64,000 bases of DNA. It comes from Citrifermentans bemidjiense Bem. GTDB lineage: Bacteria; Desulfobacterota; Desulfuromonadia; Geobacterales; Geobacteraceae. Made by a program: the position numbers and the translations under genes. Shown piece after piece: positions 1 to 64,000 of this stretch. Below the pieces are notes generated by a model. It had not been told where the DNA came from and searched no databases. It worked only from the letters and a program-made list of their open reading frames with translations. The stretch's first letter is position 1, and every line of letters begins with the position of its first letter. Location of the stretch: contig NC_011146.1 in the NCBI RefSeq assembly GCF_000020725.1, forward strand, positions 1,859,501-1,923,500, in the 5' to 3' direction.

Positions 1-342
1 CTTTGAATCGTTTAACAGGCGCGGACGACGCGGCTGTGTCAATTGTGTGAAAACCCGCCAGCAGCGGCTCTCTACGGCGTCCTTTTTTCAGTTTACTTCA
101 TACGGCATAAGTGCTATAGACTAAAGCCCTGATAATTAACTCGGGCTTTTAAATAGCTCTGCAGTTACAGCTATTTTTCAAGACTGCACGGCTTGAGCAG
201 ACCGCACTGCACTCTGTTCGGAAAAGCGTTAGGATACGTGCACATTTCATTTACATTAGAAGTTTAACGTGATATATCCGTGCTGCGAAAAGCCTGTCAA
301 TGAACGTCTGAGTCATCTCATGAAGTAGGGGTACGCATAAGC
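1..342. other. Upstream non-coding region before the polysaccharide locus
   Basis: No convincing gene is seen. Two short hairpins followed by T-rich DNA occur: an AAAGCCC/GGGCTTT pair around 123-150, and an AAATAGCT/AGCTATTT pair around 150-178 that runs into TTTTT. Either could be the terminator of a gene lying left of the window. A promoter candidate lies at 250-278. I looked for a GEMM-type cyclic-di-GMP riboswitch and did not find its conserved core. Confidence 0.4.
250..278 (+). promoter_or_regulatory. Candidate sigma-70 promoter of the polysaccharide operon
   Basis: TTTACA (250-255), a 17-bp spacer, then TATATC (273-278). The -35 matches the consensus at 5 of 6 positions and the -10 at 4 of 6. 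It lies about 65 nt upstream of the first ATG and would leave a leader of roughly 58 nt. This is pattern matching only. Confidence 0.45.
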
Positions 343-3201
343 ATGAAGAAAATCCTGCTGTTCGCTGTTTTGCTCGCCTTCCTTTCCAACGCCATAGCCT
401 TCCCCGCCTCACAACCCGAGGCTCAATATTCATCATCTGGAACTTCTGCCAACGCCGGCATGAAAGAGAACGGCTCCATCTTCGGCGCCTCGGACTATTT
501 CAAGCTGCCGGACCCCGAAGATGAGGCTGACACCATCTCCAAACCCCAGATGGACAAGGGGGAGAGGGATTCGCGGCGCCAGCGCGCCCGCGGTGAGGAT
601 GTCGATACCTCACGATACGATGATCGCCAGGAACAAAGTGCGGATGAGATCTCCAGCGACGACACCTACGACAATTCCTACGATAACTCTTTTGACAACT
701 CCTATGACAGCTCCTATGACAACTCCTCTGACAGCTCCTCTGACAGGTCATACGATAGCTCTTACGAGAAACGCTATGAAAAGCCGTACAACGTCAATGA
801 CGGTGAGGCGCTCAAGGAAGACAAGGAGCCTAAGAAGGACAAGGACGGCAAGGAACTAAACGAAGAGAAGAAGCGTTCCGATATTAAGACCGGCAAGGAG
901 CGTGTGAAACGGAGCAAGGTCGCCAGAAAGACCCGCCCGGGGCAGCGCAAGGCGAAGGAGTTGTCCACCCTTGAACGCGCCATGAGCGAAAACCCGGTGA
1001 CGGCTGACAAGGCGAAGCCTGAGCCCTATGGCAATAAACAGCTGATCCAGTTCGGCTACAACTTCTTCAAGTCCAAGGAAGATCCCTTCGCTTCACAGAC
1101 AGACGTTCCGGTCGGCCCCGACTACATCATCGGTGCGGGCGACCGTCTGATCCTGACCGTATGGGGAAGCCTCAACGGCACCTACAAGCTCGACGTTAGC
1201 CGCAGCGGAGATATCGTCATCCCCAAAGTGGGCGCTGTCAAAGTCGGCGGACAGAGCTACGGACAGCTTCCTGCGCTGCTCAAAAACCACATCGCTCGCA
1301 TCTACAAAGACTTCGAATTGAACGTCAACATGGGGCAGCTCAGGCTGGTCAAGGTTTACGTGGTGGGCGAAGTTGCCTCTCCCGGCGACTACAACATAAG
1401 CTCCCTTTCCACCCTCATCGGTGCCCTTTCCGAGGCCGGCGGCCCCACCAAGAACGGCAGTCTCAGGAACATCCAGATCAACAGGAACGGCAAGCTCCTC
1501 GAAACGGTGGACCTCTACGATTTCTTCCTCAAAGGGGACAAAGGGAAAGACATCCGGCTGCAGCCGGGCGACACCGTGCTTGTCCCTGTGATAGGGAAGG
1601 TAGCGGGGGTCGCGGGCAACGTGCGCCGCCCGGGCATCTACGAGTTGAAGGGACAAACGACGCTGAAGGATCTGCTGGCGCTCGCCGGGGGGATCAACTC
1701 CATAGGCTACCTGCAGCGGGTCCAGTTGTACCGGGTCCAGGCGCACGACAAGAAGGTCGTCACCGACGTCAACCTCGATGTAATCGGCAAGACTTCCGAA
1801 GATATCACCGCTGCAGTCCCGGTCCAGGACCTCGACTTGGTCAAAGTACTCTCCATCGACCGGGTGCTGCGTGGCTACGTGCGCCTGGAAGGGCACGTGG
1901 TCCGGCCTGGCGATTACGCGCTGAAGCCGGGTATGAAGATCAGCTCCCTGGTGCAGAAAGATAGCCTGCTCCCCGAGTACCACGCGGCCACTGGCCAGAT
2001 CATCAGGCTTTTTGCCCCCGACCTGCACCCCGAGGTGGTCCCGTTCGACGTCTCCCGTGCCATGGCGGGGGAGGCGGGGCAGGACCTGGAACTGAAGGAG
2101 TTCGACCGGGTGAAGATCTTCTCCAAGCGCGAAATGGAGGAGGTCCCCGTGGTCAAGGTGAGCGGAGAGGTGAAGCGCCCCGGACCCGTCCGCTACATGG
2201 AGAACATGACGGTGCGCGACCTGCTGACTCAGGCCGGCAACGTGAAGCTCTCAGCCTACCTGAAGAACGCCGAAATCACCAGGATCAAGCGTACCGGCGA
2301 CGCCGTCACCTCGTTCACCATCACAGTGGATCTGGAAAAAGCCATGGCAGGCGGCGAAGCGAACATCAAGCTGTCTCCTTTCGACGAGCTGACCGTACGG
2401 CGCATACCCAACTGGGCCGAGGCGAAGGAGCGCTACGTAACGCTCAAAGGGGAATTCGTTTTCCCGGGCACCTATCCCATCTCGAAAGGGGAGCGGCTCA
2501 GTTCCGTCATTGCAAGAGCCGGCGGCTTCACCGATCGGGCCTACCTCAAGGGGACTCGCTTTACCCGGGAGAGCGCCAGGAAACTGCAGCAGCAGCGCAT
2601 GGACGAGTCGCTGGCCAAGGCACAGGAAAACATCATCAAGCTCCAGACCAACATGTCGCAGACAGCATCCTCCGCCGAGGAAGTGGCCAGCTCGAAGACC
2701 ACCCTGGAAGGGCTGATGCAGAGCGTCGAGATTCTGAAGCAGAAGAAGGCCGAAGGGCGTGTGCTGATTGAGATAGCCTCACTGAAGGAGCTTGAGGGGA
2801 GCAATTACGACGTCGAGTTGCAAGGCGGGGACAAACTGAGCATTCCTAGCGACCCCGGCGGCATCAACGTAATCGGTGACGTCTATAACCAGAACACCAT
2901 CGTGGCGCAGAAGGGGCGTAGCGTCGAGTGGTATCTGAAACAGGTTGGTGGCGCGACCGCAGATGCGGATACCGACGGTATTTATGTCGTGAAGGTGGAC
3001 GGTTCGGTCACAAGCCAGGCCAACTCCACGAAATTCTTGTTCTACAACTCCTTCTGGGGCAAGCCGCTTGATTCCGGGGACACCATCATCGTACCAAGGC
3101 AGTACGAGAAGACCGCCTACCTTAGGAATATGAAGGACATTGCCACCATCATAGGTAACATAGCTGTAATGGCCGGTGTGTTGGTGGCTGCAGGCCTTTA
3201 G
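343..3201 (+). CDS. Large Wza-like polysaccharide export protein with multiple SLBB domains
   Basis: Probable outer-membrane polysaccharide export channel. Residues 1-19 form a signal peptide (MKKILLFAVLLAFLSNAIA). Residues about 85-220 are low-complexity: Asp/Ser/Tyr/Asn repeats followed by a Lys/Glu/Arg-rich stretch. The poly-export domain begins near residue 258 (GPDYIIGAGDRL), and several SLBB-type beta-grasp repeats follow, each with a V.G.V..PG.Y pattern. A short coiled coil lies near 750-800, and a hydrophobic C-terminal segment covers the last 20 residues. At 952 aa it is far longer than E. coli Wza (about 380 aa), but large multi-SLBB exporters are known. It has no lipobox cysteine. 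AGGGG lies 11 nt before the ATG. It is the first gene of the operon, followed by the Wzz-like gene. Confidence 0.88.
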   Translation: MKKILLFAVLLAFLSNAIAFPASQPEAQYSSSGTSANAGMKENGSIFGASDYFKLPDPEDEADTISKPQMDKGERDSRRQRARGEDVDTSRYDDRQEQSADEISSDDTYDNSYDNSFDNSYDSSYDNSSDSSSDRSYDSSYEKRYEKPYNVNDGEALKEDKEPKKDKDGKELNEEKKRSDIKTGKERVKRSKVARKTRPGQRKAKELSTLERAMSENPVTADKAKPEPYGNKQLIQFGYNFFKSKEDPFASQTDVPVGPDYIIGAGDRLILTVWGSLNGTYKLDVSRSGDIVIPKVGAVKVGGQSYGQLPALLKNHIARIYKDFELNVNMGQLRLVKVYVVGEVASPGDYNISSLSTLIGALSEAGGPTKNGSLRNIQINRNGKLLETVDLYDFFLKGDKGKDIRLQPGDTVLVPVIGKVAGVAGNVRRPGIYELKGQTTLKDLLALAGGINSIGYLQRVQLYRVQAHDKKVVTDVNLDVIGKTSEDITAAVPVQDLDLVKVLSIDRVLRGYVRLEGHVVRPGDYALKPGMKISSLVQKDSLLPEYHAATGQIIRLFAPDLHPEVVPFDVSRAMAGEAGQDLELKEFDRVKIFSKREMEEVPVVKVSGEVKRPGPVRYMENMTVRDLLTQAGNVKLSAYLKNAEITRIKRTGDAVTSFTITVDLEKAMAGGEANIKLSPFDELTVRRIPNWAEAKERYVTLKGEFVFPGTYPISKGERLSSVIARAGGFTDRAYLKGTRFTRESARKLQQQRMDESLAKAQENIIKLQTNMSQTASSAEEVASSKTTLEGLMQSVEILKQKKAEGRVLIEIASLKELEGSNYDVELQGGDKLSIPSDPGGINVIGDVYNQNTIVAQKGRSVEWYLKQVGGATADADTDGIYVVKVDGSVTSQANSTKFLFYNSFWGKPLDSGDTIIVPRQYEKTAYLRNMKDIATIIGNIAVMAGVLVAAGL

Positions 3202-3310
3202 GCTGGTAATTCCTTTAGTTGTGTCGCGTCCGGGAGCGGGCATCGCAGATTTACCACCTTACTAACTGGATTTCGCGCTTTCCGGCGCAGGAGCAACTCG
3301 AAGGAAGCCC

Positions 3311-4498
3311 ATGACAGAGAACCAGAATCAGGCTGACATTGATGTAGAGGAACAGATTAATCTGCTCGAACTTTTACAGATTATCGCGAAACGAAAGATG
3401 TTTATCATCAAGATGTGCACATTCGCGGTCGTCGCATCTGTTGCTTACAGCTTCACTCTCCCCAATATCTATTCCGCAACTGCCAAGGTGTTGCCGCCAC
3501 AGAAAGAAACGGCCGGCGGGCTTTCTGCAATGTTGGGACAGGTCGGTGGCATAGCTGGTCTCGCACCGGGTGGCCTTGGTTCTGGTACCGAACTCTACCT
3601 TGGCCTTCTGAGAAGTAGATCTGTGGCGGACGAGGTTGTGCGGCGTCTTGACCTTACTGCATATTATAAAACCAAGGATGCCGAATTGGCTAGGAGAGGC
3701 CTAGAAGCGACCGTGCGTATGCAGACCGGCAAGGACGGTATCATTAACATCACGGCCGATGATAAGGATCCGAAGATGGCGGCTCGCGTCGCAAACATGT
3801 ATGTTGAGGAGCTTGGCAGGACTTCGGTGAGGCTTAACCTATCCAAGGCAGGCTCTGAAAGAGCATTTCTCGAAAAACGGCTGGAATTGGTAAAGGGAGA
3901 ACTGAAGAAGGCTGAAGATGAAATCAAAGCATTCTCCCAGCAAAACAGCATAGTACAGGTTGACTCGCAGGCCAAGGCAAGCATCGAAGGGATAGCACGG
4001 CTAAAGGCTGAACTGGCGACTAAGGAAGTTCAGTTGGCAGCACTGCGCTCCAGGCAGACAGACGAGAGCCCAGAGGTGCGCTCACTCCTGGCGGGGATCA
4101 AGCGCCTGCAGGCCGAGATGGATAGGATGTCAGGTCCCGGTCTAGGTGGCGAGGGTATTCCGGCGATAGGCAATGTTCCTAGGCTGGGGCTCGAGTATGC
4201 CCGGAAGATGCGTGAGCTCAAGATACAGGAATCTGTCTTTGAGCAACTCACCAAGCAATATGAGATGGCCAAGCTCAGCGAGGCGAAGGATTCTTCAGCG
4301 TTCCAGGTGCTCGACACGGCTGTAGCCCCCTCTGTAAAAAGTAAGCCAAGACGCTCCGCCATTGTCATCACCGCTACCATGGTGGCGGTGGCCGCCTCTC
4401 TGGTGCTGATATTCTTGCAAGAGCACCTGGAAAAGATGAGTGAGGCGGATAGAAAGATCTTGGCCGATATCAAAGGGCGCCTCCTCTCTTTGAGGTAA
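3311..4498 (+). CDS. Wzz/GumC-type polysaccharide chain-length determinant
   Basis: Inner-membrane polysaccharide co-polymerase that would set chain length with the Wzy and Wza-like proteins of this locus. It has the standard layout: a cytoplasmic N-terminus with EEQINLLELLQIIAKRK, TM1 at about residues 37-56, a long periplasmic alpha-helical and coiled-coil region (about 60-345, heptad-rich around 190-250), and TM2 near 348-370. No C-terminal tyrosine-kinase domain is fused and no separate kinase is seen nearby, so this is the kinase-less type. The length of 395 aa suits the family. AAGGAAG precedes the ATG. Confidence 0.88.
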   Translation: MTENQNQADIDVEEQINLLELLQIIAKRKMFIIKMCTFAVVASVAYSFTLPNIYSATAKVLPPQKETAGGLSAMLGQVGGIAGLAPGGLGSGTELYLGLLRSRSVADEVVRRLDLTAYYKTKDAELARRGLEATVRMQTGKDGIINITADDKDPKMAARVANMYVEELGRTSVRLNLSKAGSERAFLEKRLELVKGELKKAEDEIKAFSQQNSIVQVDSQAKASIEGIARLKAELATKEVQLAALRSRQTDESPEVRSLLAGIKRLQAEMDRMSGPGLGGEGIPAIGNVPRLGLEYARKMRELKIQESVFEQLTKQYEMAKLSEAKDSSAFQVLDTAVAPSVKSKPRRSAIVITATMVAVAASLVLIFLQEHLEKMSEADRKILADIKGRLLSLR

Positions 4499-4571
4499 CA
4501 GATTTGACGTCAATGACCTGATATGTCGCTGTGCAGGCTATGGATCGTCTTGCTACGATAGGTGTTGCCTT

Positions 4572-5546
4572 ATGAACTCACATTCCCAAAATGCTGACAT
4601 TCTGTTCGCGACTGTGGTGGTGTCGGTATTCAACGAAGAAGAAGTGCTGCCTGGTTTTTATGATGAACTGAGCCGGGTTCTCGGCCAATTGGGTGCTGCT
4701 GCAGAGGTTATTTTCGTAAACGATGGGAGCAATGACGGTAGTGCTGCGGTTCTTAAGGAACTGGCGAGCTTGGATCCTAGAGTAAAGATCATCAACCTTT
4801 CCCGCAATTACGGCCATGAAGCTGCGATGATCGCCGGCATAGACCACAGCAGGGGCAACCCGGTCATCTGCATGGACGCCGACCTCCAGCACCCGCCTGC
4901 TAAGATAGGCGAGATGCTTGAGCAGTACAGAAACGGCTTCGAGATCGTCTGCATGAAGAGGGTCGCCAGCAACAATCTCTCGCGCTTCGATAAGATGAAA
5001 TCGTTGTTTTTCTATCGCCTGTTAAATCAACTTTCTCCCATGGAGTTCGAAACAGGCGCCTCCGATTTCTTCATGGTATCGAGAAGGGTGGCAAATATCC
5101 TAAAAGTTGAGTTTCGTGAAAGGATCCGTTTCCTTAGGGGGTACGTTCAGACACTCGGATTCCGCAAGTCGGTCATAAGCTACACCGCGAGCGAGCGGGC
5201 GTGCGGCAAAAGCAAGTACACGTTCTCCGATCTCTGCGGCCTTTCCCTCAACGCGTTCTTCAGCTTCAGCAACCTCCCGCTCAGGCTTGGGATAATCACC
5301 GGGTTAATAGTCGGTGGGTTCAGCATCCTGGTCGGCATTTACTCTATAGTGATGAGGTTCATCGGTAACGCGCCGTCAGGGTACACCACCATCGTCGTCC
5401 TTGTCTCGTTCCTGTTCGCCATACAGTTCTTTATCACCGGTATCATCGGTGAGTACATAGGGGTCATCCTGATACAGAGCAGGGAGAGGCCTATCTACCT
5501 AGTCGACTCAATGATGAACATCGCTGAGTGCCATGAAGCTGAATAG
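4572..5546 (+). CDS. DPM1/GtrB-like family 2 glycosyltransferase with two TM helices
   Basis: Likely transfers a sugar from a nucleotide sugar to undecaprenyl phosphate. The N-terminal GT-A domain starts with VVVSVFNEEEVLPGFY, continues through VIFVNDGSNDGS, and has the metal-binding MDADLQHPP motif. C-terminal TM helices lie at about residues 236-262 and 275-305. This is the architecture of GtrB/ArnC/DPM1 enzymes. Its stop overlaps the following methyltransferase start by 14 nt. The polytopic protein at 6306 could use its lipid-linked product in the periplasm. The sugar is unknown. Confidence 0.87.
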   Translation: MNSHSQNADILFATVVVSVFNEEEVLPGFYDELSRVLGQLGAAAEVIFVNDGSNDGSAAVLKELASLDPRVKIINLSRNYGHEAAMIAGIDHSRGNPVICMDADLQHPPAKIGEMLEQYRNGFEIVCMKRVASNNLSRFDKMKSLFFYRLLNQLSPMEFETGASDFFMVSRRVANILKVEFRERIRFLRGYVQTLGFRKSVISYTASERACGKSKYTFSDLCGLSLNAFFSFSNLPLRLGIITGLIVGGFSILVGIYSIVMRFIGNAPSGYTTIVVLVSFLFAIQFFITGIIGEYIGVILIQSRERPIYLVDSMMNIAECHEAE

Positions 5547-6249
5547 GGATGTGACGGTAAGGATAAATTGGTTCCTGGACAATGTCGTTCCGCCGTTTCT
5601 GAGGGACAGCAGGATGTTCATGGGAGTGTTGTTCTGGCTGCTGTTCAGGGACAAGGCTGCACGCTTCCTGGATTTCAAAGAGCAGGCTCCCGGACTGGGA
5701 GAGGCGGGGCTCCGCGCACTTTACAAGGAACTGCGCAATAGCCATCTGGAGCGTGACACAGATCTAAACCGGGAATGCCTGCAACGCATACTCTCCGATA
5801 TCGTAGGGGAAACGGTTCTGGACGTTGGGTGCGGCAGTGGGTACGTTGCACGGAGAATCGCTGAGCTTGGTCTGAAAAAAGTTGCAGGTCTGGATACCAA
5901 TCTCCCGCAAGAAGCGCGATCAGACCAACGCGTGCAGTGGTTGGAGGGGAGCGCGGAGTTCCTTCCTTTTGCCACGGGGGCTGCGGACACAGTGGTCTGT
6001 TCCCACACGTTAGAGCACGTGGTCGACATAGAGAGGGCGGTAGCCGAACTGAGGAGGGTCGCTGCAATGCGTCTGATTGTGGTGGTCCCGATGCAAAGGG
6101 AATATAAGTACACCTTCGACCTGCACCTACACTTCTTTCCCTATCCCTTCAGTCTGCTGAAGCTGATGAAGAACCCGGAAGCCATTTGTGTGGTGATCGG
6201 CAACGACCTTTACTACTGCGAGGAGCGCCAGGGGCAGAACGCCGGCTAA
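5533..6249 (+). CDS. Class I SAM-dependent methyltransferase
   Basis: The Rossmann motif I is VLDVGCGSGYVARRIAEL (residues about 95-112), followed by acidic GLDTN, a motif at EFLPFATGAADTVVCSHTLEHV and VVVP, all typical of the Methyltransf_11 class. The N-terminal 90 residues are a helical extension. It sits between the GtrB-like gene and a membrane protein, overlapping the former, so a role in methylating a sugar of the polysaccharide is inferred. The substrate cannot be read from the sequence. Confidence 0.8.
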   Translation: MKLNRDVTVRINWFLDNVVPPFLRDSRMFMGVLFWLLFRDKAARFLDFKEQAPGLGEAGLRALYKELRNSHLERDTDLNRECLQRILSDIVGETVLDVGCGSGYVARRIAELGLKKVAGLDTNLPQEARSDQRVQWLEGSAEFLPFATGAADTVVCSHTLEHVVDIERAVAELRRVAAMRLIVVVPMQREYKYTFDLHLHFFPYPFSLLKLMKNPEAICVVIGNDLYYCEERQGQNAG

Positions 6250-6305
6250 ACGGTTAGAGCCTCGTACGTGAATGAAATCCGAAGCTGGGGTGCCTAATCG
6301 TCGAG

Positions 6306-7982
6306 TTGAGAAATAAATATCTGCTTCCGGTGCTGTTCGTTGCGTTGCATGCGGTGATACTCGATCCCATGCCGGTCTACCTCGACGATACGGGGTTCCT
6401 CGAGCTATACCGCAAGTTTAGCTGGGATGCATTCTCAGTCTTCAGTTACAACTTCGACACCTATAAGTTCTACCGGGTTTTGGGGTTCGACCTGAATTAC
6501 CTGTATTACAGGTTTTTCGTCGAGCACTTTGATTTTGCTATACTGCTCATTTCGGTGCTGTACTTTGTCGTCCTAGATGGCTATATCCGTACCTTTGGCA
6601 GGATCTATACTGAAGAGACAGGAGATCAAAAAGATAGGAGTGATTTTCAACTACTGTGTTTGATATTGATGCTCTCCTTTCCGTTTTCCTACTACCTCAT
6701 AATCTTTAGATACTCATTCATCGGGCTCGCATCGTACCTGTTCAATCTGCTAGCTATAAGGTATGTCTATGAATGTACATTCAGAAGGTCAGGACTGTTC
6801 CCAGCGTTCCTCGTCGCCGTAACCTATGTTGTGTCGCTGTATCTGTATGAGGCGACGCTTTTGATGCCACTGTACTACGCCGCAGCGAGTTTTCATCTGG
6901 TTGCGGCGAACAGAAAGTACAATCGAAACAGGGCGCTTGCCTGCCTTGCCCTCGTGTCACTTTGCCTGATGGCATATCTGCTAAGCCAGGTCTGGTTCAT
7001 CCAGAACCAGCCAAAGCTGATGAAGGGAGCGGAGATTGTGGCAAACGGCAGCGCAGTGCTGGGCTTGGAAGAGCAACTCATCAGGAAGGCGATGAGCTTG
7101 ATATACTCCTTCAAATGGGCCTTTTATTATTTCGGCGTGAACTTCAGAAGCTACGGCCCACTGCAACTGGCGACGATCCTTGCAATCCCCGTCGCCTGCA
7201 CCGCGATCTTGTGGCGAGTACTGTCAAGGCTGAAGGCTTCCGTCGCCCGAAATACAGCACAGCAGATGGTGGACGGCGCGATCTTCTTCGGGTGCACATT
7301 CGGTCTTTGGTCCTATTACTGGATTTTCGGCAGCAGGTTTACGACTCCTCCGCTCTACGCCCTGTTCCTGCCGGCTCTAGGGTTGTCCCTGCTGGCGGTG
7401 GGACTGTTGCTCCGTCACGGGATGGAAGCTACTCGCAATGTTCTCCTGAGGGGGGGGATGTGCGGGGTTATACTGTTTTTCTTTACCGCGAACCTCATTT
7501 CTTTTCTCTCGGCGCGGATGAGCATTGAGCAGTCGCTCCGCGAGGCCCGCACTGTTGCAGCAAGGGTTGGCGAAATACTGAAAAGCGGCGAAGGTAGATA
7601 CGACAGCCTCGTGATTACTAGACGGTCCAGGCGCGATGCCTATGCCCGGTACATCGCACACTTCGATTCCCACCTTAAATACTATCTTTCCAGGGCGGCT
7701 TCAGGGCACCCCGTGCGGATTGTGGTTGATGGCCGGGTCTTGTGCAACGGGCGTAGTGCCGCAGAAGGGACCGGGGAAGAACTGGTGGTAAGACTCGAGT
7801 ACGATCCAGTGCATAACGGTCTGGTCCGACAGAAAGGTGATAGTAACTTTCGCACACCCGACAAGTCTGGCTCGGATCCGTGCCAGGTGTCCATGCTTGA
7901 CTACGTCCTCTACTACGATGCTACGGCGGGGGGGATCGTTTTCCGTAGAGTGCCTAAGCAGTTCCCAGAAGCAAATGGGTAA
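6306..7982 (+). CDS. Polytopic membrane protein, possible GT-C glycosyltransferase
   Basis: A protein of 558 aa with about ten or more hydrophobic segments. An acidic pair (YLDDTGF, residues about 24-30) follows the first membrane segment, as in many GT-C transferases that use polyprenyl-phosphate sugars. The C-terminal 140 residues are soluble. The predicted start is TTG at 6306, with only a weak ribosome-binding site. The upstream GtrB-like gene suggests that the two make and use a lipid-linked sugar, as in serotype-converting gtr clusters. No GtrA-type flippase is seen. The family assignment is tentative. Confidence 0.6.
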   Translation: MRNKYLLPVLFVALHAVILDPMPVYLDDTGFLELYRKFSWDAFSVFSYNFDTYKFYRVLGFDLNYLYYRFFVEHFDFAILLISVLYFVVLDGYIRTFGRIYTEETGDQKDRSDFQLLCLILMLSFPFSYYLIIFRYSFIGLASYLFNLLAIRYVYECTFRRSGLFPAFLVAVTYVVSLYLYEATLLMPLYYAAASFHLVAANRKYNRNRALACLALVSLCLMAYLLSQVWFIQNQPKLMKGAEIVANGSAVLGLEEQLIRKAMSLIYSFKWAFYYFGVNFRSYGPLQLATILAIPVACTAILWRVLSRLKASVARNTAQQMVDGAIFFGCTFGLWSYYWIFGSRFTTPPLYALFLPALGLSLLAVGLLLRHGMEATRNVLLRGGMCGVILFFFTANLISFLSARMSIEQSLREARTVAARVGEILKSGEGRYDSLVITRRSRRDAYARYIAHFDSHLKYYLSRAASGHPVRIVVDGRVLCNGRSAAEGTGEELVVRLEYDPVHNGLVRQKGDSNFRTPDKSGSDPCQVSMLDYVLYYDATAGGIVFRRVPKQFPEANG

Positions 7983-8053
7983 CGGGTAAGGTTGGAACTT
8001 CTTCTGTCCTTCGGTCGAGTTACCCGTGCCGTGATCAGTCATGGAGGGAAAAA

Positions 8054-8986
8054 ATGAAATATTTTGTACATGATAAGGCGTTGGTTGAGTCTTCGAAGAT
8101 AGGAAACAACACTCGTGTATGGGCTTTTGCCCACATACTACCGGGTGCCACGGTGGGGTCGGAATGCAACATCTGCGACAACGTGTTCATCGAAAATGAC
8201 GTAGTTCTCGGCGAGAGGGTGACCGTCAAGTGCGGTGTGCAACTCTGGGATGGGGTGGTGCTTGAGGACGATGTCTTTGTCGGTCCCAACGCTACCTTTA
8301 CCAACGACCTTTTCCCCCGCAGCAAAAAGTACCCTGAGCAATTCGCAAAGACCATAGTGCGCCAAGGGGCCTCCATAGGCGCGAATGCCACCATCCTCGC
8401 CGGAGTCTGCATCGGGAAGAACGCCATGGTGGGCGCTGGCGCCGTGGTCACGAAGAATGTCCCTCCCAACGCCATAGTCGTCGGCAACCCCGCTCGCATC
8501 CACGGTTACGTCACCAGTAAGCCCGCCGCCGCAAGTGTTCCTCAGAAGAGCCCATCCCAGATGCCGGAGGAATTCAAGAGCCTCACCGGCACGACGTTGC
8601 ACCGAATGCCGATCATCACCGACATGCGTGGCAGCCTCTCCTCCGGCGAGTTGGCAAAGATGCTACCGTTCATACCTAAGCGGTATTTTCTCGTTTTTGA
8701 CGTCCCCAATAAGGAGGTCCGGGGAGAGCACTCCCATAAACAGTTGCACCAGTTCCTAGTCTGCGTCAAGGGGGCATGCTCACTACTTGTAGACGATTCG
8801 GTTCACAGAGAGGAGATCCTGCTCAATTCCCCAAATATCGGAGCCCACATCCCTCCGATGGTCTGGGGGGTGCAGTACAACTTCTCCCCTGACGCGGTCC
8901 TTATGGTACTTGCCTCCGACGCATACGATCCCGATGACTACGTCAGAAACTACGACGATTTCTTGGCCATGAGGGGAGCAGTATGA
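8054..8986 (+). CDS. Bifunctional acetyltransferase / dTDP-sugar 3,4-ketoisomerase (WxcM/FdtD-like fusion)
   Basis: Residues 1-165 form a left-handed beta-helix acetyltransferase (hexapeptides such as [19 protein letters not shown] and [14 protein letters not shown]). Residues about 180-310 form a WxcM-like cupin ([10 protein letters not shown], then [21 protein letters not shown] with cupin histidines). Characterised fusions of this type (Shewanella FdtD, Xanthomonas WxcM) convert dTDP-4-keto-6-deoxyglucose to a 3-keto sugar and later N-acetylate the 3-amino product. The DegT aminotransferase that acts between these two steps follows with an ATGA overlap. RmlA/RmlB are not in the window. GGAGGG precedes the ATG. 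Confidence 0.87.
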
Positions 8987-10086
8987 GTTTGAGCATCCCA
9001 TTTCTGAACCTCCGCTCCACCTACGATGAGTTAAGCGCCGAGATCGATCAGGCCTACCATAGGGTCATGGATTCCGGCTGGTACATTTTGGGCAACGAGG
9101 TCACCCTGTTTGAGCAGGAGTTCGCCGCCTACTGTGGCGCTGAACACTGCGTCGGCGTCGGTAACGGTTTGGATGCGTTGCACCTGATCATGAGAGCGAT
9201 GGGGATTGGGGAGGGGGACGAGGTAATTGTTCCCGCTAACACCTATATTGCCACCATACTTGCTGTCATCTACACGGGTGCGACCCCTGTGCTGGTCGAA
9301 CCGTCGCTAAATACCTACACCTTGAACCCGGCGCTGGTGGAGAAGGCGGTGACGAGCCGCACCAAAGCGATTCTTCCGGTGCATCTCTATGGTTTTCCAG
9401 CGGACATGGACCCCATCAACGCCATAGCCCGCGAACACAGTCTGAAGGTGATCGAGGACGCGGCTCAGGCTCACGGCACTAGCTACCGCGGACGGCGCGC
9501 CGGAACCCTCGGCGACGCAGCCGGTTTCAGTTTCTATCCAGGCAAGAACCTCGGTGCCTTCGGCGACGGCGGCGCAGTCGTCACCAACGACGGCGAGATC
9601 GCCGACCGGGTGCGGGTCTTGCGAAACTACGGATCGCGAGTCAAGTACCAGAACGAGACCATTGGCTACAACACCCGGCTGGACGAAATGCACGCCGCAG
9701 TGCTGCGAATCAAGCTGCGCAAGCTAGATGAGTGGAATGACAGGCGCAGGGCCCTTGCCGACTACTATCTGAATGGGCTAAAAGGGCTCGACCTCGTGCT
9801 GCCGGAGGTTCCCTCCTTCGGAGAACATATCTGGCATCTTTTCGTAGTGAGGAGCGCCGACCGGGACAACCTGCAGAAGAAGCTTGCCGCGGCTGGCATC
9901 GGCACCATGATCCATTACCCCATCCCGCCACATCTACAACCGGCCTGCGCCTACCTGGGCCTCTCCCAGGGGACGTTTCCGATCACTGAGGCCATCCATC
10001 GCGAAGTGCTAAGCCTGCCCATGGGGCCACATCTCCTGCAGTCGGAAGTCCAAAGCGTCATTGATACAGCGGGACGGTGCCTGTGA
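8983..10086 (+). CDS. DegT/DnrJ/EryC1/StrS-family PLP aminotransferase (FdtB-like)
   Basis: Probable dTDP-3-keto-6-deoxyhexose 3-aminotransferase, giving a 3-amino-3,6-dideoxyhexose. The PLP lysine is Lys188 in [17 protein letters not shown]. Other family marks are [11 protein letters not shown] near the start, [11 protein letters not shown], and EDAAQAHG at about 158-165. The length of 367 aa is normal. The start overlaps the ketoisomerase/acetyltransferase stop by 4 nt, a pairing that strongly suggests dTDP-Fuc3NAc or dTDP-Qui3NAc. Which epimer is made depends on the ketoisomerase and cannot be decided here. Confidence 0.88.
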
Positions 10087-10685
10087 GAGCCCTCTACCGT
10101 CTGCTGCTTGTTTTACTCACTCGCATGCGCCACGCTTGGTATCGGCTCTGCCTGAGGTTCCAGACCACGGCGCTTAGGGGCGGACTAAACGTCGGCAAGA
10201 ACGTTCTGCTGCAGGTCCCACTGCGCTGTGACGGATACGGCAAGGTATCCATTGGCGACGACACGGCCTTCGGCTCACGCCCCGCGCCTAAGGCAGGCAA
10301 TGGCGAGGTGTTGATTCAGGCGCGCGCCGCCGAAGCCGTTATCCAGATCGGACGTAACGTCCTTTTCTCCAACAACATCTCGCTCATCTCCACGGTCGGG
10401 ATAACCATCGGCGATGACTGCCTGGTAGGGGACAATCTGCTTGTGATGGATACCGACTTCCACGGCATTCACCCTGCCGAACGCAGGACCAGTCCCGGCA
10501 CGTCGAGGCCGGTCACGGTCGGCAAGAACGTCTGGTTCGGAAGCAGGGTAATCGTGCAGAAAGGTGTCACCATCGGCGACAACTCGGTCATCGCCTCGCA
10601 GTCGGTAGTGACGCGCGACATTCCCCCAAACTCTGTGGCCGGGGGCAATCCCGCCAAAGTACTTAGGACCCTCGATGGCTGCTGA
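10077..10685 (+). CDS. Left-handed beta-helix (hexapeptide) O-acyltransferase
   Basis: A protein of 202 aa with a short hydrophobic or basic N-terminus, then hexapeptide-repeat turns ([41 protein letters not shown]). The loop histidine in [11 protein letters not shown] is the likely catalytic base of the WbbJ/LacA-type acetyltransferases. It starts with GTG inside the end of the aminotransferase gene (10-nt overlap) and ends inside the start of wzx (11-nt overlap). It probably O-acetylates a sugar of the repeat unit; the acceptor is unknown. Confidence 0.8.
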
Positions 10686-12162
10686 GACTGGGACTACAGC
10701 TGAAAAAAGGGGCTCCATCGGGCACATACTGAAGGCGTCCGCGGTCATGGGGAGTTCGGCTGTGGTCCAGATCGCCACAGGAATCCTGAAGAACAAGGTG
10801 GTGGCCCTGCTTCTGGGCCCTAGTGGGGTTGGCGCCTTCGCCCTGTTGCAATCCGTTCAGGCCACCGCTTCCACCGTTGCCGGTCTCGGGCTTAACTCAA
10901 GCGGCGTGCGCCAGATATCTGATGCCGAGGCAAAGGGGGGGGAGGGCGGCGTTGCGCTCTGCTACCTAGTCCTGAGGCGTCTTGCCATGGCGGCCGCAAT
11001 CATCGGAGCGTTACTCATGCTCCTGCTTAGGACACCGATATCTAAGCTAGCGGGTTACGGAGGTCCCTCCGGCGCGACCACCATCGCCATTCTGGGAATC
11101 GGTGTATGGGCTACTACCGTTTCCGGCGCTCAGACCGCGCTCCTCAACGGGTTGCGCCGCATAGGAGACCTTGCCCGTGTCAACGGTATGGGCGCCATCA
11201 TCGGCATGCTCGTTACCTTGGCAGCGCTGTGGCTCTTGAAAGAATCAGGCATCGTCGTCGCTGTCGTAGGCAGCTCGCTAGCCACGCTGCTGGTTTCCTG
11301 GTTTCTAAGCCGCAAGATCGAACTCCCGAACAGGGCGGTGCGCCGCGAAGAATTCCTGGCCCATTCGGAAAAGCTATTACGCCTCGGCGTAGTCTTCATG
11401 GGGTCCGCCGTCCTGACCGTCGGGTGCCAGTTCGTCGTCCGAGCGATTCTCGCTCGAAAACTTGGCATTGAGGCGACTGGACAGTTCCACGCTGCTTGGA
11501 ACATATCCATGCTGTACGTGAGCTTCGCGCTGAACGCAATGGGGACGGACTTCTACCCGAGATTGACCGCCGTTGCGGACGACCACGCGCAGTCGCGCAG
11601 GATGGTGAACGAGCAGGGGGAGGTGGCGATCCTTCTCACCGCCCCGGTCATACTAGGTATGTTGACCTTCGCCCCCTTTGTAGTGGCTGCTCTTTATTCG
11701 AGCGCCTTCGGCGCCACGTCGGAGATCCTGCGCTGGCAGGTACTCGGCGACCTTTTCAAGATCGTGGCGTGGCCGATGGGGTTCGTCATGCTCGCCCAAG
11801 GGAGCTGCCGCGCCTTCCTCGTTGCCGAACTGTTCTGGAACGGCCTGTACCTGGCCCTGGTGGCTGCGGGCATCCCGTACTTTGGCGTCAGCGCGACAGG
11901 CATATCGTTCTTCATCTCGTACCTGTTGCTGTGCCTGCTGAATGGCTTCTTTGCCTACCGGCTTATCAAGTTCGTTCCCAGCAGGGCCAACGTTGCCAAC
12001 ATCTCGGTACTGTTCCTGCTGGCGTTGCTAGTCACCTTCCTGGTCAAAGACGGCTCTTCCGCCGGTTACCTAGCTGGCACCTTGATCACGACCGGCGTCG
12101 GAGCATCCTCATTGCTGCGCATAACCCGCTCGCTAGGAAGGAATCCCTTCAGCAGAAAGTAA
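10675..12162 (+). CDS. wzx: Wzx-type O-antigen/polysaccharide flippase
   Basis: A 495-aa polytopic protein with about 12 hydrophobic segments and the conserved N-terminus of Wzx/MATE-like polysaccharide translocases (SAVVQIATGILKNKVVALLL, GPSGVGAFALLQS). It would flip the undecaprenyl-diphosphate-linked repeat unit across the inner membrane. The short cytoplasmic lead (about 18 residues) is Gly/Thr-rich. A long open frame on the same strand covers its second half but is a composition artefact. It cooperates with the Wzy at 19151 and the Wzz-like protein at 3311. Confidence 0.88.
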   Translation: MAAETGTTAEKRGSIGHILKASAVMGSSAVVQIATGILKNKVVALLLGPSGVGAFALLQSVQATASTVAGLGLNSSGVRQISDAEAKGGEGGVALCYLVLRRLAMAAAIIGALLMLLLRTPISKLAGYGGPSGATTIAILGIGVWATTVSGAQTALLNGLRRIGDLARVNGMGAIIGMLVTLAALWLLKESGIVVAVVGSSLATLLVSWFLSRKIELPNRAVRREEFLAHSEKLLRLGVVFMGSAVLTVGCQFVVRAILARKLGIEATGQFHAAWNISMLYVSFALNAMGTDFYPRLTAVADDHAQSRRMVNEQGEVAILLTAPVILGMLTFAPFVVAALYSSAFGATSEILRWQVLGDLFKIVAWPMGFVMLAQGSCRAFLVAELFWNGLYLALVAAGIPYFGVSATGISFFISYLLLCLLNGFFAYRLIKFVPSRANVANISVLFLLALLVTFLVKDGSSAGYLAGTLITTGVGASSLLRITRSLGRNPFSRK

Positions 12163-12191
12163 GGACGCTGACGTCCAAACACGGAGCAAAT

Positions 12192-13223
12192 GTGGCTATA
12201 GACTTAAATCTCAAAATCTCAGTGGTGATACCGACATACGGGCGGGCGCAGATGGTGAAACAGACGGTGCTCGCAGCACTCAACCAGGAGCTCGAACCGT
12301 TCGAGGTGATCGTGAGCGACGACTGCTCCCCTGACGATACGGTGCAGGTGCTAAGGGAGGTCTCAGCCCAGCACCCCCGGCTCAAACTGATCGAGAACGC
12401 TACCAATTCCGGAGGGGTACCCAACTGGAACAAAGTGATCGACGCGGCTCAGGGGGATTATATAGCCTATTGTTCAGACGACGATTATTTCCTGCCGTAT
12501 CACCTGAAGACGGCAGTCGGCTTTCTTGAGGAAAACCGCGAGGTGGACATGGTGCATTCTGGTTTTTTCAACCTTACTGACACCTGCCGCCAATTTCCAA
12601 TTGTCTCTTGCGCGCTGATCTCTGATCAGGTTTTCGTGATCAACGGCAGGAAAACTCTGCAGCACATCATTAAGCAGACGAGCTACCCCTTCCAACCCTC
12701 AACGTGGGTATTCAGAAGGACGCTGTGGGAGGCGGTCGGCCACTTCGATACGCGCTACTCGGTATCCGACACCGACTGGTTCATCCAGGCGGGGCTTTCG
12801 CACAGTATCGCATACCTTCCCGTCTGCACGGTCGTCAACAGACGTCATCCGGACAACTGGAGCAACAGGGTGGGGAGCATCAATATGAACCTGGAGTTTC
12901 ACGACATGATGCGCCGAGCGCTGCAATGCTGCGCGCAGAGGGATGAAGCAGGCCTTGGGTGGCTGGTCTGGCAGTGGAAGCTGACTGAGTTTGTCAAATT
13001 CTTACGCATCTATGTCGCCCGCTCACGCGCCGGGATGTTCGACGTGTCGGAACACTGTGCCGATGTGCTGTGGGACTTCATGCTTTCGGGCCGGCGCACA
13101 AACCCTTACCCGCTGTACGCCGCCTTTACTAAGCGTTGCAGCCGGATATTGCGCAGGGTTCAGTTGCTGCTGCCCGGGGGGGAACAAAAGTATCTCGGTT
13201 CCGGAACGGACTGTCCAGGCTGA
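12192..13223 (+). CDS. Family 2 glycosyltransferase
   Basis: GT-A fold enzyme: ISVVIPTYGRAQMVKQTVLA, then VIVSDDCSPDDTVQVL, and the DxD-like CSDDDYF motif. It is about 343 aa. The open frame runs further upstream over wzx, but GTG at 12192 is preferred because GGAG lies 5 nt before it and the first GT motif begins about 8 residues later. The sugar and acceptor are unknown. It has no TM helix, so it probably acts on the cytoplasmic face during repeat-unit assembly. Confidence 0.84.
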   Translation: MAIDLNLKISVVIPTYGRAQMVKQTVLAALNQELEPFEVIVSDDCSPDDTVQVLREVSAQHPRLKLIENATNSGGVPNWNKVIDAAQGDYIAYCSDDDYFLPYHLKTAVGFLEENREVDMVHSGFFNLTDTCRQFPIVSCALISDQVFVINGRKTLQHIIKQTSYPFQPSTWVFRRTLWEAVGHFDTRYSVSDTDWFIQAGLSHSIAYLPVCTVVNRRHPDNWSNRVGSINMNLEFHDMMRRALQCCAQRDEAGLGWLVWQWKLTEFVKFLRIYVARSRAGMFDVSEHCADVLWDFMLSGRRTNPYPLYAAFTKRCSRILRRVQLLLPGGEQKYLGSGTDCPG

Positions 13224-13273
13224 TGGAGTCTGCTATGCACTGCAAATACATTATCAAGACGTCGGGTAAATAG

Positions 13274-14260
13274 ATGGCAAGAACAAGATACATTCGGAAG
13301 AGAGAACAAGCAGGAGAGCACGAGGCGGTTATTGACGCCACCGACCGCAGCCCGGCAGGACATGTCTTCTGCTTCGAGCCGTCGAGGCGACTTAAGGACC
13401 TCTTCTGCGTGGCACGAGAAAGACTGATGTCCCCACTGCTTAAGAGTAGGTACCCTGAGGCTTGTGGCAGCTTCCAGGTTTTTGCCAAGGAGTGGAGCGT
13501 ATCGCTGCAGCGGCAGCGTTCCTTTTGCTCAAGGACGCTCGGCGGACTCGGGGATAAGACCGTCCTTGTCCTTGGCTGCGGCTTTGGGGACGATGCTGTC
13601 GCTTGGTTCCCTCATCGCCCGGGCAGGGTCATTGGGGTGGACATAGTCAACTATCAGAGATGCTGGGACGAGGCAATCGCAAAGTTCTCGAACGGGTGCA
13701 CCAGCATCACGTTCCTGCAGCGCGACCTGGTGGGGGAGGACTGGAGCTTCATCGGGCAGGAAGGCGTAGACGTCATCTTCAGCTATGCCGTCCTTGAGCA
13801 CATCTCTGACCTGTCACAGATGGCTCGCCGCGCCTTTGACGCCCTTAAACCGGGCGGGCTTTTCGTCGCCACCTATGGTCCTCTCTGGTACGGTCCCAAC
13901 GGCGATCACACGTTCCCGCTGGCGGAAGACGACTACTATAACCACTTGATGCTGGATGACACTGAGTACGACAGATACATTGACCGGACCATGAGCGAAT
14001 GGAAGCACCATGAGCACGGCTGCGAGGGCCCCTTCCTGCTGGAAAGGGGGTATTTTTCCTTTCTGCGCCCTGAAGAGTACCTGCGCATCTTCGTCGAGGC
14101 CGGTTACGAGATTTGCAATTCGCATCTGAACATATCCACTGCGGCTGAGCGGTATTTTGACAAGCACCCGGAGCGCCTTCCCTACCTGAAGGAACGCTAT
14201 GGCCTGAATACGCTGGATCTCTATGCCAACGGCAGCGTCATCATCTTGAGGAAATCCTGA
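13274..14260 (+). CDS. Class I SAM-dependent methyltransferase
   Basis: A 328-aa protein with motif I VLVLGCGFGDDAVAWF (residues about 97-112), VIGVDIVNY, and IFSYAVLEHISDL, with LKPGGLFVATYGP as the post-motif. The N-terminal 90 residues are basic and unassigned. It lies between a GT2 gene and an asparagine-synthase gene, consistent with sugar or aglycone methylation. Its low similarity in layout to the two other methyltransferases here suggests a different substrate. Confidence 0.78.
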   Translation: MARTRYIRKREQAGEHEAVIDATDRSPAGHVFCFEPSRRLKDLFCVARERLMSPLLKSRYPEACGSFQVFAKEWSVSLQRQRSFCSRTLGGLGDKTVLVLGCGFGDDAVAWFPHRPGRVIGVDIVNYQRCWDEAIAKFSNGCTSITFLQRDLVGEDWSFIGQEGVDVIFSYAVLEHISDLSQMARRAFDALKPGGLFVATYGPLWYGPNGDHTFPLAEDDYYNHLMLDDTEYDRYIDRTMSEWKHHEHGCEGPFLLERGYFSFLRPEEYLRIFVEAGYEICNSHLNISTAAERYFDKHPERLPYLKERYGLNTLDLYANGSVIILRKS

Positions 14261-14261
14261 C

Positions 14262-16124
14262 ATGTGTGGCATCTTTGGAGCACTATCGCCGCAGTCCGCC
14301 CCGGTGGAGCAACTGTACGAGAAGATTGCCAGCCTCGCCCACCGCGGTCCCGATGACTCAGGATGCTGGGTCTCACCGGACCGGACCGTCGTCCTCGGCC
14401 ACCGTCGGCTCTCTATCCTGGACTTGTCTCAAGCTGGACACCAGCCCATGGCCAGTTCGTGCGGCCGCTACCACATAGTCTTTAACGGTGAGATCTACAA
14501 CTACCTTGAGATCAGGGACGAACTGGCCGCACTGGGATTCCTTTTTTCTGGCAGCGGCGATACCGAGGTCGTCCTCGCCTCCTACCGCCAGTGGGGCGCG
14601 GACTGTCTGGGGCGCTTTAATGGCATGTTCGCTCTGGCCATTTGGGATGAGGGAGATGTCGCCAACCAGCCCCGTCTGTTCATGGCGCGAGACCGGGCGG
14701 GGAAGAAGCCGTTTTATTACGTCCACGATGGGCGTTCGTTACGCTTCGCTTCCGAATTGAAGGCGCTTGGCCCGGGAAAGAGTGTCGACCTGCGCGCGCT
14801 GAATTTCTACCTCGCCTTGGGCTACGTACCCGACACGCTCTGCATCGCTGCCGGGGCTAAAAAGCTTCCCCCCGCCCATGCCGGCTACTTCCTCCCCGAA
14901 AGCGGGGAGCTTGAGACCTGGCGCTATTGGAGCCTGCCCCAGAACCTCCCTGACCCGGGCCGCGGGTGCGAAGATCTCGCGGACGAGGCGGAGAGCCTGC
15001 TGCGGGATTCGGTTGCCATGCGTCTGCGCAGCGACGTGCCCGTGGGGGTGTTGCTATCGGGGGGGTTAGACTCGAGTCTGGTGGTGGCAGCCGCCGCTCA
15101 GGCCTCGACCACGCCGATCAAGACCTTCACCGTTTCGTTCCCCGGCACCCGCTACGACGAGGCAGGATACGCCGCCATCGTGGCGCGCCACTTCGGGACC
15201 GAGCACCACGTGCTGGAGGTCCCCCAGCCATCGTTGGGGACCCTAGACGCTTTCTCTCCCTTAATAGACGAGCCACTTGCCGACTCTTCGCTTCTGCCTG
15301 CTTTCATGGTCTCCCGGTTAACCGTGCAGCACGTAAAGGTGGCGCTTGGTGGCGACGGCGGCGACGAACTTTTCGGCGGCTACGCCGACTACACCATGGC
15401 AGCTGCGGACCAGCGCTGTCTGGGCTGGATACCGAAGCCGCTGCTGTTGGCGGCGGGCCGTGCGGCGGGAGCACTGCCCGCCGGGGTCAAGGGGCGCAAC
15501 CGCCTCTTTGCCCTGCAGGGTGGGGCGTACGAGTCCATGATATGGGGAAGCCCTTATTTCGACCTCTCGCTGCGCCGTCGCATCTTGGCCTCGGAGCAGG
15601 TTCAGGCCCTTGGTGAACAGTTGGATGAGCCGGAGCGTTGGCTGATGTCGCTGTTCCGGACCGGCCGCGACCCTCTTGACTGCATGACCAGAACCCATTT
15701 CGGAGGCATTTTGCCGGACGACTTCCTGGTGAAGGTGGATCGAGCGAGCATGGCGGTGAGCCTAGAGCTTCGCGCCCCGCTCCTTGACTACCGGCTGGTC
15801 GAGTTCGCCTTCGGCAGGTTGCCTTCCCATTGGAAGGTACAGGGGCAGGAAAGTCGCCGGCTCCAGAAGGTGCTAGGCCGTCGCATGCTCCCCCCCCAGC
15901 TCGACATCAACAGAAAACAGGGATTCTCCATACCTTTGGACAGCTGGCTGCGCAGTTCCCGGGGGGGCGAGGTCGAGGAAATGCGCCGCTGGTTACCGGA
16001 CTGCATCGTACAGGACGAGGTTGCGAGGCTCATCGCCGGGCATCTGAAAGGGCGTGCTAACGGCTCGCGCCTCTTCGCATTGATGATGCTTGCCTTGTCA
16101 CAAAAAAATAGCCAGGAGAATTAG
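14262..16124 (+). CDS. asnB: Glutamine-hydrolysing asparagine synthetase family protein
   Basis: The N-terminal class II amidotransferase domain begins MCGIFGALSP, with Cys2 as the nucleophile. The glutaminase domain spans about 1-210 (RGPDDSG, RLSILDLS, FNGEIYNY), and the synthetase domain carries the ATP pyrophosphatase loop LLSGGLDSSLV near residue 267. The length of 620 aa is standard. In polysaccharide loci AsnB homologues are often proposed to amidate uronic acids or other carboxylates; that role is inference, and ordinary asparagine synthesis is possible. The ATG lies 1 nt after the methyltransferase stop. Confidence 0.88.
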   Translation: MCGIFGALSPQSAPVEQLYEKIASLAHRGPDDSGCWVSPDRTVVLGHRRLSILDLSQAGHQPMASSCGRYHIVFNGEIYNYLEIRDELAALGFLFSGSGDTEVVLASYRQWGADCLGRFNGMFALAIWDEGDVANQPRLFMARDRAGKKPFYYVHDGRSLRFASELKALGPGKSVDLRALNFYLALGYVPDTLCIAAGAKKLPPAHAGYFLPESGELETWRYWSLPQNLPDPGRGCEDLADEAESLLRDSVAMRLRSDVPVGVLLSGGLDSSLVVAAAAQASTTPIKTFTVSFPGTRYDEAGYAAIVARHFGTEHHVLEVPQPSLGTLDAFSPLIDEPLADSSLLPAFMVSRLTVQHVKVALGGDGGDELFGGYADYTMAAADQRCLGWIPKPLLLAAGRAAGALPAGVKGRNRLFALQGGAYESMIWGSPYFDLSLRRRILASEQVQALGEQLDEPERWLMSLFRTGRDPLDCMTRTHFGGILPDDFLVKVDRASMAVSLELRAPLLDYRLVEFAFGRLPSHWKVQGQESRRLQKVLGRRMLPPQLDINRKQGFSIPLDSWLRSSRGGEVEEMRRWLPDCIVQDEVARLIAGHLKGRANGSRLFALMMLALSQKNSQEN

Positions 16125-16126
16125 CT

Positions 16127-17179
16127 TTGACTAATAGACCACTGATAACCGTTTGTATTCCGGCATACAATCGCGCCCATGTTCTCGAAGCCCTGCTCGA
16201 TTCAATCCTGTGTCAGTCTTTCGATGACTTTGAGGTTCTCATCTGCGAGGACGGTTCTCCAGAGCGTGAGGCCATCCGGTCCATCGCCAGGCGCTACGCC
16301 GAGAGCTCGATCATTCCGGTCCGTTACCAGGAGAACGTCCGAAACCTTGGCTACGACGGCAATTTGCGCAACCTGATCGAGCAGGCCAACGGTCAATACT
16401 GTTTTTTCATGGGGAATGACGACCTGATGTGCCCCGGGGCGCTCTCCAAGGTAGCTTCCGCAGTGTCCCGGTACGAGGAGGTGGGAGTTGTGCTGCGTAC
16501 TTATGCCGCGTTCGACGGCGAGCCGGAAAACGTGGTGCAGACCTTCCGTTACTTCGATCGCGAGCTGTTCTTTCCCGCCGGCAGTCGGACCATCTCCACC
16601 ATCTACCGCCGTGCCGTGGTCATTCCCGGCTTGGTGATCCACAGGGATGCCGCGCGCAGCTGGTCGACTGACCGCTTCGACGGCACGCTCCTGTACCAGC
16701 TCTACCTAGTTGCCAACATCCTTGCGGACATGAACGCTGTTTACCTACCGGACGTGACTGTCCTCTACCGTAATGGCGGTACCCCCGATTTCGGCAACAG
16801 CGCCGCCGAGCGAAATAAGTTTCAGCCCAAGGAGCAGACACCCGAGTCGTCGGTCCATTTCATGAAAGGAATGCTGGAGATCGCGCGGTTCGTCGAGCAG
16901 CAGCGGCGGATTCCCATCTACAATTTCATTTTACGCGACATTGCCAACTACTGCTATCCGATCCTCGCCATCCAGGCGCAGCGTCCGCTACCAGTGTTCC
17001 TGAACTACGCCGTGTCCCTTGGGCGGCTCGGATTCGCCCGCCATCCTATGTTTCACCTATGGTTTCTAGCGCTGCTGCTGCTCGGAAGCCGTAGGAGCGC
17101 GATCATCATCTGTTGGATCAAGGAAAAACTCGGTCGCACCCCAACCATTGGGACGGTGTACCAAGGGGAGGTGCGGTGA
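16127..17179 (+). CDS. Family 2 glycosyltransferase
   Basis: A 350-aa GT-A enzyme: ITVCIPAYNRAHVLEALLDS, VLICEDGSPERE, and MGNDDLMCPGA (DxD-like). The C-terminal 60 residues contain a hydrophobic segment near 305-325, so it may be membrane-associated. TTG at 16127 is the likely start, with AGGAG 11 nt upstream. It is coupled to the next gene, whose GTG overlaps the stop of this one. Confidence 0.83.
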   Translation: MTNRPLITVCIPAYNRAHVLEALLDSILCQSFDDFEVLICEDGSPEREAIRSIARRYAESSIIPVRYQENVRNLGYDGNLRNLIEQANGQYCFFMGNDDLMCPGALSKVASAVSRYEEVGVVLRTYAAFDGEPENVVQTFRYFDRELFFPAGSRTISTIYRRAVVIPGLVIHRDAARSWSTDRFDGTLLYQLYLVANILADMNAVYLPDVTVLYRNGGTPDFGNSAAERNKFQPKEQTPESSVHFMKGMLEIARFVEQQRRIPIYNFILRDIANYCYPILAIQAQRPLPVFLNYAVSLGRLGFARHPMFHLWFLALLLLGSRRSAIIICWIKEKLGRTPTIGTVYQGEVR

Positions 17180-18234
17180 GAATCCTAGTAGCCGGCGACT
17201 GGCACTCGGACCTGCACGAGGAGGCGGTCTACCGTGCCTTTGCCGCACTCGGGCACGAGCCGTACCGCTTTTCTTGGCATCAGTACTTCAAAGGGGCAGG
17301 TACAGGTCTTATAGGACAGTTCACCGGCGTCGCTGGGAGGATCCAGAACCGGCTCATAGCAGGGCCCCTGATCTCCCGACTGAACCTTGACTTCATCGCT
17401 GCGGTTCTTGAAGTGCGCCCCGAGTTGATCTTCGTCTACCGCGGCACGCACATCTCCAAGGATGCGCTCAAGACGATCAAAGAAGGGCTCCCGGGGACGG
17501 TGCTCGTGGGGTACAACAACGACGATCCCTTCGCCCAGGGACACTCCCGGCTGCTATGGCGGCATTTTCTGGCCGCGGTGCCAGCCTACGACCTGATGCT
17601 TGCCTACCGGTTGCACAATCTGGAGGACTTCAGACGGGCAGGTGCGCGCCGGGTTGAGTTGCTCCGGTCCTGGTATATCCCGGAGCGGAACAGGCCAGTT
17701 AAGCTGACCTCTCACGAGGCCGAGCAGTTCTCCAGCGATGTGGTTTTTGCCGGGCATTACGAGGCGGACGGCCGCGACCTTTTGTTGGAAGGGATCGTTC
17801 ACGAGGAGGGGGTGCGTTTCCGGCTCTTCGGCCCAGAGTGGCAGCACGTGGTCAAGCGCTCGCCGGTTTTGGCGCGCCTTGCACCGATAGTGCCGCTGCT
17901 AGGCGATGAATATAACAAGGCCCTCTGCGGGGCGAAGATCGCACTCTGCCTCCTCTCGAAGCTGAATCGTGACACGTATACTAGGCGATGTTTTGAGATT
18001 CCGGCAGCCGGGACGTTCATGCTCGCCGAGCATTCCGACGACTTGGGTGCGCTGTTTCGGGAGGGGAAGGAGGCAGAGTTCTTTCGTTCTACCGGCGAAC
18101 TTATTGAGAAGATCAGGCACTACCTGCGACACGATGCTGAGCGGGAGGCCGTGGCTGCGGCGGGGAGGGCACGCGTGGTCGCGGATGGCCACGACGTGGT
18201 ATCGCGCATGCGAACCCTCCTGGCAAAAATCTGA
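17176..18234 (+). CDS. CgeB-like glycosyltransferase
   Basis: A protein of about 352 aa. The start chosen is GTG at 17176, overlapping the previous stop, with AGGGGAGG just before it; this places VRILVAGDWHSDLHEEAV at the N-terminus, the usual beginning of a GT-B Rossmann domain. The C-terminal part (GAKIALCLLSK..., FEIPAAGTFMLAE) matches the Glyco_trans_1_2/CgeB type, where F-E-P/A-A-x-G recurs before a conserved acidic patch. A longer reading to 17113 would only add residues encoded inside the previous gene. Donor and acceptor are unknown. Confidence 0.78.
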   Translation: MRILVAGDWHSDLHEEAVYRAFAALGHEPYRFSWHQYFKGAGTGLIGQFTGVAGRIQNRLIAGPLISRLNLDFIAAVLEVRPELIFVYRGTHISKDALKTIKEGLPGTVLVGYNNDDPFAQGHSRLLWRHFLAAVPAYDLMLAYRLHNLEDFRRAGARRVELLRSWYIPERNRPVKLTSHEAEQFSSDVVFAGHYEADGRDLLLEGIVHEEGVRFRLFGPEWQHVVKRSPVLARLAPIVPLLGDEYNKALCGAKIALCLLSKLNRDTYTRRCFEIPAAGTFMLAEHSDDLGALFREGKEAEFFRSTGELIEKIRHYLRHDAEREAVAAAGRARVVADGHDVVSRMRTLLAKI

Positions 18235-18254
18235 CGTAGCAATGAAGGGGAAAT

Positions 18255-19154
18255 ATGGCGTCTTTAGATCACGAATCCGCTCTTATGCGTCTTTTCAGAA
18301 AAATCAACCAAGACAGGTTCGCTTGGCCGCTTCGGCGGCTGCATTGCCCTGTCCCGGATGACGCGCTGGTCCTTGAGGTCGGCTCCGGCGGCAACCCCTA
18401 CTTCAGGAGTAATATCTTGCTGGATGCCTACCAGGAGACGCAGGAGCGGCACTGGGTGCCGCTGGTCGTGGACCGTCCGACCGTTTTGGGGTTTGTTGAG
18501 CACCTCCCTTTCAAGGACAAGGCGTTCGACTTTGTCATCGCTTCCCATGTCCTCGAGCACTCAACCGACCCGGCTCGCTTCCTGTCGGAACTTCAGCGCG
18601 TGGCTAAGGCAGGATACATTGAGGTCCCCGACGCCTTCATGGAAAGGATCAACCCGTACCGTGACCATCGCCTCGAGATAACGGTTAGGAGCGGAAAGCT
18701 TATCATCCGCAAGAAGCCCGACTGGCGCTCAGACCCTGAGTTGGTCGAACTCTATGAGCACAGGGTGAAAGCCGTCGTCACCCGCCAAACCATGCCCCAC
18801 AGCCCGTTTGACTTCCACGTCAGGTTCTACTGGAAGGACACGATCGACTTCGAGGTTCTCAACGAAGAGGTCTCCTTGGACTGGGAACCGCCTCAGGGTG
18901 GGCAGCGCGCTCCCCAACGGTTGGGGGTGCGGCATCATGCCGGGCAGCTCGCTCTGAAGTTTGCCCGGAACTTCCTGTCACAGAAGAAAAGGAATGGCTC
19001 TATCGAGCTGATGCGGCTTCTCGCTTGTCCCACCTGTGGCGGCACAATCAAGAAGGAGGGTGGGAAAGAATTGATCTGTGCCAGTTGCTCCGCGCGCTAC
19101 CAGGTTAAGCAGGAAATCCCCCACATGTACCAATCGGCTCAAACTGCGATATGA
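18255..19154 (+). CDS. SAM-dependent methyltransferase with C-terminal Trm112-like zinc ribbon
   Basis: A 299-aa protein. The methyltransferase part (about residues 25-170) has LVLEVGSGGNPYF as motif I and FVIASHVLEH. The last 45 residues form a small domain with two CxxC pairs (CPTCGG and CASCSA), ending in a Trm112-type QVKQEIPHM element. Zinc ribbons of this kind fused to methyltransferases are known. It ends with an ATGA overlap into the wzy gene. Confidence 0.78.
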   Translation: MASLDHESALMRLFRKINQDRFAWPLRRLHCPVPDDALVLEVGSGGNPYFRSNILLDAYQETQERHWVPLVVDRPTVLGFVEHLPFKDKAFDFVIASHVLEHSTDPARFLSELQRVAKAGYIEVPDAFMERINPYRDHRLEITVRSGKLIIRKKPDWRSDPELVELYEHRVKAVVTRQTMPHSPFDFHVRFYWKDTIDFEVLNEEVSLDWEPPQGGQRAPQRLGVRHHAGQLALKFARNFLSQKKRNGSIELMRLLACPTCGGTIKKEGGKELICASCSARYQVKQEIPHMYQSAQTAI

Positions 19155-20491
19155 ACGACGGCTCGCATCTCTACCTGCTGCTTTGCACCAACGCCCTCGT
19201 CTGGCTGCTTCCCCCCTTGCTGCACAAGGGCTTGGACCGATATTACTTGCTGATCATGGCCTCCATCTTCTCGGCAAGCTACTGGACCTACCTTCCGGTC
19301 CATTACTACTTCGGCTTCAACTTCTCGGGGGACATCGTTCAGGAGTTCATTCCCCAAGTGCTGGTGTACTCGATATTAGCCGCGCTTTCCTTCCACGGAG
19401 GCGCCCTTTTGCTCGCCGAAAGGAAGACGAAAAAGGAGATTCAAAAGCTACGGCCGCGGCTGGGCAATCCGCTGCAAGGCATCCCCCCGATGCCTCTCAT
19501 CGCACTCGCCATCAGGATCGCATCCTGCGTGATGATGCTATATTCATACGTTTGCGCGATAAGGCAGATCGGAATTGGGACGAGAGTGCAGTTCATGGAG
19601 GACGTGGCGCCGCTTTGGTATACGACGCTACTTCCCCTCAACATGGTCCTTTTAAGCATGCTCATTCTCTACGATTTTAAAAGGCCACTTCGGCGCATGA
19701 ATTGGAGAATCAATCTCACGCTATTACTGGTCCTCCTGCACATCGTTCTGGTAGGCTTCGACGGGTCTAGAAGGCTTGCTCTCCCGCCTGTGCTGATCCT
19801 CGGTGTGGTCACCTTTTTCTCATGGGCCAGTGGCGAGGCCAGAATGCTTCTCGTGCGGCGCATGATCTGGTGCATCGTGCTGCTGTTCCTACTCTCTAGC
19901 CTGCTTGGCATGAACCGCGATTTCTACGTCGGATGGCAGATGTTCGCCGTGAGCTTCTCGCTCTTGGTCGACTACTTCCCGAACGTGGTCTCCATGGTGA
20001 TCTCCCCGATGTCGACCTTGCACGTGAATACAGAGATGGCGGACTACATAGCCTCAAGCGGCATACAGGGTTTTTCCTACTATGTGAAGGCAGTTGGTAA
20101 CACTTTGTTCCCCCGCTTCCTGTTCGGCCGCTATTTTTTCGGCGAACCGCTGGTGGTTGTACTTCACGAGAGGTTCGGCTGGTACGGCCAGGACTTCGGC
20201 TTCCTGGCGGAGGCGATCTACTCGGGAGGGATGCCCGCGGTGGCGTTCATGCACCTATGCTACGGCGTGGTCGTCGCCAAGGTCCTGAACGGGATAGCGA
20301 AAGGGAAGACAATTTTCTCCGTGCTCGGCATCGGTATCCTCTTCGGTGCGTTAAACTCCCTTCGTTCCGATTTCATGAACCTCCTGAAGGCTACCCTATA
20401 CCCAGCGATTGCGCTTTACCTTGTCCTCTTTCTGTTCCAGAAGTTCAAGGTTGCCCGCACCGCCAAACCCCGACAGGAGGTGAGCGCGTGA
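19151..20491 (+). CDS. wzy: Wzy-like polysaccharide repeat-unit polymerase
   Basis: A 446-aa protein with about 11 hydrophobic segments and a larger periplasmic loop in the second half (about residues 270-345). This layout fits O-antigen/capsule polymerases, which are poorly conserved in sequence. It is the only such protein in a locus that has Wzx, Wzz and Wza types, which supports the call. It is coupled to the neighbours on both sides (4-nt overlaps). Confidence 0.75.
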   Translation: MNDGSHLYLLLCTNALVWLLPPLLHKGLDRYYLLIMASIFSASYWTYLPVHYYFGFNFSGDIVQEFIPQVLVYSILAALSFHGGALLLAERKTKKEIQKLRPRLGNPLQGIPPMPLIALAIRIASCVMMLYSYVCAIRQIGIGTRVQFMEDVAPLWYTTLLPLNMVLLSMLILYDFKRPLRRMNWRINLTLLLVLLHIVLVGFDGSRRLALPPVLILGVVTFFSWASGEARMLLVRRMIWCIVLLFLLSSLLGMNRDFYVGWQMFAVSFSLLVDYFPNVVSMVISPMSTLHVNTEMADYIASSGIQGFSYYVKAVGNTLFPRFLFGRYFFGEPLVVVLHERFGWYGQDFGFLAEAIYSGGMPAVAFMHLCYGVVVAKVLNGIAKGKTIFSVLGIGILFGALNSLRSDFMNLLKATLYPAIALYLVLFLFQKFKVARTAKPRQEVSA

Positions 20492-21630
20492 TTGTCGTCG
20501 GCGTGGATGCCTCGAATATTAGGGCCGGGGGCGGGATAACGCATCTGGGGCAGCTTTTGGCCGCCGCAGACCTAGAGGCGCTCGGGGTGCGGGTGCTGGT
20601 CTGGGGCGGGGCCTACACGCTGGGGTGCCTACCGGACCGTAGCAGGTTGGAGAAGCTGCACGTGCAGCTTCTGGACCGGACACTGCCGGTACGGATGGCG
20701 TGGCAGCGGTGGATGCTTCCCCGCTGCCTGGCACAGCATTCATGCGACGTACTTTTTTCCCCCGGAGGAACGCTCCCGACGGCGCCCGGGCTCCCCTGCG
20801 TCGTGATGTCCCAGAACCTCCTCCCATTCGAGCCAGCGGAAGCGCGCCGCTTCGGCGCCAGTTTCATGAGAGTGAAGATGCTGCTTTTGCGTGCCAGCCA
20901 AAAGCGCTCCTTCGAGCAGGCCCAAGGCACCATCTTCCTGACCCGCTACGCGCACGATACGGTACGGGCCCAACTTGACAGGGCACCGGGGAAGGTTGCC
21001 ATCATACCTCACGGCATAGAGGAGCGTTTCTTCGGGGGGCTGAAATGCAGGGGGGAAAGTTTTTCGCCGTCGCGCCCCTTACGCCTGCTCTACGTTTCCA
21101 TTGTGGACGTCTACAAGCACCAGTGGCATGTGGCCGAAGCGGTAGCCGCGCTCCGCCTCAAAGGGGTGCCTCTGTGGGTCGAGTTCGTCGGTCCCTGCTA
21201 CCGTCCGGCCGGCAAGCGACTCGCCGACGCCATTAGACGTCTCGATCCCGCAGGGGAGTTCCTCAAATACACGGGGCCGCTCTCGTTCGAGCGGTTGGAG
21301 GAGAAGTATCAGAAAGCTGATGCCTTCGTCTTCGCCTCCAGCTGTGAAAACCTCCCTAATATCCTTCTAGAGGCGATGGCTACGGGGCTTCCCATCGCCT
21401 GCTCCGGCAGCGGACCGATGCCGGAGGTCCTCGGGGAAGGGGGGGTCTATTTCAACCCGGAGAGGCCCGAGGAGATCGCACAGGCGATCATGCGTCTTTA
21501 TCAGGACGGGGCACTGCGGACACGCCTCGCGCTGCAGGCCCGTCAAGCGGCTCGATCATTTTCCTGGGAGCGTTGCGCCCGGGAGACTTTTTCGTTTATC
21601 GCGCAGGTAGCCTGTGGTAACGGGCGGTAG
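20488..21630 (+). CDS. GT4-type (GT-B) glycosyltransferase
   Basis: A protein of about 380 aa. The start is GTG at 20488, overlapping the wzy stop, with AGGAGG upstream; it gives VIVVGVDASNIRAGGGITHL, the normal GT4 N-terminus. The C-terminal donor-binding half has SCENLPNILLEAMATGLPI, the E-x7-E signature of retaining GT4 enzymes, near residues 284-302. The longer open frame reaching to 20257 is a shadow inside wzy. It probably adds one sugar of the repeat unit. Confidence 0.85.
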   Translation: MIVVGVDASNIRAGGGITHLGQLLAAADLEALGVRVLVWGGAYTLGCLPDRSRLEKLHVQLLDRTLPVRMAWQRWMLPRCLAQHSCDVLFSPGGTLPTAPGLPCVVMSQNLLPFEPAEARRFGASFMRVKMLLLRASQKRSFEQAQGTIFLTRYAHDTVRAQLDRAPGKVAIIPHGIEERFFGGLKCRGESFSPSRPLRLLYVSIVDVYKHQWHVAEAVAALRLKGVPLWVEFVGPCYRPAGKRLADAIRRLDPAGEFLKYTGPLSFERLEEKYQKADAFVFASSCENLPNILLEAMATGLPIACSGSGPMPEVLGEGGVYFNPERPEEIAQAIMRLYQDGALRTRLALQARQAARSFSWERCARETFSFIAQVACGNGR

Positions 21631-21656
21631 GCAAATTTTCTGCAAAGGGGGAGTAC

Positions 21657-22673
21657 ATGTTTTCTGGCAAGACCCTGCTCATCACCGGCGGCACCGGATC
21701 CTTTGGGAACGCAGTGCTACGACGCTTTCTGCACACCGACATCAAAGAGATCCGCGTTTTCAGCCGCGACGAGAAAAAGCAGGAGGACATGCGCATCGGG
21801 CTGAACAACGGCAAGGTGAAGTTCTATATCGGCGACGTGCGTGCCTTTGATGGTATTAACGCTGCTTTGCATGGAGTCGACTTCGTGTTTCATGCCGCGG
21901 CTCTTAAGCAGGTTCCTTCCTGCGAGTTTTACCCGATGGAGGCGGTACGGACCAACGTGCTGGGGACCGAAAACGTCCTCAATGCCGCGCTGCAAAGCGG
22001 GGTGAAGAAGGTCATCACCCTCAGCACCGATAAGGCGGTCTACCCCATCAACGCCATGGGTATCTCCAAAGCGATGATGGAGAAACTCATGGTCGCCAAG
22101 GCGCGCATGACCGACGTGAGCAGGACGATATTTTCCGGCACGCGCTACGGCAACGTGATGGCTTCCCGTGGCTCCGTCATCCCGCTTTTCGTGAAGCAGA
22201 TAAAAGAGGGCAAGCCACTCACCGTTACCGATCCCAATATGACCCGGTTCCTGATGTCCCTTGACGATGCTGTCGACCTTGTCCTCTACGGTTTCAGCAA
22301 TGCCAGGCAAGGGGACATATTCGTGCAAAAGGCACCCGCCTCCACCATACTGGACCTGGCAGTGGCGGTGAAGGAGTTGTTCGACGCGAACAACGAAATC
22401 CGCATCATCGGCACGAGGCACGGAGAGAAGTTGTACGAGACCCTGCTCACGCGCGAGGAACTTGCCAAGGCCGAAGACATGGGTGACTACTTCAGGATTC
22501 TTCCTGATGACAGGGACCTGAACTACGGCAAGTACTTCACCGAAGGCGAGGAGAAGGTGTCAACCATCGACGACTACAACTCCCACAACACCCAGAGGTT
22601 GTCCGTGGCAGAGATCAAGGAAAAGCTCTTGAAGCTCGACTACATTCGCGGCGAACTGGAGGGGAGGGCATGA
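21657..22673 (+). CDS. capE: UDP-GlcNAc 4,6-dehydratase/5-epimerase, CapE/FnlA family
   Basis: First enzyme of UDP-L-FucNAc synthesis. NAD(P) motif TGGTGSFGNAVL near the N-terminus and STDKAVYPINAMGISKAMMEKL at about 122-143. The usual SDR tyrosine is replaced by Met in MGISK, a known feature of the FlaA1/CapE inverting dehydratases. Its length of 338 aa is typical. It is followed by the next two pathway enzymes in order. GGGGGAG lies just before the ATG. Confidence 0.9.
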   Translation: MFSGKTLLITGGTGSFGNAVLRRFLHTDIKEIRVFSRDEKKQEDMRIGLNNGKVKFYIGDVRAFDGINAALHGVDFVFHAAALKQVPSCEFYPMEAVRTNVLGTENVLNAALQSGVKKVITLSTDKAVYPINAMGISKAMMEKLMVAKARMTDVSRTIFSGTRYGNVMASRGSVIPLFVKQIKEGKPLTVTDPNMTRFLMSLDDAVDLVLYGFSNARQGDIFVQKAPASTILDLAVAVKELFDANNEIRIIGTRHGEKLYETLLTREELAKAEDMGDYFRILPDDRDLNYGKYFTEGEEKVSTIDDYNSHNTQRLSVAEIKEKLLKLDYIRGELEGRA

Positions 22674-23794
22674 GGAAGGTCCTCATCACCGGATCGAATG
22701 GCTTCATCGGCAAGAACCTCGCGGCTTCCCTGGCACACCTGGAGGGAGTCGAGGTTCACGGGGTTGATGTGGAGTGCGAGCAGGAGAGCCTCACCGAGCT
22801 GGTTGTCGAAGCCGACTTCATCTTCCATCTCGCCGGAGTAAACCGCCCGCAGCAGGTGGAGGAGTTCGCCATCGGAAACACCGGCAGCACCGAGGGTGTG
22901 GTAGCCATCCTGAAGAGACACGGCAGGAAAACACCGCTTCTCATCTCATCCTCCATCCAAGCGGCGCAGGACAACCCCTACGGCGTCAGCAAGCGCCGCG
23001 CGGAGGAGGTGGTCGCAGCCTACGGCCGCGACACCGGGGCCCGCGTGTACCTGTACCGGCTCCCTAACGTCTTCGGGAAGTGGTGCCGCCCCAACTACAA
23101 CAGCGCGGTCGCCACCTTCTGCCACAACATCGCGAACGACCTCCCCATTCAGGTCAACGACCCGTCGGTAGTCATGAATCTCGTCTACGTGGACGATGTG
23201 GTGCGCGCCTTTGCCGCAGACCTGAACGGCCGTCTTCCGGCAGCGGAGGGGTTTTGCAAGGTGGAGCCGGTCCATACGGCGCAACTCGGCGAAATCGCCG
23301 ATATGATCGGTTCGTTCAAGCGGAGCCGTGAGGAAAGGAGCATCCCCAACCTCGCCGACCAGCTGTCAAAGAAGCTCTACAGCACCTACCTGAGCTTCTT
23401 GCCTACCGATCGCTTCAGCTATCCGTTGAAGATGAATGTCGATGACCGGGGCTCCTTCACCGAATTCATCAAAACCGCGGACAGGGGACAGGTCTCGGTC
23501 AATATCTCCAGGCCGGGGATTACCAAGGGGAACCACTGGCACCACACCAAGAACGAGAAGTTCCTGGTTGTGAGCGGCGAAGGGGTGATCCGCTTCCGCA
23601 AGGTCGGCACCGAAGAGATCATCGAGTACCCGGTGAGCGGGGCCAAGCTGGAGGTGGTCGACATCCCCACCGGTTACACTCACAACATCAGCAACATCGG
23701 CGCCAACGAAATGGTGACCGTGATGTGGTGCAACGAGCTGTTCGACCCGGAGCGGCCCGATACTTATTTCGAAACTGTGGAGTGTGGTGCATGA
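22670..23794 (+). CDS. capF: CapF/FnlB-like reductase with C-terminal cupin
   Basis: Second step toward UDP-L-FucNAc. The N-terminal SDR domain has [16 protein letters not shown] and [10 protein letters not shown] (YxxxK, near residues 104-112). The C-terminal cupin (about 250-374) has the histidine motif [14 protein letters not shown]. In characterised CapF the cupin epimerises at C3 and the SDR part reduces C4. The length of 374 aa matches. ATGA overlap with capE and a 4-nt overlap with capG indicate a coupled cassette. Confidence 0.9.
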
Positions 23795-24927
23795 AAAAGA
23801 TCAGAGTAATGACGGTCGTCGGCACGAGGCCTGAGATCATACGCCTTTCCCGCGTTATGGCGAAGCTGGACCAGCATGCCGATCACATATTGGTGCACAC
23901 CGGGCAAAACTATGACTATGAGCTGAACGAGATCTTCTTTCACGACTTGGGTGTCAGAAAGCCTGACCATTTCCTGGATGCGGCCGGTGCCAACGCCGCG
24001 GAGACTATCGGTCAGCTGATCATAAAGGTGGACCAGGTACTAGAGAAGGAGAAGCCTGAAGCGCTCCTGGTCCTCGGGGACACGAACAGCTGCCTCGCCG
24101 CGCTGCCGGCCAAGCGGCGCAAGATCCCGATCTTTCACATGGAGGCGGGCAACCGCTGCTTTGATCAGAGGGTGCCGGAGGAGACCAACCGCAAGATAGT
24201 TGACCACATCTCCGACATCAATATGACTTACAGCTCTATAGCGCGCGAGTACCTTTTGCGCGAGGGACTGCCGCCGGACCGGATCATCAAAACCGGGAGC
24301 CCGATGTTCGAGGTGCTGAATTCCTACATGCAAAAGATTGATGCCTCCGACGTTCTCACCCGGCTGGGACTTGCTCGCGGCGACTACTTCGTGGTCAGCG
24401 CCCACCGCGAAGAGAACGTTGATTCTGAGGTGAACCTCGTCAAATTGGCTGCCATCCTGAACGGCATTGCCGAGCGCTACGGGAAAAGGGTTATAGTCTC
24501 TACCCATCCCAGGACCCGCAAACGTTTCGAGGAGAAGGGGCTTTCCTTCCACGAGAAGGTGGAGCTCCTGAAGCCGCTCGGCTTCTCGGACTACGTCCAC
24601 CTGCAAAAGCACGCCTTCGCCGTCCTCTCTGACAGCGGCACCATCACTGAGGAGTCATCCATCCTCAATTTCCCGGCTCTGAATATTCGCGAGGCGCACG
24701 AGCGCCCCGAGGGGATGGAGGAGGCATCGGTGATGATGACCGGGCTGGAACCGGACCGGGTGCTGCAGGGGCTGGAGATCCTGCAGAGCCAGGAGCGGGG
24801 TGAGGTCAGAAGCCTGCGCCCGGTGTTCGACTACTCCATGCCCAACGTGTCCGACAAGGTGTTGCGCATCATCATCAGCTACACCGACTACGTGAACCGG
24901 GTGGTGTGGCGCAAGGAGCTGAAGTAA
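23791..24927 (+). CDS. capG: CapG/FnlC-like UDP-N-acetyl sugar 2-epimerase
   Basis: Third enzyme of the UDP-L-FucNAc pathway (WecB fold). It starts [20 protein letters not shown], followed by [36 protein letters not shown] and [13 protein letters not shown], all family motifs. ATG at 23791 is preferred over the longer open frame because it gives the usual N-terminus and overlaps the capF stop. The Asn-Arg in MEAGNRC, where WecB has GLR, is typical of the CapG branch. Confidence 0.92.
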
Positions 24928-24939
24928 CGAACGGGTGAG

Positions 24940-26190
24940 ATGCGCATGCATGTATTGGTAGTGACACAGTATTTTTGGCCTGAAAACTTCAAAATCAACG
25001 ATGTTGTAAAAGGGCTTGTCGAACGTGGGCACAAAGTAACGGTGCTGACGGCACTGCCCAACTACCCGGATGGCAGCTTCTTTAAGGGATATCGCTTCTG
25101 GGGGCCGTGGTCCGATGAGTATGACGGAGCGCGAGTGGTTCGTGTGCCGATATTGCCTCGTGGCCGAGCCTCAGGAGCCCGCCTGGCGCTCAACTATCTC
25201 TCCTTCGTGCTGGCGGCTTCGATCTTGGGACCGCTGCGGTGCCGTGACCGCTACGACGTTGCGTTTATTTTTGAGCCGTCTCCGGTGACGGTCGCTCTCC
25301 CGGCGCTGTTTATGAAGCGACTTAGGGGGATTCCGGTGCTGTTCTGGGTGCAGGATCTCTGGCCGGAGAGTCTTGCCGCGGCAGGTGCGGTCGTGCCACC
25401 CTTCATCCTTGGAGCAGTGGGAAAACTGGTGAGCTTCATATACGAGGGGTGTGACCGTATTCTGGTCACCTCCCGGGCTTTCGTAGGACCGGTGTTGCAG
25501 TACGTCGTGGACAGGGGACAGGTTCGCTATTTCCCGCAGTATGGGGAGGACGCCTATGCTGTCGTAAATCTTGCTGGCGACGCTCCTGAAAGGGGCAAAA
25601 TCCCGGAGGGCTTCGTCGTCATGTTTGCGGGTAACATCGGCGCCGCCCAAGATTTCGAGACCATTCTGGGCGCTGCGCAGCGCCTTCGGAACCATAAGGA
25701 CATTCATTTCGTAATCATCGGCGATGGCAGGATGCGCAAATGGGTGGATGAAGAAGTTGCTAAGATGGAACTTCAAGAGACCTTTCATCTGCTTGGGCGT
25801 TACCCCCTGGAAGCTATGGCGGGTTTCTTCTCTCTGGCGGACGCGATGCTGGTGACCTTGAAGAAGGAACCCATCTTCTCCCTTACTATCCCGGCCAAGA
25901 TCCAGTCGTACCTCGCCTGCGGCAGACCAATTGTTGCTGCGCTGGACGGGGAGGGGGCACGGGTCATTGAGGAGGCTGCCGCCGGATTCTGCTGTCCAAC
26001 GGAAGACCCTTCGGCCTTGGCCAATGCCATCCTGAAGATGCGGCATACCCCGTTGGAGCAGCGCCGGGGCATGGGAGAGCGTGGTCTCAGGTACTATAAT
26101 GAAAACTTCGACCGCACCATCCTCCTCGACCGGCTGGAGGCGTGGATGGAGGAACTGAGGGCGGTCGACAACAGGGACGTGGTGCAATAA
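24940..26190 (+). CDS. WbuB-like L-FucNAc transferase (GT4)
   Basis: A 416-aa GT4 enzyme: MRMHVLVVTQYFWPENFKIND, WVQDLWPESL, VMFAGNIGAAQDFETIL and ACGRPIVAALDGEGARVI. The N-terminal YFWPENF and VQDLWPES motifs are those of the WbuB family, which adds L-FucNAc in E. coli O26 and related antigens. Its position directly after capEFG supports that donor. It overlaps the next gene by 1 nt. The acceptor is probably the lipid-linked first sugar. Confidence 0.84.
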   Translation: MRMHVLVVTQYFWPENFKINDVVKGLVERGHKVTVLTALPNYPDGSFFKGYRFWGPWSDEYDGARVVRVPILPRGRASGARLALNYLSFVLAASILGPLRCRDRYDVAFIFEPSPVTVALPALFMKRLRGIPVLFWVQDLWPESLAAAGAVVPPFILGAVGKLVSFIYEGCDRILVTSRAFVGPVLQYVVDRGQVRYFPQYGEDAYAVVNLAGDAPERGKIPEGFVVMFAGNIGAAQDFETILGAAQRLRNHKDIHFVIIGDGRMRKWVDEEVAKMELQETFHLLGRYPLEAMAGFFSLADAMLVTLKKEPIFSLTIPAKIQSYLACGRPIVAALDGEGARVIEEAAAGFCCPTEDPSALANAILKMRHTPLEQRRGMGERGLRYYNENFDRTILLDRLEAWMEELRAVDNRDVVQ

Positions 26191-27161
26191 TGAGAGTTTT
26201 GGTTACCGGAGCCACTGGATTTGTTGGCTGTATGCTGTGCAGGAGGCTCATCGCCGAAGGAACGGAGGTTCGCGGTACGTTGCTGCCGTCTGAAGACCCG
26301 AAGTGTTTGCAGCAAGGCGTACTCCCGGTGACTGTTGAACCACTCAGCGGCCACACGTCATGGAGCCATGCCCTGGCGGGCATTGACACGATAATCCATC
26401 TGGCGGCGCGGGTGCATATCATGGACGATCCAGCGGCGGATCCGCTGGTAGAGTTTCGCCGGGTGAATGTCGAGGGAACCGTCCGCCTGGCTAGGGAAGC
26501 CGCGCAGTCGGGGGTGAAGAGGCTTGTATTTGTCAGCTCCGTCAAAGTGAATGGCGAAGAAACGGCGGATCCTTATTGTGCCGATTCCCTCCCTGCCCCC
26601 ACCGACCCGTACGGCATCAGCAAATGGGAGGCCGAACAGGCCATCCGGAAGATAGAGGCTGAAACCGGTTTGGAGGTCGTCGTGGTGAGACCGACCCTCG
26701 TCTACGGTCCCGGGGTCAAGGCCAACTTCCTCAACATGCTGAACGTGGTGAGCCTAGGGATCCCACTTCCGCTGGCAAGTATCGCTAACAGGCGCAGCCT
26801 GATCTATGTCGGCAATCTCGCTGACGCCCTTGCGACCTGCGCTTCGCATCCAACTGCAGCAGGAAAGACGTTCCTGGTCAGTGATGACGACGATGTCTCT
26901 ACGCCGGAGTTGATCAGAAGGACAGCAAAGGCTCTGGATGCGCCGGTGCGGCTCGTACCGTTTCCTCCTGGGCTTATGTTGTGCGCAGCCAGCGTCACCG
27001 GGAAAACCGGCGCCGTGACTCGGCTCACTGGGTCGCTTACGGTGGATATCAGCAGCATCAAAGAACTGCTCGGGTGGCAGCCGTCGTTTTCCATGGATGA
27101 GGGTTTGCGGGAGACGGCTCAATGGTTCAAGAGACAACGGAAGGAAAGGTGGAATGCATGA
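26190..27161 (+). CDS. NAD-dependent epimerase/4-reductase (WbpV/WreQ-like)
   Basis: An extended SDR of about 323 aa: VLVTGATGFVGCMLCRRL, an FVSSVKVNGEET serine region and DPYGISKWEAEQ (YxxxK near residue 143). ATG at 26190 overlaps the previous stop (TAATG). In related loci (wbpV, wreQ) this protein next to the initiating transferase reduces the 4-keto-6-deoxy-GlcNAc unit to QuiNAc. With the CapD/WbpM-type dehydratase at 36821 in the same window, QuiNAc as the first sugar is a reasonable inference; a 4-epimerase role remains possible. Confidence 0.75.
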   Translation: MRVLVTGATGFVGCMLCRRLIAEGTEVRGTLLPSEDPKCLQQGVLPVTVEPLSGHTSWSHALAGIDTIIHLAARVHIMDDPAADPLVEFRRVNVEGTVRLAREAAQSGVKRLVFVSSVKVNGEETADPYCADSLPAPTDPYGISKWEAEQAIRKIEAETGLEVVVVRPTLVYGPGVKANFLNMLNVVSLGIPLPLASIANRRSLIYVGNLADALATCASHPTAAGKTFLVSDDDDVSTPELIRRTAKALDAPVRLVPFPPGLMLCAASVTGKTGAVTRLTGSLTVDISSIKELLGWQPSFSMDEGLRETAQWFKRQRKERWNA

Positions 27162-27718
27162 AAAGAACCTTCGATTTTGTGTTGTCTTTTTTGCTGCTTG
27201 CCTGTCTCGGTGTTCCAATGCTTCTGATCGCCCTGCTGGTGAAGCTGACTTCGCCGGGGCCGGTTCTGTACTGGTCCGATAGGGTGGGAAGGTGCAACGT
27301 CATCTTTAGGATGCCAAAGTTCCGCAGCATGCGCGTCGACACTCCTGCTGTTGCCACCCACCTGCTCACCAATCCGGACCAGTTCCTTACACCGATCGGG
27401 AAGTTCCTTAGGAAGTCTAGTTTGGATGAACTGCCGCAACTTCTGAGTATACTGACGGGGAACATGAGCTTCGTCGGCCCCCGGCCGGCGCTCTTCAACC
27501 AGGATGACCTCATCGAACTGAGGACCCGTAAGGGTGTTCATCTCATTACCCCTGGCCTGACTGGCTGGGCCCAAGTGAACGGCAGGGATGAGCTTCTCAT
27601 ACCGGTCAAGGTCGAGTTCGATTCCTACTACGTTCAAAACAGCAGTTTCCTTTTCGACCTTCGCATCATCTTTCTTACTTTGGTTAAGGTACTTAAAACA
27701 GATGGGGTGCAGCACTGA
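27158..27718 (+). CDS. PglC/WbpL-type monotopic initiating sugar-phosphate transferase
   Basis: Starts repeat-unit assembly on undecaprenyl phosphate. The 186-aa protein has an N-terminal re-entrant hydrophobic helix (about 5-32, with SPGPV), PKFRSM, the DE dyad in SLDELPQLLS, VGPRPAL and LTGWAQVNGRD. This is the minimal catalytic domain of the bacterial sugar transferase family, without the extra TM helices of WcaJ. ATG at 27158 overlaps the epimerase stop by 4 nt. It is the last gene of the + strand operon and faces the - strand sulfate cassette. Confidence 0.88.
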   Translation: MKRTFDFVLSFLLLACLGVPMLLIALLVKLTSPGPVLYWSDRVGRCNVIFRMPKFRSMRVDTPAVATHLLTNPDQFLTPIGKFLRKSSLDELPQLLSILTGNMSFVGPRPALFNQDDLIELRTRKGVHLITPGLTGWAQVNGRDELLIPVKVEFDSYYVQNSSFLFDLRIIFLTLVKVLKTDGVQH

Positions 27719-27817
27719 CTAACTCCATAGTTACTGCCTGAGGTTGAACACCACATGGGAAAAGCCAGGGAAGCCTCGATTGCCAATCGGGCACTCAGGT
27801 TTCTTGTTTGCCCTCGT

Positions 27818-29791
27818 CTACTCGGAAAGGCTACCGCTGCTTCCGAACCTATCCAGCACGAGCCGGCGCATCGCGCCCGCGCGTGCCCTTTCCCTGTCTG
27901 CAAGATCGACAATCTCGGACTGGCCCGACCGAAGATCGTATAGCCTTCCAGGACCGCCCCCTATGTCTTGGACATACTTGTAACCTTCAAACAGCACTGC
28001 AATATTCCCTTTGGTGAGCTTCCCGTGGGTCCGATTGCCATCTAAATTCATGCAGAATACCGGCTGCGTTGGGATGCTCCCGCCCGTCAGCGCCCCCTTC
28101 AGGCTTTTACCTTCCATCCAGCGAGGAATCTTGCCCCCTAGTAGCTCCACTACCGTGGGAGCTATATCGACTTGTGATGCGGTGCCCGTTATTCTCTTGC
28201 CGCTCGTTTGACCCGGCAGGTGGATCAGCAACGGGATGTGTACCAGCGGCTGGGAGAGGAGGGGCCCGCCATGCCCCTGGTAACCCCCAGCGAAGGATTC
28301 GCCATGGTCTGCCGAGATTATTATGATGGAGTCTTCCATTCGGCCGGAGTCCCTCAGGAATCTTAAGTGCTTGCCAAGGGCATAGTCAGCGTAGAGTATG
28401 TGCTCGTCGTAACGCAGGCGCAGTTGGTCTACAGTTCCTTGTTTCGAATCTGGGTAGGCCCCAAGGAACGCGCCTTGGGTCACGTTGTCTGCCAACCCGT
28501 TGCCGGGGAGGAAGGTCCCTTTCTGGGGAGGGGGCGGTAAGTAGGCTGCATGCGGGGCGAATGAGTGAAGCCAGAGGAACATCGGCTTTTCCCGATGGGA
28601 ATTAAGGTACCGTTCCCCATGCCGAAAGACCATCTCCGGCGGAAAGATGGTCACGGTATGTCGGCAGAAGTTGTCCAACTGGCCGACAAGTTCGCTTAGG
28701 ATTTCTCCAAGCCACAGAGCCGCACCATTTTTGAAGTAGTGTTCTCCAAGGTATGAGTACTCCGGATGGAACATGAGCAAAGGGTTGAAGTATGGGAGCC
28801 TCTGCTGATCCGGCGCGAGGAAGGGTTTGTGGTCGAATTGATCGGCGAGGCCGATAGCGTAGGGGTGGGCATATCCACCGTTGGCGATCACCGCGGCGGT
28901 CCGCATCCCGCTATCTCTCAGATAGGCTGGGAGCGATTCGTCCGGGGCAGCAATAACGTTGTCGTGGCTTCCGATGTTGATCAACCTATGGCGGTCCGGA
29001 TACTCCCCCGTCATAAGCGATGCAGCGGTCGGTCTGGTCCAGTTGGAGGTGGCGATGACACTCTCAAAGACGTAGCATTCCCTGGCGAAGGCGTCCATGC
29101 TGGGAGTGGTCTTCAAGTGGTAGCCATAGAGCGACATATCCTCTGCCGACAGAGCATCGAAGGTAATCAGGATGATGTTGGGAGTCCCGGTTCTGGCGGC
29201 GGAGTGGGATCGTTGGAGCTTCCCCGAGGGTTGTGGCCCACCGTTAATCGCATGTCCAAGGGTGATGGCAAATGTGATGGCGCAAAGGGAGGGGAGGAAC
29301 CGGGGACCCGACAGCGACAGTACGAGATAGCGGATCCTCTGGTGAAAGACCTGCCGGTTTGCCCAACAGATCGCCAGGAAAAGTGCGAGTCCAATATAAA
29401 TGGCACGTAGCGAGACTGGGTGACCTATCTTCGCCAGCCAGAGCTTAAAGAGCTTCGCGAACAGCATGCAGCCCAGGAAAACAAGCAGGAAGTGAGTGAG
29501 CTTGGCATTGTCGCGGTGAGGATCCCTCCCTCTTCGGACCACTCCTGCGAGGACGGCCCAAGGGAAGTAAGCACCGGCAATCACCACGGACAGGAGCACC
29601 ATGAGCAACAGCAGTGTTGCGCTACTTACTACGACATAGGAAACGGGCCTGGAGAGAAGGAAGGAATCCAGGCGGAAGATGAGGTCGAGCGGCAGGTAGA
29701 CCAAGCTCAGAAAACAACTCCAGAGCTTGAAAACGTATAATAACCTGTCGCGAAGTGTGGTGGGGTGATCGGGGTGGCTGTCGAGTGGCAT
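27818..29791 (-). CDS. Membrane alkaline-phosphatase-superfamily protein (sulfatase-fold, LtaS/EptA-like layout)
   Basis: A 657-aa protein with about five TM helices (residues roughly 20-40, 50-85, 97-120, 128-143, 163-182) and a periplasmic sulfatase-fold domain. Metal ligands include Asp212 (ITFDALS) and ADHGE with later HG. At the nucleophile position there is Thr252 in NWTRPTAAS, not the Cys/Ser of CxPSR sulfatases, so formylglycine chemistry is unlikely and a phosphotransferase or phosphodiesterase role is more likely. It is the last gene of the TSUP-cysDN operon, 3 nt after the previous stop. The substrate is unknown. Confidence 0.78.
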   Translation of the reverse strand: MPLDSHPDHPTTLRDRLLYVFKLWSCFLSLVYLPLDLIFRLDSFLLSRPVSYVVVSSATLLLLMVLLSVVIAGAYFPWAVLAGVVRRGRDPHRDNAKLTHFLLVFLGCMLFAKLFKLWLAKIGHPVSLRAIYIGLALFLAICWANRQVFHQRIRYLVLSLSGPRFLPSLCAITFAITLGHAINGGPQPSGKLQRSHSAARTGTPNIILITFDALSAEDMSLYGYHLKTTPSMDAFARECYVFESVIATSNWTRPTAASLMTGEYPDRHRLINIGSHDNVIAAPDESLPAYLRDSGMRTAAVIANGGYAHPYAIGLADQFDHKPFLAPDQQRLPYFNPLLMFHPEYSYLGEHYFKNGAALWLGEILSELVGQLDNFCRHTVTIFPPEMVFRHGERYLNSHREKPMFLWLHSFAPHAAYLPPPPQKGTFLPGNGLADNVTQGAFLGAYPDSKQGTVDQLRLRYDEHILYADYALGKHLRFLRDSGRMEDSIIIISADHGESFAGGYQGHGGPLLSQPLVHIPLLIHLPGQTSGKRITGTASQVDIAPTVVELLGGKIPRWMEGKSLKGALTGGSIPTQPVFCMNLDGNRTHGKLTKGNIAVLFEGYKYVQDIGGGPGRLYDLRSGQSEIVDLADRERARAGAMRRLVLDRFGSSGSLSE

Positions 29792-29794
29792 TGG

Positions 29795-31567
29795 CTACCT
29801 TTGGGTCAGTTCCGCCAGCATGTTCCCGATTTCATTAACGGACGACATGTAGCCGGTGGTGGGGGCGTTTGTGAAAAGAACACCTGGGACTAGGCTTGCG
29901 TCGCAGCAGTGGTCGCCACTCCATTTCTTCAGGTTGTCCTCGATGATCTCGCCCCCGGTTATGCCACCAATGGCGGTTTGCCAGGAGGCGCGGTACCCTT
30001 CCGCAAAACCTACTACAAGATCCGGCCCGCCGGCGGCCGCATGAGGGTTGTCCCCTTTCAGTAGCTCGGCATCGTGTACCCGGCAGACAACAGGCCTCCC
30101 GCGATCGTACAAGGAGGCGAGCCTTGCAGCCAGTTTGCTTTTCAATGCCGGTAGCTCACTCTCGTTGAGGATCCCTTCTTTCTCGCGTCCGCGCAGGTTG
30201 AGATAAATGCTGTTCAGCCCGGCTGCATAGGCCTGGCTCCTGGACCAGTCAATTTCCTCGAAGAGCCCCTCGCATAGCTTGGCACCAGGTTTTAGGGCCA
30301 GGAATCCCTCCCGCAGCAGCCAGTCGTTGACCTGGACCGAACGGCGAAAGCTGCAGAAACCGTGGTCGGAGCAGCAGATAAGCGCCGCGTCGGGCGCGCG
30401 ATCAAGGACCACCCCCAGTATGCGATCCATCCAACGGTAGTAGCGCGGGATGACATCATTGTAGCTCTCGGCAAGGGCTGGGTCGTGCATAGGGTGTCCT
30501 GTGTCATGCATGCGCCAGAAGATATGCTGGATACGGTCGGTGGTATCGAAGACGCAGGCGAGGAGTCCTTCGCGGAAGCGGGACAACTCATACAAGAACA
30601 TCGACTCGCGTTCTGCCATGATACCATCGCATAAGGAGATGAAACCGTCCTCGTCGAGCGCGCCGTCGTTAACCGCATTGGTGTCCTCAGCTAACCCTAA
30701 CGTGGAGAAGGGCCCGATGGCGTCTGCCAGTTCGACCGCGTAATCGGCCGGGTGTGAAATAGGGAATTCGGAGCTGTCGAAGGCGACGTTTACTGGCGTC
30801 ATGTAGAGGGAGAACTCCGGGTGTAGCCCTGAGAGGTAGAACCGGCAGATTCCCTTTACGGTCCTAAAAAACCCGATGTCGAAGACTATGGTGAGCCAGG
30901 GGCTCCACTGACCAGGCGCAAGGGTGAAGCTCTGGCGTCCGATCCGGCAGGTGACCGAGTTCGCGTCGAGCTGGATGTTAAGCGGTATCGTGGTGGCCTT
31001 TCTCCCGGTGAGTCCCACCGTGAAAGGACCGGTGATGTCGGTCTGGACGGATTGGGCACTACCTGGTACAGGAACAATACGTCCTTTTGCATCGCGCTCC
31101 ATCTTTTCCGGAGCGGAGGTATAGCAGGTGTAGGTGCCGAGCATTCCCCGGAGGTCCGGTGCTCCGAGCCCCGCGAGCATCTGCCCAGGGAAGGGGCGGG
31201 GGGGAAACCCCATGGGCCATTTGAGAAGGGTGGACCCGATTCCTTTTGCGGCACATTTTTCCCAGAAGGTTTCCCCCTGCACGGGATTGACGTATCTGCC
31301 GTGCTCAATACGGTGCAGCGAGAGGTAAGGCTTGTACGTGGCAGGATCGCGATGGATGAAGTCGTAGATGCCGTGGCCGCTGGGGGCAAGGCCGGTGGCG
31401 ATGGTGGACCAGACGACCGGAGACTGCGGCGGGTTAATAGTTGCAAGCTGGCTGTAGTGGCCGCGGGCTGCGAGCCGCTCGAAGTTGGGGAGCTGGCCTG
31501 CACTCATCAGTTGCTCGGCAATCTTGGGGTCCATGCCGTCGATGCCGAGAAAAATCGTCTTACTCAT
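29795..31567 (-). CDS. Type I phosphodiesterase/nucleotide pyrophosphatase-like protein
   Basis: A 590-aa soluble alkaline-phosphatase-superfamily protein without a signal peptide. Expected metal ligands and nucleophile are visible: Asp10 (LGIDGMD), Ser49 in PPQSPVVWSTIATG, TTDRIQHIFW, CSDHGFCSF and SGDHC. It therefore looks catalytically complete and cytoplasmic. Its start overlaps the cysN stop by 4 nt (ATGA), which argues for tight co-expression with sulfate activation. It might act on a nucleotide such as APS, but that is only a hypothesis from context. Confidence 0.78.
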   Translation of the reverse strand: MSKTIFLGIDGMDPKIAEQLMSAGQLPNFERLAARGHYSQLATINPPQSPVVWSTIATGLAPSGHGIYDFIHRDPATYKPYLSLHRIEHGRYVNPVQGETFWEKCAAKGIGSTLLKWPMGFPPRPFPGQMLAGLGAPDLRGMLGTYTCYTSAPEKMERDAKGRIVPVPGSAQSVQTDITGPFTVGLTGRKATTIPLNIQLDANSVTCRIGRQSFTLAPGQWSPWLTIVFDIGFFRTVKGICRFYLSGLHPEFSLYMTPVNVAFDSSEFPISHPADYAVELADAIGPFSTLGLAEDTNAVNDGALDEDGFISLCDGIMAERESMFLYELSRFREGLLACVFDTTDRIQHIFWRMHDTGHPMHDPALAESYNDVIPRYYRWMDRILGVVLDRAPDAALICCSDHGFCSFRRSVQVNDWLLREGFLALKPGAKLCEGLFEEIDWSRSQAYAAGLNSIYLNLRGREKEGILNESELPALKSKLAARLASLYDRGRPVVCRVHDAELLKGDNPHAAAGGPDLVVGFAEGYRASWQTAIGGITGGEIIEDNLKKWSGDHCCDASLVPGVLFTNAPTTGYMSSVNEIGNMLAELTQR

Positions 31568-32790
31568 CGAAAAATACCTGCTCCTGCCGGAATGCCTTCT
31601 CGTTCAATGACAAAGCGGCCTGTTTCAGGGATGAGACCAGGGTGGTCACCTGCCAGGTCTACTTCGGTGAGTATGGTACAGCGTGCTGCCTCGCCGACGC
31701 AGATGAGGTCGGAAGGAAGTTCCGCGTCCGGTTGGGCCGGGTCGAAGACCTGATGTAGGAGTATCCTGCCCGGCACCGACTGTGTGGTGCAGCGGATGGT
31801 GACCGGGTCTCCTGCCGCGTATTCGTCCATGAACCAAAACACCGTGGCCTGGAACTCTCTACCGCAGGTTGGAGGAGCTCCTGCTGCAATGACCGATCCG
31901 CGTACGATTTCTGCATCTGCGGCTTCGAGAGTGAAGCCGATAGCCTCTCCGTAACTCGCAGAGGCCGCTTCACTGGAGGGGAAGGTGCGGATGGTGCCGA
32001 TGGCGGACTCGCGCCCGCCTGGGTAAATGGTGACCTTCTCCCCAATCCGTACCGCTCCCGATTCTATTCTGCCTACCACGATAGGCTCCGAATCGAAGCG
32101 GTAGACATCCTGGACCGGGAAGCGGAAAGGACGCTCTTCGATGGGGCGGCACTCCAGAGAGTCCAGCACTTCAAGCAGCGATTTTCCCGTGTACCATGGC
32201 ATCGAGCCGCTCAGCTTTGCCACGTTGTCGCCCACGCGGGCGGAAATCGGCACTATCGCTGCGGGGGAGAGGCCGAACTCGGTGAAAAGAGATTCCACCG
32301 CGACGGAAAGGGCGGCGAACGCGTCGCTCGAGTAGGCTACTGCGTCCATCTTGTTGACCGCAACGCAGATTTCCTGAATCCCAACGATGCTCAGGAGCCA
32401 CGCATGTCGCCGCGTCTGCTCCATCACGCCCTCCACCGCGTCGACGATGAGCACCGCCGCCTTGGCGTAGCTCGCACCGGTGACCATGTTGCGGATGAAT
32501 TCGCGGTGGCCCGGAGTGTCGATAATCAGGTAGGGGCGAAGCTTTGAGTTGAAGTAGATCTGCGAGGTGTCAATGGTGATGCCGCGCCGTCGTTCCTCCT
32601 CGAAGGCGTCGAGGACGAAAGCGAACTCGTCACCGCGCCCGGTCTCCAAGGAGCTCTGCAGCATCTCTTGGTAGCGGCCCGACTGCAATGTGCCGGTGTC
32701 GTAGAGGAGCCTTCCAATGAGGGTGCTCTTGCCGTGGTCGACATGGCCGGTGATGGCTATGGGGAATGCCGATTTGATCGCATCTGTCAT
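31564..32790 (-). CDS. cysN: Sulfate adenylyltransferase subunit 1 (GTPase), without APS kinase
   Basis: GTP-dependent regulatory subunit of ATP sulfurylase. G1 is GHVDHGKS (residues about 15-22), G2 region RGITID, G3 DTPGH and G4 NKMD, followed by EF-Tu-like beta-barrel domains. It is 408 aa, shorter than E. coli CysN (about 475), and ends before any APS-kinase domain. ATG overlaps the cysD stop by 1 nt (ATGTAATG), as expected for a heterodimer made in equal amounts. Confidence 0.93.
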   Translation of the reverse strand: MTDAIKSAFPIAITGHVDHGKSTLIGRLLYDTGTLQSGRYQEMLQSSLETGRGDEFAFVLDAFEEERRRGITIDTSQIYFNSKLRPYLIIDTPGHREFIRNMVTGASYAKAAVLIVDAVEGVMEQTRRHAWLLSIVGIQEICVAVNKMDAVAYSSDAFAALSVAVESLFTEFGLSPAAIVPISARVGDNVAKLSGSMPWYTGKSLLEVLDSLECRPIEERPFRFPVQDVYRFDSEPIVVGRIESGAVRIGEKVTIYPGGRESAIGTIRTFPSSEAASASYGEAIGFTLEAADAEIVRGSVIAAGAPPTCGREFQATVFWFMDEYAAGDPVTIRCTTQSVPGRILLHQVFDPAQPDAELPSDLICVGEAARCTILTEVDLAGDHPGLIPETGRFVIEREGIPAGAGIFR

Positions 32791-33596
32791 TACATGTATC
32801 CCAACGAACGCAGTTTCTGCATGGTGTAGAGGTTCTCCTTGTCCTGCGCCCTGCCGGCGCGTTCGGAGTCTGTCGAAGTTTCAAGCTCGGCTATCATCTC
32901 CTCGATGGTCGCAGCCTCCGAAGGAACCGGATTGCAGCACGGCACGCAGCCGATGCTGCGATAGCGCTTGCCGCCGTTGCTGCGGTAAAGGTCGACAATG
33001 GGGATCTGCTCACGCTGAATGTAGCGCCAGATGTCCAGTTCCGTGAAGTGGAGGATGGGGTGGATGCGATAGTGCTCGTCCTCGCGCAAGAAAGAGTTGT
33101 ACTGGTCCCACACCTCGGCCGGCTGGTTTTCATAGTCCCATTGGAACTCGGCGTCGCGGGGGGAAAAATAGCGCTCCTTCGCCCTGATGCCGTGCTCGTC
33201 GCGCCGTATACCCAAAAGGATGGACTGGAAACCGTATTGGTCGACCGCCTGTTTCAGCGCGTTGGTCTTGAGTTCGGTGCAGCAGTCGAGTTTGAGTCCG
33301 CTCGAAGGGCCCATTCCCTTGGCCAATTGCTCTTTGTTGCTGGCGACGATCAGCTCGAAGCCCCACTCCTTGGCCAACCTGTCGCGGAATTCGTACATCT
33401 CGGGAAACTTGTAGCCGGTGTCGATATGCATTACCGGAAAAGGGATTTTTCCGAAGAAAGCCTTGCGCACCAGCCACAGCAAAGTGGTGGAGTCTTTACC
33501 CACCGACCACAGCATCGCAATACGTCCGTTGAACTTCTGGTAGGCCTCACGGATTACGTAGACGCTCTTGGATTCGAGCGCCTGAAGGTAGTGCAT
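32790..33596 (-). CDS. cysD: Sulfate adenylyltransferase subunit 2
   Basis: Catalytic ATP-pyrophosphatase subunit that forms adenosine 5'-phosphosulfate from sulfate and ATP. The N-terminal PP-loop is LWSVGKDSTTLLW (residues about 29-41), followed by HIDTGYKFPEMYEFRD and a C-terminal RYRSIGCVPCC motif. Length 268 aa, normal is about 300. It is followed immediately by cysN. No APS or PAPS reductase (cysH) is in the window, so the fate of the APS cannot be read here. Confidence 0.93.
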   Translation of the reverse strand: MHYLQALESKSVYVIREAYQKFNGRIAMLWSVGKDSTTLLWLVRKAFFGKIPFPVMHIDTGYKFPEMYEFRDRLAKEWGFELIVASNKEQLAKGMGPSSGLKLDCCTELKTNALKQAVDQYGFQSILLGIRRDEHGIRAKERYFSPRDAEFQWDYENQPAEVWDQYNSFLREDEHYRIHPILHFTELDIWRYIQREQIPIVDLYRSNGGKRYRSIGCVPCCNPVPSEAATIEEMIAELETSTDSERAGRAQDKENLYTMQKLRSLGYM

Positions 33597-33615
33597 GTTT
33601 CTCTCCTGTCGGCAG

Positions 33616-33840
33616 TTATGTTCTTTTGAAAAGGTCCAGGACTTTTCTTATGACCAAGCCGGTCTGCTTTTTGAAAAAAACAAGAACTCCCGCAATTGCT
33701 GAAATGATAGGGAAAAGGAACTGGAATACATAACCGCCGGTATTGGGATCGATATAAGCGTGTGCCGAGTCGACTGTTGAGACAACAAGGTAAACTGCCA
33801 GAGCAGATAGTCTGAGTGCGGTTTTATGAGTACGATGCAT
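33616..33840 (-). CDS. Small secreted/membrane protein with YIDPNTGG motif
   Basis: A 74-aa protein. A basic N-terminus and hydrophobic stretch (about 8-28, ending SAHA) look like a signal peptide; AYIDPNTGGYVFQ follows, then a single TM helix (about 37-57) and a basic tail. Small proteins with a Y-[IL]-D-P-x-T-G-x3-x-Q motif next to a TM helix recur in polysaccharide-related neighbourhoods, but I know of no assigned function. It is 19 nt upstream of cysD in the same direction. Confidence 0.65.
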   Translation of the reverse strand: MHRTHKTALRLSALAVYLVVSTVDSAHAYIDPNTGGYVFQFLFPIISAIAGVLVFFKKQTGLVIRKVLDLFKRT

Positions 33841-33923
33841 AGTAGGCCTTTAGTTTGAGGTTGAGTTTAAACTCTATCATTCGTCTTACTGGTAGTCAAG
33901 GCGTGTCAATTGATAGTACCTTA

Positions 33924-34673
33924 TTAGCTCCACACCTTGTACAAAACCCAAATGCCTTCGAACAGTACCAGTACGCCCAGGGTCTTTTTTAGTTTTTCTC
34001 TGTCCTGAATTGTGCTGAGCCAGTGAGGGCCGAGAAAACCACCTACGACGGCCCCGGCTGCGAGAGGCATACACAGGGCAAGGGGAGGGAAGCCGTTGAT
34101 GCCAATCCATATGAGGAAACTGATCAGACAGATAGGTGCTTCAGCGAAATCGGTCGAAGCGATGGCTCCCTTTTCGCACCGGTTGCTAAGGACAAGTTGC
34201 CCCCCTGCCACAAGAGGACCGAATCCGCCTCCGGACAGAGCTTTGTTGAAAGCACTAACAAAGCCGAGGAGATAGATCTTGCCGTTGGTCAAAACGATTG
34301 AGCGGCCAAGGAGGATCATTGAGCCTATCAGCGTTACCAGAATGCCGATATAGGTGTTTAGGATCTTTACGGGGATGCGGACCGAAAGCATAACGCCGAC
34401 CGCGCTGGCAAATACGCCGAACCAGATGATCGTGGTGGCGATTTGGTGGTCGGTGGTGCCGGAATTGAGGTTAGCATTTTTGTGATGATGGTGCCGCCAT
34501 GAGGCAATGAAGCCGCCTAAGGCCTGAGAGATGAGCAGGGAAGGGACTACATTTTTAACATCGTAGTTCATTATTATGAGTAATGGGCTAAGCACAGTTC
34601 CATACATCATTCCCATCGAACTGTCTATGAATTCCATTGTAATTGCTGCTAGCACTAAGTACGCTGTTTCCAT
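33924..34673 (-). CDS. TSUP-family (TauE/SafE) membrane transporter
   Basis: About 249 aa with eight hydrophobic segments and two TSUP-type repeats; Gly-rich GGGFGPLVAGG near residue 150 is characteristic, as is the N-terminal MEFIDSSMGMMYG. ATG at 34673 is preferred over the TTG 60 nt upstream, because it starts directly at TM1 and the upstream start has no ribosome-binding site. TSUP proteins move sulfite, sulfate-like anions or organosulfonates. As the first gene of the cysDN operon it may import sulfate (CysZ-like role in some bacteria). Confidence 0.78.
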   Translation of the reverse strand: METAYLVLAAITMEFIDSSMGMMYGTVLSPLLIIMNYDVKNVVPSLLISQALGGFIASWRHHHHKNANLNSGTTDHQIATTIIWFGVFASAVGVMLSVRIPVKILNTYIGILVTLIGSMILLGRSIVLTNGKIYLLGFVSAFNKALSGGGFGPLVAGGQLVLSNRCEKGAIASTDFAEAPICLISFLIWIGINGFPPLALCMPLAAGAVVGGFLGPHWLSTIQDREKLKKTLGVLVLFEGIWVLYKVWS

Positions 34674-34834
34674 AAAGGAGTAATGGCTCCTGTGGTCATT
34701 TGCAAACTCCGACTTCACTACCACAAATTTCAAAAGTATTCAATTGATAAATACTTACGATGACAGGGTTGCCCTGAAACGAGATGGAGGCGTCGGGAAG
34801 TGATCCTCACCGTGTATTGGCTCAAAATAACCCG

Positions 34835-34863
34835 CTCACGCAAAGCCGCAAGACACGGAAAAA
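34835..34863 (+). repeat. Degenerate CGCAAAG-family repeat
   Basis: CTCACGCAAAGCCGCAAGAC followed by ACGG and A-rich DNA: a decayed single arm of the palindromic family described at 43104-43294. Confidence 0.7.
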
Positions 34864-35041
34864 ATCTTTAGCGATTAACTGCGATGAAGATATCGAGGGA
34901 ATAACTGCAAGGACGGGGCGGAGGGGGCAAAGCCGGTGTCTTGGGCCCATCCCTGCAGAGAGCTTCTGGGATTCGAAGCGAGGGACGATAGACGCTTTTC
35001 GACAAAACAGGAACGGGTTCAAAGAAAAGTGAACCTACTTT

Positions 35042-35435
35042 TAGAAAAAGCTGCACTGGTTTACCCGAAACGGGTACAGCTTTCCGAAAAGTAGCACCGG
35101 TTTTCTCTAATGTTGACACAGATTAGAAAAAACCTGTCCTCTATTAGAAAAAAGCGTTCCGGTTTTGGGAATTCCAGGTACTGTTTTCAGCAAAACTGAT
35201 CCAGTTTCCTCTAATCCAGTCCCGTTCTAAACTAATCCCGTTACAATAATTTCTAATCTGGTTCCGTTTTTCTCTAATCCGGTCCAACTTTTTTAAAAAG
35301 AGGTGCAGCTTTTTCTCTAACCGGTCATGCATTAGAAAAAAACGGTTCGATTTTTTCTAATGCATGACCGGTTTTTCTGGAAACAGGTTCAAGTTGAGTG
35401 AAAGTTGGATCGGATTTTTCTAATCTGTTCCCGGT
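35042..35435. repeat. Field of about 11 degenerate TTTTTCTAATCCGGTTCC-type repeats
   Basis: Units related to TTTTTCTAATCNGGTNCC occur on both strands (for example near 35100, 35123, 35143, 35204, 35247, 35270, 35311, 35331, 35351 and 35416), separated by short spacers. No gene is seen from 34674 to 35606. The units are not identical, so this is not a CRISPR array. A second inverted pair, AAAAGCTG/CAGCTTT with an inner ACCCG-AAA-CGGGT, lies at 35046-35084. Confidence 0.7.
35319..35373. repeat. Perfect 23-bp inverted repeat with 9-nt loop
   Basis: The left arm is 35319-35341 and the right arm 35351-35373, exact reverse complements (AACCGGTCATGC... against ...GCATGACCGGTT); the loop is ACGGTTCGA. 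As RNA or extruded DNA this would be a very stable hairpin. It lies inside the CTAATC repeat field. Confidence 0.9.
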
Positions 35436-35535
35436 TTGAAATATATGTCACCAGCTTTGGGACTAACTGTATCGATTTGCCTGGAAGATGATGCAGGGTG
35501 GAGCGGGGGGGCAAGGCGGAAGGCTAAAGCCGGGG

Positions 35536-35574
35536 CAAAAGAAAACGCGGCTGGATTGTAAGATGCAGCCGCGT
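35536..35574 (-). terminator. Rho-independent terminator of the 35607-36281 gene
   Basis: On the - strand ACGCGGCTG pairs with CAGCCGCGT (35566-35574 with 35545-35553, 12-nt loop), followed by TTTCTTTTG. It starts 33 nt after the stop codon. Confidence 0.8.
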
Positions 35575-35606
35575 CGTCGTTTCATCTTGTTAAAGAGGCG
35601 GACTTT

Positions 35607-36281
35607 TTACAGAACGAGGATGTTTACAACCGGGGACCATGGACTGACGCCGCCGTCCTGGTGGTACCTGGCCCTGAAGTAGACACGTTTTTCCGATGGT
35701 TGCCCTTTGTACTCTATGCGCGATTTGGCATAGATCCCTTGGCTATTCCAGGAAGATTCGTCAGAAGGGTTGTCAGACATCTGCAGCTCTGTGGACGCCC
35801 TGTTCTTAGCCTTGGTTATGATGACGGTGAAGGCACCCACTATTGGCCCCGAACCCGATTGCATGTACCTCAACTCGAGGCCCGGCGTCTCCGCCAGCAG
35901 GTCCGTGGAAGAGGAGGAGGTGGGTTTAGCAATGTGCTTCTGTTTCAACTTGTAGCCCGTGTTAAGCAGGATGCTGGGGTCGTTGCGGTGCAACGACAGC
36001 ATGGTGATGTGCTTACCGTTCATGATCACGGCAAGTTTGGTGTCTTCCCAGGCGGCCATTTTCTCCGCCTTCTTATCCCTGTCGCCGCTGGCGGAGGCAT
36101 CGCGAAGTTGCACCAGTAGCACCGCTTTTTCCCTGAGCTTCTCCGGTGGGGTGAAGTATTCGGGAAAGTCCTTAAGGGCCGGGTGCTTCTCCGTTTTGTC
36201 GGCTATGGTGTTTACTTCCGCGATGAAGTCGTTGATGCTGTGGCCGTTGAAGTTGAGTTCCAGTAGTTCCGGTAGTGTCAT
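35607..36281 (-). CDS. Hypothetical protein with C-terminal fibronectin-III-like part
   Basis: A 224-aa protein without signal peptide or TM helix. The N-terminal half is helical and charged (residues 1-90). The C-terminal half from about 130 is beta-rich and ends YFRARYHQDGGVSPWSPVV, resembling the last strands of an FN3 domain. AAAGGAGG lies 6 nt before the ATG and a clean terminator follows, so it is a real single-gene unit. I do not recognise a function. The region on both sides is full of dispersed repeats. Confidence 0.65.
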   Translation of the reverse strand: MTLPELLELNFNGHSINDFIAEVNTIADKTEKHPALKDFPEYFTPPEKLREKAVLLVQLRDASASGDRDKKAEKMAAWEDTKLAVIMNGKHITMLSLHRNDPSILLNTGYKLKQKHIAKPTSSSSTDLLAETPGLELRYMQSGSGPIVGAFTVIITKAKNRASTELQMSDNPSDESSWNSQGIYAKSRIEYKGQPSEKRVYFRARYHQDGGVSPWSPVVNILVL

Positions 36282-36374
36282 TCGAAACCTCCTTTACGCG
36301 ATTTCCGTAGCGGGTGGAATCTTAGCACCGGTTAACGACGTGTACAGCGGCCATGGTAATTTTTTTTAAAATTT

Positions 36375-36665
36375 TCTCACGCAAAGCCGCGAAGACCGCA
36401 AAGAAAGGCGTTTAACAGGCAACCACCTCACGCAAAGCCGCAGAGGCGCAAAGCAAAACCTATTCACAGGGATGAAGGGGATACAGGGGATAACGGCAAA
36501 ACCGAAAAGCTAGAGAACCTTCTCACGCAAAGGCGCAAAGACGCGAAGAAAGGCGTTTAACAGGGATTTTATCCCTTTCATCCCCTTCATCCCTGTAGAG
36601 AGCCTTTCGGCTTTTGACGTTCTTCGCGCCTTTGCGGCTTGAGTGAGCGCAGCGAACGGGCGTGA
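36375..36665. repeat. Composite cluster of CGCAAAG and GGGATGAAGGGGAT repeats
   Basis: Three forward copies starting CTCACGCAAAG (near 36375, 36427 and 36523) and one inverted copy (about 36621-36665). The inverted copy carries an extra module between AAGCCGC and CTCACGC. Inner blocks CAGGGATGAAGGGGATA (near 36468) and ATCCCCTTCATCCCTG (near 36580) are inverted to each other. No gene is present in 36282-36820 apart from the promoter at 36714. Confidence 0.75.
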
Positions 36666-36713
36666 GATAAGGTATTGCTTTGGTGGCCTATTGTTACCTT
36701 AATGAGATTAGAG

Positions 36714-36742
36714 TTTGCTTTTTTGAGAGTAGGTGTTATAAT
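36714..36742 (+). promoter_or_regulatory. Candidate promoter of the capD-like gene
   Basis: A perfect TATAAT at 36737-36742, preceded by TTTGCT (36714-36719, 17-bp spacer) or TTGCTT (36715-36720, 16 bp). Transcription would begin near 36749, which excludes the in-frame upstream extension of the dehydratase to 36680. Confidence 0.5.
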
Positions 36743-36820
36743 CTCCATCTGCTCGGGCTAATGTATCAGGATTTAACATTTAGCTTGTCCAAACTTGATT
36801 TCATGAGGGGTGGGGGGGGC

Positions 36821-38764
36821 ATGTTCCGTACAAGAAGGTTTCTGGTATTTTTCCTCGATGTTGCCCTGATTGTCGCCGCATTCACTCTCGCTTTCCTGCT
36901 TCGATTCGATTTACAAATTCCTGCCGATCAGTCCAGTCCCCTGCTGCAAGGGCTTGTCATCGTTTTAGCTGTCAAATCGGTCATCTTCATCGCCTCCGGC
37001 ATGTACCGCTGCATCTGGCGTTACGCCTCTTTGCGGGACGCTTATGAAATCTTCAAGGTTGTGACCCTGTCCTCCGTCGTCTCTGCTCTAGCGCTTCTTC
37101 TCATCAAAGGCCCTTTCGCTCTCCCGCGCTCCATCTACTTTCTTGACTGGTTTCTCCTCTTCTCGCTGGTGGCTGGTAGCCGCCTGGTCTGGAGGGTTTA
37201 CCGTGAGACGAGATTCTTTCCTTCTTTGCACAAAGGAAAGAAAACACTGATCATCGGCGCCGGGGAGGCCGGCAACCTTCTGCTCAAAGAGATCCGCAAG
37301 GAGGCCGATTCCCCCTATAACGTAATAGGATTCGTTGACGACGACATTGAGAAGCGCGGCATGCGTCTTTCCGGCGTTCGGGTCCTTGGGGGCACCAACC
37401 GCCTCTGCGCCATGGTCAGAAAACACGCCATCGAAGAGGTAATCTTCGCCATCCCCTCCGGGGACGGTGAACTGATGCGCCGGGTGATAGCCAACTGTAA
37501 GCGGAGCAAGGCGCGGTTCAAAACACTTCCTGGCATCACCGCTATTGTCGACGGCAAGGTGTCGATGAGCCAGATCAAGGACGTGGAGATAGAGGATCTC
37601 CTGGGGCGCGACCCGGTGATGCTCGACCAGACGGCCATCCGCAACTACCTGACCGACAAGCGGGTCCTGGTGACCGGTGCGGCTGGAAGCATCGGTAGCG
37701 AGATCTGCCGCCAGGTTGCGCGTTTCAAGCCGGCGAAGCTGGTCCTCTTCGATCACGCGGAGACCCCTCTTTTCTACATCGAGAAGGAGCTTGCCGCTGC
37801 TTTCCCGGACCTGCGGATCATCCCCATGGTGGGGGACGTGAAAAACCAGGAGCGCGTGGAGGCGGTATTCGACGAGTTCATTCCCGAGGTGGTCTTTCAT
37901 GCCGCGGCCTACAAGCATGTCGCCATGATGGAGTACAACCCGGCCGAGGCGGTGCTGAACAACGTCCTCGGGTCAAGAATCGTGGCGGATGCGGCGCACA
38001 AGACCAAGGTGAGCAACTTCGTCATGGTCTCCACCGACAAGGCGGTGAACCCGACCAACGTCATGGGAGCCACCAAGCGTAGCGCCGAGATCTACGTGCA
38101 GGCCCTGGCGGCGAAGAGCCAGACCAAGTTCACCACGGTCCGCTTCGGGAACGTCCTGGGCAGTAACGGCAGCGTGATACCGCTTTTCAAAGAGCAGATC
38201 AGAAAGGGAGGGCCGGTCACCGTCACCCACAGCGATGTGGTGCGCTACTTCATGACCATTCCTGAGGCGTCGCAGCTGGTGATGCAGGCAGGCTGCATCG
38301 GGCGCGGCGGGGAGATCTTCGTGCTGGACATGGGAGAGCCGGTCCGGATACTTTCTCTGGCCGAGGAGCTGATCAGGCTTTCCGGGCTGATCCCGTACAA
38401 GGAAATGGACATCCAGTTCACGGGGTTGAAGCCGGGCGAGAAGCTGTTCGAGGAGCTTTTGATCAACGGCGAGGGGATAAAGCCCACGAGCCACAAGAAG
38501 ATACGGGTGATGGCGCCGGTGGAAACCGACCTGAGAAGGGTGAGCCAGGATCTGGACGAGCTGTTTGGGCATGCCAGAAACCAGGATATCAAGGAGCTTT
38601 TGAAGTCTTTGCGGCGTATGGTGCCCGAGTTCGTGCCGCGCTACGAGTTCGACGTGGCGCCGCCGTTTGCCTTCCAGCGGGTCAGGCCGGACCTCTTCCC
38701 TCCGCAAAAGCTTACCCTGGTGAGGAACCTGCAGTTAGCCTCAAAAGAGGGCTCCGCGGCTTGA
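36821..38764 (+). CDS. Membrane-anchored UDP-GlcNAc 4,6-dehydratase, CapD/WbpM/PglF family
   Basis: About 647 aa. Four N-terminal TM helices (roughly residues 5-115) are followed by a Rossmann CoA-binding-like domain (LIIGAGEAGNLLLKEI) and the catalytic SDR domain (VLVTGAAGSIGSEICRQV). STDKAVNPTNVMGATKRSAE has Met in place of the usual catalytic Tyr, as in WbpM. ATG at 36821 is preferred because G-rich DNA precedes it and the FRTRRFLVFFLD lead fits WbpM proteins; 36803 is also possible. It would supply UDP-4-keto-6-deoxy-GlcNAc, the precursor of QuiNAc or FucNAc, to the locus at 343-27718. Confidence 0.9.
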   Translation: MFRTRRFLVFFLDVALIVAAFTLAFLLRFDLQIPADQSSPLLQGLVIVLAVKSVIFIASGMYRCIWRYASLRDAYEIFKVVTLSSVVSALALLLIKGPFALPRSIYFLDWFLLFSLVAGSRLVWRVYRETRFFPSLHKGKKTLIIGAGEAGNLLLKEIRKEADSPYNVIGFVDDDIEKRGMRLSGVRVLGGTNRLCAMVRKHAIEEVIFAIPSGDGELMRRVIANCKRSKARFKTLPGITAIVDGKVSMSQIKDVEIEDLLGRDPVMLDQTAIRNYLTDKRVLVTGAAGSIGSEICRQVARFKPAKLVLFDHAETPLFYIEKELAAAFPDLRIIPMVGDVKNQERVEAVFDEFIPEVVFHAAAYKHVAMMEYNPAEAVLNNVLGSRIVADAAHKTKVSNFVMVSTDKAVNPTNVMGATKRSAEIYVQALAAKSQTKFTTVRFGNVLGSNGSVIPLFKEQIRKGGPVTVTHSDVVRYFMTIPEASQLVMQAGCIGRGGEIFVLDMGEPVRILSLAEELIRLSGLIPYKEMDIQFTGLKPGEKLFEELLINGEGIKPTSHKKIRVMAPVETDLRRVSQDLDELFGHARNQDIKELLKSLRRMVPEFVPRYEFDVAPPFAFQRVRPDLFPPQKLTLVRNLQLASKEGSAA

Positions 38765-38812
38765 AGACGCAAAGGTTAAATACTAAAGGCTAAAGCCGCA
38801 AACCTAAAACGA

Positions 38813-38845
38813 CTCACGCAAAGCCGCAAAGACGCAAAGAAAGGC
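38813..38845 (+). repeat. Left inverted copy of the CGCAAAG repeat, flanking the GxxExxY gene
   Basis: Begins CTCACGCAAAGCCGCAAAG. Over 27 bp (38813-38839) it is identical at 26 positions to the reverse complement of 39274-39300. It ends 24 nt before the GxxExxY start codon. Confidence 0.88.
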
Positions 38846-38869
38846 TTCCTGTTCCCAACGGAGACGCCT

Positions 38870-39247
38870 ATGACGGAGAACGAGATTGCAACGATCATCG
38901 TCGATGCGTCTTTCAAGGTCCACAAGCACTTGGGACCAGGCTTGCTTGAGTCTGTTTACTTGACTGTGCTGGCTTATGAGCTTGAACAGCGAGATGTCAT
39001 GGTGTCGCGCCAGCGATCTATGCCTGTAATTTACGAGTCGGTAAGGCTTGATGAGGCATACCGGGCTGATCTAGTTGTGAATGACAAAGTCATTGTCGAA
39101 CTCAAGTCTGTTGAGAAAATAGCTCCTGTGCACAAAAAGCAGTTGCTGACGTACCTTAGATTATCCAACTTGAAACTGGGACTGCTGATCAATTTTGGGG
39201 AGAACCTGATAAAAGACGGGATCACCAGGGTTGTTAACGATCTGTGA
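38870..39247 (+). CDS. GxxExxY protein (PD-(D/E)XK nuclease-like fold)
   Basis: A 125-aa protein with the family signature GPGLLESVY (residues 22-30), preceded by VDASFKVHKHL. The later blocks YRADLVVNDKVIVELKSVE (the D...ExK pattern of the PD-(D/E)XK fold) and LLTYLRLSNLKLGLLINFG are also typical. The cellular function of GxxExxY proteins is not established to my knowledge. It lies between inverted copies of a dispersed repeat (38813-38845 and 39274-39300), in the gap between the capD-like and wzi-like genes. Its codon use looks less GC-rich than that of its neighbours, suggesting insertion. Confidence 0.88.
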   Translation: MTENEIATIIVDASFKVHKHLGPGLLESVYLTVLAYELEQRDVMVSRQRSMPVIYESVRLDEAYRADLVVNDKVIVELKSVEKIAPVHKKQLLTYLRLSNLKLGLLINFGENLIKDGITRVVNDL

Positions 39248-39273
39248 TAGTGACTTCTTTTTTTGCGGGTACC

Positions 39274-39300
39274 CTTTGCGCCTTTGCGGCTTTGCGTGAG
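39274..39300 (-). repeat. Right inverted copy of the CGCAAAG repeat, flanking the GxxExxY gene
   Basis: Ends CTTTGCGGCTTTGCGTGAG, reverse complement of the left copy with one mismatch. It ends 12 nt before the ATG of the wzi-like gene, so the repeat edge lies at that gene's ribosome-binding site. Confidence 0.88.
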
Positions 39301-39312
39301 AGAATGTAATTT

Positions 39313-40944
39313 ATGAGATTTTTCCTGGTAGCACTCGTCGTTGGTATCACTAGCTTCGCTTCTTCAGCTTTTGCCCTTTCTTCCGCCAACATCCCTCTCG
39401 ACAGCCCCATCTATCTATACCTGGAAAAGCTCTCGGGCTATGGCCTCGTCTCTGGCGATGTGAAGGGGATCCGTCCTTTCTCGAAGGCCGAGGCGGTGCG
39501 GCTCCTGCGTGAGGCGGAAACGCGCCTTGCCTCCGGCGACCCCCCCCCGCTTGCGGATGAGATGGTCCAGCGGCTGAGGGAGCTTTTGCCACGCGAGGCG
39601 GCCCTTTATGCCGACGAGGGAAAGGCAAAAACCCTGGATTTCGAGCCGGTTGCTGCCGCGCGCCTTCGCTACGTGTATTTGGATGGTAAGCCGCGCAGCT
39701 ACTTCCGCGCGGTGCAAGATGGGGGCAACGAAGGCGTCTTCGGCATCGGCAGCGGCCTCAGGCCGGCGACCCCTTACCCCAATCCCGTTCAGCAGCGCGG
39801 CTTCGAGGGGACACCGCTTTTTGAAAACAACGACGGCGTGGTCTACCACTCCGGCTCCAACCTCGACCTGCGCGGTAGCGGCGAGGCTTACTGGGGGGCA
39901 AAGGCGGCCTTGCTTGTTGAGCCGATGCTGCTTTGGTCGGAAAAGACCGACGAGGCGACGCTGCGCCTGAACCGGGGTTACATAAAGTTCGGCGGCAAGG
40001 GTCTGGAGCTGGAGGCGGGGCGTGACGAGAACTGGCTGGGACCCGGCTACCGCGGCGCCATCACGCTTACCAACAACGCGCGCAACATGGACCTGGTGAA
40101 ACTGTCGAGCCCGGAGCTTGTTTCCACCAAATATCTTTGGGACCTGAAATATACACTTATCTTTTCTCAGCTGGAAAAAACGGTGACTGACGGTCAGGAA
40201 AGAGAGCCCTGGTTTTTTGCCGGGAAGCTCTCGATGAAACCGACGCAGAATATAGAATTCGGCATCAACCTCGGACGGCAACTCGGCGGGCCGGGCGTTA
40301 GCAACAGTCTCGGTGACAACGCTCGCGGGCTGATCGGCGGCTGGAACCATGACAATTCCAACACATTGGCCGGTGTCGATCTTCGCTTCAGGCTCCCCTG
40401 GCTCAGAAACAGCGAACTGTACGGAGAGTTTTCCGGCGAGGATGCCGCCGCGTTCTGGCCCATCGTCGAGAGCTACGTGGCCGGCTTCTTTATCCCGACA
40501 CTGACCGAGAGCGGCCGGGACGACCTCCGCTTCGAATACTTCCGTGGCAACGAGATCCTCTACACCAACGGGACTTTCCCGGAGGGGTACCTGTCTCACG
40601 GGCTCCCGATCGGGCATTCCCAGGGGGGGGCGGCCGAGGAGTGGTTCCTGCGCTACAGCCACTGGTTTTCCGTGCGTAACAACCTGGCTCTTGAGGGAAT
40701 GCACAGCACCCGCGGGGACTATGGGCGGATGACGGTCGACGCAATGGGCAAATTCGACGCCGCCGGAGTCATGCAGGCTGTTGAGCGCAGGAACGCACTG
40801 CGCGCCTTCTGGAGTTTCCCGGTCCAGGGGGAATGGAATGCCCTCCTGATGTACGGGCACGAGTGGATCGATAACCTTGAGCTGAGGCAGGGGGAGAGCC
40901 GCAAGAACCAGCTCTTAAGGGCTGAACTGACCTACCGATATTAA
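39313..40944 (+). CDS. Wzi-family outer-membrane capsule assembly protein, copy 1
   Basis: A 543-aa protein with a signal peptide (about residues 1-21, ending SAFA), a helical lead (YLEKLSGYGLVSGDVKGIRPFSKAEA, about 30-80) and then a beta-barrel region, with the final residue Tyr-Arg-Tyr at the C-terminus in the style of outer-membrane barrels. LEAGRDENWLGPGYRGAITLTNNARNMDLVKLS is the conserved block of Wzi-like proteins. In E. coli K30 Wzi binds capsule to the surface. A strong terminator follows. Confidence 0.85.
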   Translation: MRFFLVALVVGITSFASSAFALSSANIPLDSPIYLYLEKLSGYGLVSGDVKGIRPFSKAEAVRLLREAETRLASGDPPPLADEMVQRLRELLPREAALYADEGKAKTLDFEPVAAARLRYVYLDGKPRSYFRAVQDGGNEGVFGIGSGLRPATPYPNPVQQRGFEGTPLFENNDGVVYHSGSNLDLRGSGEAYWGAKAALLVEPMLLWSEKTDEATLRLNRGYIKFGGKGLELEAGRDENWLGPGYRGAITLTNNARNMDLVKLSSPELVSTKYLWDLKYTLIFSQLEKTVTDGQEREPWFFAGKLSMKPTQNIEFGINLGRQLGGPGVSNSLGDNARGLIGGWNHDNSNTLAGVDLRFRLPWLRNSELYGEFSGEDAAAFWPIVESYVAGFFIPTLTESGRDDLRFEYFRGNEILYTNGTFPEGYLSHGLPIGHSQGGAAEEWFLRYSHWFSVRNNLALEGMHSTRGDYGRMTVDAMGKFDAAGVMQAVERRNALRAFWSFPVQGEWNALLMYGHEWIDNLELRQGESRKNQLLRAELTYRY

Positions 40945-40967
40945 GATTAAGATTGAGATTGAGATCT
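40941..40967 (+). repeat. Hexanucleotide run (AGATTA/AGATTG) at the stop codon
   Basis: TAAGATTAAGATTGAGATTG, with the TAA stop codon of the wzi-like gene as its first unit. Like runs lie after the cysE-like and miaA stops (see 49669 and 50681). Confidence 0.8.
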
Positions 40968-40978
40968 GTTGTTGCTGG

Positions 40979-41012
40979 GCCGGCTCCACCGATGTGGCGC
41001 CGGCTTTTTTTT
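40979..41012 (+). terminator. Rho-independent terminator
   Basis: GCCGGC-T-CCAC-CGAT-GTGG-C-GCCGGC hairpin (40979-41004), followed by eight T. It ends the wzi-like copy 1 transcript. Confidence 0.92.
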
Positions 41013-41230
41013 GCCAGTTGTCGCCTTTCTCACGAACAAGCATAATTCGTACTTTTGCTTTGCTTCATGCTGTCCGGTTATCTCGCAGATCCAGTATTCC
41101 CCTTCGATCTGATCCCTCTTTGTTTTATTAAAACTCTTTTAAATTGAACCATTCTGTTTGCCATCACTGTATTTGTTTGCTACATATAAATAATATTGTC
41201 TAATTTGTGCCTATTAAAAGGAGAGGGCCG

Positions 41231-42643
41231 TTGAGAGCTACTGTTTTGATGTCACTGTTTTTCTTGCTTCTGCTATCTAAAGTGGCCTTGGCAGACAGTT
41301 ATCTTCCTTTGGACAGTCGGCTGTATGGGGACCTGAGGTTTCTTGAAGCAAACGGTGGGATAACCACCGCGCAGTTGTCCACCCTTCCGATCTCGCGCAG
41401 GGAGGCGGCCCGGCTGACATCGGAGGCAATCCACAACGTAGCGGCTGACGACTCTTTTCGCGTGCAGGCAGCCCTCGCCCGGCTGAAAAGGGAATTCCGC
41501 AGGGAACTGGAGGGTGATACCTCTCCAGAGTTCGTCATGGATACCGTGGATCTGCAGTATATGTACAGTGACGATAAAGGCTTCTTCTGGCAGAAAAACA
41601 GGGACGGCGTCGAGGTCAGAGGGGGACACAACCTTTTCCTGAACGCGACCGGTCGTTTCGACAGCAAATACGTAGGCGCAGTGGTCAGGCCCGAGGCGGA
41701 TCTGTACGAGGCTGATGCCGGGCTTCGGCTGAAAAAGGCCTACCTCCTTGCCAATCTCGGCCGCGAGGAATTCGTGCTGGGGAAAGAAAGCCAGTGGTGG
41801 GGTACCGGCATTAACGGTTCGCCGTTGTTGTCGAACAACGCTGACCCGCTGACCATCTTCAAGATCTCCAACAGTGTTCCCTATTTTCCCTTCGGTATCG
41901 GCGTCCGCGGCAGCTTCTTTATCTCCAGGCTGGAGGAGGAGCGAACGGATGTAGACCGGCCGATACTGTACGGCCTCCGACTGGACCTGAAGCCTTTTCC
42001 CTGGTTGGAACTGGGGTTGGCGAAGACGGCGCTTTTAGGGGGGGAAGGGCGCAATGCCGGTATACGCACCTTCGGCAACAGCTTGTTGGGGCGGGGAGAA
42101 AATGAAGAGGGTGAGGCCGGCGATCAAAGAGCCGGCCTGGATGCCAAGGTGGTAATACCGTGGCGAGTGCAGCCGATAACGCTTTCTGTCGAGATGACAG
42201 GCGAGGATCAACGCAACAACTTTCCGGAGAAGTGGTTCGGCGTCTACGGTATCTATCTTCCCCGGGTTCTGAGTCTGGAGAGGCTCGAAGTCAGCGCCGA
42301 ATATGCGGACAACGTGGACGCCACCTACAAAGGGTTCTGGTACACCCATCACATCTATTCCCAAGGGTATACCTATCACGGCAGGATTATCGGTCACTAC
42401 ATCGGAGGCGACGCAAGGGACCTCTTCCTGCGGGGGCAATATCACTTTGACCCCCTGATTCTGTCTCTGTCGTATGAAAATCTTCGCAAGGGGTATCCGG
42501 AGAGGTTTCGATGGGAAAGCTTTGAAGCCTCCGCTCTCACCGAACTCTCCAACCAGACCGACCTTACGATTTCCGCAGGCTATGCCAGGGAGGCGGAGAA
42601 GAATTTCATCATGCGGATAGGGCTGAGGCATTACTTCATGTGA
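41231..42643 (+). CDS. Wzi-family outer-membrane capsule assembly protein, copy 2
   Basis: About 470 aa. TTG at 41231 is preferred over GTG at 41207, since AAAGGAGAGG lies 6 nt before it and the reading starts MRATVLMSLFFLLLLS, a signal peptide ending VALA. The lead DSRLYGDLRFLEANGG and the barrel block LGKESQWWGTGINGSPLLSNNADPL are Wzi-like. It is a second, clearly diverged copy with its own terminated upstream region. The last residues (RHYFM) end in an aromatic strand as outer-membrane barrels do. Confidence 0.85.
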   Translation: MRATVLMSLFFLLLLSKVALADSYLPLDSRLYGDLRFLEANGGITTAQLSTLPISRREAARLTSEAIHNVAADDSFRVQAALARLKREFRRELEGDTSPEFVMDTVDLQYMYSDDKGFFWQKNRDGVEVRGGHNLFLNATGRFDSKYVGAVVRPEADLYEADAGLRLKKAYLLANLGREEFVLGKESQWWGTGINGSPLLSNNADPLTIFKISNSVPYFPFGIGVRGSFFISRLEEERTDVDRPILYGLRLDLKPFPWLELGLAKTALLGGEGRNAGIRTFGNSLLGRGENEEGEAGDQRAGLDAKVVIPWRVQPITLSVEMTGEDQRNNFPEKWFGVYGIYLPRVLSLERLEVSAEYADNVDATYKGFWYTHHIYSQGYTYHGRIIGHYIGGDARDLFLRGQYHFDPLILSLSYENLRKGYPERFRWESFEASALTELSNQTDLTISAGYAREAEKNFIMRIGLRHYFM

Positions 42644-42688
42644 GGACAGCCGCAAAGACGCTAAGAAAAACCAAAGCTGCAAAAGCTT

Positions 42689-42759
42689 CTCACGCAAAGC
42701 CGCAAAGACGCGGAGAAAGCCAAAAGGTCTCTCCTTTGCGCCTTTGCGTCTTTGCGTGA
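42689..42759. repeat. CGCAAAG palindromic element (short form)
   Basis: Left arm CTCACGCAAAGCCGCAAAG... from 42689, right arm from 42734 to 42759 ending TCTTTGCGTGA; a short A/C-rich centre. A further half-copy (GCCGCAAAGACGC) precedes it at about 42649. Confidence 0.85.
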
Positions 42760-42810
42760 CAGTCCTTGGTTTGCTGCTGCCTTGATTTCCGCAGGGGGGT
42801 GTGGCATAGT

Positions 42811-42830
42811 CCTCCGGGTGCTTCCGGAGG
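42811..42830 (+). promoter_or_regulatory. Hairpin over the ribosome-binding site of the coiled-coil gene
   Basis: CCTCCGG (42811-42817), a 6-nt loop, then CCGGAGG (42824-42830). The right arm contains the Shine-Dalgarno GGAGG, which ends 6 nt before the ATG at 42837. If formed in RNA it would hide the ribosome-binding site. Confidence 0.6.
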
Positions 42831-42836
42831 CGAGGT

Positions 42837-43088
42837 ATGAAAAAAGATAACCTTGAAGTGATCCTGGAACAGATGAACAGCAAGTTCGACCTCGTGCTGG
42901 AAGGGCATGCTGTACTTCGCAACGAAATCCGCGATCTGAGCCGCAAGACCGACGAACGTTTCGATATGGTAGATTTCAAAATCGAGACTCTGAACAAGAA
43001 GATCGACGCCGTCGCCTGCGACCTCTCCGCTCATAGGGCCGATACCGAGGCTCACCATGGCGTATATCGGGTAATGGAGAGCGAATAG
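42837..43088 (+). CDS. Small coiled-coil hypothetical protein
   Basis: An 83-aa protein of charged heptads (LEQMNSKFDLVLEGHAVLRNEI, then RKTDERFDMVDFKIETLNKKIDAV). It has no TM helix or signal peptide. This resembles the short coiled-coil proteins seen in many copies in Geobacter genomes, for which no function is established. It has a strong ribosome-binding site inside a hairpin (42811-42830) and lies between two palindromic repeat elements. Confidence 0.6.
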   Translation: MKKDNLEVILEQMNSKFDLVLEGHAVLRNEIRDLSRKTDERFDMVDFKIETLNKKIDAVACDLSAHRADTEAHHGVYRVMESE

Positions 43089-43103
43089 CCCCTTCCAAAC
43101 CGT

Positions 43104-43294
43104 CTCACGCAAAGCCGCAAAGACGCCAAGAAAAACCCTATTTACAGGGACGAAGGGGATGCATGGGGTAACTGCATAAACCCGAAAGGCTTTAAATGCC
43201 TGAACGTTTAAGGTTTTATCCCTTTTATCCCCTTCATCCCTGTTAAATGATTCGTTTTTGTGTTTCCTTTGCGGTCTTTGCGTCTTTGCGTGAG
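43104..43294. repeat. Nested palindromic element (long form of the CGCAAAG family)
   Basis: Outer arms: CTCACGCAAAGCCGCAAAG from 43104 and its inverse 43267-43294. Inner arms: ACAGGGACGAAGGGGAT from 43144 and ATCCCCTTCATCCCTGT up to about 43243. The centre contains AAAGGCTTTAAATGCC. It reads as a 191-bp imperfect cruciform with two repeat families nested. It fills nearly the whole 302-nt gap between two genes. Confidence 0.85.
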
Positions 43295-43390
43295 GCGCTC
43301 TTTTTCCCCTTTCCCCTTTATTTGTCGACAGATTCGCGCTATATTCACTGACCTGAAAAACGAACCCTTGTCCAAAGGACGCGTGCCGCC

Positions 43391-44266
43391 ATGTACTGCG
43401 AATTCTACGGCTTTCGGGAAAGCCCGTTTACCATCACCCCCAATCCCAGGTTCCTTTTCCTCAGTGACCACCACAGGGAGGCGCTCGCGCATCTCTTATA
43501 CGCCGTGGAAAACCGGGTGGGGTTCGTGGAGCTGACCGGCGAAGTGGGAACCGGCAAGACCACTGTCCTGCGGACCTTCCTGAACCGGCTGGACGGCAGG
43601 GGGCACCGCACCGCGCTCATCTTCAATCCCTGCCTCTCTTCCCTGGAACTACTGAAGAGCGTAAACCGCGAGTTCGGGCTTTCCTGCGACAGCGAGAGCC
43701 GGGTGGACCTTTTGCAGGTGCTGAACGAATTCCTCCTGGAACAAAAGAGGGCGGGGCACAGCGTGGTGCTGGTAATGGATGAGGCTCAGAATCTCTCCCC
43801 GGAGGTGCTGGAGCAGATCCGCCTCATCTCCAACCTGGAAACGGAGACGGACAAGCTGATCCAGATCGTCCTTTCCGGGCAGCCCGAGCTTCTCACCGTG
43901 CTGGCGCGCGAGGAACTGAGGCAGTTGAACCAGCGCATCACGGTGCGCTACCACCTGCTTCCGATGGATTTCGAGAACACCCGGCGCTACATTGATCACC
44001 GCATGGAACTCGCCGGATGCCACCGCGCGGCGGACTTTTCCGTACCCGCGATGAAGCGGATCTTCCGTTTCTCCGGCGGGGTCCCGAGGCTCGTGAACGT
44101 CGTCTGCGACCGGGCCCTTCTCATCGGATTCACCCAGGAGAGCCGTATCATCTCGGGGAGCATGGCGGTGCAGGCCGTCTCCGAGGTGGCCGGACGCGCT
44201 CCCTACGGGATAATAGCGAGAATTTTAAGGCGCGTCTTGGGGCGCGTGCCGCGCTGGCTCAACTAA
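43391..44266 (+). CDS. ExeA/GspA-like AAA ATPase
   Basis: A 291-aa cytoplasmic ATPase. It starts MYCEFYGFRESPFTITPNP, the family N-terminus. Walker A is GEVGTGKTT (residues 50-58) and Walker B VVLVMDEAQNL (about 124-134), followed by LSGQPEL and RITVRYHL. The C-terminal 30 residues are basic; the peptidoglycan-binding domain of full-length ExeA is absent, as in the short forms beside polysaccharide and type II secretion genes. The next gene is a GspB-like protein, its usual partner. Confidence 0.85.
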   Translation: MYCEFYGFRESPFTITPNPRFLFLSDHHREALAHLLYAVENRVGFVELTGEVGTGKTTVLRTFLNRLDGRGHRTALIFNPCLSSLELLKSVNREFGLSCDSESRVDLLQVLNEFLLEQKRAGHSVVLVMDEAQNLSPEVLEQIRLISNLETETDKLIQIVLSGQPELLTVLAREELRQLNQRITVRYHLLPMDFENTRRYIDHRMELAGCHRAADFSVPAMKRIFRFSGGVPRLVNVVCDRALLIGFTQESRIISGSMAVQAVSEVAGRAPYGIIARILRRVLGRVPRWLN

Positions 44267-44290
44267 GATCAAAGAAACCGAGGGTTCTTT

Positions 44291-45079
44291 ATGAGTTCTA
44301 TATTGAAGGCGCTGGAGAAGGTTGAGGATGCGCAAAACCAGAAGCGGAACCCCGGTGCCGGCGGGCTGGGGAGAAAGCGAGAGCGCAGGCCGGCCTGGCT
44401 GATCCCCGCCTGGTCATTGGGCGGCGCGGCAGTTGCCACCTTGGTCACCTATGCCATCATGGGGGGATTCGGGAAGTCCGCTCCCCCTGCCGCGCAGGTT
44501 GTGGCAACAGCTCCGCAACCCCCGGCTCAACCGGTCGCCCCCGTTGCGAAGGCTGCCGTGTCAGCCACCCCTGCGACGACCGCTCTTGTGACGACTGCTC
44601 CTGCGACCGCTCCTGCTGCGCCCGTAAAACCGGTAGCGGCGCCGGTGGCGGTAAAGCCTCAGCAAACAAGGCATGAGGTCAAGACGCCGGTTCGAAAACA
44701 GCAAGTTGCGTCTGTCCCCAAACATGCTGCCACACTGGCTGCCAAACCGGCCGCAAAACAGCAACGGTCTGCCAAAGTCCCGGTGCCGCAGGTTCCCGCT
44801 CGTCCCGCTGCCGTCTATGCGGCTCCCGCGCTTGCTGCGCCGGTTGCTGCCCAACCGCCGCGCGCCGTTTCTTCCGAGAAGACGCACCAGGAGATCCGGG
44901 TGACCGGCATTGCGTGGCAGAACGACAGCCAGTCCAGCTTCGCCATGGTGAACGGCCGCCCGGTTCGGCAGGGTGCGGTGGTCGACGGTTACAAGGTGGA
45001 GCAGATATTCGAGGACAGCGTCAGGTTTTCCGGCAGCAAAGGGCCCGTCACCATTCCGCTGGGAGCGTCGGAGCAGTAG
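44291..45079 (+). CDS. GspB-like protein with Ala/Pro-rich linker
   Basis: A 262-aa protein: a short cytoplasmic lead (MSSILKALEKVEDAQNQKRN), one TM helix (about 36-60), an Ala/Pro/Val/Lys-rich linker (about 65-190) and a C-terminal domain (about 195-262) with VTGIAWQNDSQSSFAMVNGRPVR, typical of the GspB family. With the ExeA-like ATPase it probably spans the inner membrane and helps place an outer-membrane complex. It lies 24 nt after that gene. The target could be a type II secretin or the polysaccharide export machinery. Confidence 0.82.
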   Translation: MSSILKALEKVEDAQNQKRNPGAGGLGRKRERRPAWLIPAWSLGGAAVATLVTYAIMGGFGKSAPPAAQVVATAPQPPAQPVAPVAKAAVSATPATTALVTTAPATAPAAPVKPVAAPVAVKPQQTRHEVKTPVRKQQVASVPKHAATLAAKPAAKQQRSAKVPVPQVPARPAAVYAAPALAAPVAAQPPRAVSSEKTHQEIRVTGIAWQNDSQSSFAMVNGRPVRQGAVVDGYKVEQIFEDSVRFSGSKGPVTIPLGASEQ

Positions 45080-45093
45080 GAGGAGACCGTAGT

Positions 45094-45372
45094 ATGTCGG
45101 GAGTGAAGTTGAACCGGGAACAATGGGAGGGGCTTTGCGAGCAATGCGGCCTTTGCTGTTTTGAAAAGATTGAGGATGAGGACGGCAGGATTCTGTTTAC
45201 CTCGACCCCATGCCGCTACCTCGATATCGACACCAGGCGCTGCAAGATCTATCAGAAGCGTTTCAAGATTTTTCCGGAGTGCGTGGAGCTGACCCCAGAG
45301 CTGGTCAAGGAGTTGAAGTGGCTGCACAGAAGCTGCGGCTACAAGAAGGCGATGAAAAAAGGGATCATCTAG
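45094..45372 (+). CDS. YkgJ-family cysteine-cluster protein
   Basis: A 92-aa protein with CEQCGLCCFE (the CxxCxxCC signature, residues about 14-23), then CRYLD and CKIYQKRFKIFPEC, which complete the set of conserved cysteines of the YkgJ/UPF0260 type. Metal or Fe-S cluster binding is likely; the function is unknown. ATG at 45094 follows AGGAGGAG. Confidence 0.82.
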   Translation: MSGVKLNREQWEGLCEQCGLCCFEKIEDEDGRILFTSTPCRYLDIDTRRCKIYQKRFKIFPECVELTPELVKELKWLHRSCGYKKAMKKGII

Positions 45373-45379
45373 TAACCCC

Positions 45380-45461
45380 CTCACGCAAAGCCGCAAAGAC
45401 GCCAAGAAAAGCTGAAAGCAATTTATTGTTTTTACTTTGCGTGCTTTGCGGCTTTGCGTGA
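45380..45461. repeat. CGCAAAG palindromic element (short form)
   Basis: Left arm CTCACGCAAAGCCGCAAAG from 45380 and inverse arm 45435-45461. The centre is A/T-rich. It begins 8 nt after the YkgJ stop codon and could act as a hairpin between the two genes. Confidence 0.85.
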
Positions 45462-45491
45462 CACGCTTATAAACATAAAAGGAGTTGCATA

Positions 45492-46751
45492 TTGGCAAGT
45501 GTTGAAAACAGGCAGGTAGCAGCAGCGAGGCTCTCGCAGGGCGATTTCCAGGCGCTACCACTCGACGAGAAGGGGAAGTATCTGAAGACGGCGCCGGCAC
45601 GGGAGAAGATGGAGCTGATCATCGCGGACCCGAACGCGAAGAGGGTGGCCGCCACCCTGGAGCCCCAGGAGTTTTTCTGGCTGGTCAAGGAGGTGGGCGA
45701 GGCCGACGCGGTGGAACTGCTGCAATTAGCGTCCGCCGACCAGTGCATTTTCATCCTGGACATGGAGGCGTGGGAAGGGTGGACCTTCTCCGAGGAGCAG
45801 GTGTGTCACTGGCTGGAGAAGTTCATGGAAGGTGGCGAGCCGCGGGTTCACGAGCTCTTGCAGCACCTCGATTTCGACCTGCTGCAGCTTTTCCTGAGCC
45901 GTGAGATCGAGGTCGGCGGGGGGGTCGGCGACCAGTCCAACGACCAGGAACGCCTCGCCGAATACGATCACACCTTCGACGGCGTCTTCATGATCAACTT
46001 CAAGAACCCCAAGCACAGCCAGCTGGTCGGTTCCTTCCTGTCCATGCTGATCAAGCTGGACAATTCCCTCTACACGGCACTCATGGAAGGGGCCAAGGGG
46101 GAGGTGGACCTGGAGTTGGAGGAGCAGTGCCAGAGGTTCCGCACCGGCAGGCTTCAGGACCTCGGCTTCCCCCCGCTGGACGAGGCTCTTTCGATCTACG
46201 CCCGGGTGAATCCGGAGCATTTCCAACTGGAAGGGGGGAAGGAGTTGAGCCCGGCAGGGGAGGGGGGGGAACTGGTGCCCGTGAGCGCCGACGAGGGGAC
46301 CTTCTTTTCCCGCGCGCTCGCCCTCGCCGCCACGCCGACGCTCTACCAGGAGCTGAACTACCTGGTCAACAGCGCGCTGGTCGCGGAAGGAAACGCGTTC
46401 CACGAGCCGGAAGCGATGCTGGCCATACTGCGCCGGGTGAGCGGCTATCTCAACATTGCGCTGGAGAGGCTGGCGCCGGCGGACGAGCAGCGGGCCGCCC
46501 GGATACTGGTAAGCGAGGAGTTGAAGCGGCTGTTCCACCTGGGCTACAGCATCGTCCTGCAGTTGAAATTCAAGGCCCGGGAGGTCGAGACGACCGACTA
46601 CGCCTCCGGGAAGCTCCTTTCGGGGCTTAAGGCCAAGCGCCCACGCTTTTACCGCGGGCTGGACCCGGACGGCGTCGACGGCTACCGCGAGTTCAGGGAT
46701 CTTTCCGACGTCGAGCGCGTGGCCGGTCTTCTGGCCCAGCTAAAGCCGTAA
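45492..46751 (+). CDS. DUF6178-family protein
   Basis: A 419-aa protein without signal peptide or TM helix, rich in Glu and Leu. Its blocks LEPQEFFWLVKEVGEADAVELLQ and RPRFYRGLDPDGVDGYREF near the C-terminus agree with what I recall of the DUF6178 family, seen mainly in Geobacter relatives. The function is unknown. TTG at 45492 is preceded by AAAAGGAG with good spacing. Confidence 0.68.
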   Translation: MASVENRQVAAARLSQGDFQALPLDEKGKYLKTAPAREKMELIIADPNAKRVAATLEPQEFFWLVKEVGEADAVELLQLASADQCIFILDMEAWEGWTFSEEQVCHWLEKFMEGGEPRVHELLQHLDFDLLQLFLSREIEVGGGVGDQSNDQERLAEYDHTFDGVFMINFKNPKHSQLVGSFLSMLIKLDNSLYTALMEGAKGEVDLELEEQCQRFRTGRLQDLGFPPLDEALSIYARVNPEHFQLEGGKELSPAGEGGELVPVSADEGTFFSRALALAATPTLYQELNYLVNSALVAEGNAFHEPEAMLAILRRVSGYLNIALERLAPADEQRAARILVSEELKRLFHLGYSIVLQLKFKAREVETTDYASGKLLSGLKAKRPRFYRGLDPDGVDGYREFRDLSDVERVAGLLAQLKP

Positions 46752-46758
46752 ACTCCTA

Positions 46759-46790
46759 GGGGGACTGGCTCCGATAGGTGCCTGTCCCCC
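46759..46790. repeat. GGGGACTGGCTCC-type palindromic repeat
   Basis: GGGGGACTGGCTCC... to ...GGTGCCTGTCCCCC, an imperfect palindrome. Two more copies lie at 58034-58098. It follows the DUF6178 stop codon by 7 nt. Confidence 0.75.
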
Positions 46791-46866
46791 TTGCCCCCCT
46801 TGTTCCCACTTCTTCCCCCTTAGACAGTCCCGCCTCAATCCGCCCCTTCTTCGGGGCACAATCCAA

Positions 46867-46894
46867 TTGCAAATCTATTACTCATTGGTAATAT
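46867..46894 (+). promoter_or_regulatory. Candidate promoter of the receiver-kinase gene
   Basis: TTGCAA (46867-46872), a 16-bp spacer and TAATAT (46889-46894). It leaves a leader of about 110 nt. Confidence 0.4.
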
Positions 46895-47012
46895 CTTTAA
46901 CATTTGTTCATCGGCCCCGGAGTCGTCTGCTTCGCGGTTGGGGGGAACAAGCGAGACGCGAAAGACGTGCAGTTTCTCCTTAACTACCATCGCAGGCATC
47001 GGGGGGGTACGG

Positions 47013-48233
47013 ATGAAGGTGCTAGTTGTCGACGATTCCCGCAACGATCGCAAGATTATCCGCTACAACTTCGAATGGCACGGCTGCGAAGTCCTGGAGG
47101 CCTCCAACGGGAAGCAGGGGCTGGAGCTGGCCGCGGCGGAGAAACCCGACCTGATCATCTCCGACTGCCTGATGCCGGTCATGGATGGCTTCCAATTCCT
47201 TCACGAAATTAAGAAATTTCAGGACACAAAAACCATCCCCTTCATCTTCTATTCCGCCGTCTATACCGGGAGCCGCGAGGCGGAATTGGCGGCTTCCCTC
47301 GGAGCTCGCGCTTTCCTGGCAAAACCCATGCGTCCCGAGGAGCTTTGGGATGAGGTGGGGAGGTTGATGGCTGCGGAGCCGGCCGGCGAGGTGGTGGAGC
47401 AAAAGCCGTGGCCTGAAGAGGAATTCCTCAAGAATTACAGCCAGCTGGTAGCAGGCAAGCTGGAGGAAAAGGTCCGCGAGCTGACCGAAACGAACGAAAG
47501 CCTCCTCCGGCTGAACAGCGAACTGGAGCGCAGGGTGGTGGAGCGGACCTCTCAACTGGAGGCCGCCAACCGCGAGCTCGACATGTTCAGCTATTCCATT
47601 TCCCACGACCTGCGCGCCCCTTTGCGGCACCTGGAGGGGTTCAGCCAGGCGCTGATCGACGAATACGCCACCAAGCTGAACCACACGGGCAAAGAGTACC
47701 TGGAGCGGCTCAGGAAGTCCGCTCGACGTCTGACGGACATGATAGACGCGCTGCTGGAACTGTCGCGGCACACCAGGGGGAAGCTGGTCAAGGAGAGCGT
47801 GGATATAACCTCTATTGCCAAGGAGGTAGCGGCTCAACTGGCGCGGTCACAGCCGGAGCGGAAGGTGTCGATCGAGGTGGCGGAGGGGATGATGGTGCGC
47901 GGGGACACGCGGTTGTTGAAGGTGGTGCTGGAGCAGGTGATCGGCAACGCCTGGAAGTTCACCGAGCCGCGAGGGGACGAGGCGCTGGTAGAGGTCTTTC
48001 CCACCGAGCTTGAAGGGCGTCCCGCCTACGCGGTCAGGGACAACGGGGTCGGTTTCCAGATGGAGTATGCGGACAAGCTCTTCTCCCCCTTCCAGAGGCT
48101 GCACGCCCAAGACGAGTTCCCGGGCCGGGGGATCGGGCTTGCCATCGCCAGGAGGATAATCACCCGCCATGGAGGGAAGATCGAGGCGCAGGCCGAACTG
48201 GGGAAGGGCGCCACCTTCACCTTCAGCGTCTAG
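47013..48233 (+). CDS. Cytoplasmic receiver-histidine kinase hybrid
   Basis: A protein of about 406 aa. The receiver domain (residues 1-120) starts MKVLVVDDSRNDRK and has phospho-acceptor Asp in IISDCLMPVMDG. A coiled coil (about 155-195) leads to HisKA (FSYSISHDLRAPLRHLEG) and HATPase_c with VIGNAWKFTEP (N-box), VRDNGVGF (G1) and GRGIGLAIARRI (G2). There is no TM helix. The order receiver then kinase is the reverse of the common hybrid layout, so the receiver would control the kinase. ATG at 47013 is the start that begins the receiver domain. Confidence 0.88.
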   Translation: MKVLVVDDSRNDRKIIRYNFEWHGCEVLEASNGKQGLELAAAEKPDLIISDCLMPVMDGFQFLHEIKKFQDTKTIPFIFYSAVYTGSREAELAASLGARAFLAKPMRPEELWDEVGRLMAAEPAGEVVEQKPWPEEEFLKNYSQLVAGKLEEKVRELTETNESLLRLNSELERRVVERTSQLEAANRELDMFSYSISHDLRAPLRHLEGFSQALIDEYATKLNHTGKEYLERLRKSARRLTDMIDALLELSRHTRGKLVKESVDITSIAKEVAAQLARSQPERKVSIEVAEGMMVRGDTRLLKVVLEQVIGNAWKFTEPRGDEALVEVFPTELEGRPAYAVRDNGVGFQMEYADKLFSPFQRLHAQDEFPGRGIGLAIARRIITRHGGKIEAQAELGKGATFTFSV

Positions 48234-49519
48234 CTTTCCTTAAGCACCCGGCCAACCAGTTCCCCATCTTTGGCCCCGGTCACCTGTACCGTTACCTCGC
48301 GGTTCACCAGCCCCTTGCTTTCTTCGATCAGCACGGTCAGGTAGTTTCTGGAGAGTCCCTTCTCCCCCTTTTGCACCAGGACCCGAAGCTCGCGACCCAC
48401 AAATCCCGCCGCATAATCCGATTTCTTCCGCTCCGACAGTACCCTCAGCGCCTCGGCCCGCTCCTTGATCACCTTGGGATGCACCTGCGGCGTCATGGTC
48501 GCCGCCGGCGTGCCGGGGCGCTGCGAGAAGGGGAACACATGCAGGTACGCGAGCGGTAGCGAGTCGATGAAGCGGTAGGTCTCGTCGAACTCCTGGTCGC
48601 TTTCCCCGGGGAACCCGGCGATCACGTCGGAACCGATGCAGACCTCCGGCATCGCCGACGCGAGCGACTGCACCACCTCGCGGAAAAGGGCGGTGTCGTA
48701 GCCGCGGTTCATGCGGGAGAGGACGCTGTCCGAGCCGCTTTGCAGCGGCAGGTGGAGGTGCGGGCAGACCATGGGCGAGCGGGCCATGAAGTCGATCAGT
48801 TGCTTTGACACCTCGGTCGGCTCTACCGATCCGATCCTCAGGCGCCGCACCACACCTTGTTCCTGGGCCTTCTGCATCAGGCCGAGGAGGTCTGTGGCGG
48901 GGGCCAGGTCGAGTCCGTAGGCGCCCAGGTGGATCCCGGTCAAGACGATCTCCTGGAAACCCTGGGCGGCGAAGGCGGCCATGCCGTCTAGGGCCTCCTG
49001 GACGGCCACGCTCCTGCTGGCCCCCCTGGCGTAGGGGACGATGCAGTAGGCGCAGCGCGCGTCGCAGCCGTTTTGCACCTGCAGAAAGGCGCGGGTGTGC
49101 TCGGCGAAGGTCTCCAGCGGCGCCGTATCCCCGGTCTTTTCCAGCGAGATGTCGCTCACCACGGCCCGCGGCTGGTCGTCCATCCCTTCCAGGAAACCGA
49201 CGATGTCCTTCTTCTCGCTGTTGCCGAGGATCAGGTTGACCCCGGCCAGCTTCAGCAGTTCCTCCGCGTTCATTTGGGCGTAGCAGCCGGTGACGACCAC
49301 GCGCGCTTCCGGGTTCAGGCGGGTGGCGCGCCGGATCAGCCGGCGCGATTCCGCGTCGGTCTTCGCCGTCACGGTGCAGCTGTTGATGACGTAGATGTCG
49401 GCCTTATCCGAGAAGGGGACCATGCTGTAGCCGTTTTGCTCCAGCGCCTGGGTCATGGCGGCCGATTCGAACTGGTTGATCTTGCAACCGAGGGTGGTTA
49501 TGGCGATGGTCTTACTCAT
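48230..49519 (-). CDS. mtaB: tRNA t6A37 methylthiotransferase MtaB
   Basis: Radical SAM enzyme that adds a methylthio group to t6A at tRNA position 37. The N-terminal UPF0004 domain has cysteines in TTLGCKINQ, NSCTVT and TGCYAQ for one 4Fe-4S cluster. The radical SAM motif is CDARCAYCIVPYARG (CxxxCxxC, about residues 152-166), and a C-terminal TRAM-like domain follows. Length 429 aa is normal. Its end overlaps the end of the convergent kinase gene by 4 nt. Confidence 0.92.
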   Translation of the reverse strand: MSKTIAITTLGCKINQFESAAMTQALEQNGYSMVPFSDKADIYVINSCTVTAKTDAESRRLIRRATRLNPEARVVVTGCYAQMNAEELLKLAGVNLILGNSEKKDIVGFLEGMDDQPRAVVSDISLEKTGDTAPLETFAEHTRAFLQVQNGCDARCAYCIVPYARGASRSVAVQEALDGMAAFAAQGFQEIVLTGIHLGAYGLDLAPATDLLGLMQKAQEQGVVRRLRIGSVEPTEVSKQLIDFMARSPMVCPHLHLPLQSGSDSVLSRMNRGYDTALFREVVQSLASAMPEVCIGSDVIAGFPGESDQEFDETYRFIDSLPLAYLHVFPFSQRPGTPAATMTPQVHPKVIKERAEALRVLSERKKSDYAAGFVGRELRVLVQKGEKGLSRNYLTVLIEESKGLVNREVTVQVTGAKDGELVGRVLKES

Positions 49520-49530
49520 AAATCCTTTTT

Positions 49531-49645
49531 CTCACGCAAAGCCGCAAAGACGCAAAGACGAAAATCGATCTCACGCAAAGACGCAAAGACGCAAAGAAAA
49601 CCTTAAAACATATTTAACAGGGATGAAGGGGATAAACGGGATAAA
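49531..49645. repeat. Tandem direct copies of the CGCAAAG repeat plus GGGATGAAGGGG block
   Basis: Two forward copies (49531-49560 and 49570-49598) and then AACAGGGATGAAGGGGATAA (from 49615). No inverted partner is present, so this copy is a half-element. It lies between mtaB and cysE. Confidence 0.8.
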
Positions 49646-49668
49646 TCACAACCAAAAGATTGGTTTAA

Positions 49669-49690
49669 CCTTAATCTTAATCTTAATCTT
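49669..49690 (-). repeat. Hexanucleotide run (AAGATT)n after the cysE stop
   Basis: On the cysE coding strand AAGATTAAGATTAAGATTAAG starts about 11 nt after the TAA stop. Confidence 0.8.
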
Positions 49691-49701
49691 GTTTTTTGGC
49701 T

Positions 49702-50370
49702 TTACCCGAGTCTCTTCTTGAGCTGTTCGTGCTCGGCGGCGAGCGCCGCGTATTTCCTTTCCAGCTCGCGGATCTGGTCGAAGAGGCAGGATATCGCTTT
49801 CGCCTCCGGGTCGGGCATCTTGCCATGCTCCAGGTCCAGGCGCTCCTGCGGCTTCTCGGTGGCCATCACCACGCGCCCGGGGATACCTACCACGGTGGAG
49901 TTGGGGGGGACTTCTTTAACCACCACGGAGTTCGAACCCACCTTGCTGTCCTTGCCGACGGTGAAGGGGCCGAGGATCTTGGCGCCGGAACCGATCACCA
50001 CGTTGTCCATCAGGGTCGGATGCCGTTTGACCTTTTCCCAACTCACCCCGCCCAGGGTGACGCCGTGGTACAGGGTGACGTTTTCGCCGATCTCGGCGGT
50101 CTCCCCGATCACCACCCCCATGCCGTGGTCGATGAAGAACCCTTGCCCAATGGTTGCACCCGGATGTATCTCAACGCCGGTCATGAACCGGCCGATGTGG
50201 GAGGTAAAGCGCCCCAGGAACCAGAATTCGTGCTTCCAAAACCAGTGCGAGATCCTGTGGAACCAGATAGCATGGAGCCCAGGGTAACAGAAAATCACCT
50301 CCAGCACGCTTCTTGCCGCCGGATCTCTGTCAAAAACTGCCTGTATGTCCGATTTCAGTCTGGAAAACAT
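49702..50370 (-). CDS. cysE: Serine O-acetyltransferase
   Basis: First step of cysteine synthesis. The 222-aa protein starts at ATG 50370 ([21 protein letters not shown]), with AGGGGGG upstream, in preference to the 12-residue longer reading. The N-terminal helical part precedes left-handed beta-helix repeats with the CysE signature: [31 protein letters not shown] and [11 protein letters not shown]. The catalytic His/Asp of the family fall in these blocks. The short form without the long E. coli N-terminus is common in Geobacter-like bacteria. A short helical tail follows. Confidence 0.92.
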
Positions 50371-50479
50371 CGGTACCCCCCTAGGCTTCAGTACGGTAGA
50401 GAACAACTACAACTCCGTCCGCTTTTTGTCGTAACATACCACACTGTTTACGTCAATTATTAACTGCCGGGACCGTCTC

Positions 50480-50629
50480 GCGCCCGCTCGCTGCGCTCAC
50501 TCAAGCCGCAAAAACGCAAAGTAGAAGCAAACCCTCAACCCCTTTTAACAGGGTCACGCCCGCTCGCTACGCTCACTCAAGCCGCAAAGACGCAAAGTAG
50601 AAGCAAACCCTCAACCCCTTTTACAGGGA
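50480..50629. repeat. 77-bp tandem duplication of an expanded CGCAAAG repeat
   Basis: Two nearly identical direct copies (about 50480-50554 and 50557-50629), each CGCCCGCTCGCT.CGCTCACT, then CAAGCCGCAAA.ACGCAAAG, GTAGAAGCAAACCCTCAACC and CCTTTTAACAGGG. The extra module CCGCTCGCTGCGCTCACTC between CTCACGC and AAGCCGC is shared with 36636-36665. Confidence 0.82.
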
Positions 50630-50680
50630 TGAAGGGGATAAAAGGGATAAAACCAAGGAACCGAATGGGTTTAAATCTTT

Positions 50681-50727
50681 ACCTTAATCTCAATCTCAAT
50701 CTCAATCTCAATCTCTATCTTTATCTG
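50681..50727 (-). repeat. Hexanucleotide run (GAGATT)n at the miaA stop
   Basis: On the miaA coding strand the TAA stop leads directly into AAGATAGAGATTGAGATTGA and further GAGATT units, about eight units in all. Confidence 0.82.
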
Positions 50728-51641
50728 TTCTTTGCCAGCAGTTCCAGCGCTTGCGCGAGCGGGTCGCTATTTCCCTCGACCCAGTTGATCGCGATGCCGT
50801 TTGTTTGCATCTTCCTGAACCAGTTCTCCTGTTTCTTGGCGAAGTCGTGGATGGCGCTGTTCAACTTCTGGAACATGTCGTTTCTGGAAAGCTCCCCTTT
50901 CAGGTAGCGCGCGAGGTAACGGTACTCGAGCCCGTAGAATTCGAGCTGCTCCCAGGAGGTCCCCATGGCGTGCAGCCGCTCCACCTCTTCGACCATCCCT
51001 TGTTCCATCCTCTCTTTGAGCCTTTTGGTGATCCGCTCCCGCAACTGCGCGCGCTCCCACCGTATCCCTATGGTGAGAGGTGTCAACTCGGGCCAGTCGT
51101 CGCCTGCCTCGCCCCGGTATTCCGCGATTTCTATCGCCCGTATCAGGCGGGCGCGCTCGGTGAGGTCGGTGCTGTTGTGAAGCCTTGGGTTGGAGCGGAC
51201 CAGCCGGGAGGCGAGTTCATCCATGGAGAGGGGGGCGAGTTCTTCCCTGAGAGCCGGGTCCTGCGGCACTTCGGTGAGCCGGTAGCCGCGCAGCACGCAG
51301 TCGAGGTACATGCCGCTTCCCCCCACCAGCACCGGGAAGGCCCCCCTGCTGCAGATGTCGGTGAAGGCTGCGAGGAAAAGCCGCTGGAACTGGAAGAGGT
51401 TGAATTCGTGCCCCGCCGGTGCCACGTCGATGAGGTGGTAGGGTATCCCCTGGTACTCGTGCAGATCTTTTCCCGTGCCGATGTCCATGCCGCAGTAGAC
51501 CTGGCGCGAGTCGGCGGAGATGATCTCGCCGTTCAGCCTGCCGGCGAGTTGCACCCCGAGCCTCGTCTTGCCTGAGGCGGTCGCACCGAGAATTACCAGC
51601 AGGTTCGGGATGCGCTCGGGTGTCTCCGTCTCGTCCGTCAA
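50721..51641 (-). CDS. miaA: tRNA dimethylallyltransferase MiaA
   Basis: Adds dimethylallyl to N6 of A37 in tRNAs that read UNN codons. Walker A is LGATASGKTRLGVQL (residues about 18-32), followed by ISADSRQVYCGMDIGTGK, PYHLIDV, VLVGGSGMYLDCVLRG and a C-terminal YLARYLKGEL. Length 306 aa is typical. The start overlaps the end of ctpA by 4 nt. Confidence 0.94.
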   Translation of the reverse strand: MTDETETPERIPNLLVILGATASGKTRLGVQLAGRLNGEIISADSRQVYCGMDIGTGKDLHEYQGIPYHLIDVAPAGHEFNLFQFQRLFLAAFTDICSRGAFPVLVGGSGMYLDCVLRGYRLTEVPQDPALREELAPLSMDELASRLVRSNPRLHNSTDLTERARLIRAIEIAEYRGEAGDDWPELTPLTIGIRWERAQLRERITKRLKERMEQGMVEEVERLHAMGTSWEQLEFYGLEYRYLARYLKGELSRNDMFQKLNSAIHDFAKKQENWFRKMQTNGIAINWVEGNSDPLAQALELLAKNR

Positions 51642-53014
51642 CGCCGGCCGCTCGCTTTCAGCAGGTTGACCCCCTTCAGAAGGTCGAGCGCCCGGGCCAG
51701 TTGGTTGTCGGCTTTAAGGAGGTCCTGCTCTTTCAACTCCTTGCTGCTCGGCTTTTGCTGCGGTTTCGCGGGGGGCGCCGAATGCGGTTTCGCGGGGGAC
51801 GCCGGGCGCGGCGGCGCCGGAGCCTGGTCCATGTGCCCGTCCAGATCCTGCTCGCGGATCTCCAATTCCTTTGCATCCTTTTGCTTGTCTTTAGCGGGGG
51901 CGGGCTTGGCAAACTCCACCACGATGTCGGGGGTGATTCCCTTGGCCTGGATGGAGCGCCCGCTGGGGGTGTAGTAGCGGGCTGTGGTCAACTTCAGGCC
52001 GTCGCCGTTGTCGAGCGTCATCACCGACTGGACGCTTCCTTTGCCAAAGCTCTGGGTCCCCATGATGACGGCCCTCTTGTGGTCCTGCAGCGCTCCGGCG
52101 ACGATCTCGGAGGCGCTGGCGCTGCCGCCGTTTATGAGCACCACGATCGGGTAGCGGGGCTCCTTGTCGCCGACGGTCGCGGTAAGGCTTCTATCCATCG
52201 CTGCCTCGCGCCCTTTGGTGGTGACGATGACCCCTGAGGAAAGCCCCTCGCCGATGAAGCGGTTGGCGACGCGGCAGGCCTGGTCCACCAGTCCGCCCGG
52301 GTTGAACCGGAGGTCCAGCACGAGGCCAGAAAGCGGCTGGCCGTTATCGGCGGCAAGCGTTTTCAGTGCCTTTTCGAAGTCCTCGCCGGTGCGCTCCTGG
52401 AATTCGCCGATCCGGATATAGCCGTACCCAGGCTCAAGGAGCCTCCCTTTCAGGCTCTTGGTCTTGATGATGGCACGCACCAGGCGGAAGGTGAGAGGGG
52501 ACGACTTACCCTCGCGCAGTATGCCGAGGGTTACCGAGGTTCCTGGGGTTCCGCGCATGCGGCTTACGCACTGGTTGATGTTGAGGTCGGCGGTAGGTTT
52601 ACCGTCGATGGTCCAGATGTGGTCGCCGGACTGGATCCCGGCCCGGAAGGCGGGGGTGTCCTCGATGGGGGCGTTCACCATCAGCTTGCCGTTGCGCATC
52701 TCCAGTTCGATCCCGAGGCCGCCGAAGGCACCGGCCATGTGCACCTTCATTTCGGTATAGTCGGTTGCTGGGAGATAGTTGCTGTGTGGGTCGAGCGTCG
52801 CCAGCATCCCGTTGATGGCGACGGCCATGAGCTTCTTGTCGTCGACCTTGTCCACGTAGCTTTGCTTGACGATGTTGACGACGTCGCGGAACATCTCGAG
52901 GTACTCGGCCTCGCTTCTCTTGGCCCGCTCCTCCCGGTCCATCAGGGGAAGCATCAAGACGAGCGAGAGGAGGAGAAAAATCACGGCAAATGCGGCGAAA
53001 ACCTTTTTTGACAT
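51638..53014 (-). CDS. ctpA: S41-family C-terminal processing peptidase
   Basis: A periplasmic serine protease of about 458 aa. ATG at 53014 gives MSKKVFAAFAVIFLLLSLVL, a signal/anchor, and is preferred over the longer frame. A PDZ domain lies near 90-170 (GLGIELEMRNGKLMVN). The catalytic Ser is in INGGSASASEIVAGAL, and Lys in GTQSFGKGSVQ, about 25 residues later, as in CtpA/Prc. A Pro/Ala/Lys-rich tail of about 70 residues closes the protein. It is the gene before miaA. Confidence 0.9.
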   Translation of the reverse strand: MSKKVFAAFAVIFLLLSLVLMLPLMDREERAKRSEAEYLEMFRDVVNIVKQSYVDKVDDKKLMAVAINGMLATLDPHSNYLPATDYTEMKVHMAGAFGGLGIELEMRNGKLMVNAPIEDTPAFRAGIQSGDHIWTIDGKPTADLNINQCVSRMRGTPGTSVTLGILREGKSSPLTFRLVRAIIKTKSLKGRLLEPGYGYIRIGEFQERTGEDFEKALKTLAADNGQPLSGLVLDLRFNPGGLVDQACRVANRFIGEGLSSGVIVTTKGREAAMDRSLTATVGDKEPRYPIVVLINGGSASASEIVAGALQDHKRAVIMGTQSFGKGSVQSVMTLDNGDGLKLTTARYYTPSGRSIQAKGITPDIVVEFAKPAPAKDKQKDAKELEIREQDLDGHMDQAPAPPRPASPAKPHSAPPAKPQQKPSSKELKEQDLLKADNQLARALDLLKGVNLLKASGRR

Positions 53015-53226
53015 CGGTAGAGCCTTTATCTGTAAAATCGCGTGGATAGTTGGGCGGCCTGCTAATGTAATTTCTGCCGAGAAAGATGTCAACTGCTATT
53101 GGGGGGATGGAGGGGGGCACAGGCGGTAAGTCGTCCCCTCCGAGGAGCTCCTGGCTGGGAAACCCGTTGACATTGCGGCTCCTTTTGATGCATAACCCAA
53201 TCCAAACCCAAGCTCCGGAGGCAGTA

Positions 53227-53817
53227 ATGGAGAAAATGATCAGGCACTTCAAGGCGCGGTTCATCACCGGGCTCTTCGTCGTGGTCCCGCTCGGCATCAC
53301 CATATTCATTCTCAAGTTTCTCTTCAACTTCGCCGACGGCATCCTCGGCACGTATCTCGACGCGCTTTTGTCGGCCTTTCTCGACAATCCGTACCACATC
53401 CCCGGCCTGGGGATGCTCACCGGCGCGATCGTCATCTACGTCTCCGGGGTGCTCGCCACCAACGTCATGGGAACCAGGATTATCAGGTGGTGGGACCAGC
53501 TACTCTCCAGGATCCCCCTGGTCAAGTCCATCTACGGGTCGAGCAAGCAGCTGACGCAGGTGTTCAAGGAAGGAAAATCGTCCTACCGCCGGGCGGTCTT
53601 CGTGGAATGGCCGAGGCCAGGCGTGCGCGCGGTGGGGTTCGTCACCGCGGAGGTGGTGCGCGAGGGGCAGAAACTGGTGGTGGTCTATGTACCGACCATG
53701 CCGAACCCGACCTCCGGCTTCGCCCTCTTTTTCAAGGAAGCTGAGGTGCACGACTGCGGCATGTCGGTCGAGGACGCGGTCAAGTTCGTGGTCTCGGGCG
53801 GGGCCGTGGTGCAGTAA
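53227..53817 (+). CDS. DUF502-family inner-membrane protein
   Basis: A 196-aa protein. ATG at 53227 is preferred because GGAGG lies 6 nt before it and the protein starts MEKMIRHFKARFITGLFVVVPLGITIFIL. TM helices lie at about residues 12-35 and 58-78. NPTSGF and VRAVGFVT in the C-terminal half are characteristic of DUF502. The function is unknown. It is 10 nt from the next gene and likely co-transcribed. Confidence 0.85.
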   Translation: MEKMIRHFKARFITGLFVVVPLGITIFILKFLFNFADGILGTYLDALLSAFLDNPYHIPGLGMLTGAIVIYVSGVLATNVMGTRIIRWWDQLLSRIPLVKSIYGSSKQLTQVFKEGKSSYRRAVFVEWPRPGVRAVGFVTAEVVREGQKLVVVYVPTMPNPTSGFALFFKEAEVHDCGMSVEDAVKFVVSGGAVVQ

Positions 53818-53827
53818 GGGAGGCATT

Positions 53828-54793
53828 ATGAAGATAGTGGTCCTGGATGGATATACGCTGAACCCGGGCGACAACCCCTGGGACGAGGTCGCCTCCTTCG
53901 GCGACCTCACGCTCTACGACCGCACCCCTGCCGAGATGGTGGTGGAGCGCTCCCGCGGAGCGCAGGTGCTCCTTACCAACAAGACGGTGCTCTCGGCGGC
54001 GACCTTGGCTGCGCTCCCGGAACTGAGGCTCGTCTGCGTGCTGGCGACCGGCTACAACGTGGTCGACCTGGAAAAGAGCGCGCAGCTGGGGATACCGGTG
54101 GTCAACGTCCCGGAGTACGGCAGCGACTCGGTGGCCCAGCACGCCATAGCCCTCCTCCTGGAACTCACCAACCGGGTGGCGCAGTACCATCAGGCCGTGG
54201 CCCGCGGCGATTGGTCCGCCTCTCCCGACTTCACCCTGGTGGGAGAGCCTTTGACGGAACTTTGCGGCAGGAGCATCGGCATCGTGGGGCTCGGGAGGAT
54301 AGGGGCGCGGGTGGCGCGCATCGCACAGGCGCTGGGGATGGAGGTTCTGGCTTACAACCCGAGGCACCGGGTGGCCCCGGAAGGGATCTCTTTGCGCTGG
54401 CTTAGTCTGGACCAGCTTTTCAGCCAGGCCGACGTGGTGAGCCTGCACTGCCCGCTCAATGATGAAAACGAAGGGATGGTGAACCAAAGGACCCTGTCGC
54501 TGATGAAGCCGCAGGCGCTCCTTATCAACACCTCCCGCGGCGGGCTCGTCGTCGAGCGCGACCTAGCCGAGGCTTTGAACCGCGGGAGCATCGCCGGCGC
54601 CGCGGTCGACGTCGCCGCTAGGGAGCCGATACCCGCGGACAGCCCGCTTTTGCTGGCCAAGAACTGCATCGTCACCCCGCATATCGCCTGGGCGACACTT
54701 GCCGCCCGGCGCAGGCTGATGGCGGCGACCGCCGCCAACATCGCCTCCTTCCTGGCGGGGAAACCGCAAAACGTGGTGAACGGGGTGCAGTGA
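53828..54793 (+). CDS. D-isomer 2-hydroxyacid dehydrogenase
   Basis: A 321-aa NAD-dependent dehydrogenase, probably glycerate/hydroxypyruvate-type. Rossmann motif IGIVGLGRIGARVARIA near 147-163. Catalytic Arg lies in INTSRGGLV, Glu in REPIP and His in VTPHIAW. The N-terminal reading MKIVVLDGYTLNPGDNPW matches the HprA branch. The substrate is inferred from family only. Confidence 0.87.
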   Translation: MKIVVLDGYTLNPGDNPWDEVASFGDLTLYDRTPAEMVVERSRGAQVLLTNKTVLSAATLAALPELRLVCVLATGYNVVDLEKSAQLGIPVVNVPEYGSDSVAQHAIALLLELTNRVAQYHQAVARGDWSASPDFTLVGEPLTELCGRSIGIVGLGRIGARVARIAQALGMEVLAYNPRHRVAPEGISLRWLSLDQLFSQADVVSLHCPLNDENEGMVNQRTLSLMKPQALLINTSRGGLVVERDLAEALNRGSIAGAAVDVAAREPIPADSPLLLAKNCIVTPHIAWATLAARRRLMAATAANIASFLAGKPQNVVNGVQ

Positions 54794-54798
54794 TAGCG

Positions 54799-54893
54799 CT
54801 TGGGAACCCATGCGGCGCAAACCTCCAGCTTTGCCTCCGTGGGAAGCTGGAGCTTCGCAGGGTCCTTGCGTTCCCAAGGTGGACCTTGGGAAC
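54799..54893. repeat. Nested palindromic repeat (CTTGGGAAC family)
   Basis: Outer arms CTTGGGAAC (54799-54807) and GTTCCCAAG (54870-54878); inner arms CTCCAGCTT (54823-54831) and AAGCTGGAG (54844-54852); a third CTTGGGAAC at 54885-54893. It follows the dehydrogenase stop by 5 nt. A GC-rich hairpin GGCGCCGC/GCGGCGCC lies just beyond, around 54928-54950, and may serve as a terminator. Confidence 0.78.
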
Positions 54894-54963
54894 GAGATGC
54901 AACGAGATGGACGTGGTGAATCGCCGGCGCCGCCCGGCATGCGGCGCCTTTAGGAAGGATTTT

Positions 54964-55632
54964 CTACTTAGAGCGCGAAGGGGAGGGCTGGGGGGCACCC
55001 GGAACTATGGGAGAGAGGTTGATGGGGGCCAGTTTCGCCAGGCGTCCCTTCCACTTCTGCGGGTTCACCGGGATGGCCTTGCCCGAAGGAGATCCGCGCT
55101 CCGCCCATTGCAGGGTGTAATAGTCCCTGTCCCCCTTGATCACCACGACCAGCGCCGATTCGCTGGACATTCCGCTTCCCCCCGGGGTAGCGCCGCAGCT
55201 CACCACCGCGACGATGTGGTCGTAACCCCGCTCGTTTTTCCCTTCCTTCAGGATCTTGCCGCTATATGTATCCGGACACGACTTCTCGAACCCACCGGCA
55301 ACGGCACCGGCGAAGCTGCGCGGGGTGACGTCGGGGTTGCCGGCCAGCCCCTTGGCGCCGGTGACGGTGACCATCTGGGTCCAGCTCTCCACCGTTTCGC
55401 CGGTGGGCACCGCCTCGCGCAGGTAGCTGGTTTTGTTGCCGTCTTCCCAGACCGTGGTGAACCCGGCGGGGAGGGTGAAGGAGACCAACTGGCTGAAGAT
55501 GGGTGAGATGACCGTATATCCCGGCGCGGATGTTTTCTTGCCGCTGCTCCGCTTGTTGTTTTCCCCTGCCTCGGACACCCCCGCAACACCCAGGGAAAGC
55601 ATCAGGGTCGCTGTAATTGCTTCCTTTATCAT
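54964..55632 (-). CDS. Secreted hypothetical protein
   Basis: A 222-aa protein with an N-terminal signal peptide (about 1-22, ending VSEA) and a beta-rich body. Two cysteines (SCPDTYSG near 140 and VSCGATPG near 167) could form a disulfide. The tail is Pro/Ser/Arg-rich. AAAGGAGG lies 7 nt before the ATG. The blocks FTTVWEDGNKTSYLREAVP and WTQMVTVTGAK are reminiscent of small periplasmic proteins but I do not recognise the family. Confidence 0.6.
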   Translation of the reverse strand: MIKEAITATLMLSLGVAGVSEAGENNKRSSGKKTSAPGYTVISPIFSQLVSFTLPAGFTTVWEDGNKTSYLREAVPTGETVESWTQMVTVTGAKGLAGNPDVTPRSFAGAVAGGFEKSCPDTYSGKILKEGKNERGYDHIVAVVSCGATPGGSGMSSESALVVVIKGDRDYYTLQWAERGSPSGKAIPVNPQKWKGRLAKLAPINLSPIVPGAPQPSPSRSK

Positions 55633-56286
55633 CGTTGCTACCTCCTTTTGGGCTCCTGCTCGTTGGTGCTGTCGGTTTTTTTGCGTGCCTCCTGTATTGG
55701 GTTAGCCAGTCCTCATTGCAAAAAGCTTCCACAGGTTATCAGAGTAACCCTTGCGCACAAGCCGAGCGCTCGGGCCATCCTGAACTGCGAGCGGGGGAGG
55801 GACTCTTATCGACCCCTTGTATACGCGAAAGGACGCGGCATTTTGAGCCTCCATTTTTGTCTTTTGGGTGCAACCTGCCGATTTCTCGCCGAAATGCCGC
55901 GGCGGCGCCGCGCGTCCACACAGTTTGTGGATAGCGCTGTGGAAAAGAGGTGGAGATCGGGCAAAACCGTCATCAAATTACCAGCATCTGCGATTTGCCT
56001 AAAAAATGATCAGTACAAATGTAACGGCGTTAGAATGGTTGCAGTAATAATTCCGGCCACTTAGCGTAAAGCGCTGCGTGGTGGGCGGAATTTCTGTCAA
56101 GCTTTTTTTACGGCTAGGAGTGAGGTTCCGGTTTTGCCTGGGAAGGCGCCGGGGCTGCCGGCGGCATGGCCCATTCTATGTCTTGACATGCCTTAAACGC
56201 TGTGCTAATTGATAAAACCTTTTTATTACAGGAACTTGATTTCCTGGGTGTGGCGATGAGCCGCAAGGTTACAAGGAGGGTGTTCC
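55633..56286. other. 654-nt region between divergent genes
   Basis: No convincing gene. Two sequences that resemble DnaA boxes with one mismatch (TTTGTGGATAG and GCTGTGGAAAAG) lie near 55923-55945, too few to suggest an origin. A promoter candidate for the acyl-CoA synthetase lies at 56183. Confidence 0.4.
56183..56211 (+). promoter_or_regulatory. Candidate promoter of the acyl-CoA synthetase
   Basis: A perfect TTGACA at 56183-56188; the -10 is weak (TAATTG, 17-bp spacer, 56206-56211). About 75 nt to the start codon. Confidence 0.35.
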
Positions 56287-57936
56287 ATGTCGCAACAGAT
56301 AGAGTTGACGGTCGGTGCGTTGCTGGACGACATTGCCGGGAAATTCCCCGACAACGAGGCGCTGATCTACGTGGAGCGGGGATTGCGCTACAGCTATCGT
56401 GAGTTCAACGAGCGCTGCCGCCAGGTGGCGAAGGGCCTTTTGCGCATGGGGGTCAAGAAGGGTGACCACCTCGCCATCTGGGCCTACAACGTTCCGGAAT
56501 GGGTCGTGCTGCAGTTCGCCACCGCGAAGATCGGCGCCGTGCTCGTCACCGTCAACACGAGCTACAAGTCCGCCGAGCTCGAGTACATAATGAAGCAGTC
56601 CGATTCGAAATTCCTGTTCCTGGTGCAGGGGTTCAAGGACACCGACTATATCCGGACCTTGGCCGCCGTGGTGCCGGAGCTTGCCGAAAGCGAGCCGGGA
56701 AAACTCGAAAGCCGCGACCTGCCGTTTTTGAAGCACGTGGTTTTTCTTGGAGAAGGGGCCCCCGCGGGGACCATCAATTTCGAGAAGATCGTGGAGCTTG
56801 GGCGCGAGGTCCCGGACGCGGAACTTCACGCGGTGGAAAAGACCCTCTCGGTGCACGACGTCATCAACATGCAGTACACCTCCGGCACCACCGGCTTCCC
56901 CAAAGGGGTCATGCTGACCCACCACAACTTGGTCAACAACGGCTTCAATATCGGCGAGTGCATGCGCTTTACCGAAAAGGACCGGCTCTGCATCCCGGTT
57001 CCCTTCTTCCACTGCTTCGGCTGCGTCCTGGCCGTCATGGCCTGCGTCACCCACGGCTCCACCATGGTGCCGGTGGAGATCTTCGATCCTTTGAAGGTGC
57101 TCCAGGCGGTGGAAAAGGAGCGCTGCACCGCGCTGCACGGCGTCCCGACCATGTTCATCGCCGAGCTTGAGCACCCCCGCTTCCCGGAGTTCGATCTCAC
57201 CTCGCTTAGGACCGGGATCATGGCCGGCTCCAACTGCCCCATAGAGGTGATGCGCCGGGTGATCCGGGACATGCACGCCAGCGAGATCACCATCGCCTAC
57301 GGGCAGACCGAGTCCTCCCCGGTCATCACCCAGACCCGCACCGACGACCCGATCGAGCTGAAGGTCTCCACGGTGGGGAGGGTGCTCCCCAACGTGGAGC
57401 TTAAAATCGTGGACATCGAGAGCGGCGCCGAGCTTCCGCCGGGGAAGCAGGGGGAACTCTGCACCCGCGGTTACCTGGTCATGAAGGGGTACTACAAGAT
57501 GCCGGAGGAAACAGCCAAGGCGATCGACGCCGACGGCTGGCTTCATACCGGAGACCTCGCGGTCATGGACGAAAACGGCTACTGCAAGATCACCGGCAGG
57601 ATCAAGAACATGATCATCCGCGGCGGCGAGAACATCTATCCCCGCGAGATCGAGGAATTCCTCTACACCCACCCGAATATCTCCGACGTTCAGGTCTACG
57701 GTGTGCCGGACCGCAAATACGGGGAGCAGGTGATGGCGGCCGTGGTTCTGAAGCAGGGAAGCGAGATGTCCGAGGCGGAGGTCAAGGAGTTCTGCCGCGG
57801 CCGGATCGCCAACTACAAGATCCCGAAGTACGTCCGCTTCGTCGACTCCTATCCCATGACCGCCAGCGGCAAGATCCAGAAGTTCAAGCTGCGGGAAATG
57901 GCGATACGCGAGCTGCAGCTTGAGGAAAATATCTGA
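56287..57936 (+). CDS. AMP-forming fatty acyl-CoA synthetase
   Basis: Activates a carboxylic acid, probably medium- or long-chain, to its CoA ester through an acyl-adenylate. The AMP-binding signature [19 protein letters not shown] lies at about 195-213; later motifs are [24 protein letters not shown] and [20 protein letters not shown], and the C-terminal catalytic Lys is in [13 protein letters not shown]. Length 549 aa. It has its own upstream region and no operon partner. The chain length of the substrate cannot be read. Confidence 0.88.
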
Positions 57937-58033
57937 AAAGACGCCGCATCGCTTTTTAACCTGCCGTTATCATTGCTGTCTTGTTGACGGCAGGGGCTTT
58001 GTGAGTTATCTTTCCTTCTCCTTTTCATGAACT

Positions 58034-58098
58034 AGGGGACTGGCTTCGCAAGGCGCCGGTCCTAAGGGGACTGGCTCCGCAAGGTGCCTGTCCCCCTT
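58034..58098. repeat. Two tandem copies of the GGGGACTGGCTCC palindromic repeat
   Basis: Copies at 58034-58063 (with GGCGCCGGTCC) and 58065-58098 (AGGGGACTGGCTCC to GGTGCCTGTCCCCCTT). A third lies at 46759-46790. Confidence 0.78.
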
Positions 58099-58133
58099 GA
58101 GTCATTGAGTCATGGAAACGAGAAGGAGGAGCG

Positions 58134-59324
58134 ATGCGGCTTACGCCAAAAAACGAGCTGGAATACCGGTACCGAAAACTGCAAAGCGAGATGGCCGGTG
58201 CAGGAATCGACGCGGTCATCATGGTCCAGAACGCGGACCTCTTTTATTTCACCGGGACCGCGCAGGCAGGGAACCTTTACGTCCCCGCCTCCGGGCGCCC
58301 CATCTACCTGGTACGCAGGGACTACCTCCGGGCCCGCATGGAAAGTGCCTTGGCCGAGGTGCTCCCTTCGTCCTCCCTCAACGATCTCCCCGGTCTTGTT
58401 TCCGACCACGGCCATAGCGCGCCGAAAAGGCTAGGTCTCGAGCTCGACGTCCTCCCGGTCAACCTCTACCTCAAATACCGCGCCCTTTACCCCGACGCCG
58501 AACTGGTCGACGCTTCCCCCCTGATACGCCGGGTGCGCATGGTGAAGTCCCACTACGAAATTCACATCATGCAGGACGCCGGCAACCAGGCGGACAAGGT
58601 GTACAAAAAGGCTGCCGAGACGATCCGCGAGGGGATCTGCGAGGTGGAACTTGCCGCCGAACTGGAGCGCTTCTCGCGCCTGGAAGGACACCAGGGGCAT
58701 GTGCGCATGCGTGCCTTCAACGGCGAGGTCGGCGGAGCCCAGGTGCTCGCAGGGCCGGATGCCGCGGCGCCCGCAGCCGGCAACACCGCGCTGGGCGGTA
58801 TGGGGCTTACCCCCGCCTTCGGCCACGGGGCCAGCTACAACAGGATCCGGCGCGGCGAGCCGGTAGTGGTCGATTTCGCCAGTTGCTTCGACGGCTACCT
58901 GGTCGACCAGACCAGGGTCTTCGCCATAGGCTCCGTCTCGGACCGGATGCGGCGCGGCTACCAAGACATGCTGCGCATAGAGGAACTGATGATGGAGATG
59001 GCCGAGGTGGGAACCAGTTGGGGGGGGATCTACCACGCCTGCCTCGATCTGGCCTGCGAGATGGGTTACGCGGACAACTTCATGGGGACCCCGGGAAGCC
59101 AGGTTCCTTTCATCGGCCACGGGCTCGGCATCGAGATCGACGAATACCCTTTTATCGCCCGCGGTTTTGAAAGTGAGACGCTCCAGGTGGGGATGGCGTT
59201 TGCCTTCGAACCGAAACTGGTGTTTCCCGGGGAAGGTGCGGTCGGCATCGAAAATTCGTTTTATCTCTCGGAACAGGGACTTAAGAGATTGACCTTTTCC
59301 CGGCAGGAGCTGGTACTGCTCTGA
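58134..59324 (+). CDS. M24-family metallopeptidase (Xaa-Pro peptidase-like)
   Basis: A 396-aa protein with an N-terminal creatinase-like domain (about 1-150) and a C-terminal pita-bread fold. Metal ligands are visible: VVDFASCFDGYLVDQTRVF (two Asp), FIGHGLGIEIDEYP (His) and FAFEPKLVFPGEGAVGIENSF (two Glu). Likely an Xaa-Pro dipeptidase or aminopeptidase. GGAGGAGC lies just before the ATG. Confidence 0.87.
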   Translation: MRLTPKNELEYRYRKLQSEMAGAGIDAVIMVQNADLFYFTGTAQAGNLYVPASGRPIYLVRRDYLRARMESALAEVLPSSSLNDLPGLVSDHGHSAPKRLGLELDVLPVNLYLKYRALYPDAELVDASPLIRRVRMVKSHYEIHIMQDAGNQADKVYKKAAETIREGICEVELAAELERFSRLEGHQGHVRMRAFNGEVGGAQVLAGPDAAAPAAGNTALGGMGLTPAFGHGASYNRIRRGEPVVVDFASCFDGYLVDQTRVFAIGSVSDRMRRGYQDMLRIEELMMEMAEVGTSWGGIYHACLDLACEMGYADNFMGTPGSQVPFIGHGLGIEIDEYPFIARGFESETLQVGMAFAFEPKLVFPGEGAVGIENSFYLSEQGLKRLTFSRQELVLL

Positions 59325-59369
59325 CTTGAATTAAAATGTATGCAAAATAGTAAAACGGAATTTTTTGTA

Positions 59370-59426
59370 TTGAAATTGGCCGAGGGCTTTGGTATACATT
59401 TGAAAAATCTTTGTATACAGTATACC
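59370..59426 (+). promoter_or_regulatory. Citrate synthase promoter with overlapping TATAC operators
   Basis: TTGAAA (59370-59375), a 17-bp spacer and TATACA (59393-59398) form a good sigma-70 promoter. GGTATACA (59391-59398) overlaps the -10. TGTATACA (59412-59419), a perfect 8-bp palindrome, starts 21 bp after it, and GTATACC (59420-59426) follows directly. This placement is what a repressor operator would show. The leader to the ATG is about 137 nt. Confidence 0.6.
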
Positions 59427-59541
59427 TTCCGAGCGCATCCGGCCGAGGTCTATTTCGACGGGCACGCTGTCAGCGGGCGATTCGATCGTTTTAATTCATC
59501 CAGTGTGTACCTCAACCCCAACAGAAAAGGAGATCTGGCAC

Positions 59542-60867
59542 ATGACGCAATTAAAAGAGAAATTGTTTGAGAAGATCCAAGCCCACCGTCCCCGTATCAC
59601 CCGCCTGACCAAAGAGTTCGGCTCGGTGATCATCGACAAGGTGGACATCGGTCAGTGCATCGGCGGCGCCCGCGACATCCGTTCGCTCGTTACCGACATC
59701 TCCTACCTCGACCCGCAGGAAGGGATCCGTTTCCGCGGCAAGACCATCCCCGAGACCTTCGAAGCGCTGCCGAAAGCGGCCGGCTCCGAGTACCCGACCG
59801 TCGAGTCTTTCTGGTACTTCCTTTTGACCGGCGAAGTTCCGACCGCGGCTCAGGTCTCTGCTGTCGAGGCTGAGTTCAAGACCCGTCAGGTCGTACCCGA
59901 GTACGTTTACACTGCAGTCCGCGCGCTCCCGAAAGAGAGCCACCCGATGGTCATGCTCTCCGTCGGCATCATGGCTATGCAGAAGGACTCCAAGTTCGCC
60001 GCATTCTACAGCGGCGGCAAGTTCAACAAGATGGACGCCTGGGAGTCCGTTTACGAGGACGCAAGCGACATCGTCGCCCGTATCCCGGTACTGGCCGCAT
60101 TCATCTACAACCTCAAATACCGCGGCGACAAGCAGATCGCCATCGATCCGAAGCTCGACATGGGCGCAAACTTCGCCCACATGATCGGCCAGAGCGAGCA
60201 GTACAAGGACGTGGCAAGGATGTACTTCATCCTGCACTCCGACCATGAGTCCGGCAACGTCTCGGCTCACACCACCCACCTGGTGCACTCCGCTCTCTCC
60301 GACCCCTACTACGCATACTCCGCAGGCCTCAACGGCCTGGCAGGCCCGCTGCACGGCCTTGCCAACCAGGAAGTGCTCGGCTGGATCATGGAGTTCCAGA
60401 AGAAGCTCAACGGCGCAGAGCCGACCAAAGAGAACGTCACCAAGGCTCTGTGGGATACCCTCAACGCCGGCCAGGTCGTTCCGGGCTACGGCCACGCGGT
60501 TCTCAGGAAAACCGACCCGCGCTACACCGCTCAGCGCGAGTTCTGCCTCAAGACCCCGGGCCTCAAGGACGATCAGCTGTTCAAGCTGGTCGCCATGATC
60601 TTCGAGACCGCACCGGGCGTCCTCACCGAGCACGGCAAGACCAAGAACCCCTGGCCGAACGTCGACGCGCAGTCCGGCGTCATCCAGTGGTACTACGGCC
60701 TCAAGGAGTGGGACTTCTACACCGTTCTCTTCGGCGTAGGGCGCGCCCTGGGCTGCATGGCGAACATCACCTGGGACCGCGGCCTCGGCTACGCCATCGA
60801 GCGTCCGAAGTCCGTCACCACCGACATGCTCGAGAAGTGGGCTGCCGAGGGCGGCAGGAAGATGTAA
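59542..60867 (+). CDS. gltA: Eukaryotic-type citrate synthase
   Basis: Condenses acetyl-CoA and oxaloacetate in the TCA cycle. The 441-aa protein starts at ATG 59542 (AAAAGGAG upstream), not at the 13-residue longer frame. Catalytic residues are in LHGLANQEVLGW (His), GYGHAVLRKTDPRY (His) and LTEHGKTKNPWPNVDAQSG (Asp). Sequence style, with the long N-terminal helix, agrees with the eukaryotic-like citrate synthase reported for Geobacter. It is a single-gene unit with its own terminator. The promoter region suggests repression, in line with reports of HgtR control of gltA in G. sulfurreducens, although this operator was not compared. Confidence 0.95.
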   Translation: MTQLKEKLFEKIQAHRPRITRLTKEFGSVIIDKVDIGQCIGGARDIRSLVTDISYLDPQEGIRFRGKTIPETFEALPKAAGSEYPTVESFWYFLLTGEVPTAAQVSAVEAEFKTRQVVPEYVYTAVRALPKESHPMVMLSVGIMAMQKDSKFAAFYSGGKFNKMDAWESVYEDASDIVARIPVLAAFIYNLKYRGDKQIAIDPKLDMGANFAHMIGQSEQYKDVARMYFILHSDHESGNVSAHTTHLVHSALSDPYYAYSAGLNGLAGPLHGLANQEVLGWIMEFQKKLNGAEPTKENVTKALWDTLNAGQVVPGYGHAVLRKTDPRYTAQREFCLKTPGLKDDQLFKLVAMIFETAPGVLTEHGKTKNPWPNVDAQSGVIQWYYGLKEWDFYTVLFGVGRALGCMANITWDRGLGYAIERPKSVTTDMLEKWAAEGGRKM

Positions 60868-60888
60868 GCAAGAAGCTGCAGAAACAAG

Positions 60889-60919
60889 AAAGGGGGCGCT
60901 CATGGCGTCCCCTTTTTTT
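60889..60919 (+). terminator. Rho-independent terminator of citrate synthase
   Basis: AAGGGGGCGC, a short loop, then GGCGTCCCCTT followed by T7; one G-T pair in the stem. Confidence 0.88.
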
Positions 60920-60973
60920 ATGCCCTATTGGTAAATAACGGCGATGCCCCTCTTTGCGGGAAAGGCGATCCCT

Positions 60974-61525
60974 TCAGTGCCGCTCGGCGAGGATCTCTGC
61001 GGTGAATACGTACAGGTCCGCCCCTTCTTTCCAGTCCTCTTTCTTAAGCCCCGCCTTCAGCGCGGTCTGGCCCAGGAAGGTCTCCCTGTCCCAGCCCTGT
61101 TCCACCGCCACCTGCGGCAGCAGCACGCCGCGGGAGAAGTTTTTTTCCAGGTACAAGCCATGTCTTCCCACCACGACCTCCTCGGGCGTCGCGATCTTTT
61201 GCAGCGGCGAAATGACCGATATCTCCAGCTCGAAGTCGGCCAGGTCCTCCTCCTTCATGGGGTAGAAGCGGGGGTCCCTGGTGGCCGCGGAGGCCGCCAT
61301 CTCCTGCACCAGCAGGTAAAGCGGTTTCTCCGAGCTGAAATTGCCGATGCACCCCCGGAGGGCACCCAGCCTTTTGATGGTGACGAAGCACCCTTTGGTC
61401 GCCTGCAGGTGCGCCTCGGTCACCTGCCGCACGTTTACTTTGCCGGTCTCAACGGCGGCAGTGACCGCTTCCCTGGCTAGGTGCAAAAGGAGTTTCTTGT
61501 CTGCGGAGTTGAGTGTTTCGTTCAC
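60974..61525 (-). CDS. AMMECR1-domain protein (AmmeMemoRadiSam system A-like)
   Basis: A 183-aa protein starting at GTG 61525, with AAGGGGGG upstream. The family signature LRGCIGNF lies near residues 54-61, with RDPRFYPMKEEDL, FELEISVISPL and EEVVVGRHGLYLEK. Bacterial members belong with MEMO-like and radical SAM proteins in a system of unclear function; neither partner is adjacent here. Confidence 0.9.
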   Translation of the reverse strand: MNETLNSADKKLLLHLAREAVTAAVETGKVNVRQVTEAHLQATKGCFVTIKRLGALRGCIGNFSSEKPLYLLVQEMAASAATRDPRFYPMKEEDLADFELEISVISPLQKIATPEEVVVGRHGLYLEKNFSRGVLLPQVAVEQGWDRETFLGQTALKAGLKKEDWKEGADLYVFTAEILAERH

Positions 61526-61884
61526 GAGCCCCCCTTAACCGGCGCCGGCTAGCGGTGCCGGAAAACTAATTTGCCTAAAATAATATATTTACCCGCCGTT
61601 TACAAGCATTAACGTTGCCTCCCTTATGCGCTGCCGAGGGCCTGCAAGGCGCCGGTGTTTCGCCTTCGGGTACCGATGGAGCGGATGTCCTGGCAGCGCG
61701 GCTTTCCGCCGTCAACGTTCCCGGTTCCTTTTCCTTTATCTTCCTCTTCGTTAGGCCCCCGTTAGTTTGGCTCCGGGAGCGGGCGTGAGCGGGGGCAAAA
61801 CGACGGTAGTTCGCATGCTTTCGCTCCCTCCGGAAGGAGTAACGTCCTTTAATAATTTTTTGCGTTTCTTTCTTTTAAAAAGTA
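61526..61884. other. Non-coding region
   Basis: About 360 nt without a supportable gene, up to the promoter at 61885. I see no structured RNA motif. Open frames here are short and lack ribosome-binding sites. Confidence 0.5.
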
Positions 61885-61912
61885 TTGACTTTTGCGGGAA
61901 TGCTAGTATATT
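61885..61912 (+). promoter_or_regulatory. Promoter of the small lipoprotein
   Basis: TTGACT (61885-61890), a 16-bp spacer and TATATT (61907-61912), 80 nt before the ATG. Confidence 0.65.
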
Positions 61913-61991
61913 CGCCCTTTGTTGTGACAAAAAAACCAGTGCGCTATGCGCAGTAATGGTAAATCTAAAAAGAAAAGAGGTGATATCGTCA

Positions 61992-62195
61992 ATGAAAAAA
62001 CTGATCTCCTTGGCACTTTGCCTGGCTCTGGCTCTGTCCTTTGCTGCTGGCTGCAAGAAGAAAGAAGAGGCTCCGGCTCCGGCTGCTGAGCAGGCTGCAC
62101 CGGCTGCACCGGCTGCACCGGCACAGGCTCCGATGTCCTCCGCCACCGCTCCGGCAGCTCCGGCTGCTCCGGCCGCACCGGCTGAGCACAAGTAA
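61992..62195 (+). CDS. Small Ala/Pro-rich lipoprotein
   Basis: A 67-aa protein: signal peptide MKKLISLALCLALALSFAAG with lipobox AAGC (Cys21), then KKKEEAPAPAAEQ and a low-complexity Ala/Pro tail ending AEHK. It should be a lipid-anchored cell-envelope protein; the tail has no fold that I recognise. It has a strong promoter, its own terminator, and codons consistent with high expression (GCT, CCG, GCA), so it may be abundant. The function is unknown. The longer open frame to 61767 crosses the promoter and is rejected. Confidence 0.75.
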   Translation: MKKLISLALCLALALSFAAGCKKKEEAPAPAAEQAAPAAPAAPAQAPMSSATAPAAPAAPAAPAEHK

Positions 62196-62223
62196 TTCGA
62201 AACAGGGTCTCCCTGTTTCAAGA

Positions 62224-62253
62224 AGCCCACAGAGTCCTCTGTGGGCTTTTTTT
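62224..62253 (+). terminator. Rho-independent terminator of the lipoprotein
   Basis: AGCCCACAGA, loop GTCC, TCTGTGGGCT, then T7. Ten perfect base pairs. Confidence 0.95.
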
Positions 62254-62276
62254 GTATTTGCTCCCGCCTATTTGCC

Positions 62277-62306
62277 TTGACAAGCGGCAGGCAGGAATGC
62301 TAGTTA
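62277..62306 (+). promoter_or_regulatory. Candidate promoter of ndk
   Basis: A perfect TTGACA (62277-62282) with TAGTTA at 62301-62306 (18-bp spacer), about 37 nt before the ATG. Confidence 0.45.
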
Positions 62307-62342
62307 AAACGGTCGTCTACTACAATGAATCCGGAGGAAGCA

Positions 62343-62756
62343 ATGGAAAGAACATTTGCCATCATAAAGCCTGATGCAGTCGAGAGGAACGTCACCGGGA
62401 AGGTCCTGGCGATGATAGAAGAGGGTGGTTTCAAGATCGTCGGCATGAAGAAGATCCGTCTCTCCAAGTGCCAGGCGGAAGGGTTTTACTATGTGCACAA
62501 AGAGCGCCCCTTCTTCGGCGACCTCTGCGCATTCATGTCCCGCGGCCCGGTAATCGCGCTGGTGCTCGAGAAAGAGAACGCCATCGCCGACTGGCGCGGC
62601 CTGATGGGCGCCACCAACCCGGCTAACGCCGAGGCAGGCACCATCCGCAAGGCTTTGGGCGTCAGCATCGAGGAGAACACGGTGCACGGCTCCGACTCCC
62701 CGGAGTCCGCTTCCTACGAGATTCCTTACTTCTTCAACCAGCTCGAGCTGGTGTAA
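62343..62756 (+). CDS. ndk: Nucleoside diphosphate kinase
   Basis: Transfers the gamma-phosphate between nucleoside triphosphates and diphosphates. The 137-aa protein starts [20 protein letters not shown] at ATG 62343 (GGAGGAAG upstream). The active-site His is in [12 protein letters not shown], the family signature, near residue 116. Length and motifs are standard. A terminator follows immediately. Confidence 0.96.
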
Positions 62757-62781
62757 TTCGCAACTGGTCTAGGCAGATCGA

Positions 62782-62807
62782 AAGCCCTTCGCTAGAAGGG
62801 CTTTTTT
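62782..62807 (+). terminator. Rho-independent terminator of ndk
   Basis: AAGCCCTTC, loop GCTA, GAAGGGCTT, then TTTT. Nine perfect base pairs, ending just before the rlmN start. Confidence 0.92.
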
Positions 62808-62823
62808 ATATCCGAAAAAGGCG

Positions 62824-63879
62824 ATGCAGAAAACAGACATAAAGAATTTGACCCTGCAGGGTCTCGAGTCGTACATCTCAGGGCTGGGCAAGGAGCGCTT
62901 CCGCGCCAAGCAGATCTTCAAGTGGCTCTACCAGATGGACGCCGGAAGTTTCGAGGAGATGACCAACGTCTCCAAGGAGTTCCGGGTCATGCTGGGCGAG
63001 ATCGCCCAGATCAGCAACCTGACGCCCGAGGTGGTTGAGGCGTCGGAGGACGGGACCAGGAAGTACCTCTTCCGCCTGTCCGACGGCAGCGCGGTGGAGA
63101 GCGTCCTGATTCCCGACGAGGGGCGCAACACGCTTTGCATCTCGAGCCAGGTCGGCTGCGCCATGGGTTGCGCCTTCTGCCTCACCGGCAGCTTCGGGCT
63201 CTCCCGCAACCTCACCACGGCCGAAATTGTGAACCAGGTCTGCGCGGTGAAGCGCGACCAGCCGGTCAATAACATCGTCTTCATGGGGATGGGGGAGCCG
63301 CTGGCGAACCTGAAAGGGGTGATCCCGGCAGTGCAGATCCTGACCGACCCGGACGGCTTCCAGTTCTCCACCAGGAAGGTCACCGTTTCCACCTCCGGGC
63401 TCGTCCCCGAGATGGCGGAACTCGGGCGCGGCTGCACCGTGAACCTCGCCGTCTCGCTGAACGCCACCACCGACGAGGTGAGGAGCCGGATCATGCCGGT
63501 GAACCGCACTTATCCTCTGGCCCAGTTGCTCGCCGCCTGCAAGGCGTTCCCGCTTCCCTCCCGGCGCTGGATCACCATGGAGTACGTGATGATCCGGGAC
63601 CTGAACGACTCGCTTGAAGACGCGAAGAGGCTGGTGCGGCTGATCAGCAACATCCCCTCCAAGGTGAACCTGATCCCGTTCAACGAGCACGAAGGGTGCG
63701 ACTTCAAATGCCCCACCCAGGAGTCGATCGACCGCTTCCACAAGTATCTGTTGGACAAAAACGTCACCGTGATCACCCGTTCCAGCCGCGGCAGCGACAT
63801 CTCTGCCGCCTGCGGCCAGCTCAAGGGACGGCTGGATCAGGAGGACGGCGAACGCCGCAACTGCGGCTGCGAAGGCTAG
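62824..63879 (+). CDS. rlmN: 23S rRNA/tRNA adenine C2 methyltransferase RlmN
   Basis: Radical SAM methyltransferase acting on A2503 of 23S rRNA and A37 of some tRNAs. The 4Fe-4S motif is [11 protein letters not shown] (CxxxCxxC, about 112-122). The C-terminal cysteine that forms the transient link is in [18 protein letters not shown] and STSGLVPEM are also family motifs. Length 351 aa. The start lies 17 nt after the ndk terminator; an AAGG precedes ATG. Confidence 0.95.
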
Positions 63880-63911
63880 AGAGAACTGAAATAAAATCCC
63901 TGGAGGTAGAG

Positions 63912-64000
63912 ATGGCAAACGAGGTAATCGGCGTTATCGGCGGCAGCGGGCTCTACGAGATGGAAGGGATGACCGGCGTCGCCCAGGTGACGGTCGACAC
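63912..64000 (+). CDS. mtaP: 5'-methylthioadenosine phosphorylase (N-terminal part, cut by window end)
   Basis: The first 29 residues read MANEVIGVIGGSGLYEMEGM and continue with VAQVTVDT. The IGGSGLY phosphate-binding motif is the hallmark of MtaP. GGAGG lies 5-9 nt before the ATG. It is probably co-transcribed with rlmN (32-nt gap). Confidence 0.88.
   Translation, partial: MANEVIGVIGGSGLYEMEGMTGVAQVTVD

Follow-up and report, generated by a model that had tools for sequence, protein, structure and literature searches.

GxxExxY nuclease genes are often enclosed by inverted repeats that match the protein clade and recur as dispersed palindromes

The window analysed here, a stretch of 64,000 nucleotides, covers positions 1859501-1923500 of genome G000, a single contig of 4,615,150 bases, and carries a GxxExxY gene between two inverted repeats, in the gap between a capD-like and a wzi-like gene (Table 1). 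The gene product matches TIGR04256 (GxxExxY) with E 5e-44 and 149.3 bits (cut-off 35) and PF13366 (PDDEXK_3) with 144.2 bits (cut-off 22), in both cases over the whole domain. Each of the inverted arms, here assigned to repeat family A, is 27 nt long, and with a single mismatch between them the enclosure of the gene is as the original prediction described it. The genome has two GxxExxY genes, and the second, at 197151, is enclosed by a different inverted repeat made of CCTCTGTG units, the pattern of which has 44 matches in this genome.

Table 1. Genes, arms and palindromes in and around the GxxExxY locus (window coordinates).
Feature	Position	Strand	Remarks
Left inverted arm, family A	38813-38839	+	CTC followed by units ACGCAAAG CCGCAAAG ACGCAAAG
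GxxExxY gene	38870-39247	+	125 aa; PD-(D/E)XK nuclease, RecB/Cas4-like predicted fold
Right inverted arm, family A	39274-39300	-	26/27 complementary to left arm
Upstream neighbour (ORF as listed), CapD-like polysaccharide biosynthesis protein	36680-38764	+	PF02719; left border of the slot
Downstream neighbour, Wzi-like capsule assembly protein	39313-40944	+	PF14052; right border of the slot
Gene-free family-A palindrome	42689-42760		single-strand hairpin -25 kcal/mol, z -6.5
Family-A palindrome around a family-C palindrome	43104-43294		family-C palindrome at 43141-43246 (arms 43141-43181 / 43206-43246)
Gene-free family-A palindrome	45380-45462		hairpin -30 kcal/mol, z -7.5; same site occupied in G004
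Family-A arm cluster	36376-36640		arms 36376, 36427, 36522 (+); partial minus arm 36622-36640
Family-C-like arms inside the family-A arm cluster	36455-36493 / 36569-36607		
Lone family-A arm	34835-34853	+	2 mismatches
Two family-A arms beside a family-C arm	49531-49645		family-A arms at 49531 and 49570; family-C arm 49612-49645

The arm repeat is dispersed through the window, as originally claimed, since a 19-nt family-A core has 14 matches there with at most three mismatches against a mean of 0.01 in shuffles. In the whole genome CTCACGCAAAGNCGCAAAG has 38 matches with at most two mismatches, and a reversed control pattern has one. The palindromes that had been noted at 42689, 43104 and 45380 are real (Table 1). 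Folded as single-strand DNA, six gene-free palindromes form hairpins with energies between -25 and -48 kcal/mol and z between -6.5 and -12.6, and many palindromes are too short to accommodate the gene.

Palindromes of different families are mixed at three places in the window (36376-36640, 43104-43294 and 49531-49645), and the families seem to nest in one another. An 83-aa ORF with no Pfam match lies between two family-A palindromes (42837-43088); this stretch is missing from the sister genome G004, perhaps through recombination between the palindromes. On the genome scale, 24 of the 38 family-A matches, the gene's own two arms counted, lie in a polysaccharide region within 60 kb of the GxxExxY gene (G000 C1 1855980-1909088). 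In G001, which has an A gene in the same region, 14 of 43 family-C matches cluster in the polysaccharide region, and family B does not cluster in this way near the B gene of G000. The outer ends of families with unlike sequences are alike in the G000 and genus loci, the last arm unit being followed by a few bases and then by a G[GCT]TTT-like end, which may mark the true end of the element. Other repeats were also seen in this genome. A palindrome family of the form GGGGACAGGCTAC...GTAGCCTGTCCCC at C1 1656262-1656442, perhaps RAYT-type REPs, is present in G000 and reduced to a remnant in G004, and a 116-bp insert at C1 1769435-1769552, whose two sides carry CAGATTGAG and TTTATCT units, respectively, is missing from G004. 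In the window, positions 34995-35437 are densely filled with imperfect repeats of the ATTAGAAAAA / TCTAATC type, among them a near-perfect palindrome with 26-nt arms at 35319-35373.

The predicted active site of the protein is conserved almost without exception. The name-giving motif corresponds to G24-E27-Y30 and the active site to D67, E77 and K79, and each of these residues is shared by 203-206 of the 206 proteins aligned (D67 in 206, E77 in 205, K79 in 205, E27 in 203, Y30 in 205), and Q91 (202) and Y95 (204) are conserved to a similar degree. The AF2 model is confident (pLDDT 96.7) and most similar among solved structures to Cas4 SSO0001 (Z 9.5, rmsd 3.5 over 99 residues), with further PD-(D/E)XK enzymes also matching and a best Foldseek E-value of 9.6e-4; archaeal Hjc resolvases are also among the structure matches with Z 5.8-7.1, where values below 8 may mean a common arrangement only. 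A sequence search of solved structures gave a single match (E 0.78), Pfam gave no match besides PF13366 at E 0.001, PHROGs gave none at E 0.01, and PADLOC returned a weak Cas4 match alone (E 0.001). The protein resembles RecB/Cas4-type nucleases (Cas4, lambda-type exonucleases and archaeal Hjc) in its fold and its active-site pattern E, D, ExK, QxxxY, but differs from them in being just 125 aa long, in lacking cysteines and in being paired with dispersed palindromes. Since there is no cysteine to hold a Cas4 Fe-S cluster, it is not an Fe-S Cas4. A phage origin was rejected, none of 50,697 phage records matching at E 1e-5, and 8 of 72,556 plasmid records match, all typed as non-mobilizable and all below 60% identity.

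The arrangement of a gene between inverted repeats is general among GxxExxY genes. Gene records were drawn from three sources. In the window's genus 19 of 19 genomes have GxxExxY genes (43 records). Scanning 84,980 species genomes, with a bias to near relatives of the query, yielded 76 loci, with related copies in many phyla. In a phylum sample the gene is patchily distributed (102 of 296 genomes), and 90 loci from there, the top of the matches listed, were analysed. The flanks were compared for 203 of 215 records, those with 300 bp on either side, and a flanking repeat was called strong when the inverted match between upstream and downstream DNA scored at least 18 (+1/-1, gaps -3). Such a repeat was found in 134 of the 203 records and in only 4 of 454 control ORFs from the same loci under the same treatment, with 37/43 in the genus, 41/70 in the scan and 56/90 in the phylum sample; the 69 records without one include some fragments. 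An earlier pass gave the same picture (79/113 genes against 1/323 control ORFs, and 1/2260 shuffled flank pairs). The arms lie at median distances of 60 and 18 bp from the gene, and the median unit is 554 bp. Many arms consist of tandem units, 34 of 133 having a period score of z at least 4 where 0.45 would be expected from shuffles, and 30 of these 34 have a period of 8 or 9.

The sequence of the arms follows the phylogeny of the protein. On a tree of 206 proteins of at least 95 aa, arm types track the clades (CTTTGCG...GTGAG, CTCTGTGGTG, ATCCCTTTTATCCCTGTT, ATCCGCGTCATCCGCGTG, TTCTCAGATTTTCTCCGTG, CTTCGTG, ATCTGCGAA and CGCTGCG). Mantel comparisons of protein identity with arm similarity among the 133 genes with strong arms gave a rho of 0.57 between phyla (4181 pairs, 0/999 permutations), the window's genus and the phylum sample all carrying one phylum label by our own assignment, and a rho of 0.48 between genera (8117 pairs, 0/999 permutations). 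Among between-phylum pairs, an arm score of at least 14 is reached by 0.2% when protein identity is 20-35% and by 80% when it is 65-80%, and for 88 of the 133 genes the arm match to the nearest relative in another phylum is above average (median 9.0 versus 7.1). Base composition does not account for this, the correlation being unchanged under GC control (0.566, 0/499 permutations), and when pairs in which both arms are of the TTTGCG type were removed the correlation was 0.344 (0/499). Unconstrained non-coding DNA is not expected to be alike at 60-65% protein identity, and the arms therefore appear to be tied to the protein. A chance origin of the arms can be rejected from the shuffles of the window (0.01 against 14 matches), the control ORFs (4/454) and the Mantel permutations (0/999).

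The number of dispersed repeats was compared between genomes with and without the matching gene for five repeat families in the 19 genus genomes. Median matches were 60 with the gene and 5 without it for family A, for which three related clades, all with CTTTGCG arms, were taken together (p 0.0006), 55 versus 21 for family C (p 0.0025) and 72 versus 27 for family E (p 0.0054). The relation was not significant in these genomes for family D (9 versus 2, p 0.15) or for family B (13 versus 0, p 0.14), where the pattern misses variants spaced by 9 bp, the G011 fragment is counted, and the B group contains the split gene L050 as well as fragments, L072 among them. The five families combined gave a statistic reached by 0 of 5000 permutations; the genus genomes are related, and the p values are for this reason a guide only. 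Four genomes with a D gene have few D repeats (0-3 matches), and their D arms are weak (scores 14-18). G008, G014, G016 and G017 have no family-A match, and none of them has an A-type gene. Family A is nevertheless plentiful in three genomes without a matching gene (G004 with 43 matches, G005 with 44 and G011 with 55), and family E (TTCTCAGATTTTCTCCGTG) is an orphan in the window's genome, with 50 matches and no E-clade gene. A repeat family thus seems able to survive the loss of its gene.

Beyond the genus, CTTTGCGNCTTTGCGNGA was searched for in the genomes that carry 38 of the 76 scan loci, which had been sorted by eye from their arms beforehand. The median was 45.5 matches in the 22 genomes with TTTGCG arms versus 5 in the 16 with mostly other arms (p 5.5e-6), and the reversed control pattern had medians of 3 and 1, respectively. 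Exceptions occur in both groups, with at least 10 matches in 6 of the 16 comparison genomes and fewer than 10 in 1 of the 22. Repeat number thus follows the gene within the genus in families A, C and E, and beyond the genus in the TTTGCG type; in families B and D the relation does not reach significance.

We propose, with a probability of about 0.7, that these genes and repeats form a two-part system in which a mostly stationary nuclease gene is accompanied by dispersed, non-autonomous palindromes of matching sequence that would be processed in trans. This reading builds on what is observed of the flanking arms, the clade-arm matching, the dispersal, the copy-number relation in several families, the synteny, the active-site residues and the predicted fold. 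The GxxExxY protein probably copies or processes the matching palindromes.

The gene and its arms could instead be an autonomous IS-like transposon, the GxxExxY protein acting as a transposase-like enzyme on its own gene and the palindromes being internal-deletion derivatives (MITEs). The GxxExxY units resemble such elements in having an enzyme gene between near-perfect terminal inverted repeats close by, and gene-free derivatives with the same ends; the patchy spread in the phylum sample and the related copies in many phyla also fit. Multiplication of the gene is seen outside the genus, in tandem arrays (L218, L210), in pairs of similar copies that lie on separate contigs within a genome (L190/L191 in G095, L209/L210 in G085) and in G259, where two copies at different places (L181/L182) are alike over the gene and about 20-30 bp on each side alone, at the cut-off used. 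Within the genus, however, the gene rarely moves, as 39 of the 43 records fall into six syntenic groups with homologous DNA on both flanks. The capD-wzi gap itself holds a family-A gene in five genomes, the window's and four relatives (among them G018, G003 and G001), while in seven others it is occupied by a family-C gene that has ATCCC arms, in a comparison of all genus genomes other than G008, G014, G015, G016 and G017. The gap has no gene in G004 and G012, where a D-type palindrome stands with a right A arm; the persistence of this arm suggests that these two genomes lost the gene, and speaks less for a recent gain in the window's genome. As the same clade with the same arms occupies the gap, between homologous flanks, in four relatives, the window copy is an old resident and not a fresh insertion, and a recent insertion at this site can be rejected.

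Neither a clean insertion nor an empty site with target duplication, for which a comparison of the capD-wzi gap had originally been proposed, was found, whether in those capD-wzi gaps that were read, along roughly 270 kb of synteny between G000 and G004 or at L260/L264-L268. Over these 270 kb, where identity between the two sister genomes is mostly 94-98%, the site in G004 could be located for 8 of 13 G000 elements, and all 8 have an arm of the same family there; of 18 G004 elements, 11 could be located in G000, 7 of them with a same-family arm. No movement of a palindrome was seen in this comparison, the differing sites being replacements or rearranged; the D palindrome at G004 C1:266547-266732, for example, is missing from G000 at a site that is rearranged, and the indels listed are mostly other repeats. 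Chimeric slots with arms of different families, such as a left A arm with a right E arm in G012, the D palindrome with a right A arm in G004 and G012, and L260 16126-16195 compared with G012, suggest that one palindrome can take the place of another in intergenic slots that are themselves fixed. In the genus, then, the gene is mostly inherited in place and the palindromes are scattered. With fixed sites for most genus genes, old residence in the gap and no empty site with target duplication found in the stretches compared, the original description of the window copy as a candidate mobile unit is not upheld. The many palindromes too small to hold the gene and the lack of a known transposase fold further separate the GxxExxY units from IS elements and their MITEs, and we regard an IS-like transposon as unlikely.

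A nuclease that polices or repairs palindromes would be another explanation. The enzyme would then process hairpins, the palindromes would be host sites (chromosome organisation, IHF/HU sites or terminators) and the gene's own arms would be autoregulatory. Inheritance in place together with conserved catalytic residues suggests a useful host function, RecB/Cas4 and Hjc-like folds suit the processing of ends or junctions, and some of the palindromic intergenic families of G. metallireducens are proposed as putative IHF/HU-type sites of global regulators in the passages that describe them (PMC2700814). Policing alone leaves unexplained, however, why the repeats are clade-specific across phyla and why their copy number is higher in gene-carrying genomes, and we consider it quite unlikely. 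That the gene merely lands in palindrome-rich intergenic hot spots, with incidental flanking arms, is very improbable and largely contradicted. It would fit the concentration of family-A matches within 60 kb of the gene, the presence of an A- or a C-clade gene in the same gap in different relatives and the exchange of palindrome families between slots. Of the 454 other ORFs in these loci, however, just 4 have such arms, and landing in hot spots cannot yield a clade-specific arm match between phyla.

The two-part system of nuclease gene and palindromes is most readily compared with REPINs and their RAYT genes. RAYTs are HUH Y1 transposases. Both systems combine dispersed non-autonomous palindromes with a matching enzyme gene that is flanked by inverted copies, and in both the gene stays in place, in the genus for GxxExxY (39/43), which elsewhere also forms tandem arrays and second copies. 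RAYT genes are described as single-copy and inherited in place in a passage of PMC8049555. The GxxExxY enzyme differs from the RAYTs in being a one-domain PD-(D/E)XK nuclease and not an HUH/Y1 transposase, and its arms differ in often being tandem units of 8-10 bp. The GTAG/CGTC tags reported in a passage on REP palindromes (PMC3733652) are not at the outer arm ends of the five families, and CGTC occurs inside D arms. The originally proposed parallel, GxxExxY proteins standing to their palindromes as RAYTs do to REPs, is strong as an association, on the evidence of the flanks, the clade-arm match and copy number; that the protein binds, cuts and mobilises the palindromes in trans is what we infer from it.

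The most likely course of events in the two-part system would begin with recognition by the nuclease of its cognate arm, often an imperfect tandem array of two or three 8-10 bp units, in the form of a hairpin or cruciform made by two convergent arms. The enzyme would nick or cut at this structure, and gene-free palindromes may then be excised, copied or converted in trans, by analogy with the action of RAYT transposases on REPINs, with any copying done by repair or conversion. The arms around the gene would be its own resident palindrome, perhaps an operator, and the palindromes would spread and could persist where the gene is missing. A further-reaching version would have a lone PD-(D/E)XK nuclease spread clade-matched palindromes through bacterial chromosomes, unaided by any transposase or helicase. 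Nuclease and palindromes would then make up a widespread, undescribed class of genome parasites or domesticated elements, which might work through cleavage of extruded hairpins, after which repair or gene conversion copies the palindrome into other slots that already bear palindromes. Many dispersed palindromes in about a dozen phyla (NCGCAAAG, CCTCTGTG, ATCCGCGT and similar) would have this origin. We put this version forward tentatively and would give it somewhat less than even odds.

Palindromic repeats in Geobacter have been noted before. The palindrome and repeat families of G. bemidjiensis have been termed 'multicopy nucleotide sequences', the implications of which 'remain to be elucidated' (PMC2996986), and with the intergenic families of G. 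metallireducens they are likely the same families as those described here; they are intergenic palindromes of the same kind, and the passages on them in the two papers do not mention the nuclease gene (PMC2996986, PMC2700814). GxxExxY is mentioned in passing beside a reverse transcriptase in a passage of PMC8934634 and named in PMC12085832, and PF13366 appears in PMC9756366. No publication joining a GxxExxY protein to palindromes was found in a search of open-access papers without their supplements. Searches for the repeat letters as text gave unrelated hits throughout, and searches for repeat-nuclease wording gave nothing relevant, in both cases among the matches listed.

The match between clade and arm ties the GxxExxY family, present in many phyla, to families of short palindromes that have had no known source. 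Each GxxExxY clade predicts the sequence that it should bind, which makes both the protein and the palindromes testable. If it is true that the nuclease spreads the palindromes, it would represent a second and unrelated solution to the role that RAYTs play for REPs, and to our knowledge the first such case for a lone PD-(D/E)XK enzyme.
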